Positions 1-64,000 of a DNA stretch of 64,000 nt are shown here, in pieces (position 1 is the first letter of the stretch; each line of letters begins with the position of its first letter). Origin of the DNA: Bacillus sp. ISL-55 (GTDB lineage: Bacteria > Bacillota > Bacilli > Bacillales > Cytobacillaceae); the NCBI RefSeq assembly GCF_018613155.1, contig NZ_JAGGQU010000036.1, positions 1-64,000 of the forward strand, read 5' to 3'. The position numbers were made by a program, and so were the translations under genes. The notes under the pieces were generated by a model. That model saw nothing but the letters and a program-made list of their open reading frames with translations. It was not told the DNA's origin and did not search any database.

Positions 1-25
1 ACCCATGCTGGGCGCACACATTAAG

Positions 26-53
26 AAACCCGCCTTGATACCAAGGCGGGTTT
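26..53 (-). terminator. Rho-independent terminator after the DedA-family gene
   Basis: A 12-bp perfect stem (AAACCCGCCTTG pairing with CAAGGCGGGTTT) with a 4-nt loop lies just past the stop of the minus-strand DedA gene. The A/T flanks on both sides mean it could also stop plus-strand transcription entering from outside the window. Confidence 0.8.
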
Positions 54-70
54 TGAGTTATATATTCATC

Positions 71-718
71 TCAGGCTAATGCCTCTTTTTTCTTTTTATA
101 CTGTTTTATAAAACCGATGATAGCGGGTATGAATGCCGTTAACGAGACAAGCATTAAAGTAAGGAATAAATTCTCTACTACCCATGAAATATTCCCTAGG
201 ATGAACCCTGCCGCCAGCCAGAGTGAGGTCCAGATCAAACCCCCGATAAGGTTAAAGCATAAAAATGTCTTATATTCATATCCGGTGTATCCTGAAACAA
301 ATGGCACGGAAGTTCTCATGAGCGGAACAAACCTCGAGGCAGAAATGGCTAGCCTGCCATAGCCAGATAAGAAATCCTTCGCTTTGCCAATGGATTTATC
401 TGATGTTAAACGGTTTAGATAATGTTTTTTGGAGTTTAACTTCATTAGCTGCTTGCCAATGAAGAAATTCTGACTGTCACCCAGGATTGTTGCAGCTGCA
501 AAGAGCATAAACAAGCTATTAAGATCCAAATCGCCGGTAGCTGCCAGAGTTCCGCTTGCAAAGACCATTGAATCCCCTGGCAAAAATGTTAGGATGACGA
601 AAGCCGTTTTAAAGTAAACAATTAAAAACAACATTATATAAATAGCTGCCCCATACTCATCAATATAGTAGTGGAGACTTGTATCAATGTTTTTTAGCAA
701 CGGAATGATTTGGTCCAT
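71..718 (-). CDS. DedA family integral membrane protein
   Basis: This 215-residue protein belongs to the DedA/SNARE-associated (VTT) membrane family, whose members act in polyprenyl-phosphate or phospholipid transport and membrane homeostasis. Visible signs are the family core FLPGDSMVFASGTLAA (about residues 45-60), the GRLAISASRFVPLMRTSVPFVSG segment with the conserved arginine and FVP, and several hydrophobic helices, ending in a lysine-rich tail. The start has a strong GGGGGG-type ribosome site 8 to 10 bases upstream. It is transcribed away from the divergent DUF3231 gene and followed by a terminator, so it is probably monocistronic. The family is clear from sequence; the transported substrate is not. 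Confidence 0.85.
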   Translation of the reverse strand: MDQIIPLLKNIDTSLHYYIDEYGAAIYIMLFLIVYFKTAFVILTFLPGDSMVFASGTLAATGDLDLNSLFMLFAAATILGDSQNFFIGKQLMKLNSKKHYLNRLTSDKSIGKAKDFLSGYGRLAISASRFVPLMRTSVPFVSGYTGYEYKTFLCFNLIGGLIWTSLWLAAGFILGNISWVVENLFLTLMLVSLTAFIPAIIGFIKQYKKKKEALA

Positions 719-1013
719 TACGCCATCCCCCCTACCAGATCTCCTGACCGTAAATACTTCGATATATATCTATTGAAACATAATCTTATGTCAGTTTGCC
801 AAATAGAAGAACCAAGCTGAATTTTGATTTTGTTAAAAATTGTATACCCATCCATTTTTATTCATTGTCTACTCACCTTGACACAAAGATTACAAACAGA
901 AAATGTTATTGGATAAAAAGATAGTTATTTTCGAATAATAACGTCACATTAGTAATTATCTATAGAATACATACTTTAATGTTAAATGTGATTAATTGCT
1001 GGAGGTTTTTCTC
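719..1013. other. Divergent intergenic region between the DedA and DUF3231 genes
   Basis: About 295 bases, AT-rich, with no open frame worth calling. It must hold the promoters of both divergent genes. A TTGACA at about 879-884 reads toward the DUF3231 gene but has no good -10 at the right distance, and I could not identify a convincing sporulation-sigma promoter. Confidence 0.5.
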
Positions 1014-2027
1014 TTGGAAGATATTAACCATAACGTTAGCCTGTCATCAGGAGAATTAGCGAATCTTTGGAGTCAGTATATGAATGATTCGTTATCTATT
1101 TGCGTACTGACCCATGCCGTTAATACGGTTCAGGATGAAGACATAAAGGAGATCCTTCAATTTGCCGTGAACCTTGCTGAACATCACATTGTAAAAATCA
1201 AAGAGTTTCTAAAGCAGCAAAATTACCCGAGGCCAAAAGGTTTTACCCTGGATCAGGATATTAACCTGAATGCTCCTCCTTTATTTTCAGATACCTTTAT
1301 GTTGGTATATATGCATATCATGACATTGCATGGTATGACAGGCTATGCTGGGGCAGTGGGTACTTCAGTCCGCGCCGATCAAATCACCTATTTTATAGAA
1401 TGTAATAATGAAGCTATGGCATTATACGAACGAACCGTTCACTTAATGCTAAAAAAAGGCATATACAGCAGAACACCACATATCAATAGTCCAGCAAAAA
1501 TAGATTTTGTAGACAATAAAAGTTATTTATCTGGCTGGTTTGGAAAAAAGCGTCCATTAAATGCAATGGAAATTAGCGGGCTAAGTTTAAACATGCAAAA
1601 GACAGCAGTAAAAGTTGTACTGGAAATTGGATTTGGACAAATCTGCCAATCAAAAGAACTTCAGAAGTACTTTAACAAAGGAAGAGATATCTGTAAGAAA
1701 CATTTCGAGACTTTTAGGTCATTTTTAATTAAAGACAATTTATCTTCTCCAAATTTATGGATTTCAGAAGTTACTAATTCAACTGTACCTCCATTTTCAG
1801 ACAAACTGATGTTATTCCACATCGTCACATTAATTTCCGCAGCTGTTGGGTTTTATAGCGCAGGTTTGTCAGTATCACAAAGACGGGATCTTGCTTTGGA
1901 ATACACAGGACTTGTCACAGAAATCGGGTTATATGCAGAGGATGGGGCTCAGCTGTTAATAAAAAACGGATGGCTTGAACGGCCACCGATGGCAGATGAT
2001 AAAGATGCCTTATTCAATAGCCAGTAA
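1014..2027 (+). CDS. DUF3231 family protein (two-repeat, spore-former-specific)
   Basis: A 337-residue protein of the DUF3231 family, found mainly in endospore-forming Bacillaceae and of unknown function. It is built of two similar halves (about residues 1-165 and 170-335), each carrying a helix with a LW..Y/E motif, an HH..KI or KKHFE segment, and the repeated stretch PPLFSDTFMLVYMHIMTL / PPFSDKLMLFHIVTLISA; the fold is probably all-helical and ferritin-like (inference). The start is chosen as TTG at 1014 because the GGAGG at 1001-1005 sits 8 bases before it; a longer frame beginning at 996 would place that ribosome site inside the gene. It is alone, between a divergent gene and a terminator. 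Confidence 0.8.
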   Translation: MEDINHNVSLSSGELANLWSQYMNDSLSICVLTHAVNTVQDEDIKEILQFAVNLAEHHIVKIKEFLKQQNYPRPKGFTLDQDINLNAPPLFSDTFMLVYMHIMTLHGMTGYAGAVGTSVRADQITYFIECNNEAMALYERTVHLMLKKGIYSRTPHINSPAKIDFVDNKSYLSGWFGKKRPLNAMEISGLSLNMQKTAVKVVLEIGFGQICQSKELQKYFNKGRDICKKHFETFRSFLIKDNLSSPNLWISEVTNSTVPPFSDKLMLFHIVTLISAAVGFYSAGLSVSQRRDLALEYTGLVTEIGLYAEDGAQLLIKNGWLERPPMADDKDALFNSQ

Positions 2028-2084
2028 AAAGTTTCTACTAAAAGATAAGTTCCTTAAGTTCTGATTATTATATTTGATATAAAA

Positions 2085-2116
2085 AAAACATGCAGCCTCT
2101 CATGGCTGCATGTTTT
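2085..2116. terminator. Bidirectional terminator between the DUF3231 gene and pyrE
   Basis: A 13-bp stem (AAAACATGCAGCC / GGCTGCATGTTTT) with a short loop and A-run on one side, T-run on the other. It ends the pyr operon on the minus strand and the DUF3231 gene on the plus strand. Confidence 0.85.
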
Positions 2117-2748
2117 TTATTTATGCTTGGCTGCTCCCCATTCAGATGGATTCTTACGCCATTCTGCCAGGCTGTCAATATTCCCCTTCGTGATTAGCCC
2201 TTTTTCCTCTGCCAGGTTTGCAAGTGTCGTAAAGTCAGTCAAAGAATATGCTGTGATATTAGCTGCGCTAAGCTGCTGCCTTCCTTTGTCTAGTTCATAT
2301 GTAAAAATCGAGACAACCCCGAGTACTTCGCAGCCTGCTTCTCGCAATGCCTCGACTGCTTCAATAACACTGCCTCCTGTTGAAATTAAATCCTCAACAA
2401 CGACGACCTTCTGGCCCTCGGTAACCTTTCCTTCAATCTGATTCCCTTTCCCATGTCCCTTTGCTTTCGAACGCACGTAGCTCATTGGCAGATCAAGCAA
2501 CTCGCTGACCCATGCCGCATGAGGGATTCCGGCTGTTGCAGTTCCGGCGACCATTTCTGCCTGAGGAAAATGTTCGGAAATCAAGTTCTTCAGTCCGTTG
2601 GCAACTTCCCTGCGAACTGCCGGGTATGACAGAGTCAGACGGTTGTCACAATAGATAGGGGATTTTAGGCCAGAAGACCATGTAAACGGCTGATCCGGCT
2701 GTAAGCTGACGGCTTCAATTTCAAGCAAAGCTTCTGCGATTTGTTTTT

Positions 2749-2752
<4 letters not shown>
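2117..2752 (-). CDS. pyrE: Orotate phosphoribosyltransferase
   Basis: PyrE joins orotate to PRPP to form OMP, the fifth step of UMP synthesis. The PRPP-binding signature [13 protein letters not shown] lies near residue 120 and the [11 protein letters not shown] and [20 protein letters not shown] loop segments are typical of the family. I place the start at GTG 2752, giving 211 residues: this GTG overlaps the pyrF stop codon as GTGA, the same 4-base coupling seen elsewhere in the operon, whereas the upstream ATG at 2770 would add six residues encoded inside pyrF. It is the last gene of the pyr operon and is followed directly by a strong terminator. Confidence 0.95.
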
Positions 2753-5144
<2,392 letters not shown>

Positions 5145-5148
<4 letters not shown>

Positions 5149-8100
5149 GAAAGCACACCTTCTTTGGCCGACTCCATCGGCTTTAAGGCATCTGCTGAAA
5201 ATGTCATAGATTCAATGACTCTCAAAATCGCTTTTGCAGTATCCAGTGAAGTCAGGCAAGGCACGCCATTTTCCACAGATTCGCGGCGAATCCTGAACCC
5301 ATCACGTTCCGGCTGCTTGCCTTTTGTCAACGTATTGATGACCATCTGTGCTTCTCCCTTGCGAATCACATCAATCAGGTTCGTGCCTTCAGAACCGATT
5401 TTTCCGACTGTTTTCACCTTAATGCCAGCAGATTCGAGATATTTGGCTGTACCTTCTGTTGCCATCAATTGATAGCCAATGTTCGAGAATCTTTTTGCAA
5501 GTGCCAAAGTTTCTTCTTTATCCTTATCTGCGACTGTAAGCAGGACTGTACCGAATTCTTTTATTTTCATACCGGCTGCAATCATGCCTTTATATAAAGC
5601 TTTTTCCAGTGTCGTATCCTTGCCCATAACTTCACCGGTGGACTTCATTTCTGGTCCGAGCGTGATGTCTACGCGGCGTAATTTTTCGAAGGAGAACACC
5701 GGAACCTTCACAAAAACGCCTTCTTGTTCAGGCACAAGTCCTGTTTCGTAGCCCTGTGCTTGCAGGCTTTGCCCAAGGATGACCTTCGTAGCGATCTTCG
5801 CCATCGGTACATTGGTGATTTTGCTCAGGAATGGTACAGTACGGCTGGAACGCGGGTTCACTTCAAGCACATAGACTTCTTCATTTGCAATGACATATTG
5901 AATATTCAGCAAACCGACAATGTTCAAGCCTCTTGCCAGATCGATCGTATAGTTCACAAGTTTTTGTTTTACTTCCTCGCTGAGGCTCTGCGGCGGATAG
6001 ACCCCGATTGAATCTCCCGAGTGGACGCCAGCTCTTTCGATATGCTCCATAATGCCTGGAATTAGTACATTTTTCCCATCGGAAATCGCATCGACTTCTA
6101 CTTCTTTTCCAGTCAGATAACGGTCGATCAGCACAGGATATTCAGGATTTACCTTCACTGCGTTTTTCATATAATGCAGAAGTTCTTCTTCCTTATAGAC
6201 AATCTCCATTGCCCTTCCCCCAAGTACGTAGGATGGACGAACAAGAACCGGATAGCCGATTTCTTCAGCAATCAATGCTGCTTCTTCAACTGACTTAGCT
6301 GTGCTTCCCTTCGGCAGCGGGATTTCAAGATCAGATAGTGCGTGTTCAAACTTGTCGCGGTCCTCTGCACGATCCAGATCTTCCAGGCTTGTTCCGAGAA
6401 TCTTCACTCCTCTGTCGACAAGCTTTGCAGCCAGGTTAATCGCTGTTTGGCCCCCGAATTGGACGACAGCGCCAATTGGGTTTTCGAGATTGATAATGTT
6501 CATGACATCCTCAATTGTTAACGGTTCAAAGTACAATTTATCCGAGATGCTGAAATCGGTAGAGACCGTTTCAGGGTTGTTGTTGACGATGATAGCCTCA
6601 TAACCCGCTTCTTTGATTGCTTTTACGGAGTGGACAGTTGCATAATCGAATTCGATGCCCTGACCGATCCTGATTGGCCCGGAGCCCAGCACAATGACGC
6701 TTTTTCTTTCTGTCACTACTGATTCATTTTCTTCCTCATATGTGCTATAAAAGTAGGGCGTTTCCGATTCGAACTCAGCGGCACAGGTATCGACCATTTT
6801 AAAGACAGGGATCAGACTGTTATCAAGCCGCCACTGGTATACACCCTGTTCTTCGACATTCCACAGACTGGCTATTACCTTATCAGAAAAACCTTTCTGC
6901 TTTGCTGATTTGGCTGTTTCCAGGTCAAACTTCTTTTCAGCCAGCTCTTCCTCAAAAGCTATTAGTCTCTCTAATTTATGAAGGAAGAATAAATCGATTT
7001 TGCTCCAGCTGTGAAGAGTTTCAATGGATATGCCTCTTCTGATTGCCTCTGCAAGGTAAAATAATCTCTCGTCACCAGCCTTGCGAATTCTCTTTTCCAG
7101 CAATTCATCGTAGATTTCGCTTTGATTATTCAAAGAAAGGTGAATTACATCAGCTTCAAGCGAACGGATCGCTTTTAACAGTGACTCTTCGAAAGTACGG
7201 CCGATTGCCATAACTTCACCAGTTGCTTTCATCTGTGTTCCAAGTGTGCGGTTGGCTGATTCGAACTTGTCAAATGGCCAGCGCGGGATTTTTGTTACAA
7301 CATAATCAAGCGCGGGTTCGAAGCAGGCATATGTTTTCCCTGTCACAGGATTCAGCATTTCATCAAGCGTCAGTCCTACAGCAATTTTCGCTGCAAGCTT
7401 GGCAATTGGATAGCCAGTTGCTTTAGAAGCCAACGCTGATGAGCGGCTGACACGCGGATTTACTTCAATTACATAGTAGTTAAAGCTGTCAGGATCAAGT
7501 GCGAGCTGGACATTGCATCCTCCTTCAATTTTCAGGGCCCTGATGATTTTCAGGCTGGCATTCCTGAGCAGCTGGTATTCGCGGTCACTCAATGTCTGGC
7601 TCGGCGCTACGACGATGGAATCCCCTGTATGGACTCCGACCGGATCGAAGTTTTCCATATTGCAGACTACAATGGCGTTATCATTGCTGTCCCGCATCAC
7701 TTCGTATTCGATTTCCTTGAAACCGGCAATACTCTTTTCTAGCAAGCATTGACCTACAGGACTGTTTTTAATACCGCTTGTAACAATCTCGATAAGCTCT
7801 TTTTCGTTGCTGCAAATTCCGCCGCCGGTTCCTCCCATTGTAAAAGCAGGGCGGACAATCACTGGGTATCCGACTCTCTCCACAAAGGTATAAGCCTCTT
7901 GAAGATTGTGGATGATGTCGCTGTCAGGGACCGGCTGGCCGAGCTCGTTCATCAGGCTTCTGAACAGCTCCCTGTCTTCTGCCTGGTTGATCGCATCAAG
8001 CTTCGTGCCGAGAATTTCTACATTGCATTCTTCCAACACTCCTGCTTTCGCTAGCTCCACAGCCAGGTTTAATCCTGTTTGACCCCCAAGTGTCGGCAGG

Positions 8101-8357
8101 ATCGCATCCGGGCGCTCCTTGCGGATGATCCTTGCCACAAATTCAAGAGTAAGAGGCTCAATGTATATCACATCTGCAATTTCGGTGTCAGTCATGATGG
8201 TTGCAGGATTCGAGTTGACGAGGATTACCTTATAGCCTTCTTCCCTCAGTGCGATGCATGCCTGTGTTCCTGCATAATCGAATTCTGCCGCCTGGCCAAT
8301 GATGATCGGACCTGACCCGATGACTAATATACTGTTAACATCTTTACGCTTTGGCAT
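5145..8357 (-). CDS. carB: Carbamoyl-phosphate synthase large subunit
   Basis: The 1070-residue synthetase subunit makes carbamoyl phosphate from bicarbonate, ammonia delivered by CarA, and two ATP. It has the expected duplicated architecture: two GSGPI.IGQ...FDYA halves starting near residues 13 and 560, each with an ATP-grasp domain ([30 protein letters not shown]), then a C-terminal methylglyoxal-synthase-like allosteric domain. Length matches the pyrimidine-specific PyrAB of Bacillus. It overlaps carA by 14 bases and pyrK by 4. Its place inside the PyrR-controlled operon shows this copy serves pyrimidine synthesis. Confidence 0.98.
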
Positions 8358-9441
8358 GTGTGACAGCCTCCTTTTTTTCTGCTTCTACAAGCTCGATGAA
8401 TTGATTGAATAATCCGTTCGCATCCTCCGGTCCTGGTGAAGCTTCCGGGTGATATTGGACAGTAAATGCCGCCGCTGTTTTATGGGCAAGACCTTCAATT
8501 GTTCCATCATTCAATGCTATGTGCGTAACCTCAAGCTCGGTACCTGTGACAGAGCCTTCCGTGACGGTATATCCATGGTTTTGCGAAGTTAGAGCTACTT
8601 TTCCCGTCCTTAAATCTTTTACTGGATGGTTTGAGCCGCGATGCCCGAATTTCATTTTCTCTGTATTTGCGCCGCAGGCAAGTGCGAACAGCTGGTGGCC
8701 AAGACAAATCCCAAACAATGGAACCTTGCCCAGCAAGCCCTGGATCATTTCGATTGCTTCTGGAACATCCTTCGGGTCCCCAGGTCCATTTGACAGCATG
8801 ATGCCATCCGGGCTCAGACTGAGAATTTCCTGGGCAGTCGTATTGTAAGGGACGACAACCACATCGCAATTACGATCATTCAGTTCTCTTAAAATCCCAT
8901 GCTTCAGGCCAAAATCAACAAGGACAACCCTGTGGCCGCGCCCTGGACTAGGATAAGCTGTTTTCGTTGATACTTCCATTACCTGATTGTTCGGCAGTGT
9001 TTTGCTTTTAAGAGCAGCAATAATATCTTGAGGATTTTCATCGATCCCGCAAATTGAACCCTTCAAGGTTCCGTGTTTACGAATGATTTTTGTCAGCTTC
9101 CTAGTATCAATTCCAGCAATGCCCGGGATGTTTTTCATTTTAAGATAAGCGTCCAAAGAAAGTTCTGAGCGCCAGTTGGATGGATATTCGGCATTTTCCT
9201 TTACGACGAGACCGTGGACAGCAGGACTGATTGATTCAAAATCATCCCGGTTGATTCCATAATTACCGATTAACGGGTACGTCAGGGTGACAATTTGCCC
9301 GCAGTAAGAGGGATCTGACAGGATTTCCTGGTAGCCTGTCATTCCTGTGTTGAAGACAACTTCCCCAATCGCCTCCGTTTCACTTCCAAAGCCTTCTCCA
9401 ATAAATACCGTGCCATCTTCCAAAATCAACTGTTTTTTCAT
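8344..9441 (-). CDS. carA: Carbamoyl-phosphate synthase small subunit (glutaminase)
   Basis: A 365-residue glutamine amidotransferase subunit that hydrolyses glutamine and channels ammonia to CarB. The N-terminal CPSase domain begins [15 protein letters not shown]; the class I glutaminase domain has the nucleophile in [14 protein letters not shown] (about residue 240) and the His-Glu pair in [11 protein letters not shown]. It overlaps pyrC by 4 bases (ATGA) and carB by 14. Confidence 0.98.
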
Positions 9442-10715
9442 ACGCTCACAACTCCCTTTTCCCAGACAATTTTTCCTTCAGCGATCGTCAGTACTGGCCA
9501 TCCTTTGCATTTCCAGCCTGAAAATGGTGTGTTTCTTCCTTTTGATAAAAATTCATCTGGATTGATTTCCTTTTCTTCTTCAAGATCAATCAATACCACA
9601 TCGGCCGGCGCGCCAGCTTTTAGCTGTCCATAAGGCAATCCGAAAGCTTCTGCGGGTTTGACAGTCAAAAACTCAAGCAACTGTTTTAAGGTAATGATGT
9701 TTGTTTTGACCAGATGCGTATATAAGAGCGGGAACGCTGTCTCCAGTCCGACAATCCCAAAAGGCGCTAACTGGATTCCCTCTGCTTTTTCTTCGATTGT
9801 ATGTGGTGCATGGTCAGTAGCGATAAAGTCGATTGTTCCGTCCAGCAGTCCTTGTATCAAAGCCTCGTGGTCTGCCTTGCTTCTTAGCGGCGGATTCATT
9901 TTATAGTTGGCATCATTGCCTTTAATGTCATCTTCATTTAATAGCAAATGATGTGGAGTGACTTCCGCTGTCACTTTTATGCCATATCTTTTTGCGTCCC
10001 GGACTGCCCTGACAGATTCTTTCGTGCTGATATGGCAGACATGATAGTGGCATCCTGCTTCTTCTGCCAGCAGGATGTCTCTTGCTATATGTACAGATTC
10101 GCACACTGACGGGATTCCGTTGATTCCCAGTTCAGCAGCTTTTCTTCCCTCGTGTAGAGAGCCTTTATTGATCAATGTATTGTCTTCGCAATGTGCTACG
10201 ATTGCAATATCCAGCTGTGCAGCCTTTTTCATTGCCTCAAGCATCATTCCCGCTGACTGGACTCCGACACCGTCATCGGTCAGGGCAAAGGCACCGGCTT
10301 CTTTTAATTCTGCAAAATTCGTTAGCTCCTGACCTAGTTCACGTACAGTAATAGAGGCATATGGCAGAACCCTTACGGAAGCTGTTTCCTCAATTTTTCT
10401 CTGAAGCCATTCCATCTGGTCTTTTGAGTCCGGAACAGGTCTTGTGTTCGGCATTGCGGCTACTGTTGTGAAGCCGCCCTTAGCTGCAGCAAGTGTCCCT
10501 GTAGCAATCGTCTCTTTCTTCTCTCCGCCTGGCTCTCGCAGGTGGACATGCAGGTCAACCAATCCTGGCGCAACCAGCCTGCCTTCTGCATCAATGATTT
10601 GCTTAGCATCTGCAGAGATTTCATTGCCAACTTTTGTGATTTTCCCGTTTTCTATTAAAATATCAACTGATTCAAACCCGTTCTCAGTAACTAGTTTGCC
10701 ATTTTTGATTAGCAT
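9438..10715 (-). CDS. pyrC: Dihydroorotase
   Basis: The zinc amidohydrolase that closes carbamoyl aspartate to dihydroorotate. Metal-binding motifs are visible: [13 protein letters not shown] (His-x-His), the AHCEDN and HVCHIST histidines, and IATDHAPH with the catalytic aspartate. I start at ATG 10715 (425 residues), 9 bases after a GAAGGG ribosome site; frames beginning at 10748 or 10721 would overrun or crowd that site. The gene overlaps pyrB by about 32 bases. Confidence 0.95.
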
Positions 10716-11628
10716 CGACATATTCCCTTCCCCCATTTCTATTTTCAAGTGCTCTTTTTAATACTGCCATCCTGATGTACACACCATTTTCCATTTGTTT
10801 GAAGATCCGTGACTTCTGACTTTCAACTAATTGATCTGCAATTTCGACGCCGCGATTGACCGGTGCTGGATGGAGAATAATGCTGCCCTTCTTCATCAAC
10901 TTTTCTCTTTCAAGCGTTAAACCATACGATTTATGGTACTCATTTTTATCAAACAGGAGTTTGCCATCATGCCGTTCATGCTGGACTCGAAGGAGCATGA
11001 CCACATCAGCCAACTCGATCGCCTCGTCTACTGACATATAGCAGCAGCCAGCTGGAAGCTGACTTTGATTCACCCAATCCTCTGGTCCTGAAAAAACAAC
11101 TTTTGCTCCAAGTCTGACAAGTGCATCTGCATTGGACCTCGCTACACGGCTGTGGAGGATATCACCGATTATTGTTACTGTAAGCCCTGCAAATCTTCCG
11201 AATTCCTGCTGTATTGTCATAAGGTCGAGCAATGATTGTGTTGGATGATGCCCTTTTCCATCGCCAGCATTGATGATGGGAATCGAAATCCCTTTTTCAA
11301 GTTCTGTGAAATAACTGTCAGCACCGTGCCTGATTACGACCGCGTCGGTGCCGATCGCTTCAAGTGTTTTAACGGTGTCGTATAATGTTTCGCCTTTCAG
11401 TACACTTGATGTCTGGACCTCAAACGGGATCACCTCAAGTCCCAGCTTGCGTTCAGCCATCTCGAAGCTCGACTTCGTCCTCGTGCTTGGCTCGTAAAAT
11501 AAATTGCTGATGAACAGCCTCTCTTTTGGCTGCCAAATCTTCCCGCCGGCAAATTCACTTGCGGACAAAATAATTCCCTGTATTTCCGTTGCACTAAGCT
11601 GTGAAGTCGTCAGTAAATCCCATTTCAT
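10684..11628 (-). CDS. pyrB: Aspartate carbamoyltransferase catalytic subunit
   Basis: Condenses carbamoyl phosphate with aspartate. The 314-residue protein contains the carbamoyl-phosphate site [19 protein letters not shown] (about residue 47 onward), HPTQSLLDL, and the aspartate-loop segment LRVQHERH. No regulatory PyrI gene is present, as usual in Bacillus. The C terminus is about 10 residues longer than the B. subtilis protein and runs into pyrC. Transcription into it is controlled by the third PyrR attenuator just upstream. Confidence 0.97.
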
Positions 11629-11654
11629 GGCTGATTCCCCTCCATTTTTTCAAG

Positions 11655-11806
11655 AAAAAAAGCACCCTGTTTTCTGACTCAACAGGGTGCTTGACTATGA
11701 GCTTGCCGGCATAAACCCCGAATTTTCGGGTTTGCGTGCATCTTGAATAAGCCGGTTCGCTCATAACACCCTTTTAAGCCTCTCTGGACTTTATTAAAAG
11801 GTGGTA
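11655..11806 (-). promoter_or_regulatory. PyrR-dependent attenuator between pyrP and pyrB
   Basis: On the minus strand the sequence AGTCCAGAGAGGCTT (11776-11790) matches the PyrR-binding loop ARUCCNGNGAGGYU and begins about 17 bases after the pyrP stop. Downstream, a 10-bp stem GCACCCTGTT / AACAGGGTGC (11662-11690) followed by T residues is the terminator. Known mechanism: UMP-bound PyrR stabilises the anti-antiterminator, so the terminator forms and pyr transcription falls when UMP is plentiful. Confidence 0.9.
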
Positions 11807-13126
11807 CTATGCTACATCGTTCTTTTTCTCAGTTTTTTTTTCTTCTTCCACTTTAAACATATCTTCTTCAATATCCGGACGTCCTGGCAGCACAAGGTTA
11901 AGGATGACTCCAATCAGGGCAGCTAAGGCCATGCCATGTATTTCAAAGTTTTCATTTAGCTTAATGAATGCTCCGCCAATCCCGATAACCAGGATAACTG
12001 ATGAGACGACAAGGTTTCTTGTGTTGCCAAAGTCGATTTTGCTGTCGACAAGCATTCTCAAACCTGATGAAGCGATGATCCCGAACAACAGGATGGAGAC
12101 GCCTCCCATAACCGGTGTTGGGATTGAGCTGATCAATGCCGTAATTTTGCCGATGAATCCGAATACGGTTGCGATGATGGCTGCTCCTAGCAGGACATAT
12201 ACGCTGTACACTCTTGTAATCGCAAGGACACCGATATTTTCGCCGTAAGTCGTCTTTGGCGGTCCGCCGATCAAACCGGAAATCATCGTAGCCATTCCGT
12301 CACCCATGATGGAGCGGTGAAGACCTGGCTCTTTAATATAGTCTCTCCCGACAACCTTGCTCAGAACAAGCTGGTGGCCGATATGCTCGGACAATGTCAC
12401 AATTGCTACCGGAACCATCAGCATGACGATTTCCCAGCTGATACTTACATTGTAATGAACGAATGGGAAGATAAAGTCTGGCATCTCGAATATATCTGCT
12501 TTTTTTACTCCGCTGAAGTCTACGATTCCTATTGCCATTGAGTAAAGATACCCGACAATAATCCCGGCAAGGATTGGAACCATGCTGAGCATTCCCTTTC
12601 CATAAATCGAGAAGACGATTGTCGCTGCAAGAGTTACTAAAGCGGCAGAGAAATGAATCAAGCTGTATTCAGTAGTTCCAGGGACATTCATTGCCATGCT
12701 GACCGCAGTTCCTGCAAGTGAAAGTCCAATGACAATGATGACTGGGCCGACTACAACCGGTGGCAGCAAGCGCATAATCCAGCGGTAGCCTGCTTTTTTG
12801 ATGATAAGTGCAACGATTCCGTAGACCAAACCTGCAAGGAAGGTTCCAACCATGGCTGCACCTGGTCCCCCTCCCGCTTTGGCTGCGATGATCGGAGCAA
12901 TGAAAGCGAAGGATGATCCGAGATAAGCCGGAACCTGGAATTTTGTGATGATCAGGAAAGCGATCGTTCCAAGTCCGCTTGAAATCAAAGCGATTGCCGG
13001 ACTTAAGCCGACCAGGTAAGGTACAAGGATTGTCGCGCCAAACATGGCGAATAAGTGCTGAATGCTAAGTGTGAACCATTGGAATGGTGATGGTACATCT
13101 TTAATATCTAGGATTGGTTTGTTCAT
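11807..13126 (-). CDS. pyrP: Uracil permease
   Basis: A nucleobase:cation symporter-2 family transporter with about 12 to 14 hydrophobic segments in 439 residues. The N terminus (WFTLSIQHLFAMFGATILVP) and the SLSEHIGHQLVLSKVVGRD and GLIGGPPKTTYGEN stretches are typical of uracil permeases. The start at ATG 13126 follows a GAGAGGGG ribosome site; an open frame running back to 13255 crosses the leader attenuator and is not credible. The protein ends in a charged, lysine/glutamate-rich tail. Confidence 0.96.
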   Translation of the reverse strand: MNKPILDIKDVPSPFQWFTLSIQHLFAMFGATILVPYLVGLSPAIALISSGLGTIAFLIITKFQVPAYLGSSFAFIAPIIAAKAGGGPGAAMVGTFLAGLVYGIVALIIKKAGYRWIMRLLPPVVVGPVIIVIGLSLAGTAVSMAMNVPGTTEYSLIHFSAALVTLAATIVFSIYGKGMLSMVPILAGIIVGYLYSMAIGIVDFSGVKKADIFEMPDFIFPFVHYNVSISWEIVMLMVPVAIVTLSEHIGHQLVLSKVVGRDYIKEPGLHRSIMGDGMATMISGLIGGPPKTTYGENIGVLAITRVYSVYVLLGAAIIATVFGFIGKITALISSIPTPVMGGVSILLFGIIASSGLRMLVDSKIDFGNTRNLVVSSVILVIGIGGAFIKLNENFEIHGMALAALIGVILNLVLPGRPDIEEDMFKVEEEKKTEKKNDVA

Positions 13127-13270
13127 ATTTATTCCCCTCTCTTTTGTACAAAAAAAACCCTCTTTGCCAGTAGATACAAAGAGGGTAAGGGTTAAAAAAA
13201 CCCGCACAAAGCCATCAGCCATGCGTTCCCCCTTTTCAGCCTCTCTGGACTGCATTTAAAAGGGCATTAT
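13127..13270 (-). promoter_or_regulatory. PyrR-dependent attenuator between pyrR and pyrP
   Basis: The minus-strand PyrR-binding loop AGTCCAGAGAGGCT lies at 13238-13251, and a terminator stem CCCTCTTTG / CAAAGAGGG-type hairpin (13158-13185) followed by a T-run lies just before the pyrP ribosome site. The spacing and order match the known PyrR attenuation elements. Confidence 0.9.
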
Positions 13271-14015
<745 letters not shown>

Positions 14016-14021
14016 ATAGTC

Positions 14022-14050
14022 ATCTTAAAATAGATGTTGAACTTTGTCAA
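14022..14050 (-). promoter_or_regulatory. sigma-A promoter of the pyr operon
   Basis: Minus-strand TTGACA (14045-14050) and TAAGAT (14022-14027) are separated by 17 bases. The -35 hexamer overlaps the stop codon of rluD, so the promoter uses the 3' end of the upstream gene. Confidence 0.75.
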
Positions 14051-14958
14051 CAATTTTCTCTAAAATCGTTTAAAAGCTCAACGAAATATTCAGGCAGCGG
14101 AGCTTCAAATTCCAGATACTCCCCTGTCCTTGGATGATCGAAACCAAGCAGTCCAGCATGCAAGGCCTGACCGCCAAGATCGAGCGTCTTTTTCGGACCG
14201 TACTTCGGGTCTCCAGCCAGCGGATAGCCGATGTATTTCATGTGGACACGAATTTGGTGCGTCCTGCCTGTTTCAAGCTGGCACTCAACAAATGTAAAAT
14301 CCTTAAACCGTTCGAGTACATTGAAATGTGTGACAGCATTTTTGCCATTATCAACCACTGTCATGCTCTGGCGGTCCTTTTGATCGCGCCCAAGCGGCGC
14401 ATCGATCGTACCGTGATCATGCTGGATATTTCCATGAACGAGCGCCTTGTATTTGCGAGTAACTGTTTTAGCTACAAGCTGGTTGACCAGGCTTTCGTGG
14501 GCCATATCATTTTTTGCCACCATCAATAGACCTGAGGTATCTTTATCGATCCTGTGGACGATTCCCGGGCGAAGCACGCCATTAATGCCTGATAAATCCT
14601 TGCAATGAGCCATCAGCCCGTTAACAAGCGTCCCAGTCATATGTCCAGGAGCGGGGTGGACGACCATTCCCTTAGGCTTATTCACAACAAGAACATCTGC
14701 ATCCTCATAAAAGATCTCAAGATCCATTTCCTCAGCGATTACATCCAGGACTTCTGGCTCTGGAATGATGATTTCAAGCTGATCATTCAAGCTGCATTTA
14801 TAATTAGTTTTGATTTGAGCTCCATTAACAAGAACATTTCCGTCCTTGATCCATTGCTGCACCTGGCTCCTCGACCAGTCTGCTTCAAGTGTCGAAACTA
14901 CTTTATCTATTCTGTCACCAGCCTGTTCCTCACTGATGATGTGTTCCATTTTCTCCAT
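14047..14958 (-). CDS. rluD: Ribosomal large subunit pseudouridine synthase, RluD family
   Basis: A 303-residue pseudouridine synthase with an N-terminal S4 RNA-binding domain (about residues 13-75; [24 protein letters not shown]) and a catalytic domain with the aspartate motif [15 protein letters not shown] near residue 140. It corresponds by position to B. subtilis ylyB, next to lspA. The start is uncertain by three codons: ATG at 14949 has a closer GGAG. It overlaps the lspA 3' end by 29 bases. Confidence 0.9.
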
Positions 14959-15421
14959 AAGCTTTTCTTTTCGCCTCTCTCTCTTCCCTGATCATGTCAA
15001 TCATCAGCAATCCTACACCGATTACCAGCGCAGAATCCGCGATATTGAAGATAGGGAAATCGTATCCGAAGATATAGGTGTTGATGAAATCGACAACTTC
15101 CTTTCGGTATACCCTGTCGATAAAATTCCCAATCGCCCCGCCCAGCATGAAACCAAGCGAAATACCAAGCAGAAGTTTGCCTTTAGCTGCCTTTTGAATA
15201 TAGACGACAAGGCCAATCACTACAATGATGGTAATGACATAGAAGAACCACATTTGTCCCTGCAGGATTCCCCATGCAGCACCACGGTTACGGTGCGAAG
15301 TAATATACAAAAAGTTCTCTATGACCTTTATGCTCTCTCCAAGCTCCATATTTTTGACTATAAACCATTTAGTAACCTGGTCAAGCAAGATAACAAACAG
15401 TGCAATTATGTAATAAAACAC
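14930..15421 (-). CDS. lspA: Lipoprotein signal peptidase (signal peptidase II)
   Basis: The membrane aspartyl protease that cleaves the signal peptide of prolipoproteins after lipid attachment. Four hydrophobic helices are visible, with the catalytic aspartates in AIGNFIDRV (Asp about 103) and [14 protein letters not shown] (Asp about 129). I start at GTG 15421 (163 residues), 8 bases after GGAGG; the longer frame at 15436 would begin inside that ribosome site. The 415 bases upstream contain the 20-bp-period repeat described separately. Confidence 0.95.
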
Positions 15422-15836
15422 AAAGGTAACCTCCACATCAATTCATTACCTTTGAATTTTAGCACATATAAGATCAAAACGACAGATTTTATAAATTTTA
15501 GTAAGAAAACACCTACTAACAGCAATGTTCTACTTGAAAATAGTGATTAGGATCTTAATTTTTAACAGAAAATGAACCTTCAAAATGGTTTATTTCCGAT
15601 GTATCCATTTTTATAGCGAAAATTTATTTTTTATAGCGAAAAAATTTATTTTATAGCGACTTTTTCCTTTTTATAGCGAAAAAATATGTTTTATAGCGAC
15701 TTTTTTTCTTTTATAGCGAATTGGAAATTTTCAATGATTTTTTCCAGTACAGTTTGTGTGGAAATATAATTCTAAGTTTCAAAGTGCATTTTTATATGAT
15801 CTCTTTTTGCGGGACCAAATTTAATCTTAATAAAAC
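15422..15836. other. Intergenic region between the ylyA-like gene and lspA
   Basis: About 415 bases with no credible gene. It is strongly AT-rich and holds the six-copy 20-bp array at 15609-15720. The lspA promoter must lie here or upstream, but I could not single one out; each copy of the array carries a TATAAA-like hexamer on the minus strand. Confidence 0.6.
15609..15720. repeat. Six direct copies of TTTATAGCGA with exact 20-bp spacing
   Basis: TTATAGCGA occurs at 15611, 15631, 15651, 15671, 15691 and 15711, always 20 bases apart. The 10-base core is invariant; the filler between cores is A/T-rich and variable, alternating between AAAA-type and CTTTTT-type after the core. On the minus strand each core reads TCGCTATAAA, toward lspA. 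Confidence 0.9.
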
Positions 15837-16124
15837 TCAGGAATAGATGGGCTTCCGGTAGTATTGTTCGATTTGGTCTAACTCCACAGCTGACCTAGCT
15901 GTAGGAATTCTCTGCAAAAACTCATAGGGTAAATATTCTCCAGATATCTCGCACTTCCCATATTCACCAAATTCCATTTTCTCCAATGCTGTTTCTATGT
16001 CGTTTAATTCATCAACAATGTATTGCAAAATCCTCTCATCTTTCTGGCCGTGATTCAGGTACGCTAACAATTCTGTTCTCGTTTCGCGGAGCTCATTGTA
16101 AATGTAATCAAGATTACCTTCCAT
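15837..16124 (-). CDS. TraR/DksA-like small protein (ylyA position)
   Basis: A 95-residue helical protein between ileS and lspA, the place of B. subtilis ylyA. The N-terminal half is a predicted coiled coil (LDYIYNELRETRTELLAYLNH...DELNDIETALEKME) and the C-terminal half resembles the DksA/TraR zinc finger, FGEYGKCEISGEYLPYEFLQRIPTAR. Only one of the usual four zinc cysteines remains, so zinc binding is unlikely; this degeneration is known in several Bacillus paralogues. The start at ATG 16124 follows a GGGGGC ribosome site; the frame could extend to 16163. Confidence 0.75.
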   Translation of the reverse strand: MEGNLDYIYNELRETRTELLAYLNHGQKDERILQYIVDELNDIETALEKMEFGEYGKCEISGEYLPYEFLQRIPTARSAVELDQIEQYYRKPIYS

Positions 16125-16225
16125 GTATCTGCCCCCGTTCCTGTTTACAGCTATTATTTCCACAGGCTTCAGGCTGACTCAGCTAAACTTTTTACATGTA
16201 CTGCAGGATTTCCCAAGCATAAAAA

Positions 16226-16250
16226 AACTCCGGGACAAAAACCCGAAGTT
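16226..16250 (-). terminator. Terminator after ileS
   Basis: A 9-bp stem (AACTTCGGG / CCCGGAGTT on the minus strand) with a short loop followed by a run of seven T. It lies about 10 bases past the ileS stop. Confidence 0.8.
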
Positions 16251-16260
16251 CGAAAATGGA

Positions 16261-19020
16261 TTAGTAATTTTCTTTTACAACAGTTGCACAGCGTTCACAT
16301 AATGTTGGATGTTCTTCGACTTTGCCGACTTCTGGTGTAACAACCCAGCATCTTTCACAAGTTTCACCTTCAGCTTTTGTAACAACAATCGCTGCACTGT
16401 CAAGCTTGATCGCATTGTCAGGAGCCTGGTCGTAGTTTCCTGCCACTTCAAACCCTGAAACAATGAACAGCTGGCTTAAGTTTTCAGAGATTGAATCCAG
16501 AAGCTCTTTTGTGCTGTCGTTTACGTATAGCGACACTTTTGCAGTCAGGGACTTACCGATGACCTTCTGATTCCTTGCTTCTTCAAGAGCCTTTAGGACA
16601 TCGTCACGAAGCTTCATGAATGCATTCCACTTGTTTTCAAGTGCTTCTGCATTGGCGATTTCCTTAGCTTCAGGCATATCTGTCAGCTGGACGCTGTCTT
16701 CCTTTGCTGAAGGGATGAATCCCCAAACCTCATCAGCTGTATGCGAAAGGATCGGTGCAGTCAACTTCACCAACGCAAGCAAGCTTTCATGCAACACAGT
16801 CTGGATAGCTCGTCGCTCAGAGTTATCTGCAGCTTCGATATAAAGGACATCCTTTGCAAAATCAAGATAGAAAGAGCTCAGATCCAAAGTACAGAAGTTG
16901 TTTACCGCATGGTATACACCTGCAAACTCGTAATTGTCATACGCATTGCGGACATATTTGGTCAATTTGTTCAGCTTCACGAGCATGAACTGATCCACTT
17001 CGCGCAGCTCGTCGAATGGCACTGCATCTGTTTCAGGATTGAAATCAGAAAGGTTGCCAAGCAAGAATCTGAATGTGTTACGAATTTTACGATACACTTC
17101 AGCAACCTGCTTCAGGATCGCGTCCGAAACACGTACATCTGATTGATAATCGACGGATGCAACCCAGAGACGCAGGATATCGGCACCCAATTGGTTCATA
17201 ACCTTCGCAGGAACGACAACGTTACCAATAGACTTGCTCATCTTTCGGCCTTCGCCATCAAGTGCGAAACCGTGGCTCAGGACACCTTTGTAAGGTGCTT
17301 TCCCTGTTACTGCAACTGCTGTTGATAATGATGAGTTGAACCAGCCGCGGTATTGGTCAGATCCTTCAAGATAAAGGTCGGCTGGACGCTGAAGGTCATC
17401 ACGCTCTACCAGAACTGCCTGGTGGGATGAACCTGAGTCGAACCAAACATCCATAATGTCCGTTTCTTTCGTAAACTGGCCATTAGGGCTGCCAGGGTGG
17501 CTAAAGCCTTCAGGAAGCAATTCTTTCGCTTCTTTTTCAAACCAGATATTTGATCCATGCTCACGGAAAAGGTTTGAAACATGTTCGATTGTTTCATCCG
17601 TAATGATTTCCTCTCCGTTCTCAGCGTAGAATACCGGAATCGGAACGCCCCATGCGCGCTGACGGGAAATACACCAGTCGCCACGGTCACGTACCATATT
17701 GAATAGTCTAGTTTCACCCCAAGCCGGAACCCATTTTGTTTCTTCAACCGCTTTTAACAATTCTCCGCGGAAATCCTTGATTGACGCAAACCACTGTGCC
17801 GTTGCACGGAAGATGACAGGTTTCTTTGTTCTCCAGTCATGAGGATAGGAGTGACTGATGAAGCTTAGCTTCAGTAAGGCACCTGCTTCTTCTAGCTTTT
17901 CTGTGATTGGCTTGTTTGCCTGATCATAGAATAAACCTTCAAAGCCTTCAGCCTCAGCTGTCATAACACCTTTGTCATCAACAGGGCATAAAACTTCAAG
18001 GCCATACTTCTGGCCAACATGGAAGTCATCTTCCCCGTGTCCAGGTGCAGTGTGGACACATCCTGTACCAGCATCGGTCGTTACATGGTCACCTAGCATG
18101 ACTAAGGAATCGCGACCGTACAATGGATGCTTTGCAAGAACACCTTCAAGCTCTTTACCAGCAACTTTCTTAACGGTAGATACATTCTCCCAGCCGATTT
18201 CATTTGTAACTGATTCGAGAAGTTCTTCAGCCACAAGGAACTTTCTTCCGTCTGCTTCAACAACAACATAAATCAATTCAGGATGTACAGAAATTCCAAG
18301 GTTAGCTGGGATCGTCCATGGAGTAGTCGTCCAGATGACGATTTCTACATCCTGGTCAAGAACTCCTTTGCCGTCTTTCACAGGGAATCCAACATAAATG
18401 GATGCAGAACGCTTATCCTGATACTCAATTTCAGCTTCTGCAAGAGCAGATTCACTTGACGGTGACCAGTAAACTGGCTTTTTCCCTTTGTAGATGTATC
18501 CTTTTTTGGCCATCTCGCCGAATACTTTGATTTGCTGTGCTTCATATTCAGGCTTCAAAGTGATATAAGGATTTTCCCAATCACCTCTCACTCCCAGACG
18601 CTTGAACTGTTCACGCTGGTTGTTGATCTGCTCATAAGCATACTCTTCACATAGCTTCCTGAACTCAGCTACCGTCATTTCCTTTCGTTTTACGCCCTTG
18701 TTCGTCAATGCCTGCTCGATTGGCAATCCATGAGTATCCCAGCCAGGTACATATGGCGAACTAAATCCGCTCATTGATTTATAACGGACGATAAAGTCCT
18801 TTAGGATTTTATTAAGTGCGTGCCCCATATGGATATCTCCATTAGCGTATGGAGGTCCGTCATGCAGGATGAAAAGCGGCCGTCCTTCAGTGTGCTTTTG
18901 AACCTTTTCATAAATATTCATTTCTTCCCATTTTGCCTGAATTTCAGGTTCCCTGTTCGGCAGATTTCCGCGCATTGGAAACTCGGTCTTCGGCATGAGC
19001 AAAGTATCTTTGTACTCCAT
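16261..19020 (-). CDS. ileS: Isoleucyl-tRNA synthetase
   Basis: A class I aminoacyl-tRNA synthetase of 919 residues that charges tRNA-Ile. The HIGH-type motif is HMGH at about residues 64-67 ([14 protein letters not shown]), the KMSKS loop reads [10 protein letters not shown] near residue 590, and the C terminus carries a zinc site CERCW...LCERC. The [12 protein letters not shown] and [16 protein letters not shown] segments belong to the editing domain. I start at ATG 19020 after a GGAGG site; the frame could run to 19080 but that region is the T-box terminator. Controlled by the T-box leader upstream. Confidence 0.98.
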
Positions 19021-19082
19021 TCTATTGATCCTCCTAATTTTACCGTTGCAATCATGAAATAATACGATTTCAGAAAACAAAA

Positions 19083-19358
19083 AAACCTTCTCATCCCTGA
19101 AAAGGGACGAGAAGGTTTATATTCCCGCGGTACCACCCTAAATAGACAAGAATTCATGATTCTGTCCTCTTAGCATTCTTAACGCGAATGTCACGCCTGT
19201 GCTTACTGATCCTTAAAGGATGTTCAGCTCGGAACTATCGGGTGATCTTCTGGCTAACCGCTTGCAATGGGCTTCCACCTTCCCCATTTCGCTGAAAAGC
19301 AAGCAACTGGAACGCCATACTGTCCCTGTCATCGTTTCTGTCATGTATTGCACTTTGT
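19083..19358 (-). promoter_or_regulatory. T-box riboswitch leader of ileS
   Basis: The minus-strand sequence AGGGTGGTACCGCGGG (19124-19139) is the T-box core that pairs with the acceptor end of uncharged tRNA. It precedes a 16-bp terminator stem (AAACCTTCTC... at 19083-19118) with a T-run. Upstream lies a long stem I region with an AGTA motif; the ATC at 19244-19246 (minus strand) is my candidate isoleucine specifier. Known action: uncharged tRNA-Ile stabilises the antiterminator and allows ileS transcription. Confidence 0.95.
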
Positions 19359-19364
19359 TATGAA

Positions 19365-19394
19365 ATTATATGCGAAATAATGTCCCCGCGTCAA
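19365..19394 (-). promoter_or_regulatory. sigma-A promoter of ileS
   Basis: Minus-strand TTGACG (19389-19394) and a perfect TATAAT (19365-19370), 18 bases apart. The -35 overlaps the divIVA stop codon, the same arrangement as at rluD/pyrR. Confidence 0.8.
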
Positions 19395-19912
19395 GCCAGT
19401 GAATCTTCTTCTTCTCTTGCAGCAGCCTTCAATTCTGTTGAATCCAATTCATATTCAAGCAGATGATCCCAATCATCGGTATTCAGCATATCAAGCTGCG
19501 CCTCGATCAGCATCTTGAACCTTGTTCTGAAAACTTTTGACTGCTTCTTCAATTCTTCAATTTCAAGGGCGATTTTCCGTGCCTTTGATAAGGATTCGTT
19601 GATGATCCTGTCAGCGTTCTTTTCGGCTTCCTTGACGATCAGCTTTGCTTCCTTTTGTGCATTGCGGCGGACTTCTTCCCCGGCTTCCTGGGCAATGACG
19701 ATTGATTTATTCAAGGTTTCTTCTATATTTGTAAAATGGCCAAGCCTGGAATTCATTTCATTCAGCTTTTCTTCCATTTCTTTTTTCTCACGGATAATTA
19801 GTTCATAGTCCTTGATCACCTGGTCAAGAAACTCATTTACTTCATCTTCATCATACCCGCGAAATCCCTTATTAAATTCTTTGTTGTGTATATCTAACGG
19901 CGTTAAAGGCAT
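19391..19912 (-). CDS. divIVA: Cell division initiation protein DivIVA
   Basis: A 173-residue coiled-coil protein that recognises negative membrane curvature at poles and division sites and recruits MinJ/MinCD and sporulation factors. The N-terminal lipid-binding domain LTPLDIHNKEFNKGFRGYDEDEVNEFLDQVIKDYE is highly conserved, followed by two long coiled coils. The start is ATG 19912, after a GGGAGGTGG ribosome site; the open frame reaches back to 20137 through non-conserved sequence and overlaps ylmH. It closes the ylm/sepF group. Confidence 0.95.
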   Translation of the reverse strand: MPLTPLDIHNKEFNKGFRGYDEDEVNEFLDQVIKDYELIIREKKEMEEKLNEMNSRLGHFTNIEETLNKSIVIAQEAGEEVRRNAQKEAKLIVKEAEKNADRIINESLSKARKIALEIEELKKQSKVFRTRFKMLIEAQLDMLNTDDWDHLLEYELDSTELKAAAREEEDSLA

Positions 19913-20003
19913 GACGCCACCTCCCATTAAGTTATAATCCTTTATGTACTTAAAGCAATGATTCGACAAATAAACTAAAAATCCTTCTTCTATTACTATA
20001 TAA

Positions 20004-20777
20004 TTATTTTTTTCTCCCGGCAATAACTCGATATTTATCTTTTTTTGTTTTCCCTTCAATTGTGATAATTTTCGCACGCCCGTAACCACGTGCGGAAATG
20101 ACATCACCTTCACCGCATTCAAAAGCAGTATTTTCAACCGCAGTCCAGTTAACCTTTACCTGGCCATGCTGTATGAGAAGCTGGGATTTTTGCCTGGATA
20201 CATTGAATAGAGCGGACATGACAGTATCTAGCCGCATTGAGGAAACAGTAGTGGTCATTTCATTCCATTCCTCAGCAATACCAACAGCTTTTTCAAGCGG
20301 AAGCTCTGACAAGCCAATCGAAGCTCTGCCAATAGATTCTAATTGAAGCCCGATGTAGTCGGCGATTTCCTCTGCTGCGAAAAATTGCACTGTATCCCCT
20401 TCAATCAGGATATCCCCAAATTTCCCGCGCTTCAAGCCAAGTGACATTAGGCTGCCCAGGACTTGGCGGTGTTCAATATTCACAAATTTCTTTGCATAAT
20501 CAATTCCAAAAAGCTTGACCTGAAAATCATCTTCTTTAACTTCCAAATACTCTGGAAAAAGAAATGCCCGTTTTCTCTCGGTACCTGGTGCACCGCCAAA
20601 CAGCTCCCACTTAACATCGGGATGCTTGCCGATGACAGTAGACAAGATTTGCTGCTCCCTCGGATCCAAAAAATCCGTCAGTTTCGGAGCATAATTTCGT
20701 TCAACATACTCTTTCCAGTTAATGACCTGATCGATAAATTCCCGTTCCTCAGGACGGAAATGCTGGTAAATACTCAT
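20004..20777 (-). CDS. ylmH: YlmH-family S4-domain RNA-binding protein
   Basis: A 257-residue protein whose C-terminal S4 domain (about residues 180-245, MRLDTVMSALFNVSRQKSQLLIQHGQVKVNWTAV) binds RNA. YlmH homologues associate with the ribosome and act in rescue of stalled 50S complexes in B. subtilis. Position between ylmG and divIVA is conserved in Firmicutes. A terminator-like hairpin lies between ylmG and this gene, so it may have its own promoter. Confidence 0.9.
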   Translation of the reverse strand: MSIYQHFRPEEREFIDQVINWKEYVERNYAPKLTDFLDPREQQILSTVIGKHPDVKWELFGGAPGTERKRAFLFPEYLEVKEDDFQVKLFGIDYAKKFVNIEHRQVLGSLMSLGLKRGKFGDILIEGDTVQFFAAEEIADYIGLQLESIGRASIGLSELPLEKAVGIAEEWNEMTTTVSSMRLDTVMSALFNVSRQKSQLLIQHGQVKVNWTAVENTAFECGEGDVISARGYGRAKIITIEGKTKKDKYRVIAGRKK

Positions 20778-20814
20778 TTACGTTCTCCTTTTACACTTAA
20801 ACATTTAGAAAAAT

Positions 20815-20841
20815 AAGCAGGGCCTGATTTAGACCCTGCTT
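20815..20841 (-). terminator. Hairpin/terminator between ylmG and ylmH
   Basis: An 8-bp stem AAGCAGGG / CCCTGCTT with a 11-base loop followed by T-rich sequence, just after the ylmG stop. It would separate ylmC-G from ylmH-divIVA. Confidence 0.65.
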
Positions 20842-20843
20842 AG

Positions 20844-21104
20844 TTAGAACCATAATGCTAGTTGCCTTAATCCATCTACAGCAAAACGCAACACCAGGAA
20901 AGCAACGATTGGCGAAATATCAATCATGCCGATTGAAGGGACGATCCTTCTGAAAGGCTCCAGGAATGGTTCGCAAATACGTGCTAAAAATTGTCCTATT
21001 GCTGTTTCTCTGGCATTAGGGAACCATGACATGAAAATATAAATAATCAGGGCCCACTGATAAATACTGACTAGCTGAGCTATTATGCCTATTACTAAAT
21101 CCAT
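20844..21104 (-). CDS. ylmG: YggT-family membrane protein
   Basis: An 86-residue protein with two hydrophobic helices (residues 5-28 and 62-82) around the family motif [34 protein letters not shown]. The YggT/YlmG family is linked by gene context with SepF and the divisome in Gram-positive bacteria and cyanobacteria. It starts 5 bases after the sepF stop. Confidence 0.92.
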
Positions 21105-21109
21105 TTACT

Positions 21110-21550
21110 CTACCACCTCGACTCTTGGTAATCCCGCTCCTGCATCAGCTCAGAAATATTTCCTGTTACTTCAACATTATCCGGGGTACATAAGAAGATA
21201 TTCATGCCGATCCGCTGGATATCCCCGCTGATCGCATATACAGTTCCGCTGAGGAAATCTACGATACGCCTTGCCTGATCCTGTTCGATGCGCTGCAGGT
21301 TCACGACGACTGCGCGGCGATTTTTTAAATGATCAGCAATATCCTGTGCTTCCGCATACATTCTAGGTTCCATCAGGATTACTTTCGAAGACTTTTGCAC
21401 ACTCTGCAGGCTTACTACATTCTGTTTTTGCTGAACAGGCTGTTTATTGGGCTTAAATGGCTCAGCTTCTTCCTCGAGCATTTCCTCATCATTATAGTCA
21501 TATTCATCTTCCAGGAAAAAAAATGTCTTAATTTTTGATTTTAAGCTCAT
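21110..21550 (-). CDS. sepF: Cell division protein SepF
   Basis: SepF binds FtsZ filaments and anchors them to the membrane through an N-terminal amphipathic helix ([19 protein letters not shown]). The 146-residue protein has an acidic, glutamine-rich linker (residues 20-50) and a C-terminal globular domain with [37 protein letters not shown], the conserved SepF core. The start is ATG 21550, 8 bases after GGAGGTG. Confidence 0.96.
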
Positions 21551-21551
21551 A

Positions 21552-22238
21552 TTAATGCACCTCCGATTCATTGCCTACCAAGGCAGTGCCAATTCGCACC
21601 ATTGTTGATCCTTCTTCAACAGCTATTTGAAAGTCATTTGACATTCCCATTGACAGTTCATTACATGGTGCAAATTCAAGTTTCAGCGATTGTATATCTG
21701 CTTGCAGCCTTTTCATTGTCCTGAAGCAATTCCTGATCAATTGCTCATCCTCTGTAAAAGGGGCCATCGTCATCAATCCGCTGATTTCAATATTGGAAAA
21801 CTGCTTCAGTTCCTGTACAAAACCAATGACATCATCCGGTCTTAAACCATGCTTGCTCTCTTCGCCGGATGCATTGACCTGGATCAGACATCTCACTTTT
21901 GAATTTGATCGCTTATTGATTTCCTTTGCAAGTGACAGCCTGTCCAATGAATGGATATATGTAACATGCTCAATGATGTTTTTCACTTTTCTCGTTTGCA
22001 GCGACCCGATAAAATGCCAGACTGGCTCGTCCCCTAATTCGCCAATTTTATGAAGCAGTCCTTCATCCCGATTTTCGCCAAAATGGGTGACCCCAGCATC
22101 CATGGCTTCCTGTGCCCGTTCTGGTGAAACATATTTAGTCACCGCGATGATTTTGACCTCTTCTGGATTGCGCCCGGCTTTTTCACAGGCATCTGCTATT
22201 TGATTCTGGATAACCTCCAGATTTTCTCTGACTTTCAT
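21552..22238 (-). CDS. ylmE: PLP homeostasis protein, YggS/YlmE family
   Basis: A 228-residue single-domain TIM-barrel protein that binds pyridoxal phosphate through Lys about 35 in [10 protein letters not shown]. Other family marks are [28 protein letters not shown] and [23 protein letters not shown]. It shares one base with ylmD (TAATG). The family controls free PLP and amino-acid/keto-acid balance rather than catalysing a known reaction. Confidence 0.94.
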
Positions 22239-23068
22239 TATGGATGGCTATCCTCCTTCCAGCCGATATAAGCCATCATTCGGCCTGCATTACCCTTATC
22301 CCGTCTATGGGAATAGAAATGCTCACTATGACAGCTAGTGCAATAATCGGTCACATGTACATTCCCGTCTTCTACTCCTGTCTTTAACAGGATCTGACGG
22401 TTCAATTCCTTTAGATCGAGAGAATATTGACCTTCACTAACTTGATTATATGGTACTTTGTCGACACCATCTAGTATATTTTTCACTAAATTGATGACTC
22501 TCTCATCAACAATATAACATTTTTTGCATATTGATGGGCCAATAATGGCAGAAATTTTTTCTATTTTTGCGCCATTTTGCTGAAATTTGCTGATCATCTC
22601 CGCCGCAATACCGTGAACAGTGCCTTTCCATCCAGCGTGAGCGACCCCGATCAGCCTTGTCTCCGGTTCGATAAAATAAAGCGGTACACAGTCTGCATAA
22701 CAAAGCGTAAGCAGTATTCCTTGCTCATCTGTCAAAAAGCCATCCGTTCTTGAAAAAGAAGTATCATAGGCTGTTGAGCCTCTTCCTTGATCTGATTTTC
22801 CGATTTTGGCGATGATGATATCATGAGTTTGTTCCGCTCCAACCCAGCTGGAAAGTGGAAATTCGATCTTATCGGACAGCAGGAGACGATTTTCGCAAAC
22901 GGCATTCTGATCGTCTCCTACATGGAAGCCGAAGTTCAAACCCGAAAAAGCATCCTGCTGGCTCACACCACCGTTCTTCGTCGTGAAACCAGCCTCAAGT
23001 CCAGGATAGCGTTCCATCCACTCTTTAATTTTAAAATATTCCTGGCTTTCTAAGATGAATGGCTCCAT
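22238..23068 (-). CDS. ylmD: Peptidoglycan editing factor / YfiH-family purine nucleoside phosphorylase-like
   Basis: A 276-residue protein of the DUF152/PgeF family (laccase-domain). The metal ligands are visible in LCYADCVPL (Cys), GVAHAGWKGTVHGIA (His) and the C-terminal DYCTSCHSEHFYSHRRDKGNAGRMMAY. Family members have been reported both as cell-wall editing factors and as multi-substrate purine nucleoside enzymes. The start at ATG 23068 follows a GTGGGG site. Confidence 0.9.
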   Translation of the reverse strand: MEPFILESQEYFKIKEWMERYPGLEAGFTTKNGGVSQQDAFSGLNFGFHVGDDQNAVCENRLLLSDKIEFPLSSWVGAEQTHDIIIAKIGKSDQGRGSTAYDTSFSRTDGFLTDEQGILLTLCYADCVPLYFIEPETRLIGVAHAGWKGTVHGIAAEMISKFQQNGAKIEKISAIIGPSICKKCYIVDERVINLVKNILDGVDKVPYNQVSEGQYSLDLKELNRQILLKTGVEDGNVHVTDYCTSCHSEHFYSHRRDKGNAGRMMAYIGWKEDSHP

Positions 23069-23134
23069 ATTTTTACCCCACACGTTTTTGTCTAGTTTAT
23101 CACATACAAACCGCAATACAACAGTATTACGATG

Positions 23135-23410
23135 TTACTCATCACCGTCATTTTTCTGTGGCAGATAGCCCCCGCTGTCTTTATACCGGACTAAAATGAC
23201 ATCTTCACCTATTTTCAGTATATTTGTCCAGGGAATTACAACCTCATCTTCCTTTCCGAAGAATCCCAGCACCTTACCTGAACTCCCAATCACAACAGCT
23301 TCGATTTTACCCGTATTTAAATTAATTTCAAAATCCTCTATATTACCAAGCCTTTTTCCATCCGAGACATTCACAACATCCTTAACTTGAAATTCTGTCA
23401 CCTTAACCAT
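23135..23410 (-). CDS. ylmC: YlmC/YmxH-family PRC-barrel protein
   Basis: A 91-residue PRC-barrel domain protein (VKDVVNVSDGKRLGNIEDFEINLNTGKIEAVVIGS, then VIPWTNILKIGEDVILVRY). This family is sporulation-associated in Firmicutes. It heads the ylmC-D-E-sepF-ylmG group. In B. subtilis ylmA lies between sigG and this gene; here that place is taken by a palindromic repeat. Confidence 0.88.
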   Translation of the reverse strand: MVKVTEFQVKDVVNVSDGKRLGNIEDFEINLNTGKIEAVVIGSSGKVLGFFGKEDEVVIPWTNILKIGEDVILVRYKDSGGYLPQKNDGDE

Positions 23411-23558
23411 ATAGATCCCTCCGGATTTCGCTTTGGCATTAATTAGCCCTTATATAAAATATATGAAGGGGAAACAGATGTATGAATTACTTCCGTGGAT
23501 CTTGAATATTAAGGATAGGTCCTCTTTGAAAATGACCTGAACGAACCGACATAGGATA

Positions 23559-23733
23559 AAGAACAAAAAGCGCAAGCGCCTCGTTCAGCCCCGACAAGCG
23601 CTGGAGGTCCGCCCAATGAAGTCGTTCTTTGACTTCAATGGGCGGATCGAAGCGACTCGAGGGGCTAGGCGCTGAAGCTGGATTAAGAAAACTACATGCA
23701 GTTATCCACACCTAAATAATTTTATAATTTCCT
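23559..23733. repeat. Dispersed palindromic element, copy A
   Basis: A roughly 175-base element nearly identical to copy C at 56796-56971, including about 50 bases of A/T-rich tail beyond the palindrome. Its centre is a 15-bp perfect stem (CCGCCCAATGAAGTC / GACTTCAATGGGCGG, 7-base loop); the outer arms AGCGCC..AGCCCC / GGGGCTAGGCGCT also pair. It lies between ylmC and sigG, in place of ylmA. Confidence 0.9.
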
Positions 23734-23745
23734 TAACTATAAAAA

Positions 23746-23765
23746 AAGCTGCCAAATGGCAGCTT
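23746..23765 (-). terminator. Terminator after sigG
   Basis: An 8-bp stem AAGCTGCC / GGCAGCTT with a 4-base loop followed by seven T on the minus strand; it overlaps the last bases of the sigG stop codon. Confidence 0.8.
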
Positions 23766-24543
23766 AGCTTTGGATATTTTTATTCATTTGTTTGATGGCT
23801 GCTTTTTCAAGTCGGGACACCTGGGCTTGCGAGATGCCGATTTCATCGGCAACCTCCATTTGTGTCTTACCCTGGAAGAATCTCTTCCTTAGGATCAACT
23901 TTTCACGCTCATTCAGGCGTCTCATACCTTCCTTCAAGGCTATTTCTTCTATCCAGTTTGTATCCTTATTCCGTTCATCACTTAGCTGGTCCATCACATA
24001 GATTGGATCTCCGCCATCATTATAGATCGGTTCAAATAACGATACTGGATCCTGAATCGCATCTAGAGCGAAGACAATTTCCTCGTGAGGTACCTCTAGA
24101 ACCTTGGCGATTTCTTCCGCAGTCGGTTCCCTTGATGCCTCACTCATCAGCCTTTCACGTACCTGAAGCGCTTTATAGGCTATATCCCTTAATGAGCGTG
24201 AGACTCTGATTGGATTATTATCTCTTAAATACCGTCTGATTTCTCCGATGATCATCGGGACGGCATAGGTGGAAAACTTAACATTTTGTCCGAGATCAAA
24301 ATTATCAATGGACTTCATAAGGCCTATACATCCGACCTGAAATAGGTCATCGACAAACTCGCCCCGGTTGTTAAAACGCTGGATTACACTTAAAACAAGC
24401 CTCAGGTTCCCATTCACAAGTTTCTCTCTTGCTGTGATGTCACCGCTTTGCATTTCTCTAAAAAGTTTTCTCATTTCCTCGTTTTTAAGAACGGGAAGCT
24501 TTGATGTATCAACACCGCAAATTTCAACTTTGTTTCGTGTCAA
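23764..24543 (-). CDS. sigG: RNA polymerase sporulation sigma factor sigma-G
   Basis: The late forespore sigma factor. The 259-residue protein opens with the diagnostic MTRNKVEICGVDTSKLPVLKNEEM, has region 2 (LVNGNLRLVLSVIQRFNNRGEFVDDLFQVGCIGLMKSIDNFDL), region 3 and a region 4 helix-turn-helix (MEVADEIGISQAQVSRLEKAAI). It lies directly downstream of sigE as in B. subtilis. A candidate forespore promoter precedes it. Confidence 0.97.
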   Translation of the reverse strand: MTRNKVEICGVDTSKLPVLKNEEMRKLFREMQSGDITAREKLVNGNLRLVLSVIQRFNNRGEFVDDLFQVGCIGLMKSIDNFDLGQNVKFSTYAVPMIIGEIRRYLRDNNPIRVSRSLRDIAYKALQVRERLMSEASREPTAEEIAKVLEVPHEEIVFALDAIQDPVSLFEPIYNDGGDPIYVMDQLSDERNKDTNWIEEIALKEGMRRLNEREKLILRKRFFQGKTQMEVADEIGISQAQVSRLEKAAIKQMNKNIQS

Positions 24544-24578
24544 TCTTTTCCCTCCTCACAGGAGCTGCTGTCAAAAAT

Positions 24579-24607
24579 CAGTATCTCCGCAAGAAGGAAA
24601 AATATGC
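24579..24607 (-). promoter_or_regulatory. Candidate sigma-F/sigma-G promoter of sigG
   Basis: Minus-strand GCATA (24603-24607) and GGAGATACTG (24579-24588), 14 bases apart, resemble the forespore consensus GYWTA and GGNRANANTW. The predicted transcript start is about 30 bases before the sigG ATG. sigG of B. subtilis is known to be transcribed by sigma-F and then sigma-G. Confidence 0.5.
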
Positions 24608-24712
24608 ACTATTTACCTAAAGCCTGGACTGGATTCAGGAAGAATCAGCCAGGAAAACCGCCAAGTTATCACTTTTAACCGAGAGAAAAATTTTTTATAG
24701 AAAATTTTTCTG

Positions 24713-25432
24713 CTATACCATTTTATTGAATTCTTTACGCAAACGTTTGATGATTCTTTTTTCCAGACGTGAAATATAAGATTGTGAAATCCCTAGCATA
24801 TCCGCTACATCCTTTTGTGTCTTTTCCTCGCCGCTGCCAAGACCAAAACGCAATTCCATGATTTGCTTTTCACGATCAGAAAGCTGCTGCAGCGCTTTAA
24901 CCAGCAATTTTTTATCCACATTGGACTCGAGATCTTTTGTAATTATATCGTCATCGGTTCCAAGAACATCAGATAAAAGCAGTTCATTTCCATCCCAATC
25001 AATATTCAAAGGCTCGTCAAAGGAAACTTCCGAGCGCAGTTTATTATTCCTTCGCAAATACATCAAAATTTCATTTTCAATACATCTGGAGGCATAGGTT
25101 GCCAGCTTGATTTTCTTCTCAGGATTGAACGTATTGACTGCCTTAATCAAACCGATTGTTCCGATACTGATTAAGTCTTCAATGTTGATGCCCGTGTTTT
25201 CGAATTTACGCGCGATATAGACAACGAGTCTCAAATTCCTTTCGATGAGAATTGACCTTGCCGCTTTATCCCCATTAGGAAGTTTGTTCAAAAGCACTTC
25301 TTCCTCTTCTTTCGTTAAAGGAGGTGGCAATGCTTCGCTACCGCCGATATAATATATTTCATCTGTTTTCAAGCCCAGTTTCATTAATAATTTATACCAG
25401 TAATAGGATATCCGAAGCCGCAAATTTTTCAT
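24713..25432 (-). CDS. sigE: RNA polymerase sporulation sigma factor sigma-E precursor
   Basis: The early mother-cell sigma factor, made as pro-sigma-E. The 239-residue product has the N-terminal pro-sequence [20 protein letters not shown]..., the amphipathic membrane-binding leader removed by SpoIIGA, then sigma regions 2 ([22 protein letters not shown]) and 4 ([19 protein letters not shown]). Start at ATG 25432 after AGGAGG; the frame could extend to 25543 but this overlaps spoIIGA. AT-rich inverted sequence after the gene may limit read-through to sigG. Confidence 0.97.
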
Positions 25433-25476
25433 TGATTGTCCTCCTTCTAAATTATGTATTTCTGAGTATAGTAATA

Positions 25477-26415
25477 TTAGCTTACCTTCACCGTTGGCTC
25501 TTGTTTTGCCATCCCTGCCATCATTTTTGGATGGATAATACATTGAAAACTGCCATCAGCCGAAAGTTCCTGCACAGTAAAAGATATTAACCCCTTTTCT
25601 GCAATATAAGTTCCTTCGTCTGTAGTGATCTTGATCTTGTCAGGATTAAAGGCAATGATTAACTGATGCTCTTGTCCGACTACCTTGCATGGAATGATTC
25701 TCATTCGATTTTCCAGCTGCTGGGAAAAAACCTCTTCACCTGACAAAACACAATCGGGATTTTCAGCAATTTTTTTGATTTCACTTGGCATACTCTCCAA
25801 ACAGTCTGCTATGGATAATATCATAACTGGCATTTTTGAGATTGGATCATAAAGCTGGTTGCCGCTATCTATCAATCCTTTAAGGCTAAAATCCATCTCC
25901 ATGAACTGCACTTCAACTTTTGCCAGTGATTCATATTGAATCTTTGTCATTTCGAATTGTTCAATATTTCTCCTCGAAAAATGCCAGGCGAGCGGAAACC
26001 CCAGCAATACAAACAGCCAACTGATTGGATCGCCAAACCCTTTAATATGGTTCATCGCCACATTCGATGCCAGGTTCATATCGAACTGGATAAAGTAATG
26101 CACCCCAGTCAAGGTGCCTCCAAGCAGAAAGGTCGTTACATAAAAAGTCATGAGTGCTTTTATGAAAAAACGTAATCTTTTATAGCCAAAAGCTGCCAGG
26201 ACCATCAATATCGAAAAGAACAGTTTTCCCGCTGGGTGCCCCGCTGCAGCATGAAACGGAGTAATTGATAATATAATGAGCAGTGAACCTATAGCCCCTC
26301 CCGCACATAGCCGCCAGAGCTTAACCTGTCTTTTCAGGATAATGGCAGTCAAGTAGAGTAGGAACGTATCAAATAATAAATTCAATGCCCAGATGACATC
26401 CAGATAGACCTTCAC
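25477..26415 (-). CDS. spoIIGA: Sporulation sigma-E factor-processing peptidase
   Basis: The membrane aspartic protease that processes pro-sigma-E in response to forespore SpoIIR. The 312-residue protein has five N-terminal hydrophobic helices (to about residue 145) and a cytosolic protease domain with the active-site motif [11 protein letters not shown] (Asp 183). It begins with GTG 7 bases after AGGAGG and is followed 44 bases later by sigE, the classical spoIIG operon. A palindromic repeat lies only 15 bases upstream of the start. Confidence 0.95.
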
Positions 26416-26430
26416 CTCTCATCCTCCTAT

Positions 26431-26547
26431 GAAAAGCGCAAGCGCCTTGGTCAGCCCCGACAAGCGTTGGAGGACCGACCAGTGAAGTCGTTCTTTGACT
26501 TCATTGGGCGGACCGAAACGTCTCGAGGGGCTAGGCGCTGGAGCTAG
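26431..26547. repeat. Dispersed palindromic element, copy B
   Basis: A diverged 117-base copy of the same palindrome as A and C, without their shared A/T-rich tail. Differences fall in both arms. It sits immediately upstream of spoIIGA, where promoter or upstream Spo0A boxes would normally be expected. Confidence 0.88.
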
Positions 26548-27011
26548 ACACTAATTTAAGTGTAAACTCTATAGGCTTTTACAGGTACAGAATTCGCATG
26601 CGCCTGTTCTACCGCTGTAGGTGCTATGCCAGAGTCAAACTCCGATTCTTCATCCCTATTGCCTGAAATGATCAAGCATGCCAACCTATTTAACGGTCCA
26701 ATCTGGCAAACCGCCCAAACTACTTTGGGGATAAAAACCATCTGGCGCCAAGCAAAGCAAGATTAGCAACCACTGTTGAAGCACGTGATGACCGATTACA
26801 TCTTGCTCTATCATTCTGTTACGGAAAAGTATATCGTCATTGGGCTATGAAGTGTGTCATAATCTGGCACCAAAACAACAGAGATTTTCACTTTTCCCTT
26901 CGGATTTTGTCAATTTTCAGATTATTAACTTTAGGAATACTGTTGCTTGAATTTTTAGTAGGCCATCTATTCCTAAAGGGTATTGTTTAGTAGATTTCTA
27001 AAAAACATAAA
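26548..27011. other. Unassigned region between spoIIGA and ftsZ
   Basis: About 460 bases. B. subtilis has bpr and bpf here; neither is recognisable. A 61-codon minus-strand open frame at 26556-26741 has no recognisable domain or ribosome site and I do not call it. The composition shifts from mixed to A/T-rich toward ftsZ. A minus-strand TTGACA (about 26921) could be a displaced promoter for spoIIGA, but its -10 is poor and I found no clear Spo0A box. Confidence 0.4.
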
Positions 27012-27038
27012 AAGGGCATAGCCATTTTGGCTATGCCC
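27012..27038 (-). terminator. Terminator after ftsZ
   Basis: An 11-bp perfect stem AGGGCATAGCC / GGCTATGCCCT with a 5-base loop, followed by a T-rich tract on the minus strand. Confidence 0.88.
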
Positions 27039-27052
27039 TGCTGAAGTATAAA

Positions 27053-28195
27053 TTAGCGTCTTCTGTTACGATTGCGCAGGAATGTTGGGATATCAAGAGC
27101 ATCATCGCCTTGTGGAGACTGATTGCTTCTTGGTGCTTCCTGCTGGATTTCTTCACGTTTAGGCTGTTCGCGCTTGATCGCACCCATACCTGGCTTTTGC
27201 TGTCCTCCAAAACCTGGTCTTGTCGGTTTAGGCTGGACGACTTCCTCATTGAAGCCTGTTGCAATCACCGTTACGATAATTTCATCTTTTAAGCTTTCAT
27301 TGATGACAGAACCGAAGATCATATTTACATCCTGATCTGAAGCTGTGGCGACGATGTCAGCAGCTTCTTGTACCTCGTATAAGCTAAGGTTCGTTCCGCC
27401 AGTGATATTCATAAGAACACCTTGAGCACCATCAAGTGATGTTTCAAGCAACGGTGAGGAAATAGCCTTTTTAGCTGCTTCAGTAGCACGGTTTTCACCC
27501 GCAGCAACGCCAATTCCCATCAACGCCGAACCCTTATTGGACATGATTGTTTTGACATCGGCAAAGTCAAGGTTGATCAAACCAGGTGTAGCGATCAGGT
27601 CTGAAATACCCTGGACACCCTGACGAAGAACATTATCCGCTTCACGGAATGCTTCAAGCATAGGTGTACTTTTGTCGACAATCTCAAGCAAGCGGTCGTT
27701 TGGAATGACGATCAGTGTGTCTACCGCTTCCTTCATTGCACCAATTCCACCGCCAGCTTGTCCAGCACGCTTGCGGCCTTCAAAAGTGAATGGGCGTGTA
27801 ACTACACCTACTGTCAACGCTCCAAGATCCTTGGCGATTTGAGCGATAACTGGGGCTGCACCAGTACCTGTTCCGCCGCCCATACCGGCTGTAACGAATA
27901 CCATGTCAGCGCCTTTTAGCACTTCTTCAATCTGCTCTTTGCTTTCTTCGGCAGCCTTCTTCCCTACTTCAGGATTAGCTCCTGCTCCAAGTCCGCGCGT
28001 CAACTTTGCGCCGATTTGCATTCTGATTTCAGCTTTAGAAAGGTTAAGCGCCTGTGCGTCAGTGTTGACCGCGATGAATTCTACACCTTGTACGCCGTGT
28101 TCGATCATTCGGTTAACTGCATTATTTCCGCCGCCGCCAACACCGATAACTTTTATAGTAGCAAGTGAATCTAAATTTGTATCAAATTCCAACAT
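27053..28195 (-). CDS. ftsZ: Cell division protein FtsZ
   Basis: The tubulin-like GTPase that forms the division ring. The 380-residue protein has the GTP-binding signature [13 protein letters not shown] (residues 106 on), the [15 protein letters not shown] synergy loop, a proline/glutamine-rich linker (about 320-360) and the conserved C-terminal peptide [12 protein letters not shown] that binds FtsA and SepF. It follows ftsA by 40 bases and is followed by a strong terminator. Confidence 0.99.
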
Positions 28196-28235
28196 GACAA
28201 ATCCTCCTAATTCGCCGATTTCCTGTTAGCTCTGA

Positions 28236-29519
28236 TTACTCAAAAAAGTAGCCAAGAAATTTCTTCATTCTTGAGGTGACTTTTTCTTCAGGCTGTTTCT
28301 CAGGCTTCGATTTTGGATGCGGCTGTTTTTGAACTCTCTTTTCTTTCGGTTCCATTTCACTAAAAGCAGCTTCCATTTTCTTTCCTTTTAATTTTGCGTT
28401 TTTATAAGCAAATTGGATTAAGCCGACTGCTGTCGTGTACTGGGGTTCTCTTACGCCAATATAATCTGGAATGGCGATTCTTACCCTGCTTTGGAAAATA
28501 TCCTGGGCTAGCTCCAGAACACCCTGCATATTGGCTGTTCCACCTGTCAGGACAAAACCACCTGGCAAGTCCCTTATGTTCATGTGTTTCAACTCATCCT
28601 GGACAAGGGAGAAGATTTCTTCCATTCTTGCCTCAATGATATCGGCTACTTCCAGCTGATTGAACTGCTGCTGCTGGTCGCTGCCAATAATTGAAACCTC
28701 GAATAATTCCTCTTCGGATGCATGGTCGTAAAAGGCATGTCCATGCTTCAATTTTAATTGATCCGCTTCTTCAGTTGTCGTGCGCAAACCGATTGATAAG
28801 TCCTTGGTGATATGGTCTCCTCCAACCGGGATGACAGATGTCCCTCTTAAGTGTCCGTTCTCGAACACAGCGACCGTCGAAGAACCGCCGCCGATATCAA
28901 TCATCGCCACACCCATATTCTTTTCATCTTTAGAAAGTGCGAATGCCCCCGCAGCAAGCGGCTGTAGGCCGATATCCACAATTTCAAGTCCAGCACGCTC
29001 AACACAACGAAGAGTATTATGTAAGATGGTCTTTGAGCCAGTAATGATCGTTCCTTCCATTTCCAGCCTTACACCGATCATGCCTCTTGGATCATTGATC
29101 TCATCAAGACCGTCCACGATAAATTGCTTTGGAATCACGTCTATTATCTCTCGCTCAGGCGGAATCGATACCACCTGTGCAGCATCAATGACTCTCGCTA
29201 CGTCCTCATTCGTGATCTCGCGATTGTCGCTGGAAACTGCAACCACGCCATGGCATGGCAACAGGGAAACATGATTGCCGGTGACACCTACAATCACCTG
29301 ATTAATCTTTAAACCTATCATTCTTTCAGCTTGTTCGATTGCCCTTTTAATAGAATGAACGGTTTCATCTATATCAACAATGGAGCCCTTCCTTAACCCT
29401 TCGGACTTTACATTGCCAACACCAATTATATTTAAAGTGTCGTTGACCATTTCCCCAATGATTACCTTCACACTGGATGTACCGATGTCAAGACTGACAT
29501 ATATATCATTGCTGTTCAT
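28236..29519 (-). CDS. ftsA: Cell division protein FtsA
   Basis: The actin-like membrane anchor of FtsZ. The 427-residue protein has the ATP-binding phosphate loops YVSLDIGTSSVKVIIG and MIDIGGGSSTVAVFENG, the 1C domain, GGFVLTGGTANMQGV, and a C-terminal amphipathic membrane helix (RMKKFLGYFFE). A Lys/Pro/Glu-rich linker precedes that helix. A candidate sigma-H promoter lies upstream. Confidence 0.98.
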   Translation of the reverse strand: MNSNDIYVSLDIGTSSVKVIIGEMVNDTLNIIGVGNVKSEGLRKGSIVDIDETVHSIKRAIEQAERMIGLKINQVIVGVTGNHVSLLPCHGVVAVSSDNREITNEDVARVIDAAQVVSIPPEREIIDVIPKQFIVDGLDEINDPRGMIGVRLEMEGTIITGSKTILHNTLRCVERAGLEIVDIGLQPLAAGAFALSKDEKNMGVAMIDIGGGSSTVAVFENGHLRGTSVIPVGGDHITKDLSIGLRTTTEEADQLKLKHGHAFYDHASEEELFEVSIIGSDQQQQFNQLEVADIIEARMEEIFSLVQDELKHMNIRDLPGGFVLTGGTANMQGVLELAQDIFQSRVRIAIPDYIGVREPQYTTAVGLIQFAYKNAKLKGKKMEAAFSEMEPKEKRVQKQPHPKSKPEKQPEEKVTSRMKKFLGYFFE

Positions 29520-29610
29520 TCTGTGGCACCTCCTTCAACAATTCCTAGTGTTTGAACAACAATTTCTTGCACCTATCTAATTGCGTTTCATTTTTTAATT
29601 ACATTACTTT

Positions 29611-29637
29611 ATTCGTCACAATTAAATATTTCCCTTT
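29611..29637 (-). promoter_or_regulatory. Candidate sigma-H promoter of ftsAZ
   Basis: Minus-strand AAAGGGAAA (29629-29637) and GACGAAT (29611-29617), separated by 11 bases, match the sigma-H consensus RNAGGAWWW-N11-12-RNNGAAT with one mismatch. ftsAZ of B. subtilis is known to have a sigma-H promoter that raises FtsZ at the start of sporulation. Confidence 0.65.
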
Positions 29638-29656
29638 TAAAATATCATTTTTTTTT

Positions 29657-30007
29657 CTACTTTTCAGTTGTCGTTGACCATTTTGTCAATATTATTCTCC
29701 TGATGACGGCTATATTCTGGAACAGCCTTACCCCGAAGGCAAAAACTGCTGCTAAATACAAGTCTACACCAAGATGGACACCTAGAAAAGCTAAACTTGC
29801 TGCTAATACTATATTAAAAAAGAATCCTGATACAAAAACTTTTTCATCATAAATATTTTGCAGCTGGGCGCGGATCCCTCCGAACAAAGTATCGAGGGCT
29901 GCAAGGATCGCGATTGATAAATAGTTGGAGTATTCTTCAGGAATTGTGATATCGGTCAATAGCCCAATGATTACACCGATGACCAACCCCATGATTGGAA
30001 GCCACAT
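29657..30007 (-). CDS. sbp: Small basic protein (DUF1290)
   Basis: A 116-residue membrane protein with three or four hydrophobic helices and the family motif LTDITIPEEYSNYLSIAILAALDTLFGGIRA. It is conserved between ylxX and ftsA in Firmicutes and its function is unknown. It shares one base with ylxX (TAATG), so the two are translationally coupled. Confidence 0.92.
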   Translation of the reverse strand: MWLPIMGLVIGVIIGLLTDITIPEEYSNYLSIAILAALDTLFGGIRAQLQNIYDEKVFVSGFFFNIVLAASLAFLGVHLGVDLYLAAVFAFGVRLFQNIAVIRRIILTKWSTTTEK

Positions 30008-30786
30008 TATCCGTTGCCTCCCCCTTTGTCTGTTTTAACGGGTTCCATGTACCTGATCCTGATTGTATCTTGATATGGAGGTACAACCAATGCGCTCTCA
30101 GGCCTGTTTACGATCACTTCCAGATTATCGATAAAAAAATCCTCTGCTACCGTGGAAACCTTCATACGATTGTATAACTTTTCGGCTGAATCTCCATTTT
30201 CCGTAATTACCCGAACTTCAATAGGAAAACGGTTTAAAGAGTGGCCGTTGATTTTTGTCACCCTGTTTATATCCCGGATGACGGTAGTATTAATGACCCT
30301 CTCTCCATCAACAGAAACATGCTTCGCGCCATACATGTTCAATTCATTCAAAAGCCTTTTAAGCATATCTGGAGAAACCGAAGGCGGATTGTCACCCTCG
30401 ACAATCAGGTTGAATGCAGGTTTAATCGTTAAAGTGATCCCCGGTCCGGTGATCTCGGTCAGTCCAGCCTCATCCTTCAATTCTGCAAGGGTTTCCCTCA
30501 GTACCTCTTCCTTGCTTTGCTGCCGCTCAGTTTCATACTTAGCTATTTTTTCTTCATTAGACCTGATTTCAAGAAGCAGCTTGGACTGTAATTCCTTCTC
30601 CTTCATTAAATCCTCACGAAGCTGCCAAGTGTCACGTGTATCCCTGACTTCTGGTTCCCTGACGGTTTGAAACTGAATGGCGACCATTAATCCAATAATT
30701 GCAGCTATAATACTGAAGCTGAGATTCTTTGGTCGGCCCAATGCATTCACCTTGCTTTCTATTAGGCCATTCCTGGTGGTTTTCAT
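30007..30786 (-). CDS. ylxX: DUF881 family protein, YlxX type
   Basis: A 259-residue bitopic membrane protein: short cytosolic N terminus, one helix (about residues 22-38), an extracellular coiled coil (about 50-95) and a DUF881 domain with EITGPGITLTIKP, LLNELNMYGAKHVSVDGERV and NGHSLNRFPIEVRVI. It is paralogous to the next gene, ylxW. Their conserved place between divIB and ftsA suggests an envelope or division role, which is unproven. Confidence 0.88.
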   Translation of the reverse strand: MKTTRNGLIESKVNALGRPKNLSFSIIAAIIGLMVAIQFQTVREPEVRDTRDTWQLREDLMKEKELQSKLLLEIRSNEEKIAKYETERQQSKEEVLRETLAELKDEAGLTEITGPGITLTIKPAFNLIVEGDNPPSVSPDMLKRLLNELNMYGAKHVSVDGERVINTTVIRDINRVTKINGHSLNRFPIEVRVITENGDSAEKLYNRMKVSTVAEDFFIDNLEVIVNRPESALVVPPYQDTIRIRYMEPVKTDKGGGNG

Positions 30787-30863
30787 TCAATCCCATTCTA
30801 AACAGCCTGTTAACCTATTTTCTTATACGGCATTCTTTTTTGGAAAGAAAGTGATGGTTGTCA

Positions 30864-31556
30864 TCATTTTCCCAAAATCGGATCCATTTTAAGATCTTCC
30901 TTTTCTTCTAGCGAAAAAACAATCTGGTCATTCACAAGCTGATCTTTTACCCCACCGGTAATATTGAGAGCGGAGGAAAGAACATCGGGGTCACCAATAG
31001 CAGTGATTTCAAATGGGGCAGGATGCTGGTAGCCATCAACAGTGATGACAGGGCCTGTACACAATATATATGAATTGTGGGAAATTCGCTGCCCGTTCAC
31101 AGCGATAGCTGCTGCTCCTGAAATGTACAATTCATTGATCACCTTGAAAACATGATGCTCGTGGACGAGATAATTATTGATATTCTCTTCATCAGGATCG
31201 TATTCTCCATCAGCCAGAGTAACTTTTACTCCCTTGCCACTGACCTCTACCTTGCCAAGAAACATACGGTATTTCTCAGCGTCCTCAGCCATGTTAAAGA
31301 AAACCTGCGCTTCTTTGGAAAGGCTGGTCTCAATTTCCCTTACCTTTTCCTGCTTTTCATTCAGCTCTTTCTGAAGCTCACGGTTTTTTTCTTCCTGTTC
31401 TATCAAGTCGTTTCTCAGACTTAAATGCTTCTCCCATTGCCTGTCCGTCAATCCCTGGCCTTTTTCCCCCTCGTCCTGTGTGACACGGAATGAAAAAGCG
31501 ACCATGAAGCCAAGTACCAGGAAAACGATTGAAAGAATTACACGATTACTGTTCAC
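30864..31556 (-). CDS. ylxW: DUF881 family protein, YlxW type
   Basis: A paralogue of YlxX with one N-terminal helix (VILSIVFLVLGFMVAFSF), a coiled coil (LIEQEEKNRELQKELNEKQEKVREIE) and a DUF881 domain containing KVEVSGKGVKVTLADGEY, INELYISGAAAIAVNGQRI and DGYQHPAPFEITAIGD. I choose GTG 31556 (230 residues), which overlaps the end of divIB; an upstream ATG at 31598 would add 14 basic residues and lacks a clear ribosome site. The start remains uncertain. Confidence 0.85.
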   Translation of the reverse strand: MNSNRVILSIVFLVLGFMVAFSFRVTQDEGEKGQGLTDRQWEKHLSLRNDLIEQEEKNRELQKELNEKQEKVREIETSLSKEAQVFFNMAEDAEKYRMFLGKVEVSGKGVKVTLADGEYDPDEENINNYLVHEHHVFKVINELYISGAAAIAVNGQRISHNSYILCTGPVITVDGYQHPAPFEITAIGDPDVLSSALNITGGVKDQLVNDQIVFSLEEKEDLKMDPILGK

Positions 31557-32337
31557 TTTCTTTTTCAATTTCAACTTCCTCAGCTTCCTCTGCTTCATAT
31601 GCTTTAAAATAAGAGCCAACCTCGAGATCGATGACACCCTTTTTAGAAGGATCAAGCTGGCTGACAATTGAAGGATAGTGTGCCATTTTTTCAGAAAAAG
31701 TCCTGAGAGTAGCATTTACCTCGAAACCATCATTCATATACAGCTTAACAAGATATTTATCCGTTTTAACAGGCTGTGAGTGTATTTCTGAGATAGAATT
31801 GATGACCACTTCTGGCAGTTCCTCCAGTGAAGCAATCATTTCATCCAGGACCTTCCCTTCCTTAAAGCCTATTAAGATTGGCGCGTTGACAGGAATCTCA
31901 TCAATCTGCTTTTCTCCAAGAATATTTCCATTTTCAAGGACCGGGTAAAAATTCTTCCCCTTTGAAATGTATGCAAGCCTGCTATATTCTGCCAGCTCAA
32001 TGGCAACCTTATTTGGAAACTTTACGTTCACAGTAGCTTGTTTGATTTCCTGAATTTTCTCCAGCTTTTCTTCAACTTCGCCTTTGCTGATTTTCCATAC
32101 ATTTGACTCGAAACTTAGTCCGCTTTTTTCCACGATGTGCTCGTCGGAATAAGACTCATTTCCTGAAACAGTAATCTCTTTCACCTTGCTTAGCGGTGAC
32201 TGAAAATAGATCACACCGGCTATTAATATAAAAAACATAGCCAGAAGCATGATAAGCCTGCGATTAGCTTTCTTGCGTCTTTGATGTTTTAATTTTGGAA
32301 TCCGATCTTCAATTGAGACGATTTTCCTCTTGTCCAT
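31546..32337 (-). CDS. divIB: Cell division protein DivIB (FtsQ)
   Basis: A divisome membrane protein of 263 residues: basic cytosolic tail, one helix (about residues 31-48), then a POTRA domain (SPLSKVKEITVSGNESYSDEHIVEKSGL) and beta domain, ending in an acidic tail. It forms a complex with FtsL and DivIC and stabilises septal synthesis. The start at ATG 32337 follows GAGGGG; the longer frame to 32487 lacks family similarity. Confidence 0.94.
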   Translation of the reverse strand: MDKRKIVSIEDRIPKLKHQRRKKANRRLIMLLAMFFILIAGVIYFQSPLSKVKEITVSGNESYSDEHIVEKSGLSFESNVWKISKGEVEEKLEKIQEIKQATVNVKFPNKVAIELAEYSRLAYISKGKNFYPVLENGNILGEKQIDEIPVNAPILIGFKEGKVLDEMIASLEELPEVVINSISEIHSQPVKTDKYLVKLYMNDGFEVNATLRTFSEKMAHYPSIVSQLDPSKKGVIDLEVGSYFKAYEAEEAEEVEIEKESEQ

Positions 32338-32502
32338 TTTCAATCCCCTCTTTATCGGCTGAACCCTTTTCCAATAAGAATAACATCTTTTTTTCTCGAT
32401 CCTGCAGGTTAAAGCCATTGTTATAATAAATTTAGAATCAGAAGCTTTCCCTGGAATTAATAACAATAAGTATGTACAACAGCACATAATAAGAAAATAA
32501 CC

Positions 32503-32527
32503 AACGGCATGAACCTTTCATGCCGTT
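32503..32527 (-). terminator. Hairpin/terminator between murB and divIB
   Basis: An 11-bp perfect stem AACGGCATGAA / TTCATGCCGTT with a 3-base loop, followed by a moderately T-rich tract. It would partly separate murB from divIB transcription. Confidence 0.65.
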
Positions 32528-32599
32528 TCTTATCCAGACAGCATCCTAATCTAATGAATTATTATATCACAGAATTTGACAGCTTGAACCACTTTCCTG

Positions 32600-33508
32600 C
32601 TATTTCCGACCTATAATTTCTACCTCTGTCTCCATTTTCACACCATGTAAATCAAGGACTGTGTCCTTAACATGCTGAATCAGACCAAGTACATCCTCAG
32701 CCTTTGCATTTCCCTTGTTCACAATGAAATTCGCGTGAAGCTCCGAAATTTGTGCCCCGCCGATTTGATGGCCTTTCAAACCTGATTTTTCGATTAAATT
32801 ACCAGCATAATTGGGCAGAGGATTCCTAAAGACACTGCCGCAGCTTGGAAAGTTATATGGCTGGGTTTCTTTGCGATAATCCTTGTTTTTTTGCAGCTCC
32901 GCCACAATTTCATCCTTATCGCCTTCTTGAAGTTGGAAAATGGCTCCCACGACAACACCTGGCCGCTCTTTCTGAAGGACAGATGTCCGATATGAGAATT
33001 TCATCTCTTCATTTGAGAGCCACTCTAGAGTGCCATCTTCAAAAAGTACATAGGCTTTCTCCAGGATTTGTGAGATATCTGATCCATGAGCCCCTGCGTT
33101 CATATAAACCGCGCCGCCAATTGACCCGGGAATTCCACCTGCGAATTCAAGTCCCGAAAGTCCTTTTCGGCTAATGGTGATTGCAAAGTTGACCAGTGAT
33201 AGACCTCCACCAGCTGTCACTCTAGTGCCATCGATCTCCAAATCATCAAGCCCGGAACCGAGTTTAATTACAGCACCTTCAATGCCTTTATCTGAAACGA
33301 GGAGATTCGAACCCCTGCCGATCACGGTCCATTCCACACCAGAATCCTTAATGACTTCAACCGCTTTTCTTAAATTTTCTATTGATGAAGGCTCAATAAG
33401 TATGTCAGCAGGTCCGCCAATTTTCATTGATGTATGGTTTGCCAGCGGTTCATTTTCCTTTACCGAACCGATGTTCAATTCCCTAAGTTTGTTAGCTAGA
33501 TCCTTCAT
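32600..33508 (-). CDS. murB: UDP-N-acetylenolpyruvoylglucosamine reductase
   Basis: The FAD enzyme that makes UDP-MurNAc. The 302-residue protein has the FAD-binding [12 protein letters not shown] and [42 protein letters not shown], and the catalytic SCGSVFRNP serine. It follows murG in the cluster as in B. subtilis. Confidence 0.97.
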
Positions 33509-33569
33509 AATTACCTTCCTTTCACGATACAGCTATTTTGACCATTTTATGCAGCTGCATGCCTATAGG

Positions 33570-34664
33570 CTACTTTTCCGCCATTTCTTCCATGAGACGG
33601 TGCAGTCTCTGGGCTGCGTCAGGTATGCCTAGTTTTTTCGCCGCCTTTTTCATATCGGCCAGCTTTTCTTCATTGCCCAGTATGTGGTCTATGCTTTCGA
33701 CCAACTTGGGCCCTGTAAGATCTTTTTCAAGCAGAAGCCGTGCTGCTCCGTTCTCGCTTAATGCCCGTGCGTTTTTTTCTTGATGATTGTCGGTTACATA
33801 TGGGCTAGGAATAAGTATGCTGGGAATCCCCAATGAAGTAAGTTCAGCCAGGGTTGTCGCTCCGGCCCTTGCTACAGTTAAATCAACGCCGGATAGAACC
33901 TCGGGCATATTGTGAATAAATGGTTTGATGATGACATTTTCGGGATTACCGACAAGTTCAACTTCCTTCCGTACATCTTCAAAATGGACATCGCCCGTAA
34001 CATATAGCACTTGATATGATTTGCCGCTTAATTCAGTGAGACTTTTTACGACTGCTTCATTTATTGGCCTGGCACCCCTGCTACCGCCAAAGATAAGCAC
34101 AGTAGGAATTTTAAGCTTTAATCCGGCAGACAATCTGCCTTTGATTCCATCTTGGCCCAGTACCTCTGATGCTCTAGGGTTTCCAGTCAGCACAACTTTT
34201 TGCTCAGGGAAGAATTCCCTAGCTTCTTCAAAGCAAATTGCGATTTTATCAACATAACGGCTCAGGAATTTATTCGTCAAACCTGGAACGCTGTTTTGTT
34301 CATGGACAATAGTCGGTATGCCCATTTTGGCAGCCGCATAGACTACAGGACCGCAAACATAGCCCCCAGTGCCAATGACAACATCTGGCTTGAATTCTTT
34401 GAGCATTTTTTTACTGTCCCTGACACCTTTTAGGAAACGCAGAATTGTTATTACGTTTTCAAATGAAATCTTTCGTTTGAACCCTGTGATATGTATGGAT
34501 TTAAACGGGATGTTCTCCCTGGGCACAAGCTTGCTTTCGAGCCCTTTTTCCGTGCCTATGTAGAGAAACTCGACATTTTCATCCTTTTTTTGAATTTCCC
34601 TTATTAGTGCGAGCGCAGGGTAAATATGTCCTCCTGTACCGCCGCCGCTAACTGCAATCTTCAT
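33570..34664 (-). CDS. murG: UDP-N-acetylglucosamine transferase MurG
   Basis: The membrane-associated GT-B enzyme that adds GlcNAc to lipid I to give lipid II. The 364-residue protein starts [20 protein letters not shown] (first nucleotide-binding loop), then [31 protein letters not shown] and [25 protein letters not shown] start at ATG 34664, 6 bases after GAGGTG, rather than the GTG 9 bases earlier. Confidence 0.97.
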
Positions 34665-34997
34665 ATTCCACACCTCAACAACTTATCTCTTTTTTTAATC
34701 GCGCGTCCATCACGCATACATTTACATCCGGATTTCGTGATGTGAATAAAAATTGTGAAAAGGAGCCTGTAAAAAAGGCACTCCCCGGTTTTACCCTATT
34801 CTACTATATTCTAAACTAAAGAACAGTTTTTAGAGATATTGTTATTTAAATGTAATATAGCATGAACACAGCCATATTCCTAACATATTCATAGGTCATG
34901 TCCGAATTTCCGGCTCCTTTTTAAATCTTAACTCACAGAAGGAAAAGTAATCAAAAACAAAAGACCCTGATGGCAGGGTCTTTTGTTTTTTTACAGT
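34665..34997. other. Intergenic region between spoVE and murG
   Basis: A 333-base gap, unusual inside the dcw cluster. It holds the strong spoVE terminator at its spoVE end and A/T-rich sequence with several TATATT- or TAGAAT-like hexamers, but no convincing -35 for any of them. A separate murG-murB promoter is expected here by inference. Confidence 0.5.
34953..34990 (-). terminator. Strong terminator after spoVE
   Basis: A 17-bp perfect stem (core AAGACCCTG / CAGGGTCTT) with a 4-base loop and T-rich flanks. It begins about 8 bases past the spoVE stop. Confidence 0.9.
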
Positions 34998-36098
34998 TTA
35001 ATATCTCGAGTGGCGACTGATATTCAGCAGTACACCGACGGCCATCAGCATCAGTGTCAGTGATGAGCCACCATAGCTCAGGAATGGGAGCGTTATACCA
35101 GTAACAGGCATAAGGCCGGTGACAACACCGATATTGATCATGACCTGAATGGCAATCATCGCAATGATTCCTGTGGCCAGGAAAGTTCCGAATAAATCGG
35201 GAGCCCCAAGCGCAATCCTTACTCCCCTCCAGAGCAGCAAGGAGAATAAAAGAAGAATCAATGAGCCGCCAATGAACCCAAGCTCCTCAGCGAGAATGGC
35301 GAAAATAAAATCTGTTTGGGGTTCAGGCAGATAAAAGAATTTTTGCCTGCTTTGTCCCAGGCCAAGCCCGAACAATCCTCCAGGACCGATTGCGTATAGC
35401 GATTGGATCATTTGAAACCCGCTTCCGAGAGGATCCTGCCATGGGTCTAGAAACGATGTAATCCGTTTCATCCTGTATGGCGCAGATATAATCAGTCCGA
35501 CAAAACCTGCGACCCCCAGCAGACCGAGTCCGACAAAATGGCTTATCCTGGCACCAGCAATAAAGATGATGACAACAGAAGTACCGACCATAACTGTTCC
35601 TGTACCTAAATCGGGCTGAAGCATAATGAGGCCAAATGCCAAAAACACAAGCCCTAAAGAAGGGAAAAGTCCCTTTTTAAATGAAGTGATTGCTTTCTGG
35701 TTCTCTGACAAAAATTTCGCGAGGAAGGCAATCATCGCAATCTTCATGAACTCTGATGGCTGAACAGAAAAGGCACCTACTCCGATCCAGCTCCTCGATC
35801 CATTCCGCACATTTCCGACTCCGGGAATCAAAACAAGGATTAGCAGAACAAAACAAATAATCAAAATGACCTTTGCCCATGTTCTCCATGTCCAATAGTC
35901 AATATTCATGATGAAAAACATCGCGATGATCCCGACGCCGGCAAACAGCATTTGCCGTTTCGCAAAGAAAAAGGAATCATTAAACTTATAGTCCGCCCAG
36001 ACAGCACTTGCGCTATAGACCATGATCAAGCCCACTGCCAAAAGCGTAAAGGTAACAATCATTAGAAAAATGTCTGGAGTAGATTTTTTCGTTGGCAA
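34998..36098 (-). CDS. spoVE: Stage V sporulation protein E (SEDS glycosyltransferase)
   Basis: A 366-residue SEDS-family membrane protein with about ten helices, forming the glycosyltransferase partner of SpoVD for spore cortex. Family marks are FSVQPSEFMKIAMIAFLAKF, LMLQPDLGTG, the QSRQKFFYLPEPQTDFIFAILAEELGF loop and GVVTGLMPVTGITLPFLSYGGSSL. Position after murD and pairing with spoVD nearby favour SpoVE over FtsW. It starts with TTG, 7 bases after GAGGTG. Confidence 0.9.
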   Translation of the reverse strand: MPTKKSTPDIFLMIVTFTLLAVGLIMVYSASAVWADYKFNDSFFFAKRQMLFAGVGIIAMFFIMNIDYWTWRTWAKVILIICFVLLILVLIPGVGNVRNGSRSWIGVGAFSVQPSEFMKIAMIAFLAKFLSENQKAITSFKKGLFPSLGLVFLAFGLIMLQPDLGTGTVMVGTSVVIIFIAGARISHFVGLGLLGVAGFVGLIISAPYRMKRITSFLDPWQDPLGSGFQMIQSLYAIGPGGLFGLGLGQSRQKFFYLPEPQTDFIFAILAEELGFIGGSLILLLFSLLLWRGVRIALGAPDLFGTFLATGIIAMIAIQVMINIGVVTGLMPVTGITLPFLSYGGSSLTLMLMAVGVLLNISRHSRY

Positions 36099-36200
36099 AG
36101 CAATACACCTCGGCTGTATGATTTAGGGCTCATATGCCGCTTCACATCCAGCCTGCAAATGAGGCCAAGCAACCTGAGTCATGTTGTTCAAGACAAGCCC

Positions 36201-37553
36201 TTACTTAAGCTTATGCACGGCCTCGATAAACATGTCTCCCCTGACCTCAAAAGTTTTGTACTGATCCCAGCTTGCACATGCTGGAGACAGCAGGATGACA
36301 TCACCGGGTTCTGAATGTTCAAATGCCACGGGAACGGCCTTTTCAACATTATCGGCCCGCAAAATCGTTTTTATTCCTGCATCACGGCCAGCCTGTCCAA
36401 CTTTTTCAGCAGTTTCTCCAAAAGTAATCAATGTCTTTACATATTTCAACGAAGGAACAAGCTCATCAAAAGAATTGCCCCTGTCAAGACCGCCGGCCAG
36501 CAAGACGATTGGTACATCGAATGCTGCGAGGGCATTTTCAGTAGCCAATATATTCGTTGCTTTTGAGTCATTATAAAATTTACGATCATCAATAGTCCCT
36601 ACATACTGGAGCCTGTGACGAACGCCTGCAAAGCTGGTAAGCACCTTAATGATGGCCTCTTTATCTGCACCTGAAAGCAGGGTCGCCGCTACGGCCGATA
36701 GTATATTCTCCAGATTATGCTCGCCCGGCAGGACGATATTCTTTGTTTCAATAATTTGCTCTCCGTTAAAGCAAACCCAGCCGTCCTTCACATAGGCACC
36801 ATTTTCAAGCACCTTCCTTTTTGAAAAAGGAACGACTTGCGCTTTTGAATTGCGGGCAATTTCCATGCATTCCTCCTGGTCGGCATTGACAATCAGGAAG
36901 TCTTCTTCAGTCTGGTTTTGTGTAATCCTAGCCTTTGCATTAATATATTCATTTCTTGTACCGTGATAATCCAGGTGTGCGTCATACAGATTTGTAATGA
37001 TGGATATCCGAGGCTTGAACTGGTCGATTCCCATCAATTGAAATGATGACAGTTCAATGACGATCGTATTTTCAGCTGTGGCTTCCTGAGCAACACCTGA
37101 TGCTACCGTACCGATATTTCCTGCAATCAATGGATGCTTGTTTCCCGCCTCAAGCATTTCGAATATTAAAGTGGTAGTAGTTGTTTTTCCGTTAGTACCT
37201 GTAATACCAATCAGCGGTGCCTCGGAAATCTGGTATGCAAGCTCAACCTCGGTAATTACCGGAATTTCTTTTTCAATCGCCTTTTGAATCATAGGATTAT
37301 AGTAGGGAATTCCGGGATTCTTAACGACGAGTTCAAAGCCTTCGTCCATCAATTCAATCGGATGGCTTCCACACACAACCTTGATTCCCTGTTCAAGCAA
37401 TCCTTGCGCTTCGGGATTTTCAGAGAGAGGCTTACTATCGTTGACAGTTACAAAAGCGCCTAATTTATGTAGTAGAGCAGCCGCACTGACTCCACTCTTG
37501 GCAAGACCAAGTACTAGTATCTTTTTATGTTGATATGTTTTGATATCTTTCAT
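36201..37553 (-). CDS. murD: UDP-N-acetylmuramoyl-L-alanine:D-glutamate ligase
   Basis: Adds D-glutamate to UDP-MurNAc-L-Ala. The 450-residue protein has the N-terminal [13 protein letters not shown] nucleotide fold, the Mur ligase P-loop [16 protein letters not shown] (about residue 113), [12 protein letters not shown] and YNDSKATN in the C-terminal domain, and [22 protein letters not shown]. It starts exactly after the mraY stop position, with no gap. Confidence 0.98.
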
Positions 37554-38528
37554 CTAGATCCACACCTCAATATAAATTCCAAGGATAGCGAAAAGAAGAC
37601 CTACAGTCCAGAACGTGACAACAACACGCCATTCTGACCAGCCAATCAATTCGTAGTGGTGGTGAAGGGGACTCATCCTAAATATTCTTTTCCCAGTAGT
37701 TTTAAATGAAATCACCTGAAGGATTACGGATAATGTTTCAATCACAAATATTCCGCCAATGATAATCAGGATAATCTCAAGCTTTGCAAGGATCGCTACA
37801 GTTGCAATAGCCCCACCAAGAGCGAGGGAACCTGTGTCACCCATGAACACTTTAGCAGGATGCGCATTGAAAACAAGGAATCCTAAAACAGCGCCAACCA
37901 CCGCGACTGAAAAAATAGAAAGCTCATATTGAGATTGGCTCCAGGCAAGTACAGCGAATGCACCAAATGCAATAGCAGCTGTTCCGGAAACCAGCCCGTC
38001 AAGCCCGTCCGTCAAGTTAACAGCATTTGAGAACCCGACCATCCAGAAAATAATGAACAGTGCATAACCCCATCCGAGATCAAAAGAGATGTCTGTTAAC
38101 GGGATGCTGATGACTGTTGATAATTCACTTTGCTTGAATATGAAGTAAAAAATAACGGAAATAATAATCTGGCCAAGCAGTTTTTGTTTCGAAGTCAAGC
38201 CCAGGTTTCGCTTCATGACAACCTTGATGAAATCATCCATAAAGCCAAGCAGGCCAAATCCAAGAGTAACAAATAACAATAGATACGTTTCTACTGAAGG
38301 CTGGGAGAACTTTCCCGTCATGACGAGGGTCGTGATGGTGATGGAGATTAAGATCATGACGCCGCCCATAGTCGGTGTACCTGTTTTTTTCTGATGCGAT
38401 TTCGGCCCTTCTTCTCTGATGCTCTGGCCAAATTTAAGCCTTCTCAAAAAAGGAATAAACACTGGAGAAAGCAGAACAGTGATAAGAAAACCCATCAATA
38501 TTGTGAAAAAGATAACTTGCTCCAGCAT
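37554..38528 (-). CDS. mraY: Phospho-N-acetylmuramoyl-pentapeptide transferase
   Basis: The integral membrane enzyme that forms lipid I from UDP-MurNAc-pentapeptide and undecaprenyl phosphate. The 324-residue protein has about ten helices, [14 protein letters not shown], the catalytic aspartates in FMDDFIK and [12 protein letters not shown], and the [15 protein letters not shown] histidine motif. The start is ATG 38528, one base after the stop of the preceding small gene; GAGG lies inside that gene. Confidence 0.97.
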
Positions 38529-38529
38529 T

Positions 38530-38979
38530 CTATTCCTCACCTGCCTTATTACGATTGCTGCCAAAATCATTGATGTTTTCGGCCATCACAGCTATATCAT
38601 ATGTTTCATCAGCTTCATTAAGAAGTGCTTTGTTCAGGAAAATGAATTTAGTTCTTTCGTTGAGGTCTTCTTGTTGTGTTAAGTAATCATAGTATGAGTT
38701 CATAATTTTCTCTAAGCCTTTCAAATTATCTTGTGTATAAAAAATTGGGAAGTGGTTTGGCGCATATGCAGGCACCTGCTCGCCTTCAGGCCAGACAGCT
38801 GCCACAGCGCCATTGGAAATTGCTTCCTGTAAAGTCCCGGAATCATTCGATACCGGCACAAATAGGCCTTTAGGCTGTTTAGCATCAGCCAGACTGCTTA
38901 CAGTATGAAAGTGGATATTCTCATCCCTTATTCCAGCAGCTCTTGAAAATAGACTTGAAACATCCTGGTATGTCAGCAT
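38530..38979 (-). CDS. Orphan Mur ligase N-terminal-domain-like protein
   Basis: A 149-residue protein of unknown function between murE and mraY, with one-base gaps to both. Its first 100 residues resemble the UDP-binding N-terminal domain of MurE/Mur[26 protein letters not shown] aligns by eye with [29 protein letters not shown] of the neighbouring MurE, and the following [15 protein letters not shown] with [14 protein letters not shown]. The ATP-binding and C-terminal ligase domains are absent; the last 40 residues are unlike Mur proteins. It has a good GAGGAG ribosome site. B. subtilis has no gene here; many bacteria have murF here, so it may be a murF relic kept for another role. Function not assigned. 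Confidence 0.8.
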
Positions 38980-38980
38980 A

Positions 38981-40441
38981 TTACCTCTCCTCTATCGCCT
39001 CGCGTGCCACAATCCGGTCATCAAAGTCGAATGTCCTGTCACCTATTTGCTGGTATGTTTCATGGCCCTTCCCAGCAATCAGGATCACATCCCCAGACTT
39101 CGCATTTTTTATGGCATGCTGGATAGCTTCCTTCCTGTCAATAATCGAAGTATAAACTTCGCCTTTTACTCCTTCTTCCATATCCTTGATGATTTCTGCC
39201 GGATCCTCGCTGCGCGGGTTATCAGATGTGAAGATGGCATCTGTAGAATATTCACAAGCGATTTTCGCCATAAGCGGACGCTTGGTTCGATCCCGGTCGC
39301 CTCCGCAGCCAACTACACAGTAAACCTTCTTCTGTGCAAATTGCTGTATTGTTTTCAAGACGTTTTCAAGACTGTCCGGGGTATGTGCATAGTCAACGAT
39401 CACAGAAAAATCCTGTCCTGCATCGACTACTTCAAACCTTCCCGAAACTCCTTTAACACCTTCAACAGATGCGATAATAACCTCTAAAGGTACTCCAGAA
39501 ACGAGAGCAGCTCCGATGCTCGCAAGTACATTATAAATGCTGAACTTTCCAATTAACTGGATGTTTACCTTTTTCACGCCAAACGGGCTGACCAAATCAA
39601 ATGATGTTCCGCTGGCTGTCATCGCAATGTTGATTGCCTGCAGGTCAGCATGGTTGTCGATCCCATATGTTAATATATGGGCAGTTGTCAGCATGGCAAA
39701 TTCATCACTTGCCGGATCGTCTGAATTCAAGACTGCAAATTTCGGTTTCTCATGGTTAAAGGCATTTCCAAGCTGGGAAAAAAGAAGTCCCTTCGCCTTC
39801 CTGTATTCTTCCATTGTCTTATGGTAGTCCAGATGGTCTTGCGTCAGGTTTGTGAAAACAGCAACATTGTAATCCGTCCCATGGACCCGGCCATAAACAA
39901 GCGCATGCGAAGATACCTCCATTACCGCTGTATCAACTTGTTCGTCGACCATTTTCTTGAACGTCTTTTGAAGAGTCAGGCTCTCCGGTGTTGTATTCTT
40001 CACTTCAAAAATTTGCTCGCCAATCTTTGTGTACATCGTTCCAATCAAGCCGGTTTTCTGATCAGCATCCTTGAAAATCTGTTCAATAATATGGCTGGTC
40101 GTAGTCTTTCCGTTCGTACCAGTGATCCCAACCAGATGAAGCTTATGGCTAGGCTGGCCGAAAAACGCATCAGCAAGCACAGCCATTGCACGCACCGTAT
40201 CCTTCACAACAATTACCGGGACATTCACAGGCAGTTCTCGTTCGGCCAGAACGGCTGCAGCTCCATTCTTCACGGCTGATCCAGCAAAATCATGACCATC
40301 AACTGTATAACCTTTTATGCATATGAATAAACTTCCAGGAGTCACTCTGCGGTTATCATTTTCAATTGAAGTAATTTCGGGATTTTCTCCCTTGTAATCC
40401 ACGAACGGGTGCAAGTATCCAATCAATTCGTGTAATTTCAT
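38981..40441 (-). CDS. murE: UDP-N-acetylmuramoylalanyl-D-glutamate:meso-diaminopimelate ligase
   Basis: Adds the third residue of the stem peptide. The 486-residue protein has the N-terminal UDP domain, the P-loop [17 protein letters not shown] (about residue 108), [18 protein letters not shown], and the DNPRSEDP motif that marks meso-diaminopimelate specificity, so the wall is predicted to be DAP-type. I start at ATG 40441 after GAGAGG; a TTG 9 bases upstream is too close to that site. Confidence 0.96.
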
Positions 40442-40591
40442 AAATATCAAATCCTCTCAAACAACATGGCGACTCTTATTTTACATGATTAGGCTGAAAT
40501 TAGCCATTGTTGAGACGAAAAGAGCAAGCCCTTTTTACACGAGTCAGACTGGGTCTGCTCCTCAACAAGCGAAATAACCAAGTATCCTGAA

Positions 40592-40624
40592 GCAGGCGGC
40601 GGATGATTATCCTGCCGCCGCCTG
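40592..40624. other. GC-rich stem-loop between spoVD and murE
   Basis: An 11-bp all-G/C-rich perfect stem GCAGGCGGCGG / CCGCCGCCTGC with an 11-base loop. It lacks a T-run on either strand, so it is not a canonical terminator; it could be an RNA stability or processing element. Confidence 0.6.
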
Positions 40625-40653
40625 CTCACCATTAGCTTTCGTTTTATTTCCTG

Positions 40654-42567
40654 TTAATCGTTCATATAAACCCTAATGGTTGATCCTTCCTTAATTTTCA
40701 CCCCTGGTGAAGGAAGCTGTTTGACAACTTTCTCCCCATCGCCTGCTATATCAAGCTTGAAATTGATAAGTTGTTGCCTGAGCTCCTGTTTGGATAAGCC
40801 AACCAGGTCAGGCACCTCCACCATAGGTGTATCCAACCAGGTCAATTCTTTTTCAATCTGGTCCTTCCTAGGAGGAACCTCCATAGCCCGCAGGCTGTCC
40901 TCCATCATATCTCCAACAATAGGTGCTGCCACTACCCCGCCAAACTGGACTGTTCCCTTAGGATTGTCAACCGCTACATAGATGACAATTTGCGGATCAT
41001 CAGCAGGAGCAAAACCTATGAAGGAAACGATATGGTTATTTTCAAGATAGCGTCCATCCTTTGCCTTTTGGGCAGTACCTGTTTTGCCGCCAACCCTGTA
41101 AGAGTCAACATAAGCATTTTTCCCTGAACCTTTAGCTACGACACTTTCAAGCGCATGCCTGATTTCCTTCGAGGTTTCTTCAGAGATAACCCTTCTTTTT
41201 GCCTGTGGAGATTTCTTCATGACGACTTCGCCTGTAACAGGGTCAATAAGCTCTTTTGCAATGTAAGGTGTATACAATATTCCACCATTTACTGCTGCTG
41301 AAACCGCAGCGACCTGCTGAATCGGTGTGACGGAAACACCCTGTCCAAAAGCTGTTGTTGCCTGCTCGATTGGACCAACTCTGTCCAGGTTGAACAGGAT
41401 GCCTTTCCCTTCCCCTTGAAGGTCAATGCCTGTCTTCTCTCCGAAACCGAAATCCTTCACATATTTAAATAGTTTTTCTTTTCCGAGTCTGTCTCCTAGC
41501 TCAACGAAACCAGGGTTGCATGAATTCTCGACAACCTCAAGGAACGATTGGCTTCCGTGTCCGCCCTTTTTCCAGCAGCGTATTCTGGCCCCAGCCACTT
41601 CAACAGAACCGGAGTCATGAAAGTGATCTTTTTCAAGGTCGACCTTCCCTTCCTGAAGTGCTGCGGCAAGTGTGACAATTTTGAAAGTGGAACCTGGTTC
41701 ATACGTGCTCCAAATCGGCAGGTTCCGGTTGTAAACTTCCGGGGCAACATTGCGGAAATTGGCTGGATCAAAGTCAGGCCTGCTCGACATTGCGAGGATC
41801 TCCCCGTTGTTCGGATTCATGGCAATCGCAATGATGCCATCCGGATTGTATTTGGCCTGGGCAATATCCAGCTCCCTCTCGACGATAGTCTGTACCCTGC
41901 TGTCGATCGTCAGCTTTAAATCAAGCCCGTCCACAGGAGGTTGGTAATCATCAGCCATATTGTTCATCCGCTGCTGTTTTGCATCCGCATAAAATTGAAC
42001 CGAACCCTTTTCTCCTTTTAACTCCTTATCATAATAGAGCTCCAGCCCCATCAATCCCTGGTTGTCAATACCCGCGAAGCCAAGCACATGTGACAAATAG
42101 CTTCCATACGGATAATGGCGCTTTGAATCCTCGCCGATGTATATACCTTTGATATCGAGCGCCCTGATTTCCTTGGCTTTCTCGTGAGAAATCTTTCTGC
42201 CCTCTGGAATTCTCTCAATCATGGCTTTTTTCGTAATATGTTGATAGGCCTTCTCTTTAGACATGTTTAAAGCCTTCGCCAATATTTCTGCAGCAGCTTC
42301 GGGATCCTCTACCTGGCGCGGCACCACGTAAACAGTCGGTGCACTAATATTCGTTGCAAGCGCCACTCCATTCCTATCCGTTATTTCCCCTCGCTGCGGT
42401 TCAAATGGGACGTTCCTGCTCCATGAATCCTTCGCCTTTCCTGTCAAAAAGTCTCCAAGCATAAACTGCACATAACCAAGCCGGACATCTATGATGAAAA
42501 ACACCAAAATCCCAACCACCAGAACGAGAGCCAACCTCTTTCTGACCGTCACATTTGATACACGCAT
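40654..42567 (-). CDS. spoVD: Stage V sporulation protein D (class B PBP, cortex transpeptidase)
   Basis: The 637-residue transpeptidase that works with SpoVE in spore cortex synthesis. It has one N-terminal helix (residues 11-28), a dimerisation domain, and the penicillin-binding motifs STFK (293-296), SCN in VENSCNPGF, and KTGTAQ; a single PASTA domain (about 578-637) closes the protein, as in SpoVD. Start at ATG 42567 after GGGAGG. It is separated from pbpB by a 919-base gap with its own candidate sigma-E promoter. Confidence 0.94.
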   Translation of the reverse strand: MRVSNVTVRKRLALVLVVGILVFFIIDVRLGYVQFMLGDFLTGKAKDSWSRNVPFEPQRGEITDRNGVALATNISAPTVYVVPRQVEDPEAAAEILAKALNMSKEKAYQHITKKAMIERIPEGRKISHEKAKEIRALDIKGIYIGEDSKRHYPYGSYLSHVLGFAGIDNQGLMGLELYYDKELKGEKGSVQFYADAKQQRMNNMADDYQPPVDGLDLKLTIDSRVQTIVERELDIAQAKYNPDGIIAIAMNPNNGEILAMSSRPDFDPANFRNVAPEVYNRNLPIWSTYEPGSTFKIVTLAAALQEGKVDLEKDHFHDSGSVEVAGARIRCWKKGGHGSQSFLEVVENSCNPGFVELGDRLGKEKLFKYVKDFGFGEKTGIDLQGEGKGILFNLDRVGPIEQATTAFGQGVSVTPIQQVAAVSAAVNGGILYTPYIAKELIDPVTGEVVMKKSPQAKRRVISEETSKEIRHALESVVAKGSGKNAYVDSYRVGGKTGTAQKAKDGRYLENNHIVSFIGFAPADDPQIVIYVAVDNPKGTVQFGGVVAAPIVGDMMEDSLRAMEVPPRKDQIEKELTWLDTPMVEVPDLVGLSKQELRQQLINFKLDIAGDGEKVVKQLPSPGVKIKEGSTIRVYMND

Positions 42568-42769
42568 ATAGTGAACGAACCTCCCTCTATAGTTGTTCCA
42601 ATAGTAAACTAAGATACTCTCAGACACTCGTTCAAATATATGCTTGTACGAATTACAATATAACAAGAAGTGGAGACAAGCTGAGGTTTATAAAGAGCAG
42701 GGATAAGGAAGTGTTACTGACTACTAGTAAGGAGGATTTCATTGCAGCGTTGGTAGAACCAGGTGATAC
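42568..42769. other. spoVD upstream region
   Basis: About 200 bases between the spoVD start and the hairpin array. It holds the candidate sigma-E promoter at 42635-42663; otherwise I see nothing recognisable. Confidence 0.5.
42635..42663 (-). promoter_or_regulatory. Candidate sigma-E promoter of spoVD
   Basis: Minus-strand TTATATT (42657-42663) and CATATATT (42635-42642), separated by 14 bases, match the sigma-E consensus KMATATT-N14-CATACAMT at 6 of 7 and 6 of 8 positions. The predicted leader is about 60 bases. spoVD is known to be mother-cell expressed in B. subtilis. Confidence 0.6.
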
Positions 42770-43391
42770 TTCGGACAAATCATGAAGTTCTGGCTACTGA
42801 TTTTGGCCGAACTTGGTACTGCTTCAGACAAAATGAGCTGATTCAGCTGAGGTTTTGTCTGAACACAGGGCTACTTCGGACAAAACTAGATGATCCAGCT
42901 ACTGATTTTGGCCGAACTTGATGCCACTTCAGACAAAATGAGCTTACCCAGCTGATGTTTTGTCTGAACCTAGGGCTACTTCGGACAAAACTAGATGATC
43001 CAGCTACGATTTTGTCCGAACTTGATGCCGCTTCAGACAAAATGAGCTGATCCAGCTGAGGTTTTGTCTGAACCTAGGGCTACTTCGGACAAACCATGAA
43101 GATCAGGCTACGATTTTGGCCGAACTTGATACTGCTTCAGACAAAATGAGCTGATTGGACTGTGGCTTTGTCTGAACACAGGGCTACTTCGGACAAAACT
43201 AGATGATCTAGCTACGTTTTTGTCCGAACTTGGTACTACTTCAGACAAAATGAGCTGATCGGGCTGAGGTTTTGTCTGAACACAGGGCTACTTCGGACAA
43301 ATCATGAAGATCAGGCTACGTTTTTGTCCGAACTTGATACTACTTCAGACAAAATGAGCTGATCAGGCTTTGGTTTTGTCTGAACACAGGG
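42770..43391. repeat. Array of twelve alternating hairpins with 52-bp period
   Basis: Units start at 42770, 42823, 42875, 42928, 42980, 43032, 43084, 43136, 43188, 43240, 43292 and 43344; a degenerate thirteenth starts at 43395. Odd units begin TTCGGACAAA and end TTTTGTCCGAA or TTTTGGCCGAA; even units begin TTCAGACAAAA and end TTTGTCTGAA. Each unit is thus a hairpin of about 42 bases with an 11-bp stem, and the two types alternate, giving a 104-bp higher-order repeat. Loops carry a second conserved stretch around GATCAGCT/GATCCAGCT. No gene is encoded. Confidence 0.92.
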
Positions 43392-43473
43392 CTACTTCGA
43401 AAAAATAGAGACATAAGCTTAGAATTTTATCGGCTCCTAAGACAACTACCAATTACCGTCAGCAAACAAAAAA

Positions 43474-43508
43474 ACAGAGAAAGGGCTTATCCGCCCACTT
43501 CCTCTGTT
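43474..43508 (-). terminator. Terminator overlapping the 3' end of pbpB
   Basis: On the minus strand ACAGAG pairs with CTCTGT around an inner GGGC/GCCC stem, followed by a run of seven T. The left arm is the last codons of pbpB, so the terminator starts inside the coding sequence. Confidence 0.7.
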
Positions 43509-45697
43509 TCTTCATTTTCTTCTTCAGTTTTCAATGATTTCTCAAATTGCTGCAGCGGGGTTTCCAGCTCGACAATCAAATTTTCGCCTTCATTGATTGG
43601 TAATCCTGGCTTAAGACTTTGTTTCGTGACATAGCCGCTGCCGGCTTTGTTTAGCTTAATATCTGTAATTTGCGCCAGCTTCATTACGTCTCTGAGTGAC
43701 CAGTCTGTCATGTCTGGGTAGGTCATGACTCCAGATGCCCTGATAAAGACCTTTTCTCCTTCGAGCGCCATAATATTAGCCTTTGGCAACTGCTCAACAA
43801 CCTGGTTTCCGTCTCCTATTATCACTGTTTCAAACCCTTTGGATTCAAGCAGCTTCTTCGCTTCTGCTGCAATCAGCCCTGTTACATCTGGAACAGGACT
43901 GGAATCTGCTTTTTCCACAGTGGCAGGTTTGATATTCAAATACTGTAGACTGCTCTTCATCACAGATTTAAAAATCATAGACGTTGGTATAGAGCCTTTA
44001 AAATAATGGTCAATTTCCGGCTGCTGAACGGCGACATAGACGATCAGTTTAGGATCATCTTTTGGAGCCATTCCAAGGAATGAAAACAGATAATCGCTCG
44101 CTCCGTCTAAATAAGCCCCGTTTGCTGTTAAGTTCGCAGTACCAGTTTTACCAGCAACCTCGTATCCCTCGATGGCGTATGATTTACCAGTACCATGCTC
44201 ACCAGTAACAACCGTCCCTAAAACATCTCGGACCTGCTTTGCTGTTTCAGCTGATATAGGCTGACCAACGGACTTCGGCTCTTCCTGCGTGATCACTTCA
44301 CCAGTGTTCGGATTGACTATCTTATCAATCACACGCGGTTTCATCATCTTGCCATCATTTGCTACTGCTGTTGCAGCCTGTACCATCTGGATTGGTGTCA
44401 CTGTTGTTCCCTGACCGTATGATGTCGTGATTTTCTCAATCGGCCATCTATAAACAATAGTTCCTGCTGCTTCGTTTGGAAGGTCAATGCCTGTAGGCTG
44501 GTCAAAGCCAAAATCAGTTAAATACTCCCTGAATTTTTCTGTGCCGATTTTTTCATTTACTAGCTTTGCCACTGCTACGTTTGAGGAGCGCTGGATTCCT
44601 TCAAGATAGGTAATTGAGCCCCAGCCACTGCCGTTATGGTCGCGAATCGGCTTGGAGTTTTCGGTTACTTTATAGGATCCAGATTTATACCACTCATTCG
44701 GATTCCATTTGTTCTCCTCAATTGCAGCTGCAAGCGTGAAAATTTTCATCGTCGAACCTGGCTCGATCGGTGTTTCAACAACTTCATTATGCCAGCTTTC
44801 ATTTAAACCCTCCCTTGTCGTCGGGTGGAAGCTAGGCCGCTGTGCCATCGCAAGGATATCCCCTGTCTTCGGATCAGCGACAACTGCAATGATTTTCTTT
44901 GGCTTGTATTCCTTGTCTACACGATCAATTGCATCCTCCACGAACGTCTGGATTTTTTTATCAATCGTTAAAAAAACATTGCTGCCATCTTGGGCAGGAG
45001 TAACTTTTTTCTCACCATCAGGTAAAAGGAAGCCCCATAAATCACTTTCAAACGAAAGTGAACCATTTTTACCAGTCAATTCGTCATTAAGCGTTTTTTC
45101 AATCCCCAGCTGTCCAGAAGTAACCGTTTTATTGTCCTCTGTTTCTTCCTTTTCTACAAATCCGACTAAGTGGGATGAGAATACACCATTCGGATAGAAT
45201 CTCTTAGAATCTCGTAAAAAAGTAATCCCTGGCAGCTTTTCCTCTTCGATTTCACGTTTGGTCTGATGAGATATGTCGCGGCCGGCTTTTCCAAATTCAA
45301 CCTGCCATGCTTTTTCTTTGGTCAGACGTTTGTATATCTCCGATTCGCTCATATCTATATATTTTGCCAGTACTGCCGCGGTCTTCGCAGGGTCACTGAC
45401 ATGCTTTGGTTTCTTTTTATTCGTTGTCACAGATTCATTAAGGATAGCGACAAGCGTGTAGGCAGTTGTATCTTCAGCAACAACTTCGCCTTTTCGGTCA
45501 AAAATCGTTCCTCTTGTCGCCTCGATTACTTTTTCATTTGAATACTTCTGCTGTGCCCTTGCAGCCAGGGCTTGTCCATGTACCTCTCCAGTTACCTGGA
45601 TGGAAATGAACCTGAAAATCAAGATAAAAAAGAGCAGGCTGAATATTACGAATAATACCGCTGCTCCTGCATTCATATTTGGCTGTTTCTTGATCAT
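43487..45697 (-). CDS. pbpB: Penicillin-binding protein 2B (septal transpeptidase)
   Basis: The essential class B transpeptidase of the divisome, 736 residues. It has an N-terminal helix (residues 11-32), a dimerisation domain, and motifs STMK (in EPGSTMKIFTLAA, about residue 305), SSN (IQRSSNVAVA) and KTGTAN, followed by two PASTA domains. The ATG shares one base with the ftsL stop (TGATG). An acidic tail ends the protein. Confidence 0.96.
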   Translation of the reverse strand: MIKKQPNMNAGAAVLFVIFSLLFFILIFRFISIQVTGEVHGQALAARAQQKYSNEKVIEATRGTIFDRKGEVVAEDTTAYTLVAILNESVTTNKKKPKHVSDPAKTAAVLAKYIDMSESEIYKRLTKEKAWQVEFGKAGRDISHQTKREIEEEKLPGITFLRDSKRFYPNGVFSSHLVGFVEKEETEDNKTVTSGQLGIEKTLNDELTGKNGSLSFESDLWGFLLPDGEKKVTPAQDGSNVFLTIDKKIQTFVEDAIDRVDKEYKPKKIIAVVADPKTGDILAMAQRPSFHPTTREGLNESWHNEVVETPIEPGSTMKIFTLAAAIEENKWNPNEWYKSGSYKVTENSKPIRDHNGSGWGSITYLEGIQRSSNVAVAKLVNEKIGTEKFREYLTDFGFDQPTGIDLPNEAAGTIVYRWPIEKITTSYGQGTTVTPIQMVQAATAVANDGKMMKPRVIDKIVNPNTGEVITQEEPKSVGQPISAETAKQVRDVLGTVVTGEHGTGKSYAIEGYEVAGKTGTANLTANGAYLDGASDYLFSFLGMAPKDDPKLIVYVAVQQPEIDHYFKGSIPTSMIFKSVMKSSLQYLNIKPATVEKADSSPVPDVTGLIAAEAKKLLESKGFETVIIGDGNQVVEQLPKANIMALEGEKVFIRASGVMTYPDMTDWSLRDVMKLAQITDIKLNKAGSGYVTKQSLKPGLPINEGENLIVELETPLQQFEKSLKTEEENEETEEVGG

Positions 45698-46053
45698 CAG
45701 TTTTCCACACCTTTAACATTGTCTTCATTCAATGTTAAACCGAGCTTTTCTGTTACCTGTTTGATTCTTTCATAGGTACTTAATTCGCTAATCTGGATTT
45801 CAAGGTCACTGTTAATCTTTTGCTGCTCCTGAATATTGCCTTCAATGATTTGAATTTCTTTGTTGACTTCGTAAATGGCTGCCTGTTTTGAAACCATGAA
45901 TGTTGCGCCGAAGCAAACAATTACCCCGAAAACAAACATGAGGATTTTTTCGCCGGGCGTCAGTATCGGATTGCGCTTGACCGGTGCTTTTGCCGGTGCC
46001 TGAACAGTTTGCTGCTGTTGTTCTTGCTGCAATTTTCTAGCCAGATTGCTCAT
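45697..46053 (-). CDS. ftsL: Cell division protein FtsL
   Basis: A bitopic divisome protein of 118 residues: cytosolic glutamine-rich N terminus, one helix (about residues 35-55, ILMFVFGVIVCFGATFMV) and an extracellular leucine-zipper coiled coil (INKEIQ...IQEQQKINSDLEIQISELSTYERI). It complexes with DivIC and DivIB. The second ATG (46053) has better spacing to AGGAGGG than the first. Confidence 0.92.
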   Translation of the reverse strand: MSNLARKLQQEQQQQTVQAPAKAPVKRNPILTPGEKILMFVFGVIVCFGATFMVSKQAAIYEVNKEIQIIEGNIQEQQKINSDLEIQISELSTYERIKQVTEKLGLTLNEDNVKGVEN

Positions 46054-46085
46054 CATTTTCCCTCCTGAAAATTATATTTTAAATT

Positions 46086-47024
46086 TTATCTTTTTACTTT
46101 TTCAGCGATACGCAGTTTTGCAGATCTTGCCCTGTTATTGAACTCAAGCTCTTCCTCTGAAGGGAGAATCGGCTTTCGTGTGACCAGCTTCAACTTCGGC
46201 TGGTATTCCTCGGGAATGATTGGCAAACCTGGCGGCAGCGGCGGAGTTTCGCTCGCTTTTTTCAAGGTTACCTTACAAATCCTGTCCTCAAGTGAGTGGA
46301 AGGTGATAACACTGATCCTTCCGCCTAAAGCAAGCAGGTCAATCGCCTGTTCGAGTGATTTTTCAAAGACGCCAAGTTCATCATTAACAGCGATTCTCAC
46401 AGCCTGGAAAACCCTCTTTGCCGGGTGACCACCTTTTCTCCTTGCAGGTGCAGGAATTGCATCCTTGATCAACTCTACAAGCTCACCAGTGGTTTCAATC
46501 GGTTTGATTTCCCTTGCTGCCTCGATCTTTCTGGCAATCTGCTTTGAAAATTTCTCTTCCCCATACCGGAAAAAGATCTTGACCAATTTCTCATATGGCC
46601 ATTCATTAATGACATCGTAAGCGGACAATGGTGCGTCCTGGTCCATCCGCATATCAAGCGGAGCATCATGATGGTAGCTGAAGCCACGTTCAGGCGTGTC
46701 CAGCTGTGGAGATGAAACCCCAAGGTCATATAGCACACCGTCAACCTCAGTTACACCATGATTTTCAAGCTCTTCCTTCAGATGAAGAAAGTTGCTTTTA
46801 ATGATTGTCAGCCTGTCGCCATAAGCTGCAAGCTTTTCTTTTGCATTCGCAATTGCGATATCGTCCTGGTCAAACGCGTATAGCTTTCCTTCGTCTGAGA
46901 GCTTGGACAAAATCAATTCACTGTGGCCTGCGCCACCGAGAGTGCAATCCACATATGTACCGTCAGGCTTGATATCGAGCCCGTCTACTGTTTCTTCCAG
47001 TAAAACTGTTGTATGCTTGAACAT
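46086..47024 (-). CDS. rsmH: 16S rRNA (cytosine-1402-N4)-methyltransferase
   Basis: Methylates N4 of C1402 in 16S rRNA. The 312-residue protein starts [15 protein letters not shown] and has the SAM motif [49 protein letters not shown] and [10 protein letters not shown]. The start is ATG 47024, after GGAAAGGTGG. It lies between mraZ and ftsL as in most dcw clusters. Confidence 0.97.
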
Positions 47025-47081
47025 TATGATCCACCTTTCCAATCGAGGAGCAGGTAATATTATATCAGAATAATGTTACCC

Positions 47082-47513
47082 TTAAATATCAAATCCAATC
47101 ATATTTTCCGCAATTTCAGCAAAAGATTCCTCAGATTCTGCGAAATATTCTTCCCAGATGGCTTTGCTCCAAATTTCAATTCGATTGGAAACACCTAAAA
47201 TCACACATTCTTTCTCAAGCTTGGCGTACTGCATCAGCGGGGAAGGAATATTGACTCTCCCCTGTTTGTCAATTTCACTCTCGGTAGCACCCGAAAAGAA
47301 AAAACGGGTAAATGCTCGTGCATCTTTTTTCGTCAGTGGAAGTCCTTTGAGCTTGTCTTCGATCACTGACCATTCAGAAACGGGATAGCCAAATAAACAC
47401 TGGTCAAGCCCACGGGTAAGAATGAACATTTCTCCCAGGTTTTCACGGACCTTGGCAGGGATGATCAATCGGCCTTTGCTATCAACATTATGATGGTATT
47501 CACCCATGAACAT
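47082..47513 (-). CDS. mraZ: Transcriptional regulator MraZ
   Basis: A DNA-binding protein of 143 residues made of two SpoVT/AbrB-like halves ([26 protein letters not shown] and [22 protein letters not shown]), each with the DxxGR motif. It binds repeats in its own promoter and represses or activates the dcw operon. It is the first gene of the cluster. Start at ATG 47513, after a GGGGG-rich site. Confidence 0.97.
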
Positions 47514-47542
47514 GCCACTACCCCCACTTTCTAAATCCAATG

Positions 47543-47567
47543 TACCACATTCCCCCACTTTTCACCA
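47543..47567 (-). promoter_or_regulatory. MraZ boxes upstream of mraZ
   Basis: On the minus strand TGGTG, TGGGG and TGGTA lie exactly 10 bases apart (47563-47567, 47553-47557, 47543-47547), each preceded by G or AG. This is the spacing known for MraZ binding (TGGGN repeats separated by 5 bases). A further TGGGG at 47522-47526 is off this spacing. Confidence 0.7.
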
Positions 47568-47642
47568 CCTTATTTTAAATATTCTCCCCCCGCCCTTGAA
47601 ATCCTCCCGGAAATCATCATTTCCATCAATTTCTTTCATTTC

Positions 47643-47862
47643 AAAAAGATGCTTTTACCTAAATGCGCCGTTTCCTTTCCTTTCGGGAAAAGAAGAGCCG
47701 CTGCTTTTAGGTTAATTCATCTCCCTCTCTCTTTACAGGAAATGCAGAACCGTTGCTTTTACCGTAATTCATCTTTCCTTCTCTTTTCAGGCAATGCAGA
47801 ACCATTGCTTTTATCGAAATTCATCTTCCTCCCTCTTTTCGGGCAATGCAGAGGTGTGACAA
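47643..47862. repeat. 52-bp tandem repeat between bshC and mraZ
   Basis: Units start at 47695, 47747 and 47799, exactly 52 bases apart, with a degenerate copy before and a truncated copy after. Each contains TTGCTTTTA, AATTCATCT, a pyrimidine-rich CCTTCTCTTTTC-type tract and GGCAATGCAGAACC; the junctions form a short GCAATG..CATTGC stem. The rest of the gap between mraZ and bshC holds the MraZ boxes and the bshC terminator. Confidence 0.85.
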
Positions 47863-47882
47863 TAATATCCCAAAGAAAAAAA

Positions 47883-47905
47883 GCTCCATCCTCCTAGGAT
47901 GAAGC
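47883..47905 (-). terminator. Terminator after bshC
   Basis: A 10-bp stem GCTTCATCCT / AGGATGGAGC (one G-U pair) with a 3-base loop, followed by a T-rich tract, 7 bases past the bshC stop. Confidence 0.8.
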
Positions 47906-47911
47906 CTGAAG

Positions 47912-49546
47912 TTACAACTTTATAATTTTGTGGGTTCCATCGAATTCATAATGAAGCTTCAGTAATCCTGGTATTAAATCCAGTCCGTACTTATTCAAAT
48001 AGTAGAATGGGTTCCAGACTCTTTCCTGCGGTGATCCGCCTGGTCTTAAAGCATTTTCCACTCTTGTGAATTTTCTCAGGATATGGTCATGTTTACGGCA
48101 AATTGCCTCTACAATTTTATCTTCCATGAATCCAACCTGCTTTATCAGGATAGATTCGTTTTTTTGCAGCATTGGCATCAGTACCGGGTCAATCCCGTTT
48201 GATTTTTCGCGGATGACTTTATATTGTTCTGTCAGATTCCTTTTTACATTCTCGAAAAGTTCTTCTACTTCTCGATCCTTTAATGAATCGATAAATTTCA
48301 ATTCATGTCCACTTGTACCTGAAATTAAAACTTCTTTCAAATCCAGATTCAGTTCTTCAAGGTCAGACTCAATCGACCTTTCAAGCAGTGTGAGGTTAAG
48401 TCTTGGAACGAGCGGAGGCATCTTAAGCCCGAAATTTTCAAAAGCGAGTTTGAGCTCGGCCCAATAAGCAATTTCACCAGGACCGCCAATGAAGGCAAGC
48501 GTTGGGAAAAGCCACTCCTGCATTAAAGGACGTGTGACGACATTATTGCTTAGCTTCTCAGGATATTCGTTCGCAATCTCCACCAGCTCATCATATGTGA
48601 AGCTTACTTCTCCATTTTTACCTGAAAATCCGCCACTTTGTGGGTCAAATTGGAGCAAAATCCGCTCGTTTACTTTTTCATCGTAAAAGAAAAGGTTCGC
48701 AGCATTTTCGTTAATATCAATCATATTCGCAAATCCTGCCGAGATTGTCTGTTCTTGCTGGACGAGAACAGCAGTTGTAACTTCACGGTGATTTTTAATT
48801 TGATTGATGAAATATTCTTTTTCCAGCCTGCGCAGCTCTTTATTTCCGGAATCCACAATCAGCAAACCTGAGTCCTTGAAAAGTTCCATGATAATCATCG
48901 CAAAAAAATCAACGAAGGATTCCGCTTTCTCCAAAGATTCTAAAGCAAATGCCAACACTTCTTTCGTGTACTTTGTTTCACCGTATGTTTCCATGATTTC
49001 TTCAACCCAGGAATAGCATAGCTCCCGGTTGATACACACTTCTGAAATCATTTTTTTCTCTAGATTCCTTTCAGGATAAACCCACTTTTCCTGCTTATTG
49101 TCCTTCATGACGTACACATGGTTAACTTCCTGGTAATCATGGTCCTCTCCGGCAATCCAGAATACGGGTACGACTGGGACGCCCAGCTCCGCCTCTTTTT
49201 GTTCAGCAAGCTTGATAATCGAAATCACTTTATGAATTGTATATAGGGGGCCAGTCAGAATACCTGCCTGCTGTCCTCCGATGACTGCAACGCTATTTTC
49301 TTTTCTGAGCTTATCAATATTGTCAATGATTTTGTCAGACTTGGCATAACGAGACATAAAGAACTGTATATGGTCTGCAAGCTCATTCCTCATAAAGCTT
49401 CTGTTTTTCAATTCATCAAGGCGATGGATATAAGATTTTTCATCTGTAAAATTATAATGAAAGAAGCTCTGCAATTCAGGGCTTCCAGCCAGGTAATCTG
49501 TCGCAAACCGGTTCGCTGCCGGAAGAGAGAGATTCAACATCTCCAT
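47912..49546 (-). CDS. bshC: Bacillithiol biosynthesis cysteine-adding enzyme
   Basis: BshC adds cysteine to GlcN-malate, the last step of bacillithiol synthesis. The 544-residue protein (YllA family) has the adenylation-like fold with GGQQAGILTGPLYTIHKVISIIKLA, PVFWIAGEDHDYQEVNHVYV, AFIGGPGEIAYWAELK and the C-terminal RPGGSPQERVWNPFYYLNKYG. Bacillithiol is the main low-molecular thiol of Bacillaceae, supporting the taxonomic call. It is separate from the mraZ operon. Confidence 0.96.
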   Translation of the reverse strand: MEMLNLSLPAANRFATDYLAGSPELQSFFHYNFTDEKSYIHRLDELKNRSFMRNELADHIQFFMSRYAKSDKIIDNIDKLRKENSVAVIGGQQAGILTGPLYTIHKVISIIKLAEQKEAELGVPVVPVFWIAGEDHDYQEVNHVYVMKDNKQEKWVYPERNLEKKMISEVCINRELCYSWVEEIMETYGETKYTKEVLAFALESLEKAESFVDFFAMIIMELFKDSGLLIVDSGNKELRRLEKEYFINQIKNHREVTTAVLVQQEQTISAGFANMIDINENAANLFFYDEKVNERILLQFDPQSGGFSGKNGEVSFTYDELVEIANEYPEKLSNNVVTRPLMQEWLFPTLAFIGGPGEIAYWAELKLAFENFGLKMPPLVPRLNLTLLERSIESDLEELNLDLKEVLISGTSGHELKFIDSLKDREVEELFENVKRNLTEQYKVIREKSNGIDPVLMPMLQKNESILIKQVGFMEDKIVEAICRKHDHILRKFTRVENALRPGGSPQERVWNPFYYLNKYGLDLIPGLLKLHYEFDGTHKIIKL

Positions 49547-49687
49547 TAGCTTGTACTTCCTTTCTCGTAAGCAATTTTCACTGTTATGAGTATAGCATTG
49601 TTTGAATTGAAAAGAAAAAAACTTTGCTTTACGAAATTTCTAAAATCAAGATTCTTTTCAATCCAGCTTAGGATCAGCTAAAAAAAA

Positions 49688-49716
49688 TGCTGGACCTCCT
49701 AATGGACGGTCCAACA
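49688..49716 (-). terminator. Terminator after the DUF3397 gene
   Basis: A 9-bp stem TGTTGGACC / GGTCCAGCA (one T-G pair) with an 11-base loop, followed by seven T on the minus strand. Confidence 0.8.
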
Positions 49717-49721
49717 CTGGA

Positions 49722-50114
49722 TTAAGCAAACAAAAATGTCAGGCGCTTAACCAAACCATACAACACAAGGACGATGTAGGCAGAAAAGAAAAGCAGGAAA
49801 TTGAAGCGCCAAAAGCCTCTGAATACTTTCGGCAGTACGATTTCCTCTTTATATTTCCAATGAACCCAGACAAATATTGCCGCAAGTAATAGCAGGATAA
49901 TCAAAATCAGCCACAGTAATGACTTTTCCCAAATAGTGATGATCAAAAAGTGGACAGACATCACCAGCAAAAAGGTGCTGAAATCAATGGCCATATTGAC
50001 CGAACGCCGATGGTTGCCTGTGATTTGCTTACTGATGATGAACACAGCGAGGTAGCCAATCATTGGAACTGTGATCAATGCGGCAACAAGTGCGGAGAAG
50101 AATCCCGGCATCAT
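49722..50114 (-). CDS. DUF3397 family membrane protein
   Basis: A 130-residue protein with four hydrophobic helices (about residues 4-26, 38-55, 60-80 and 100-125) and a short basic loop between the third and fourth. It fits the DUF3397 family, known only in Bacillaceae and without a function. It overlaps the panE-like gene by 4 bases (ATGA), so the two are co-translated. Start at ATG 50114 after GGGAGG. Confidence 0.8.
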   Translation of the reverse strand: MMPGFFSALVAALITVPMIGYLAVFIISKQITGNHRRSVNMAIDFSTFLLVMSVHFLIITIWEKSLLWLILIILLLLAAIFVWVHWKYKEEIVLPKVFRGFWRFNFLLFFSAYIVLVLYGLVKRLTFLFA

Positions 50115-51007
50115 GCTCCCTCCCTTTCGTGCTCCTTCCCCTTGATGCAATGATAATAATTATGTATTAATGGAGCTTTTATATTTTTGCTTCTAGATAA
50201 TTCGAGCAAATACCCAAGTATGGCGTCAATTTCAGTTTGTCGGCCATTTTCAATATCTTTATACATGGATGAATGGTTATTTGCCGTTTTTTCGCAAACT
50301 GTCATTAGATTTTGGAAGTACTGTTCCCGATTTGGCAAATCAAGTACATATGCACACTCATCAAACATTTGCTTAAAAATTTCAAAGTAAAATGGATTGT
50401 GGACCAGTTCACCGTTTTTAACTTTAAGAATTGCTGTCAATGGATTGATAACCGAATTGACCACCAGCTTTTTGATTAGCATCTCCTTGAAATCCGGTTC
50501 AAAGATAAACGGGAAACCCGAAGAAGATATAGTAAATAATTCTCTAAGCAGGTCATCTTCTCCTTTAAATACCGCTGTTCTTGTCACGCCCAACCCATTA
50601 TGCTGAACTGTAAAGCCGTTCTTTCTTACAGCTCCGTGTTCAACGGATCCAACATAAACTTCAGCTGTTTCCAATTCAGAAAGCAGCTTGATATGGCCAT
50701 AGCCATTTTGAAGAAAAAGGATGCTCCCTTTGGCTTTATCTTTTATATCAGATATTAAACCATCCAGCTGGTATTGCTTTACCGCGACAACTGTTAAATC
50801 ATCGTTCCCCTTCCATTCCTGGATAGGAACAGCAGTTACCTTCGCAGGAGTATGCTCTATTCCATTTTTAACAAGATGAAGACCATGTTCGTTAATAGAG
50901 TCTGCTTGTTCCCGTGTCCTTGTGTATATAGAAACATTACTGCCCATGCTCAGGTAATAAGAGAATAATAAACCTATTGATCCGCCGCCAATTATTCCTA
51001 TTTTCAT
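50111..51007 (-). CDS. panE: 2-dehydropantoate 2-reductase family protein (YlbQ type)
   Basis: An NADPH-dependent ketopantoate reductase-like protein of 298 residues, in the place of B. subtilis ylbQ. It has an N-terminal Rossmann motif MKIGIIGGGSIGLLFSYYLS, FLQNGYGH, GSVEHGAVRKNGFTVQHNGLG and the C-terminal domain with KKLVVNSVINPLTAIL containing the catalytic lysine and Asn. Its role in pantothenate synthesis is inferred from the family. Start at ATG 51007 after GTGGGG. Confidence 0.85.
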   Translation of the reverse strand: MKIGIIGGGSIGLLFSYYLSMGSNVSIYTRTREQADSINEHGLHLVKNGIEHTPAKVTAVPIQEWKGNDDLTVVAVKQYQLDGLISDIKDKAKGSILFLQNGYGHIKLLSELETAEVYVGSVEHGAVRKNGFTVQHNGLGVTRTAVFKGEDDLLRELFTISSSGFPFIFEPDFKEMLIKKLVVNSVINPLTAILKVKNGELVHNPFYFEIFKQMFDECAYVLDLPNREQYFQNLMTVCEKTANNHSSMYKDIENGRQTEIDAILGYLLELSRSKNIKAPLIHNYYHCIKGKEHEREGA

Positions 51008-51180
51008 TTGAACCCCACATCCTGTCCTAAGGGACATTCATGTCTATCGGAAAAAATTATTACATTTGACACCGATATTACAACGACTTTAGTCATATTT
51101 TAGCAGAAACTATTGCTTATTAGGAAGAAGGGATTATGGTTATTTGAATTAATTTTGATAGAACAATATCTTTTCCCCCT

Positions 51181-51223
51181 AAAAGCAAAAATGGAGACCC
51201 AATAGGATCTCCATTTTGCTTTT
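51181..51223. terminator. Bidirectional-looking terminator in the panE/carboxylase gap
   Basis: A long stem built on AAAAGCAAAAATGGAGA / TCTCCATTTTGCTTTT with a short loop, A-rich on the left and T-rich on the right. It most likely ends a plus-strand transcript or insulates panE from the carboxylase operon; both neighbours are on the minus strand, so its target is unclear. Confidence 0.75.
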
Positions 51224-51262
51224 GTCGAGGGAATTATAGATAACTACCTGGGTTGTTTAAGC

Positions 51263-51300
51263 CCAGCTCCAGCGCAGCCCCTCGAGTCACTTCCGCTTTT
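51263..51300. repeat. Deleted copy D of the dispersed palindromic element
   Basis: Reverse-orientation remnant that joins the two ends of the element: AGCTCCAGCGC, GCCCCTCGAGTC and CTTCCGCTTTT are kept while the central 15-bp hairpin and one arm are missing. It lies directly after the carboxyltransferase stop. Confidence 0.7.
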
Positions 51301-51305
51301 AGTTC

Positions 51306-52847
51306 TTAAACTGGATATACAGGATGTTTTCTTACACTGAATTCCATATCTTTTGTTTCGTATAGCTTGAACCGGTCGATCAGTGCATTCCTCAGGTCGT
51401 TGGCTGCAACAATGTCATCAACAATCAATTCGGAAGCAAGCTTATAGATGTCGATACTTTCTTTATACTCCTGGTGCTTCTCCTGGACAAAAGCGATTTT
51501 CTCTTTAGGGTCTTCAATTTGATTGATTTTGTTGGAATATACTGCGTTAACCGCAGCTTCCGGACCCATTACCGCGATCTGCGCAGTCGGCAGGGCGATG
51601 CAGCAATCAGGTTCGAATGCAGGTCCTGCCATTGCGTATAAACCAGCTCCGTATGCCTTACGGACAATTACAGAGATCTTCGGTACTGTCGCTGAGCTCA
51701 TCGCAGCAATCAGCTTCGCTCCATGGCGGATGATCCCTGCTCTCTCAACCTTCGTACCAATCATGAAGCCCGGCACGTCAGCAAGGAACAACAATGGGAT
51801 ATGGAAGGCATCACAGAGTGTGATGAATTTAGCAGCCTTATCGGCAGAGTCGACGAACAATACTCCGCCCTTCACCTTCGGCTGGTTGGCAATGATTCCT
51901 ACTGCCCTTCCATCTATACGTGCAAGCCCAGTGATAATCTCTGGAGCGAACAGTTTTTTGATTTCAAAGAAACTTCCTTCGTCGATCAGCGCATCAATAC
52001 CTTCATACATATCAAATGGCGCATTCTGGTTCAATGGAACAATCTCTTCAAGACTTCTTCCAGACTTAGGAGCTACTCCTGCAACTACTTCTGTCTTCGC
52101 CTGGAAATTCGCAGGGAAATAGCTCAAATAGCGCTTCGCCGATTCAATGGCTTCTTCCTCGCTGTAAACGAGCATGTCGCCTACCCCACTGATGGAACAA
52201 TGCATGCGGGCTCCGCCCATTTCTTCAAGCGTTACCTTTTCGCCAATTACCTTTTCTGCCATCCTTGGTGACCCAAGATACATCGAAGCATTCTGGTCAA
52301 CCATGATCACGATATCGCAAAAAGCTGGGATATAGGCTCCGCCTGCTGCAGAAGGTCCGAAAAGAAGACAGATTTGCGGAATTACTCCAGACAATTTCAC
52401 TTGATTGTAAAAGATCTTGCCTGCTCCCCTTCTGTTAGGGAACATATCAAGCTGATCCGTAATTCGCGCACCTGCTGAATCGACCAAATACAATAAAGGC
52501 ACCTTTAGTTTTTCAGCTGTTTCCTGGATCCTGATAATCTTCTCAACCGTCCTTGCTCCCCAGGAACCCGCTTTTACTGTTGAATCATTCGCCATGACAC
52601 AGACTGTCTGGCCGCCGATTTTTCCGATCGCTGTTACGACACCATCTGCCGGAAGGTCTCCAGCCTGGAAATTGGCGAATTTGCCATCTTCCTCATAGAC
52701 TCCGTCGTCAAATAATAGATTCAAGCGCTCACGCACAAATAATTTATTTTGCTCAGCCAGCTTTTCATGATATTTCGGTTGGCCGCCAGCCTCGATTTGT
52801 TGAACTTTCTCCTGCAATGAATCAGTTAAAGTCTTCGCGGTAGTCAT
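51306..52847 (-). CDS. Acyl-CoA carboxylase, carboxyltransferase subunit
   Basis: A 513-residue carboxyltransferase of the propionyl/methylcrotonyl-CoA carboxylase beta family. It has both crotonase-like halves: N-terminal MANDSTVKAGSWGARTVEKIIRIQ, GPSAAGGAYIPAFCDIVIMV, MAEKVIGEKV; C-terminal FLADVPGFMIGTKVERAGIIRHGAKL and RKAYGAGLYAMAGPAFEPDC. It resembles B. subtilis YngE. The neighbouring biotin carboxylase and carrier make a complete enzyme, probably for a short acyl-CoA from branched-chain amino acid or propionate breakdown. The exact substrate is not readable from sequence. Confidence 0.92.
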   Translation of the reverse strand: MTTAKTLTDSLQEKVQQIEAGGQPKYHEKLAEQNKLFVRERLNLLFDDGVYEEDGKFANFQAGDLPADGVVTAIGKIGGQTVCVMANDSTVKAGSWGARTVEKIIRIQETAEKLKVPLLYLVDSAGARITDQLDMFPNRRGAGKIFYNQVKLSGVIPQICLLFGPSAAGGAYIPAFCDIVIMVDQNASMYLGSPRMAEKVIGEKVTLEEMGGARMHCSISGVGDMLVYSEEEAIESAKRYLSYFPANFQAKTEVVAGVAPKSGRSLEEIVPLNQNAPFDMYEGIDALIDEGSFFEIKKLFAPEIITGLARIDGRAVGIIANQPKVKGGVLFVDSADKAAKFITLCDAFHIPLLFLADVPGFMIGTKVERAGIIRHGAKLIAAMSSATVPKISVIVRKAYGAGLYAMAGPAFEPDCCIALPTAQIAVMGPEAAVNAVYSNKINQIEDPKEKIAFVQEKHQEYKESIDIYKLASELIVDDIVAANDLRNALIDRFKLYETKDMEFSVRKHPVYPV

Positions 52848-52868
52848 TCTACTCCTCCTTAAAATCTA

Positions 52869-53081
52869 TTATTCTAATACAAGCAGGACATCGCCTTCAT
52901 TAACAAAGTCCCCGATGTTCACCTTTACTTCCGCAACTGTGCCTGCGCCCTGACTTTCAACAGGGATTTCCATCTTCATGGATTCAAGCATCAGGACTTC
53001 CTGTCCCTCTGATACCGTATCTCCACCTGCTACCATCACATTTAGTACTGTCCCTGCCATATTTGCTGTAATTTCTTTCAT
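52869..53081 (-). CDS. Biotin carboxyl carrier protein (single domain)
   Basis: A 70-residue stand-alone biotinyl domain. The biotin attachment site is MLESMKMEIPV with Lys 36, followed by GTVAEVKVNIGDFVNEGDVLLVLE. It lacks the long linker of the fatty-acid-synthesis carrier AccB. Its position between the carboxyltransferase and biotin carboxylase genes identifies the system. Confidence 0.95.
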   Translation of the reverse strand: MKEITANMAGTVLNVMVAGGDTVSEGQEVLMLESMKMEIPVESQGAGTVAEVKVNIGDFVNEGDVLLVLE

Positions 53082-53094
53082 GTCTTTTCCTCCT

Positions 53095-54438
53095 CTATTT
53101 AGATGCCATTTTTCTTTCTGTTAAATAGGCTGTTGTATAATTGCCAGATTTAAAGCCTTCTTCACTTAATATCTCCGCAAACAACGGGGCATTGGATTTA
53201 ATGCCTTCGACTTTCAGGTTCGCGAAAAATTCCTGTGCAAGCTGGATTGCTTCTTCCCTGCTACTGCCTCCTACGATGCATTTGGCTACCATAGGATCAT
53301 AAAAAGGGGTTACCGTCGAACCCGATTCATATCCAGAATCAACTCGAACGCCTTCTGTCTCCAGCCATGAAAACTCACTGATCTTTCCAGGTGAAGGCAG
53401 GAACTTTACAGGGTCTTCCGCATATAAACGAAATTCGATCGCCCAGCCATCCTTTTTGATCTCATCCTGAAGCAGCGGCAGTTTTTCACCGCGGGCAACG
53501 AGGATTTGCCACTTAACTAGATCCAGGCCAGTAATCGTTTCTGTTACTGGATGTTCAACCTGCAGTCTGGTGTTCATTTCAAGGAAATAGAAGTTTTCGT
53601 TCTCATCAACGATGAATTCCACCGTTCCTGCGTTCACATAGTCCACTGCTTTAGCGGCTTTTACGGCTGTATCATACATCTTCTGACGTGCTTCTTCCTT
53701 CAGGAATGGCGAAGGTGCCTCTTCAATCACTTTTTGGTGGCGGCGCTGGACCGAGCAATCACGTTCGAACATATGTACATGGTTGCCATGGGTATCGCCA
53801 AAAATCTGCACCTCGACATGCCGGGCATTTTTGATATATTTTTCTATGAATACTTCATCAGAACCAAAGTATGCCTTTGCCCTGCCCTTCGTAGAATCAA
53901 AATTCTTAGCGAGCGCTTGCTCATTTTCACAAAGCACCATGCCAATGCCCCCGCCGCCCCCGCTCGCCTTTAGCATGACAGGGTAGCCCATTTTATCTGC
54001 AAGTTTGACAGCATCCTCCAGCGTCTTTAATCCCTGCTCACTGCCGGGAACGACAGGAACTCCTGCTTTTTCCATTGTTGTTCTTGCGACAATTTTATCG
54101 CCCATTTTTTCAATCGTATCCGGAGCAGGACCAATGAAAGTCAAACCTGCTTCCTTCACTTTGCGGGCAAACGCTGCGTTTTCTGATAAAAATCCATAAC
54201 CAGGATGAATGCCATCCACCTTTTCTTCCTTTGCGATTCTTAAAATTTCATCTGCATTGAGATATGATTTTTGTACAGGCGGCTCGCCAATCCGGTAAGC
54301 GCTGTCAGCTTCTTTCACAAAAGGCAGCTCTTTATCCGCATCAGAATAGACAGCTACTGTTTTTACCCCAAGTTCTTGGCAAGTCCGGATAATACGAAGC
54401 GCTATTTCCCCTCTGTTCGCAATTAATATTTTTTGCAC
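53095..54438 (-). CDS. Acyl-CoA carboxylase, biotin carboxylase subunit
   Basis: A 447-residue ATP-grasp enzyme that carboxylates biotin on the carrier. Visible are KILIANRGEIALRIIRT, the glycine-rich KASGGGGGIGM loop, HVEVQIFGDTHGNHVHMFERDCSVQRRHQKVIEEAPSP and EMNTRLQVEHPVTE with the catalytic arginine. It is most similar in layout to the B. subtilis YngH type rather than the housekeeping AccC, because of the linked carboxyltransferase. It is the first gene of the three-gene operon. Confidence 0.94.
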   Translation of the reverse strand: MQKILIANRGEIALRIIRTCQELGVKTVAVYSDADKELPFVKEADSAYRIGEPPVQKSYLNADEILRIAKEEKVDGIHPGYGFLSENAAFARKVKEAGLTFIGPAPDTIEKMGDKIVARTTMEKAGVPVVPGSEQGLKTLEDAVKLADKMGYPVMLKASGGGGGIGMVLCENEQALAKNFDSTKGRAKAYFGSDEVFIEKYIKNARHVEVQIFGDTHGNHVHMFERDCSVQRRHQKVIEEAPSPFLKEEARQKMYDTAVKAAKAVDYVNAGTVEFIVDENENFYFLEMNTRLQVEHPVTETITGLDLVKWQILVARGEKLPLLQDEIKKDGWAIEFRLYAEDPVKFLPSPGKISEFSWLETEGVRVDSGYESGSTVTPFYDPMVAKCIVGGSSREEAIQLAQEFFANLKVEGIKSNAPLFAEILSEEGFKSGNYTTAYLTERKMASK

Positions 54439-54481
54439 GCTATTTCCCCTTTCCCGTAAAAAAATACGCTCACTATATAAA

Positions 54482-54511
54482 ATTCTACAATATTCTGTAT
54501 ACTTCCTGCAA
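54482..54511 (-). promoter_or_regulatory. Candidate sigma-A promoter of the acyl-CoA carboxylase operon
   Basis: Minus-strand TTGCAG (54506-54511) and TAGAAT (54482-54487), 18 bases apart, 44 bases before the biotin carboxylase start. Confidence 0.5.
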
Positions 54512-54514
54512 AAA

Positions 54515-54529
54515 TTGGAACCGCTTTCT
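54515..54529. promoter_or_regulatory. Candidate cre site (CcpA box)
   Basis: TTGGAACCGCTTTCT fits the catabolite-responsive element consensus WTGNAANCGNWNNCW at every defined position. It lies just upstream of the carboxylase promoter and between two divergent genes, so it could control either. Confidence 0.6.
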
Positions 54530-54673
54530 AAAATTCAAATGCAGAATTTTTCATGTTTTTATAATATAATAAAAATAGGCTATAAAAAACAAATATATTC
54601 AGCTGCCTTTAAATATTTCATATTTCGGGTAAAGTACAATCAATTATTGGCGGCATGATCGGGGGATTGTTTT

Positions 54674-55147
54674 ATGGTGAATAAAGTGGAGAAACTCAAA
54701 ATCAATTATAAGACATTAGAAGAATTCAAGAAGTTCAAAGAGTATGGTCATCAGGAACTTTCGATGCTGGAGGACTTGGAAGCGAACATTGTTGAAAATG
54801 ATAGCGATTCACCGTTCTACGGAATCTATTTCGGTGACAAGCTTGTTGCCCGTATGAGCCTTTACCAGGTCAAGAAGCAATTTGACCGCTATTTCGAGCC
54901 TCCCCAGGATTATCTTGAACTTTGGAAGTTAGAAGTGCTTCCAAATTACCAGGGCAAAGGCTATGGAAAAGCACTAGTTGAATTCGCGAAAAGCTATGGT
55001 CTGCCAATCAAAACAAATCCAAGAGTGAAATCTCAGGACTTCTGGGATAAAATGGGCTTCACGCCAGTTCATTATGATGTGGAGCGAGACCGTGGCGAGA
55101 ACCCGCTTGTCTGGTATCCAGCAGGTGTAACTGAACAATTGCAATAA
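54674..55147 (+). CDS. ylbP: GNAT family N-acetyltransferase (YlbP type)
   Basis: A 157-residue GNAT-fold protein. The acetyl-CoA binding loop is LEVLPNYQGKGYGKALVEFAKSYG (motif A, about residues 92-115), preceded by a YGIYFGDKLVARMSLY beta segment. It matches B. subtilis YlbP by position, next to the gerR-type gene. The acceptor substrate is unknown. It is one of the few plus-strand genes here and ends at a terminator shared with gerR. Confidence 0.88.
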   Translation: MVNKVEKLKINYKTLEEFKKFKEYGHQELSMLEDLEANIVENDSDSPFYGIYFGDKLVARMSLYQVKKQFDRYFEPPQDYLELWKLEVLPNYQGKGYGKALVEFAKSYGLPIKTNPRVKSQDFWDKMGFTPVHYDVERDRGENPLVWYPAGVTEQLQ

Positions 55148-55160
55148 TCTTTTTAAAAAT

Positions 55161-55186
55161 AGCGCCTGCCGTTTCCGGCAGGCGCT
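55161..55186. terminator. Bidirectional terminator between ylbP and the gerR-like gene
   Basis: An 11-bp perfect stem AGCGCCTGCCG / CGGCAGGCGCT with a 4-base loop, with A-rich sequence on the left and a T-run on the right; it serves the two converging genes. Confidence 0.88.
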
Positions 55187-55195
55187 TTTTATCAT

Positions 55196-55816
55196 CTATT
55201 TTTCAACCTTCTCCAGACTTCCTTTTCCTTCAACCTGGAAGTTCATTTTTTGCTGCGGCTCCTCGACTTTAGGGCCTACTCTTTTTTTCGCACGCTCCAT
55301 GATATCAATAAGGGCACGATAGTCTTCCTCCATGGAACGCAATTGTGTTCCTAATTTTTCATTTTCGGCAGACAAGTAATAGATTTGCTTTTCAAGCTCG
55401 CGGATTTTTTCTTTATTTACACCCTGGCTGTCTGCAACGCCCGCTTTTTCATAGAGATCATCAAGATATTGCTTTACTGCTTCTATGTTAAGGCTGGCTT
55501 GCTTTTCCTCTTGTTCAGAAGGACTTGTTGGCACTTCACTCACAGATGCCGCTGGCTCCTCTTCTCTCACCTGGGTCTTTGCCTGTTTTTTCGCTTCCTT
55601 CCGCTGTTTTTTCGCCAGCTCAATACCAGATTTATATTGTTTCCTCACATAGGAATTCCAGCGAAAACCACAAGCTGCTCCTGTCCTCGAAAGCTGCTTT
55701 CCTACTTCTTCAAACGCTTTCAGTTGCGTACCGCCTTCTCTGATATTTCGCAGTACAACTTCAGCAAGCAATAAATCTTCATCCTGTGACCAGGCATCCT
55801 GACGGGTTAATGGCAT
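55196..55816 (-). CDS. gerR: RsfA/GerR-family sporulation transcription factor
   Basis: A 206-residue protein with an N-terminal Myb/SANT-like DNA-binding domain ([57 protein letters not shown]), a basic and acidic linker, and a C-terminal coiled coil. It belongs to the RsfA family of prespore and mother-cell regulators; the location beside ylbP matches B. subtilis ylbO (gerR), the mother-cell sigma-E regulon factor. RsfA is a possible alternative name. ATG 55816 has the better distance to AGGAGGG than the TTG just before it. Confidence 0.8.
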
Positions 55817-55895
55817 CAATAAATCCCTCCTATTGTTTTTTATTCATTCATATGCATCTAATAGGAAAGATAGACTGATAACACCTAATACCCTG

Positions 55896-56666
55896 CTAAT
55901 TATTTTTATTTTTTTTGCTCATGAATTCGTCCACTTTTTTGTGGTGTGCGTCATCCTCCCAAAGAACAGCACATCTTGCAGCTTCTTCTTCCATCCTTTC
56001 TTTCATTGATAAAAGCTTCCATTTTTTATTCAACATTGTTTTATATTCTTCTAATACAGTTGTCTCTTTATCCAAGCTCCCACTCATAAATGAGAGACAG
56101 GCATCTATCGGATCATCTTTATAAATTTGATGGATGAACCCAAAATCCCTGAGTTCTTCAGCTGTGTGAATTTTTGCATCAAGGAGCATTTTCATCGCAA
56201 TATTCTGCGGAAGTTTCTCTAAGAGGATCGATCCTCCTCCCCAGCCGGTTGTAATGGCGAGATTCCCCTGGACAAATCCCGCTTTCATTCCTTCTCTTCC
56301 TATCCGGAAGTCGCAGGCAGAAGCAATTTCACAACCTCCGCCTACAGCAGAACCATTCAGAATGGCAATCGTCGGTTTCGGCAGTACTAGGAGCTTATAT
56401 AAAATACCCGCCATCCTTGAGAGCATCCCATAAGCCTGGGTCTCTGTTTTTAAAATGTGGAATGCGGATAAATCCCCACCAGAACAAAATGCCTGGTCAC
56501 CTGCCCCTGTAATAGCAAAGACTTTAACATCATTTCCTGCAGCCATATCGATTGCTTTTTCAAGTCCGGACATTACTTCATAGTTTATGGCATTTCTCCT
56601 ATCAGGCCTGTTGATCGTAAAAAATAGCACTCCGCTTTTTTCTTTTGAAATTATGTATGGATCCAT
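55896..56666 (-). CDS. Enoyl-CoA hydratase/isomerase family protein
   Basis: A 256-residue crotonase-fold protein with FTINRPDRRNAINYEVMSGLEKAID, the oxyanion segment GAGDQAFCSGGDLSAF (about residues 57-72), and LNGSAVGGGCEIASACDFRIG. The first catalytic glutamate position of classic hydratases is occupied by a serine-glycine context rather than a clear Glu, so it may be an isomerase or another acyl-CoA enzyme. It lies between rpmF and the gerR-like gene. Start at ATG 56666 after AGGAGG. Confidence 0.88.
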   Translation of the reverse strand: MDPYIISKEKSGVLFFTINRPDRRNAINYEVMSGLEKAIDMAAGNDVKVFAITGAGDQAFCSGGDLSAFHILKTETQAYGMLSRMAGILYKLLVLPKPTIAILNGSAVGGGCEIASACDFRIGREGMKAGFVQGNLAITTGWGGGSILLEKLPQNIAMKMLLDAKIHTAEELRDFGFIHQIYKDDPIDACLSFMSGSLDKETTVLEEYKTMLNKKWKLLSMKERMEEEAARCAVLWEDDAHHKKVDEFMSKKNKNN

Positions 56667-56795
56667 TGTTTGCCTCCTATCATTCTCGTCCACTAAATTT
56701 TATCAATATTCTGTACATTTAAAAAGTGCTGGAGATGCTTGAGCAACTAAAATTAGCGGGTAAAAGAGTTTGCAGGAAAAACATGAATTTCACGC

Positions 56796-56971
56796 AAAGA
56801 ACAAAAAGCGCAAGCGCCTCGTTCAGCCCCGACAAGCGCCGGAGAGCCGCCCAATGAAGTCGTTCTTTGACTTCAATGGGCGGATCGAAGCGACTCGAGG
56901 GGCTAGGCGCTGGAGCTGGATTAAGAAAACTACATGCAGTTATCCACACCTAAATAATTTTATAATTTCCT
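56796..56971. repeat. Dispersed palindromic element, copy C
   Basis: About 176 bases, nearly identical to copy A, including the right-hand A/T-rich tail with TTATCCACACC. It lies between the enoyl-CoA hydratase gene and the rpmF terminator. The whole 362-base gap 56667-57028 contains only this element, the terminator and the putative hydratase promoter. Confidence 0.9.
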
Positions 56972-56981
56972 AAACAAAGAA

Positions 56982-57016
56982 AAAAGCACAGAGATGCGAA
57001 TGCATCCTGTGCTTTT
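56982..57016 (-). terminator. Terminator after rpmF
   Basis: Stem AAAAGCACAG / CTGTGCTTTT with an inner ATGC/GCAT pair and a T-run on the minus strand, 13 bases past the rpmF stop. Confidence 0.85.
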
Positions 57017-57028
57017 CCTTAGAAAAGA

Positions 57029-57202
57029 TTAGTCGTTTACAACTTCTTTTCCTTTGTATGTTCCGCAAGCTTTGCACACACGGTGAGCAAGTTTCATTTC
57101 ACCGCAGTTAGGGCATGCTACCATACCCGGAACTTGTAATTTAAAATGAGTACGGCGTTTTCTTTTCGCAGTTTTAGACGTTCTTCTAAATGGTACAGCC
57201 AT
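57029..57202 (-). CDS. rpmF: 50S ribosomal protein L32
   Basis: A 57-residue ribosomal protein with the basic N terminus [21 protein letters not shown] and a zinc ribbon, CPNCG...HRVCKACG, so this is the zinc-binding (C+) form. Start at ATG 57202, after GGAGGTGGG; a GTG three codons earlier overlaps that site. It is cotranscribed with ylbN. Confidence 0.97.
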
Positions 57203-57282
57203 TCTTCCCACCTCCTTAAAAGGAATAAGAAAGTTTATGAAGGCCAGTCCTTTTCTGGACCTCCACGCTCTTTTTTAATCGA

Positions 57283-57807
57283 TTAGTCAGAGGAATCCTT
57301 AGAGTCCTCAAAGAATTTTGCAAGTCCGGCAAGTCGGGGATCAAGTTTTTCGGATTTCTCCTGTTCCTCGATTACTTCCCAATCCTTACCTGACTGGGGT
57401 GCGCCTTCTTGACCAGCGCTATCATCGCTGAATACTTGCATTGGAATTTCCACTAGCAAGATCTCTTTGATGATGGGTTCAAGATCAATGACATCGCCTG
57501 TTACTTGATGAACTTCCTCATCAGCCTCATAGTCGTGGCTGTTTAACATGAAAGTTTCAGTTGTTTCCACATCAATTGGATATTTTACATCAACCAGTGT
57601 CCGTGAACAAGGGAGAATTAGATGTCCATCAATCCGGATATGGAATGTCACGCGTGTGGCACTGATATCTGCCCTTCCAGTTAGATGGATGGGAGAAACC
57701 TCACGGATTGTTGGATCTGTTTCCTTTATCGAGTCCATTCGGACAAACTCGTCAATTAGAAAGTCCTTGTTTCGATGTTTTTGTATCTGACTTATTGTCC
57801 ATTTCAT
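57283..57807 (-). CDS. ylbN: YceD/DUF177 family protein
   Basis: A 174-residue protein of the DUF177 family, nearly always upstream of rpmF and linked by context and experiment in other organisms to 23S rRNA processing and ribosome assembly. The conserved core is VTFHIRIDGHLILPCSRTLVDVKYPIDVETTETF (about residues 52-86), then an acidic segment with DLEPIIKEILLVEIPMQVFS. Start at ATG 57807 after GGGG. It diverges from tmcAL. Confidence 0.9.
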   Translation of the reverse strand: MKWTISQIQKHRNKDFLIDEFVRMDSIKETDPTIREVSPIHLTGRADISATRVTFHIRIDGHLILPCSRTLVDVKYPIDVETTETFMLNSHDYEADEEVHQVTGDVIDLEPIIKEILLVEIPMQVFSDDSAGQEGAPQSGKDWEVIEEQEKSEKLDPRLAGLAKFFEDSKDSSD

Positions 57808-57953
57808 AGAATCACCCCAAGGCAACAAAGGTAATTATAGCCCTTCGCGTAATCATTTGTCAATATTTTTTCTTTACACTATAATTTACATAAATACTGT
57901 AAATTAAACTTCAAGACAATGCAATACCCATCTTAACATGAAGGAGTACAAGA

Positions 57954-59171
57954 ATGAAAGCAGTTGGCGTCGTTGTTGAATATAATCCTTTCCATAATGG
58001 CCATTTATTCCACCTGCAACAGGCAAAGAAACAATCTGGGGCAGATATTTCGATTGCAGCGATGAGCGGGAACTTCCTTCAGCGCGGAGAACCTGCACTT
58101 GTCTCAAAATGGGCAAGAACAAAGATGGCTCTCGAAGCAGGCGCAGATATCGTGTTTGAACTTCCCTATCGTTTTGCGACACAGCATGCGGAAACTTTTG
58201 CAGAAGGGGCAGTATCGATTCTTTCTGCTGCTGGTTGCGATACTCTTTGTTTTGGCAGTGAATCAGGTGATTTGGATGCCTTTAATAAAACAATCACCTT
58301 TCTTGAAGAAAACAATGAAAAATTCCAGGAGAGAATAAGATTTTACACCGGAGAGGGGTTTAGTTACCCAAAATCAATCTCCCTCAGCTTTCAATCTCTT
58401 GCACCAGATGAAAGTTTTATCGATATTTCAAGGCCTAATAACATCCTCGGACTTCATTACATACAGGCAATCATCAGGCAAAAAAGCTCAATGAAAGCTA
58501 AAACGATCACCAGAAAGAACGCCGGTTACCATGATGAGCATTTTGCTTCCGCCACGATTGCCAGTGCTACGAGCATACGCAAAGCCCTATTTGGAGCTGC
58601 AGGAGAAATAGATAACATTAAGCAATACGTACCAGAATCGACGTACGAACAGCTTATTAACTACAGAGATCAATATGGCGGTTTCCATTCATGGGAAAAT
58701 TACTGGCCATTATTGAAATACAAATTGCTCCAAAGCAATCCATCAGAAATTGGGGGCTTCTATGAAGTAGAAGAAGGGCTTGAAAACAGATTACTTGCCG
58801 CTGCTGCTTCCTCAGAATCATTCCAGCAATTCATGGAATATATCAAAACCAAGCGTTATACATGGACAAGGCTGCAGAGAGTCTGCCTTCATATTTTAAC
58901 CAATACTCGCAAAGACACCATGAAAACGAACCAAAAAACAGCTAATTATTTGCGGTTATTGGGGGCAACAGAAAAAGGACGTTCCTATCTGAACACTATG
59001 AAAAAGGATTTCAGTCTGCCACTCGTATCAAAGCTTTCCGGATTTACTGATCCAGATATCGAGCTGGATATTAAAGCATCTAAGATCTTTGCTCTTGGCC
59101 TAAGTGGCCAGGGACAGGAACAGCTGCTTTCTGAAGAGTTCGGCCGGCCTCCTATCATGTTGAAATCATGA
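57954..59171 (+). CDS. tmcAL: tRNA(Met) cytidine acetate ligase (YlbM type)
   Basis: TmcAL makes N4-acetylcytidine at the wobble base of elongator tRNA-Met using acetate and ATP. The 405-residue protein has the nucleotidyltransferase motif VGVVVEYNPFHNGHLFHL (HNGH at 14-17), AAMSGNFLQRGEPAL, KMALEAGADIVFELP and YAQ-type C-terminal RNA-binding helices. It is divergent from ylbN-rpmF and ends in its own terminator. Confidence 0.94.
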   Translation: MKAVGVVVEYNPFHNGHLFHLQQAKKQSGADISIAAMSGNFLQRGEPALVSKWARTKMALEAGADIVFELPYRFATQHAETFAEGAVSILSAAGCDTLCFGSESGDLDAFNKTITFLEENNEKFQERIRFYTGEGFSYPKSISLSFQSLAPDESFIDISRPNNILGLHYIQAIIRQKSSMKAKTITRKNAGYHDEHFASATIASATSIRKALFGAAGEIDNIKQYVPESTYEQLINYRDQYGGFHSWENYWPLLKYKLLQSNPSEIGGFYEVEEGLENRLLAAAASSESFQQFMEYIKTKRYTWTRLQRVCLHILTNTRKDTMKTNQKTANYLRLLGATEKGRSYLNTMKKDFSLPLVSKLSGFTDPDIELDIKASKIFALGLSGQGQEQLLSEEFGRPPIMLKS

Positions 59172-59195
59172 GAAGGACAGAACTCCTAAAAAAAA

Positions 59196-59229
59196 GAAAA
59201 ATCAAGCTGGTCTCAGCTTGATTTTTCTT
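59196..59229 (+). terminator. Terminator after tmcAL
   Basis: A 15-bp perfect stem AGAAAAATCAAGCTG / CAGCTTGATTTTTCT with a 4-base loop and a T-run, 24 bases past the tmcAL stop; it may also serve the converging ylbL. Confidence 0.9.
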
Positions 59230-59410
59230 TTAGGCTCTTTTCTCAAAATTTGTTACTATTTGACTACAAAATAGGATTTAATGACCTATTTTTCTTCGTA
59301 AAGTAGACCCTTTTGTGAGAAAAGAGCATGCATACTTAGTACCGACCTACAAAATGGGTATATATTACGTTAAAATCGGCTTTAGGATTTTAACAACATT
59401 TTTTACGAAA

Positions 59411-60430
59411 TCAGCCTTCTTTTAAATTTTCCAGATAGGATACAGCTTCCTCAAAAGTATCTACAGGGACTATTTTCATTTTCGTCTCAATATCCTTAGC
59501 AGCGATCAGCGCCTCTTCATAGTTCGAGCCCTTCGCACCTTTTTCAAACGGAGCAAGGAAAATTTCTGCACCTGCCTTATCTGCAGCTACTACTTTCTGC
59601 TGGATCCCGCCGATTCGTCCCACTGTTCCATCCGAACTCATAGTTCCTGTACCAGCTATTTCATAACCTTTTGTCAAATCTTCCTCGATCAATTGATTGT
59701 AGATTTCGAGTGAGAACATGAGTCCAGCAGATGGACCACCGATTTCATCAGATTGGACTGTCACATCTGGCTCAACTTGAATTTCCTTGTCATCAACAAG
59801 CTGTATTCCTACCACCGGCCGGTCGCTTCCATCATCAAGTGCCTTTAGAGGTATTTTAACTGAATCTGACTTTCCATTTCTTTTATAGGAAAGCTCGACG
59901 GTATCACCTGGTTTTTTTGAACTGACATATTCAATGAATTCTTCAGATGAGTCAAATTCCTTATCATCCACCTGGAAAACTAGATCGCCAGGCATAAGTT
60001 TGCCTTCAGCCGGCATCCCTTCCATTATCCTTAACACATAAACTCCCTTATAGGTGTAGTCAACTGGTTTACCTGCTTTTTTATAGGCCACCTCTATTGC
60101 CGATGTCTTCGAGTTATCCATCATGTGCAGCTGGCGGATATTGTATTCTTCATCAGACTCATTATCCCCCCTGATATCTTCTACAGGATAGATTTCCTGA
60201 TACTTGCTCAGCTTGGCAATGATATAGGCATATATATTCGCTCTGCCCATCCTGACTGTCGTAAGCATGAAGCTTCCTTCCTCATCGTACCCGTCTTCAA
60301 CCTCGACGATTGGTTCCAGCTCCTTAGCCATTCCCGGTTTGGTAACATAGTAAGGCAAGTAATAAAGAGCACTGGCCATTAATAATATAGCTGCCAATAT
60401 AGACAGAGATATAGACTTTTTTCTGCTCAT
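59411..60430 (-). CDS. ylbL: Lon-like PDZ serine protease (YlbL family)
   Basis: A 339-residue membrane-anchored S16 (Lon) protease with an N-terminal helix (about residues 10-27), a PDZ domain (GVYVLRIMEGMPAEGKLMPGDLVFQVD..., about 120-190) and the catalytic domain with serine in DEIGGPSAGLMFSLEIYNQL and lysine in GGIQQKVVAADKAGAEIF. The family includes SepM, which processes signalling peptides. It overlaps ylbK by 4 bases (ATGA). Confidence 0.93.
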   Translation of the reverse strand: MSRKKSISLSILAAILLMASALYYLPYYVTKPGMAKELEPIVEVEDGYDEEGSFMLTTVRMGRANIYAYIIAKLSKYQEIYPVEDIRGDNESDEEYNIRQLHMMDNSKTSAIEVAYKKAGKPVDYTYKGVYVLRIMEGMPAEGKLMPGDLVFQVDDKEFDSSEEFIEYVSSKKPGDTVELSYKRNGKSDSVKIPLKALDDGSDRPVVGIQLVDDKEIQVEPDVTVQSDEIGGPSAGLMFSLEIYNQLIEEDLTKGYEIAGTGTMSSDGTVGRIGGIQQKVVAADKAGAEIFLAPFEKGAKGSNYEEALIAAKDIETKMKIVPVDTFEEAVSYLENLKEG

Positions 60431-61218
60431 TCTGATTGAGGCTCCTTCCATTGATCAATGCACTTTTTTATCTTATCGATGTGCTTTTTTGCTTCTTCTT
60501 CGCCAATCGCAATAATGTCTTCTATATTAGTGAATGCTTTGGAATTAAACATTTCGACCGGAGGCCTGAGCATTACATCGGAAGCGATCTCTCGATTTGA
60601 GACCAGCTCCATTTGCATAATATCGATACTCTGCATGATTACATCGAAAATCGAGGTAACATCCTCGTTCTTTTTCACGCTGGATACATCAACTGCGATT
60701 ACAATATCTGCTCCCATTTCCTTTGCTACTGATACAGGAATCCGGTCAACAACTCCGCCATCAACGAACAGCCTTCCATCCAGCTTTTCCGGGACAAAAA
60801 TACCCGGAATTGCGATGCTAGCTCTTACAGCTTCCGCCACAGGTCCTTTTTTAAAGACGACCTTCTCCCCTGACATCAGGTCTGTGGCAACAATGCCAAT
60901 CGGGATATCCAGTTCCTCGATCATTTTTCCATGGGTGAAAATCCTGATGAGCTCTTTAACCCGTTTCCCTGCGATAAATCCCATCTTTGGCACCGTAAAA
61001 TCAAGATAATATTTCCGTTTGAACACACGCGATAGTTTATAGAGACGGTCGACGTCAAGGCCCGCACCGTAAAATGATGCTACCAGTGCACCCATGCTGC
61101 TTCCGGCAATCAAATCAATTGGGATGCCTTCATCTCTTAAAACTTTTATGACACCCAGATGGGCAAATCCCCGTGCTCCACCTGACCCTAGAGCTAAACC
61201 AATCTTTGGACTTGCCAA
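60427..61218 (-). CDS. ylbK: Patatin-like phospholipase family protein (YlbK type)
   Basis: A 263-residue patatin-fold protein with a glycine-rich oxyanion loop GLALGSGGARGFAH, the nucleophile motif GSSMG (Ser 41) and the aspartate in DGGVVDRIPV; a serine-aspartate dyad for lipid ester hydrolysis. I start at TTG 61218, 8 bases after AAGGGAGG, which is inside the longer frame starting at 61242. Its substrate is unknown. Confidence 0.9.
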   Translation of the reverse strand: MASPKIGLALGSGGARGFAHLGVIKVLRDEGIPIDLIAGSSMGALVASFYGAGLDVDRLYKLSRVFKRKYYLDFTVPKMGFIAGKRVKELIRIFTHGKMIEELDIPIGIVATDLMSGEKVVFKKGPVAEAVRASIAIPGIFVPEKLDGRLFVDGGVVDRIPVSVAKEMGADIVIAVDVSSVKKNEDVTSIFDVIMQSIDIMQMELVSNREIASDVMLRPPVEMFNSKAFTNIEDIIAIGEEEAKKHIDKIKKCIDQWKEPQSE

Positions 61219-61529
61219 AGCTTTTTCCTCCCTTAAAACCATGATTTTTTCGGGTACAGACTAAACTTGGTCTAATTTGAAGTTCAGCGAGTATATTGAT
61301 TTATATGAGGACAAGGCTGACAACTAATCGTTATTTATGTATTTTTCTAAACCAAATAGTCAGTTGAATTAAGTTGAAATCATTACAGGTCCTTCCACAT
61401 ATATGGCTGTATGGAAGGTACATAGAATCGGAAGATAAATGGAAAATAACCCCTCTGGTGAGTTTCCTTCTATTTTACCATTGATTTAAAAAAGTTTCAC
61501 AGCAAGAACGCAGGAAGGAGGATATTTAG
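61219..61529. other. Divergent region between ylbK and ylbJ
   Basis: About 310 bases with no gene. Besides the candidate sigma-E promoter for ylbJ it has a dyad CCTTCCACATA / TGTATGGAAGG (61391-61417). No ylbK promoter could be picked with confidence. Confidence 0.5.
61399..61428 (+). promoter_or_regulatory. Candidate sigma-E promoter of ylbJ
   Basis: ATATATG (61399-61405) and CATAGAAT (61421-61428), 15 bases apart, resemble the sigma-E consensus KMATATT and CATACAMT (7 of 8 at the -10). The spacer and -35 lie in the dyad CCTTCCACATA / TGTATGGAAGG. ylbJ is sigma-E dependent in B. subtilis. Confidence 0.5.
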
Positions 61530-62749
61530 GTGATCAAATCCAGAATAAAAACAATTTTCCTTGCAGCCTCCGTCACTTTTCTGGCTGCTTCACTCATTTC
61601 TTTTCCACAGCAATCCTTTGATGCTTCAATTAGAGGCTTGAATATGTGGTGGGAAATTGTCTTTCCCTCACTCCTTCCTTTTTTCATCATTTCAGAAATG
61701 CTGATTGGATTCGGTGTGGTTCGTTTTATTGGTGTTTTGTTGGAACCTCTGATGAGGCCGCTGTTCAGGGTACCTGGTGTTGGAGGTTTTGTCTGGGCAA
61801 TGGGCATGGCTTCCGGCTTCCCTGCTGGAGCAAAACTGACAGCCCGAATGCGCCAGGAAGGGCAGCTATCTAAAATTGAAGCAGAGCGGCTTGTATCGTT
61901 TACTAATTCATCGAATCCGCTTTTCATTTTTGGCGCTGTGTCAGTCGGCTTCTTTTATAATGTTCAGCTCGGTGTTATTCTGGCCCTTGCCCATTATCTT
62001 GGAAACATCAGCGTTGGATTGATTATGAGGTTCTATGGCAGAAGTGAAGAAAATGCCACAAAGGAAAAGGAACGAAACCTGACGATCAGGGATGCGTTTG
62101 CTGCCTTGCACAGGACAAGGATAAAAGACAATCGTCCGATAGGAAAACTGCTGGGTGACGCTGTGATGTCTTCCATCCAGACCTTGTTAATGATCGGCGG
62201 GTTCATTATCTTATTCTCAGTTATTAACAAACTATTATTCCATCTTCACATCACATCATTTCTGGCTGAATTCCTTGAAGTTATTCTCGTGATGCTCGGC
62301 ATGACTGAAATGCTTAGCTTGCCATTCATTTCAGGCCTTTTTGAAATTACTCTCGGCAGCCAGATGACCAGCCAGATCCAGGAAGCTACCCTGATGCACC
62401 AGGCTGTTATAACCAGCTTCATACTCGCCTTCAGCGGTTTTAGTGTCCAGGCTCAGGTTGCCAGCATTCTTGCCCAGACAGACATCCGCTTTCAGCCCTT
62501 CTTTTTTGCAAGGATCATTCACGGCATCTTTGCAGCATTCTATGCTTTCATTTTATGGAAGCCGGTTTATGTACGCTTTTTTGAGGATGGCCAGCCATCC
62601 AATGCTTTGCCGGTAATGGAATATCTTACTTCGGAAGGCAGCCGCCTGGCAGCAGCGCATAATATGCTCACCACAGCCGGACCGCTTATTACAATCGGCA
62701 GTTTGATCATTTATGTATGGCTGCTGGGAAACCGTATACTGAAAGAAAA

Positions 62750-62753
<4 letters not shown>
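61530..62753 (+). CDS. ylbJ: Sporulation integral membrane protein YlbJ
   Basis: A 407-residue membrane protein with about nine hydrophobic segments and two nucleoside-recognition (Gate) domains, of the SpoVAC-unrelated YlbJ family needed for spore cortex formation. Typical stretches are WWEIVFPSLLPFFIISEMLIGFG, GMASGFPAGAKLTARMRQEGQLSKIEAERLVSFTNSSNPLFIFGAVSVG and IQTLLMIGGFIILFSVI. It starts with GTG after GGAGGA. It is the only plus-strand gene between ylbK and coaD. Confidence 0.93.
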
Positions 62754-63266
<513 letters not shown>

Positions 63267-63839
63267 TTATACTTCCCCCTCATCTGCAGCATCAACTTTA
63301 TAAAGAGTAATTCCTATGATTCCATATTTTTCGTACCTTGTCTGCACAAGTCTTCCTACCTTTTCCGGCAGAGTGATATCAGAAGCATGCTCACAGACAA
63401 TCAGACCATCATGATGAATAAGTCTCTCTTTATCAATCGTTTCCAACAGCTTGACCAGCTGTTGTTTTTTATAGGGCGGATCCAGGAATATATAATCGAA
63501 CGTTAAGTCTCTTTTTTGTATTGCTTTCAAAGCCCTGACAGCATCATTTCGGTATACTTCTGCCTTTTCTTCCAACCCGCATGATTTAAGATTTTCATTG
63601 ATAATATGTATCGCCTTGCCTTCACGGTCGACAAAAATCACTTTATCCAGACCCCTGCTCAGAGCCTCGATCCCAAGGCCTCCGCTTCCAGCAAATAAAT
63701 CCAGTCCCAACCCTTCTGTAAAATAAGGGCCAATCATATTGAACAGCGATTCTTTTACTTTATCAGTAGTAGGTCTTGTGGACGTTCCGGGTACCGCTTT
63801 CAAAACGCGGCCCTTCAAATCACCAGATACAACTCTCAT
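63267..63839 (-). CDS. rsmD: 16S rRNA (guanine-966-N2)-methyltransferase
   Basis: Methylates G966 of 16S rRNA. The 190-residue protein has MRVVSGDLKGRVLKAVPG, the SAM motif LGLDLFAGSGGLGIEALSRGL and the catalytic FLDPPYKKQ (DPPY). It is the first gene of the rsmD-coaD pair, which matches B. subtilis ylbH-coaD. Start at ATG 63839 after GAGGAG. Confidence 0.96.
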   Translation of the reverse strand: MRVVSGDLKGRVLKAVPGTSTRPTTDKVKESLFNMIGPYFTEGLGLDLFAGSGGLGIEALSRGLDKVIFVDREGKAIHIINENLKSCGLEEKAEVYRNDAVRALKAIQKRDLTFDYIFLDPPYKKQQLVKLLETIDKERLIHHDGLIVCEHASDITLPEKVGRLVQTRYEKYGIIGITLYKVDAADEGEV

Positions 63840-64000
63840 ATTATGTACTCCTCAATCTTGTAGCTTTTTCTTCATGTAAATTACTCCCTTATCCTACCAC
63901 ACATATAAAAAATTAACCAAATAAGTGTATATCCCTTCCTAATGTGGAAATAATGATGATTAACAACATCAATTTGAGGATGTTGTTGCCAACCGCGGAG
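63840..64000. other. Region upstream of rsmD at the window edge
   Basis: About 160 A/T-rich bases with no gene. A small dyad AACAACATC / GATGTTGTT (about 63962-63988) without a T-run is present. It probably contains the rsmD promoter, which I could not define. Confidence 0.4.

Follow-up and report, generated by a model that had tools for sequence, protein, structure and literature searches.

A tandem array of 52-bp units between pbpB and spoVD of Bacillus sp. ISL-55 contains phased inverted half-sites that recur across genera of the order and may be read as DNA

The window analyzed here, a 64,000-nucleotide stretch of Bacillus sp. ISL-55 (contig NZ_JAGGQU010000036.1), carries a tandem array of inverted repeats between pbpB and spoVD, which raises the question of whether such an array serves the two genes beside it, acts as transcribed hairpins, is a satellite without benefit to its host, or is read as DNA by a protein. 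A preliminary description, made from the letters of the window, had placed the array between these genes with a sigma-E-like promoter on the spoVD side, and this placement was upheld, with the array sitting in the gap between a terminator-like hairpin and that promoter (Table 1). The product of the upstream gene had every NCBIfam hit below its cut-off, and the name pbpB is our assignment from its presumed position in the dcw cluster. Likewise, the spoVD promoter was called against what we take to be the sigma-E consensus. The hairpin at the end of pbpB was absent from the output of a dedicated terminator scan.

Table 1. Features of the pbpB-spoVD gap and its flanking genes, in window coordinates
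Feature	Position	Strand	Description
pbpB, upstream gene	43487..45697	-	division PBP2B-type transpeptidase; PBP_dimer, Transpeptidase and two PASTA matches
Intrinsic-terminator-like hairpin and U run, pbpB end	43467..43510	-	predicted, -20.9 kcal/mol, z -4.87
52-bp tandem array, 12 units	42770..43384	.	A arm TTCRGACAAAA - N19/N20 - B arm TTTTGKCYGAA; N11 between units
Eight exact TGTC-N19-GACA dyads in 52-bp phase, unit core	42856..43351	.	
Sigma-E-like spoVD promoter	42635..42664	-	GTTATATT - N14 - CATATATT
spoVD, downstream gene	40654..42567	-	TIGR02214 above cut-off; listed ORF reaches 42666

All twelve units announced in the preliminary description were present, at a period of 52 bp with two intervals of 53. 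The A arms (TTCRGACAAAA) start at 42770, 42823, 42875, 42928, 42980 and onward to 43344, and the B arms (TTTTGTCYGAA) from 42801 to 43374, with 17 of the 24 arms matching these patterns exactly and seven carrying one mismatch. A-to-B starts were 30 bases apart (31 in units 1 and 3) and B-to-A starts were 22 apart in all 11 cases. The start first given for the array stood, while its end at 43391 did not, as the last B arm stops at 43384 and TRF carries a partial unit on to 43399-43406. Two unit types alternate as had been described, odd units being G-type and even units A/T-type, and the GGCCGAA ending ascribed to some odd units was found in three of the six (units 1, 3, and 7). TRF gave a score of 870 to the 104-bp period compared to 455 for that of 52 bp, and because the longer period outscores the shorter, the odd/even alternation is read as one amplified dimer. 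The doubled in-phase dyad pattern occurred five times in the window compared to none in 100 dinucleotide shuffles, and a chance origin of the array is excluded.

The stems had been taken to be compensatory, a change in one arm being matched in its partner, but this did not emerge as a general rule, the two stem bases varying independently over 283 units of 32 arrays. Across the N19 stem, the one originally described, the pairs were G-C 123, G-T 71, A-C 58, A-T 29, and other 2 (n = 283, odds ratio ~ 0.87), and across the N11 stem C-G 120, T-G 76, C-A 66, T-A 21, and other 2 (n = 285, odds ratio ~ 0.50), these counts leaving out the entries from unrelated taxa (L019, L027, L030, L032) and clusters with fewer than five arms. 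Expected values came from shuffling partners within arrays. For the N19 stem, 9 arrays (100 units), the window array among them, had 62 Watson-Crick pairs where shuffling predicts 56.0 (p = 0.10), and the 8 arrays (90 units) left after its removal had 52 compared to 50.7 (p = 0.45), and the N11 stem had no excess either with the window array (58 vs. 62.3) or without it (58 vs. 56.9). When the set was widened to 72 arrays (588 units), each having three or more exact dyads, there were 85 pairs vs. 84.8 expected at the N11-side pair 5/23 (146 units from 14 arrays that vary on both sides) and 67 vs. 65.7 at pair 10/18 (16 arrays), while pairs 6 to 9 varied on both sides in only one to four arrays. 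These comparisons yielded no clear excess of unit-level pairing, and compensation at the G/A stem position was rejected, there being no clear association in either the unit counts or the within-array shuffles. The perfect arm match in the window reflects one amplified dimer and hence a single event. Arm symmetry is real, as it holds when arrays with different arm classes are compared, but pairing within the unit is not visibly selected.

These counts bear on the proposal that the arrays are transcribed and act through their stems as RNA or single-strand hairpins, whether as an RNA sponge, a stability element, or an attenuator, which we consider improbable. The whole array (-217.3 kcal/mol) folds better than 20 shuffled versions of it (z = -7.4), single-unit folds (n = 4) gave z of -4.5 and -4.7 for two 41-mers and -1.8 and -2.7 for two 33-mers, and complementarity between arms persists across arm classes, all of which hairpins would lead one to expect. 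In B. coagulans, according to the text of PMC8625621, 52-nt satellites give rise to transcripts. However, the weak pair excess at the N19 stem, which would likewise fit hairpins, vanished once the window array was left out and had no counterpart at the N11 stem, the window array sits downstream of a terminator-like hairpin and upstream of a promoter, and a search of positions 42600-43600 against Rfam returned no family at threshold, the sole hit up to E 1 scoring 21.5 bits against a cut-off of 61.7 and lying outside the array at 43469-43577.

A further point against hairpins is that the unconserved loops are spaced with single-base exactness, a precision that a loop should not require. Over 464 kb of the window's own genome, TGTC-Nd-GACA occurred 90 times at d = 19 compared to 1 to 15 times at each other d between 4 and 59, and the dyads stood 52, 104, 156, and 208 apart. 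The reversed tetramers ACAG-Nd-CTGT also peaked, with 58 at d = 23, of which 46 were GACAG...CTGTC, the spacing of the same 52-bp arrays seen from the spacer side. Among 27 published 52-nt consensi, five contained TGTC-N19-GACA and one the N17 form, with no other spacing from 8 to 31, and 5000 shuffles of these consensi gave a mean of 0.007 and a maximum of 2 for N19; the spacing claim draws on the 464 kb of one genome, these 27 consensi, and a reversed-pattern control. Neighboring arm pairs of the own genome and of genus loci were similarly regular, A-to-B distances being 30 in 299 of 310 and B-to-A distances 22 in 291 of 295, counted apart from A-A and B-B neighbors, which mostly stand 52 apart with one arm missed. 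Over 32 arrays with at least five arms each, from the own genome and fetched genus loci, the arms were nearly invariant, though they had served as the query, and N19 was variable, with an identity of 0.73 within arrays and 0.35 between them. The corresponding values for N11, which is directional (CCTGGTGTGAC or its complement), were 0.81 and 0.57.

Divergence within units was followed in 24 arrays of the own genome (132 interior units, 122 exact dyads), where the arms departed from the array consensus by 1.3%, positions 5/23 by 10%, the center by 14%, the spacer by 15%, and the three bases flanking the dyad on each side by 0.07. Anchoring on exact dyads lowers positions 1-4 and 24-27 by choice, and positions 6-9 and 19-22, which were unforced, still diverged by 0 to 0.03. 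Since the positions are linked, homogenization alone should not yield this contrast between arm and spacer, and the earlier suggestion that the array is not a random satellite and that its inverted arms are constrained is supported. The conservation-weighted centers of the half-sites were 20.73 and 31.27 bp apart, which corresponds to 1.99 and 3.01 turns at 10.4 bp per turn or 1.97 and 2.98 at 10.5, so that the period near five helical turns noted at the outset resolves into two plus three, a possible reason for the number 52 in the TGTC-dyad class. For one class, this phase is a single number and could be luck. By arithmetic on consensi, the 53-nt class with ACCCTTAT...ATAAGGGT arms has non-integral turns, and helical phasing may not extend to every 52-nt satellite.

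The array is not confined to pbpB-spoVD, as a search of the genome and its relatives, suggested in the preliminary description, found the motif on several contigs and in other species. Six loci in the own genome carried the strict A-N-B pattern, and the B-N11-A pattern added a seventh contig (C5); strict arms were present in 16 of 21 genus genomes, own included, and the strict B-N11-A pattern in 17 of 193 family genomes, 16 of which, again with the own genome, belong to this genus. Named records with the strict motif were Mesobacillus selenatarsenatis (the current name of B. selenatarsenatis), M. boroniphilus, Bacillus sp. ISL-37, ISL-41, and ISL-45, together with records labeled 'Cytobacillus oceanisediminis 2691' and 'Chryseobacterium sp. 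ISL-80'; the latter (L021, L054) bear arrays of Mesobacillus type and the label is probably wrong. Four records outside this lineage (Spirosomataceae, Bacteroidales, Acaryochloris, Prevotellaceae) had a lone match each, which appears to be a chance hit or an isolated palindrome. Over the order, a doubled TGTC-N19-GACA in 52-bp phase was found in 69 of 397 genomes (seven of them with one match only) and 30 of 135 genera, or 17 of 47 families by manual tally of the order-wide table, compared to one match in one genome for the reversed-pattern control. The count was highest, at 615, in the window's own genome, and all ten genomes of this genus among the 397, own included, matched; G018 and G019 contained the doubled dyad and no strict arms. 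No strict-pair match was found in a collection of viral contigs, which may omit records near the window, and a phage origin was rejected on this result. Genus arrays often lie at draft contig ends (e.g., L023, L031, L033, L037, L039, L053), where assemblies seem to break, so that counts there would be lower bounds.

The window array is a member of the published class of 52-nt Bacillus satellites. The main text of Subirana and Messeguer (2021, PMC8161180), which follows an earlier survey (PMC6749651), describes non-coding tandem repeats with a period of 51-53, several families of equal length and different sequence per genome, partial positional conservation, and short signals that recur in reverse within one unit; for B. 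selenatarsenatis, it gives 82 tandem repeats, 59.8% of them of 52 nt and in 'many' families, with repeats common to B. boroniphilus and B. subterraneus. The arrays described here share with this class the unit length of 51-53 with at least four regular copies, the presence of several same-length families of different sequence in one genome, the signal and its reverse in one unit, and, over the 18 arrays examined, the non-coding position. The same text denies sequence conservation between species, proposes nucleoid proteins or small RNAs, and in its Table 2 gives no signal for this genus, whereas we find a shared TGTC-N19-GACA across genera, a measured spacing and half-site constraint, and an occupied orthologous slot. 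New here is the dyad TGTC-N19-GACA every 52 bp as the core of the unit across genera of the order, for which no prior report was found in the texts consulted of PMC8161180, PMC8625621, and PMC6749651 or in literature searches. Searches with any of the four arm 11-mers gave no paper on such repeats among the matches listed, judged by title and start of abstract, and a search on spoVD, pbpB, and sigma E gave no paper with all its terms combined.

In ~ 911 kb of the own genome, 25 arrays with at least two phased dyads fell into several arm classes (YGAA, NNTAGA, NTCAT, AMGAWW, YNATAAA), and left and right arms tended to share class, with symmetry exceeding re-pairing at positions 5-8 and 10 in the own genome and at 5-10 over 49 arrays, 25 of which come from one genome, many of common ancestry and one of which was counted twice (G402, G402x). 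Array-level symmetry was absent at positions 11-13, and in the own genome (G000) position 9 was not significant (p = 0.07) and position 13 complemented less than re-pairing. Other families of 51-53 nt in the own genome have no TGTC and dyads of their own (ACCCTTAT/ATAAGGGT; GGGCTNATAGA; GGKCACCAATA), and in samples of G000, G402, G495, and G256 an inverted repeat with z > 2 was found in 42 of 48 TRF rows with a period of 51-53, a few of which overlap, including 16 of the 21 rows whose consensus contains no exact TGTC dyad. The ACCCTTAT...ATAAGGGT family was seen in G000 at L109:4480-4714, L121:1083-1371, L156:4661-5026, L142:18162-18262, and L159-L161, and a 51-nt family on contig C11 at L102:7359-7720 and L110:6275-6752. 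In L110, the dyad of this family, GGGCTCATAGA...TTCTATAAGCCC, spans 27 bp, as the TGTC dyad does, and has another outer part.

Within the genus, the pbpB-spoVD slot, taken from terminator to promoter, held at least two in-phase near-dyads in 14 of the 21 genomes, the own genome among them, a near-dyad being allowed up to three substitutions in its 14 arm bases. These slots contained 2 to 20 near-dyads, that of G008 being cut by a contig edge, and the outer arms were altered in G006, G007, and G013 (GACAGCTTTTC type) with the period unchanged. The slots of G001 and G004 had a single near-dyad each, and none was found in G010, G012, G018, G019, or G017, the last also cut by a contig edge. The terminator motif CTTCCTCTGTTTTTT (up to three substitutions) was present in 19 genomes, while in the remaining two a contig edge interrupts the region. 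All 21, own included, had the promoter stretch (up to nine substitutions in 39), with GTTATAAT replacing GTTATATT in G010 and G013. A local device, acting as an insulator between pbpB and spoVD or as a regulator of spoVD, would fit this position between terminator and sigma-E-like promoter. However, all five genomes showing no array here retain the promoter, and the four that are uncut retain the terminator motif, the length of the slot varies from 32 to 1164 bases, and arrays of the same kind stand at many other loci; we regard a local role as very improbable. In G012 and G019 (loci L076 and L073), the slot is filled by other sequence that appears repeat-like by eye, as if it tolerates insertions.

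Slot occupancy with internal turnover fits maintenance of copy number and half-sites, but it also fits a selfish or neutral satellite, in which replication or recombination requiring the dyad (hairpin slippage or a dyad-acting enzyme) would seed and amplify arrays with no benefit to the host. We hold this to be a serious if rather unlikely contender. It accounts for copy numbers and spacers that turn over at one orthologous position, for the replacement of the array by other sequence in two genomes, for array edges that look decayed, for the higher-order 104-bp dimer in the window, and for arrays located in gaps. On this last point, the preliminary description had proposed that a neutral satellite would occur at random sites, including inside genes. 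Of 18 own-genome arrays (six of them, the window's included, picked for holding the strict motif), 11 overlapped no ORF of at least 90 aa, and the eight ORFs overlapping the other seven had no Pfam match at E 0.001, which does not disprove their status as genes. Flanking genes, taken from a simple ORF caller, were co-directional at ten of the arrays, convergent at five, and divergent at two, with one array at a contig end. Within a single unit, however, spacers diverge about ten times as much as half-sites, indicating that a sequence-specific step is needed, and no dedicated amplifying enzyme was found, Y1_Tnp, the sole candidate tested, being missing from three of 21 genomes.

The arrays resemble REP/REPIN and BIME-2 elements, which are intergenic arrays of alternating inverted palindromic motifs with a copy number that varies at orthologous sites. 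Arrays of the window type likewise alternate inverted motifs and vary in copy number by site, but their unit is fixed at 52 bp, and whereas REP/REPIN palindromes have a GTAG or CGTC tag at the foot, the oriented N11 has GT at one end, followed by variable third and fourth bases. Counted at the level of Y1_Tnp, with RAYT type not distinguished, the domain was present in 18 genus genomes, own included, and absent from G016, G019, and G020; G016 and G020 contain 31 and 35 strict motif pairs, and dependence on a RAYT, a Y1 transposase, was rejected. A likeness to CRISPR, also remarked on for 52-nt satellites in the text of PMC8161180, lies in the strict period and in a partly palindromic constant part (27-33 bp) next to a variable part (19-25 bp); in contrast to unique CRISPR spacers, the N19 segments are near-copies within an array and there are many arrays per genome.

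The reading we favor, tentatively and at slightly less than even confidence, is that the array works as DNA, as a set of phased protein-binding half-sites with a putative reader. The fixed spacing of unconserved sequence, the half-site constraint without pairing, and the integral helical spacing together favor a protein that reads DNA, and the recurrence of the paired motif in similar arrays of many related genera suggests that a protein reads them. Each 52-bp unit contains two inverted half-sites, one reaching from roughly -3 to +9 around TGTCYGAA and the other its mirror image, and with centers two and three helical turns apart, all half-sites would face one side of the helix. A putative sequence-specific protein could then occupy them in register, possibly with cooperative binding, and form an extended nucleoprotein patch in the non-coding stretch. 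Candidate roles for such a patch would be shielding of neighboring transcription or anchoring of the nucleoid, the latter having been proposed in the text of Subirana and Messeguer (PMC8161180). Several points count against this reading: a single protein would have to tolerate the several arm classes of one genome, the symmetry of arms between classes would also be required of a hairpin, five of 21 genus genomes show no array in the slot, and the two limits on helical phasing given above apply. A broader proposal, that the TGTC-N19-GACA arrays of many Bacillales genera form one ancient system of chromosomal satellites, with helically phased half-sites recognized by a conserved family of proteins that may evolve fast, seems to us distinctly doubtful.

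If the arrays are indeed read in this way, the nucleoprotein patches built at numerous intergenic positions along each chromosome would be a bacterial counterpart of satellite chromatin. Published accounts give the 52-nt satellites a constant length but neither sequence conservation nor an evident function. The shared dyad and its measured half-sites make function testable, as bait for a reader and through a prediction on spacing, and they give a genome scan usable across genera.

Three other features of the window were observed. A second 52-nt array of 3.3 copies at 47681-47852, which we take to lie between mraZ and the next gene, has no TGTC dyad and no significant inverted repeat (z = 0.2). 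On the minus strand at 38530-38979, a 149-aa ORF stands between two genes that are presumably mraY and murE, and it overlaps the listed start of mraY. A 20/40-nt tandem array with TTTTATAGCGA at 15608-15720 belongs to the other constant-length class described in the text of PMC8161180, and a similar unit occurs on contigs C5 (50252-50371) and C3 (66200-66312) of the own genome.
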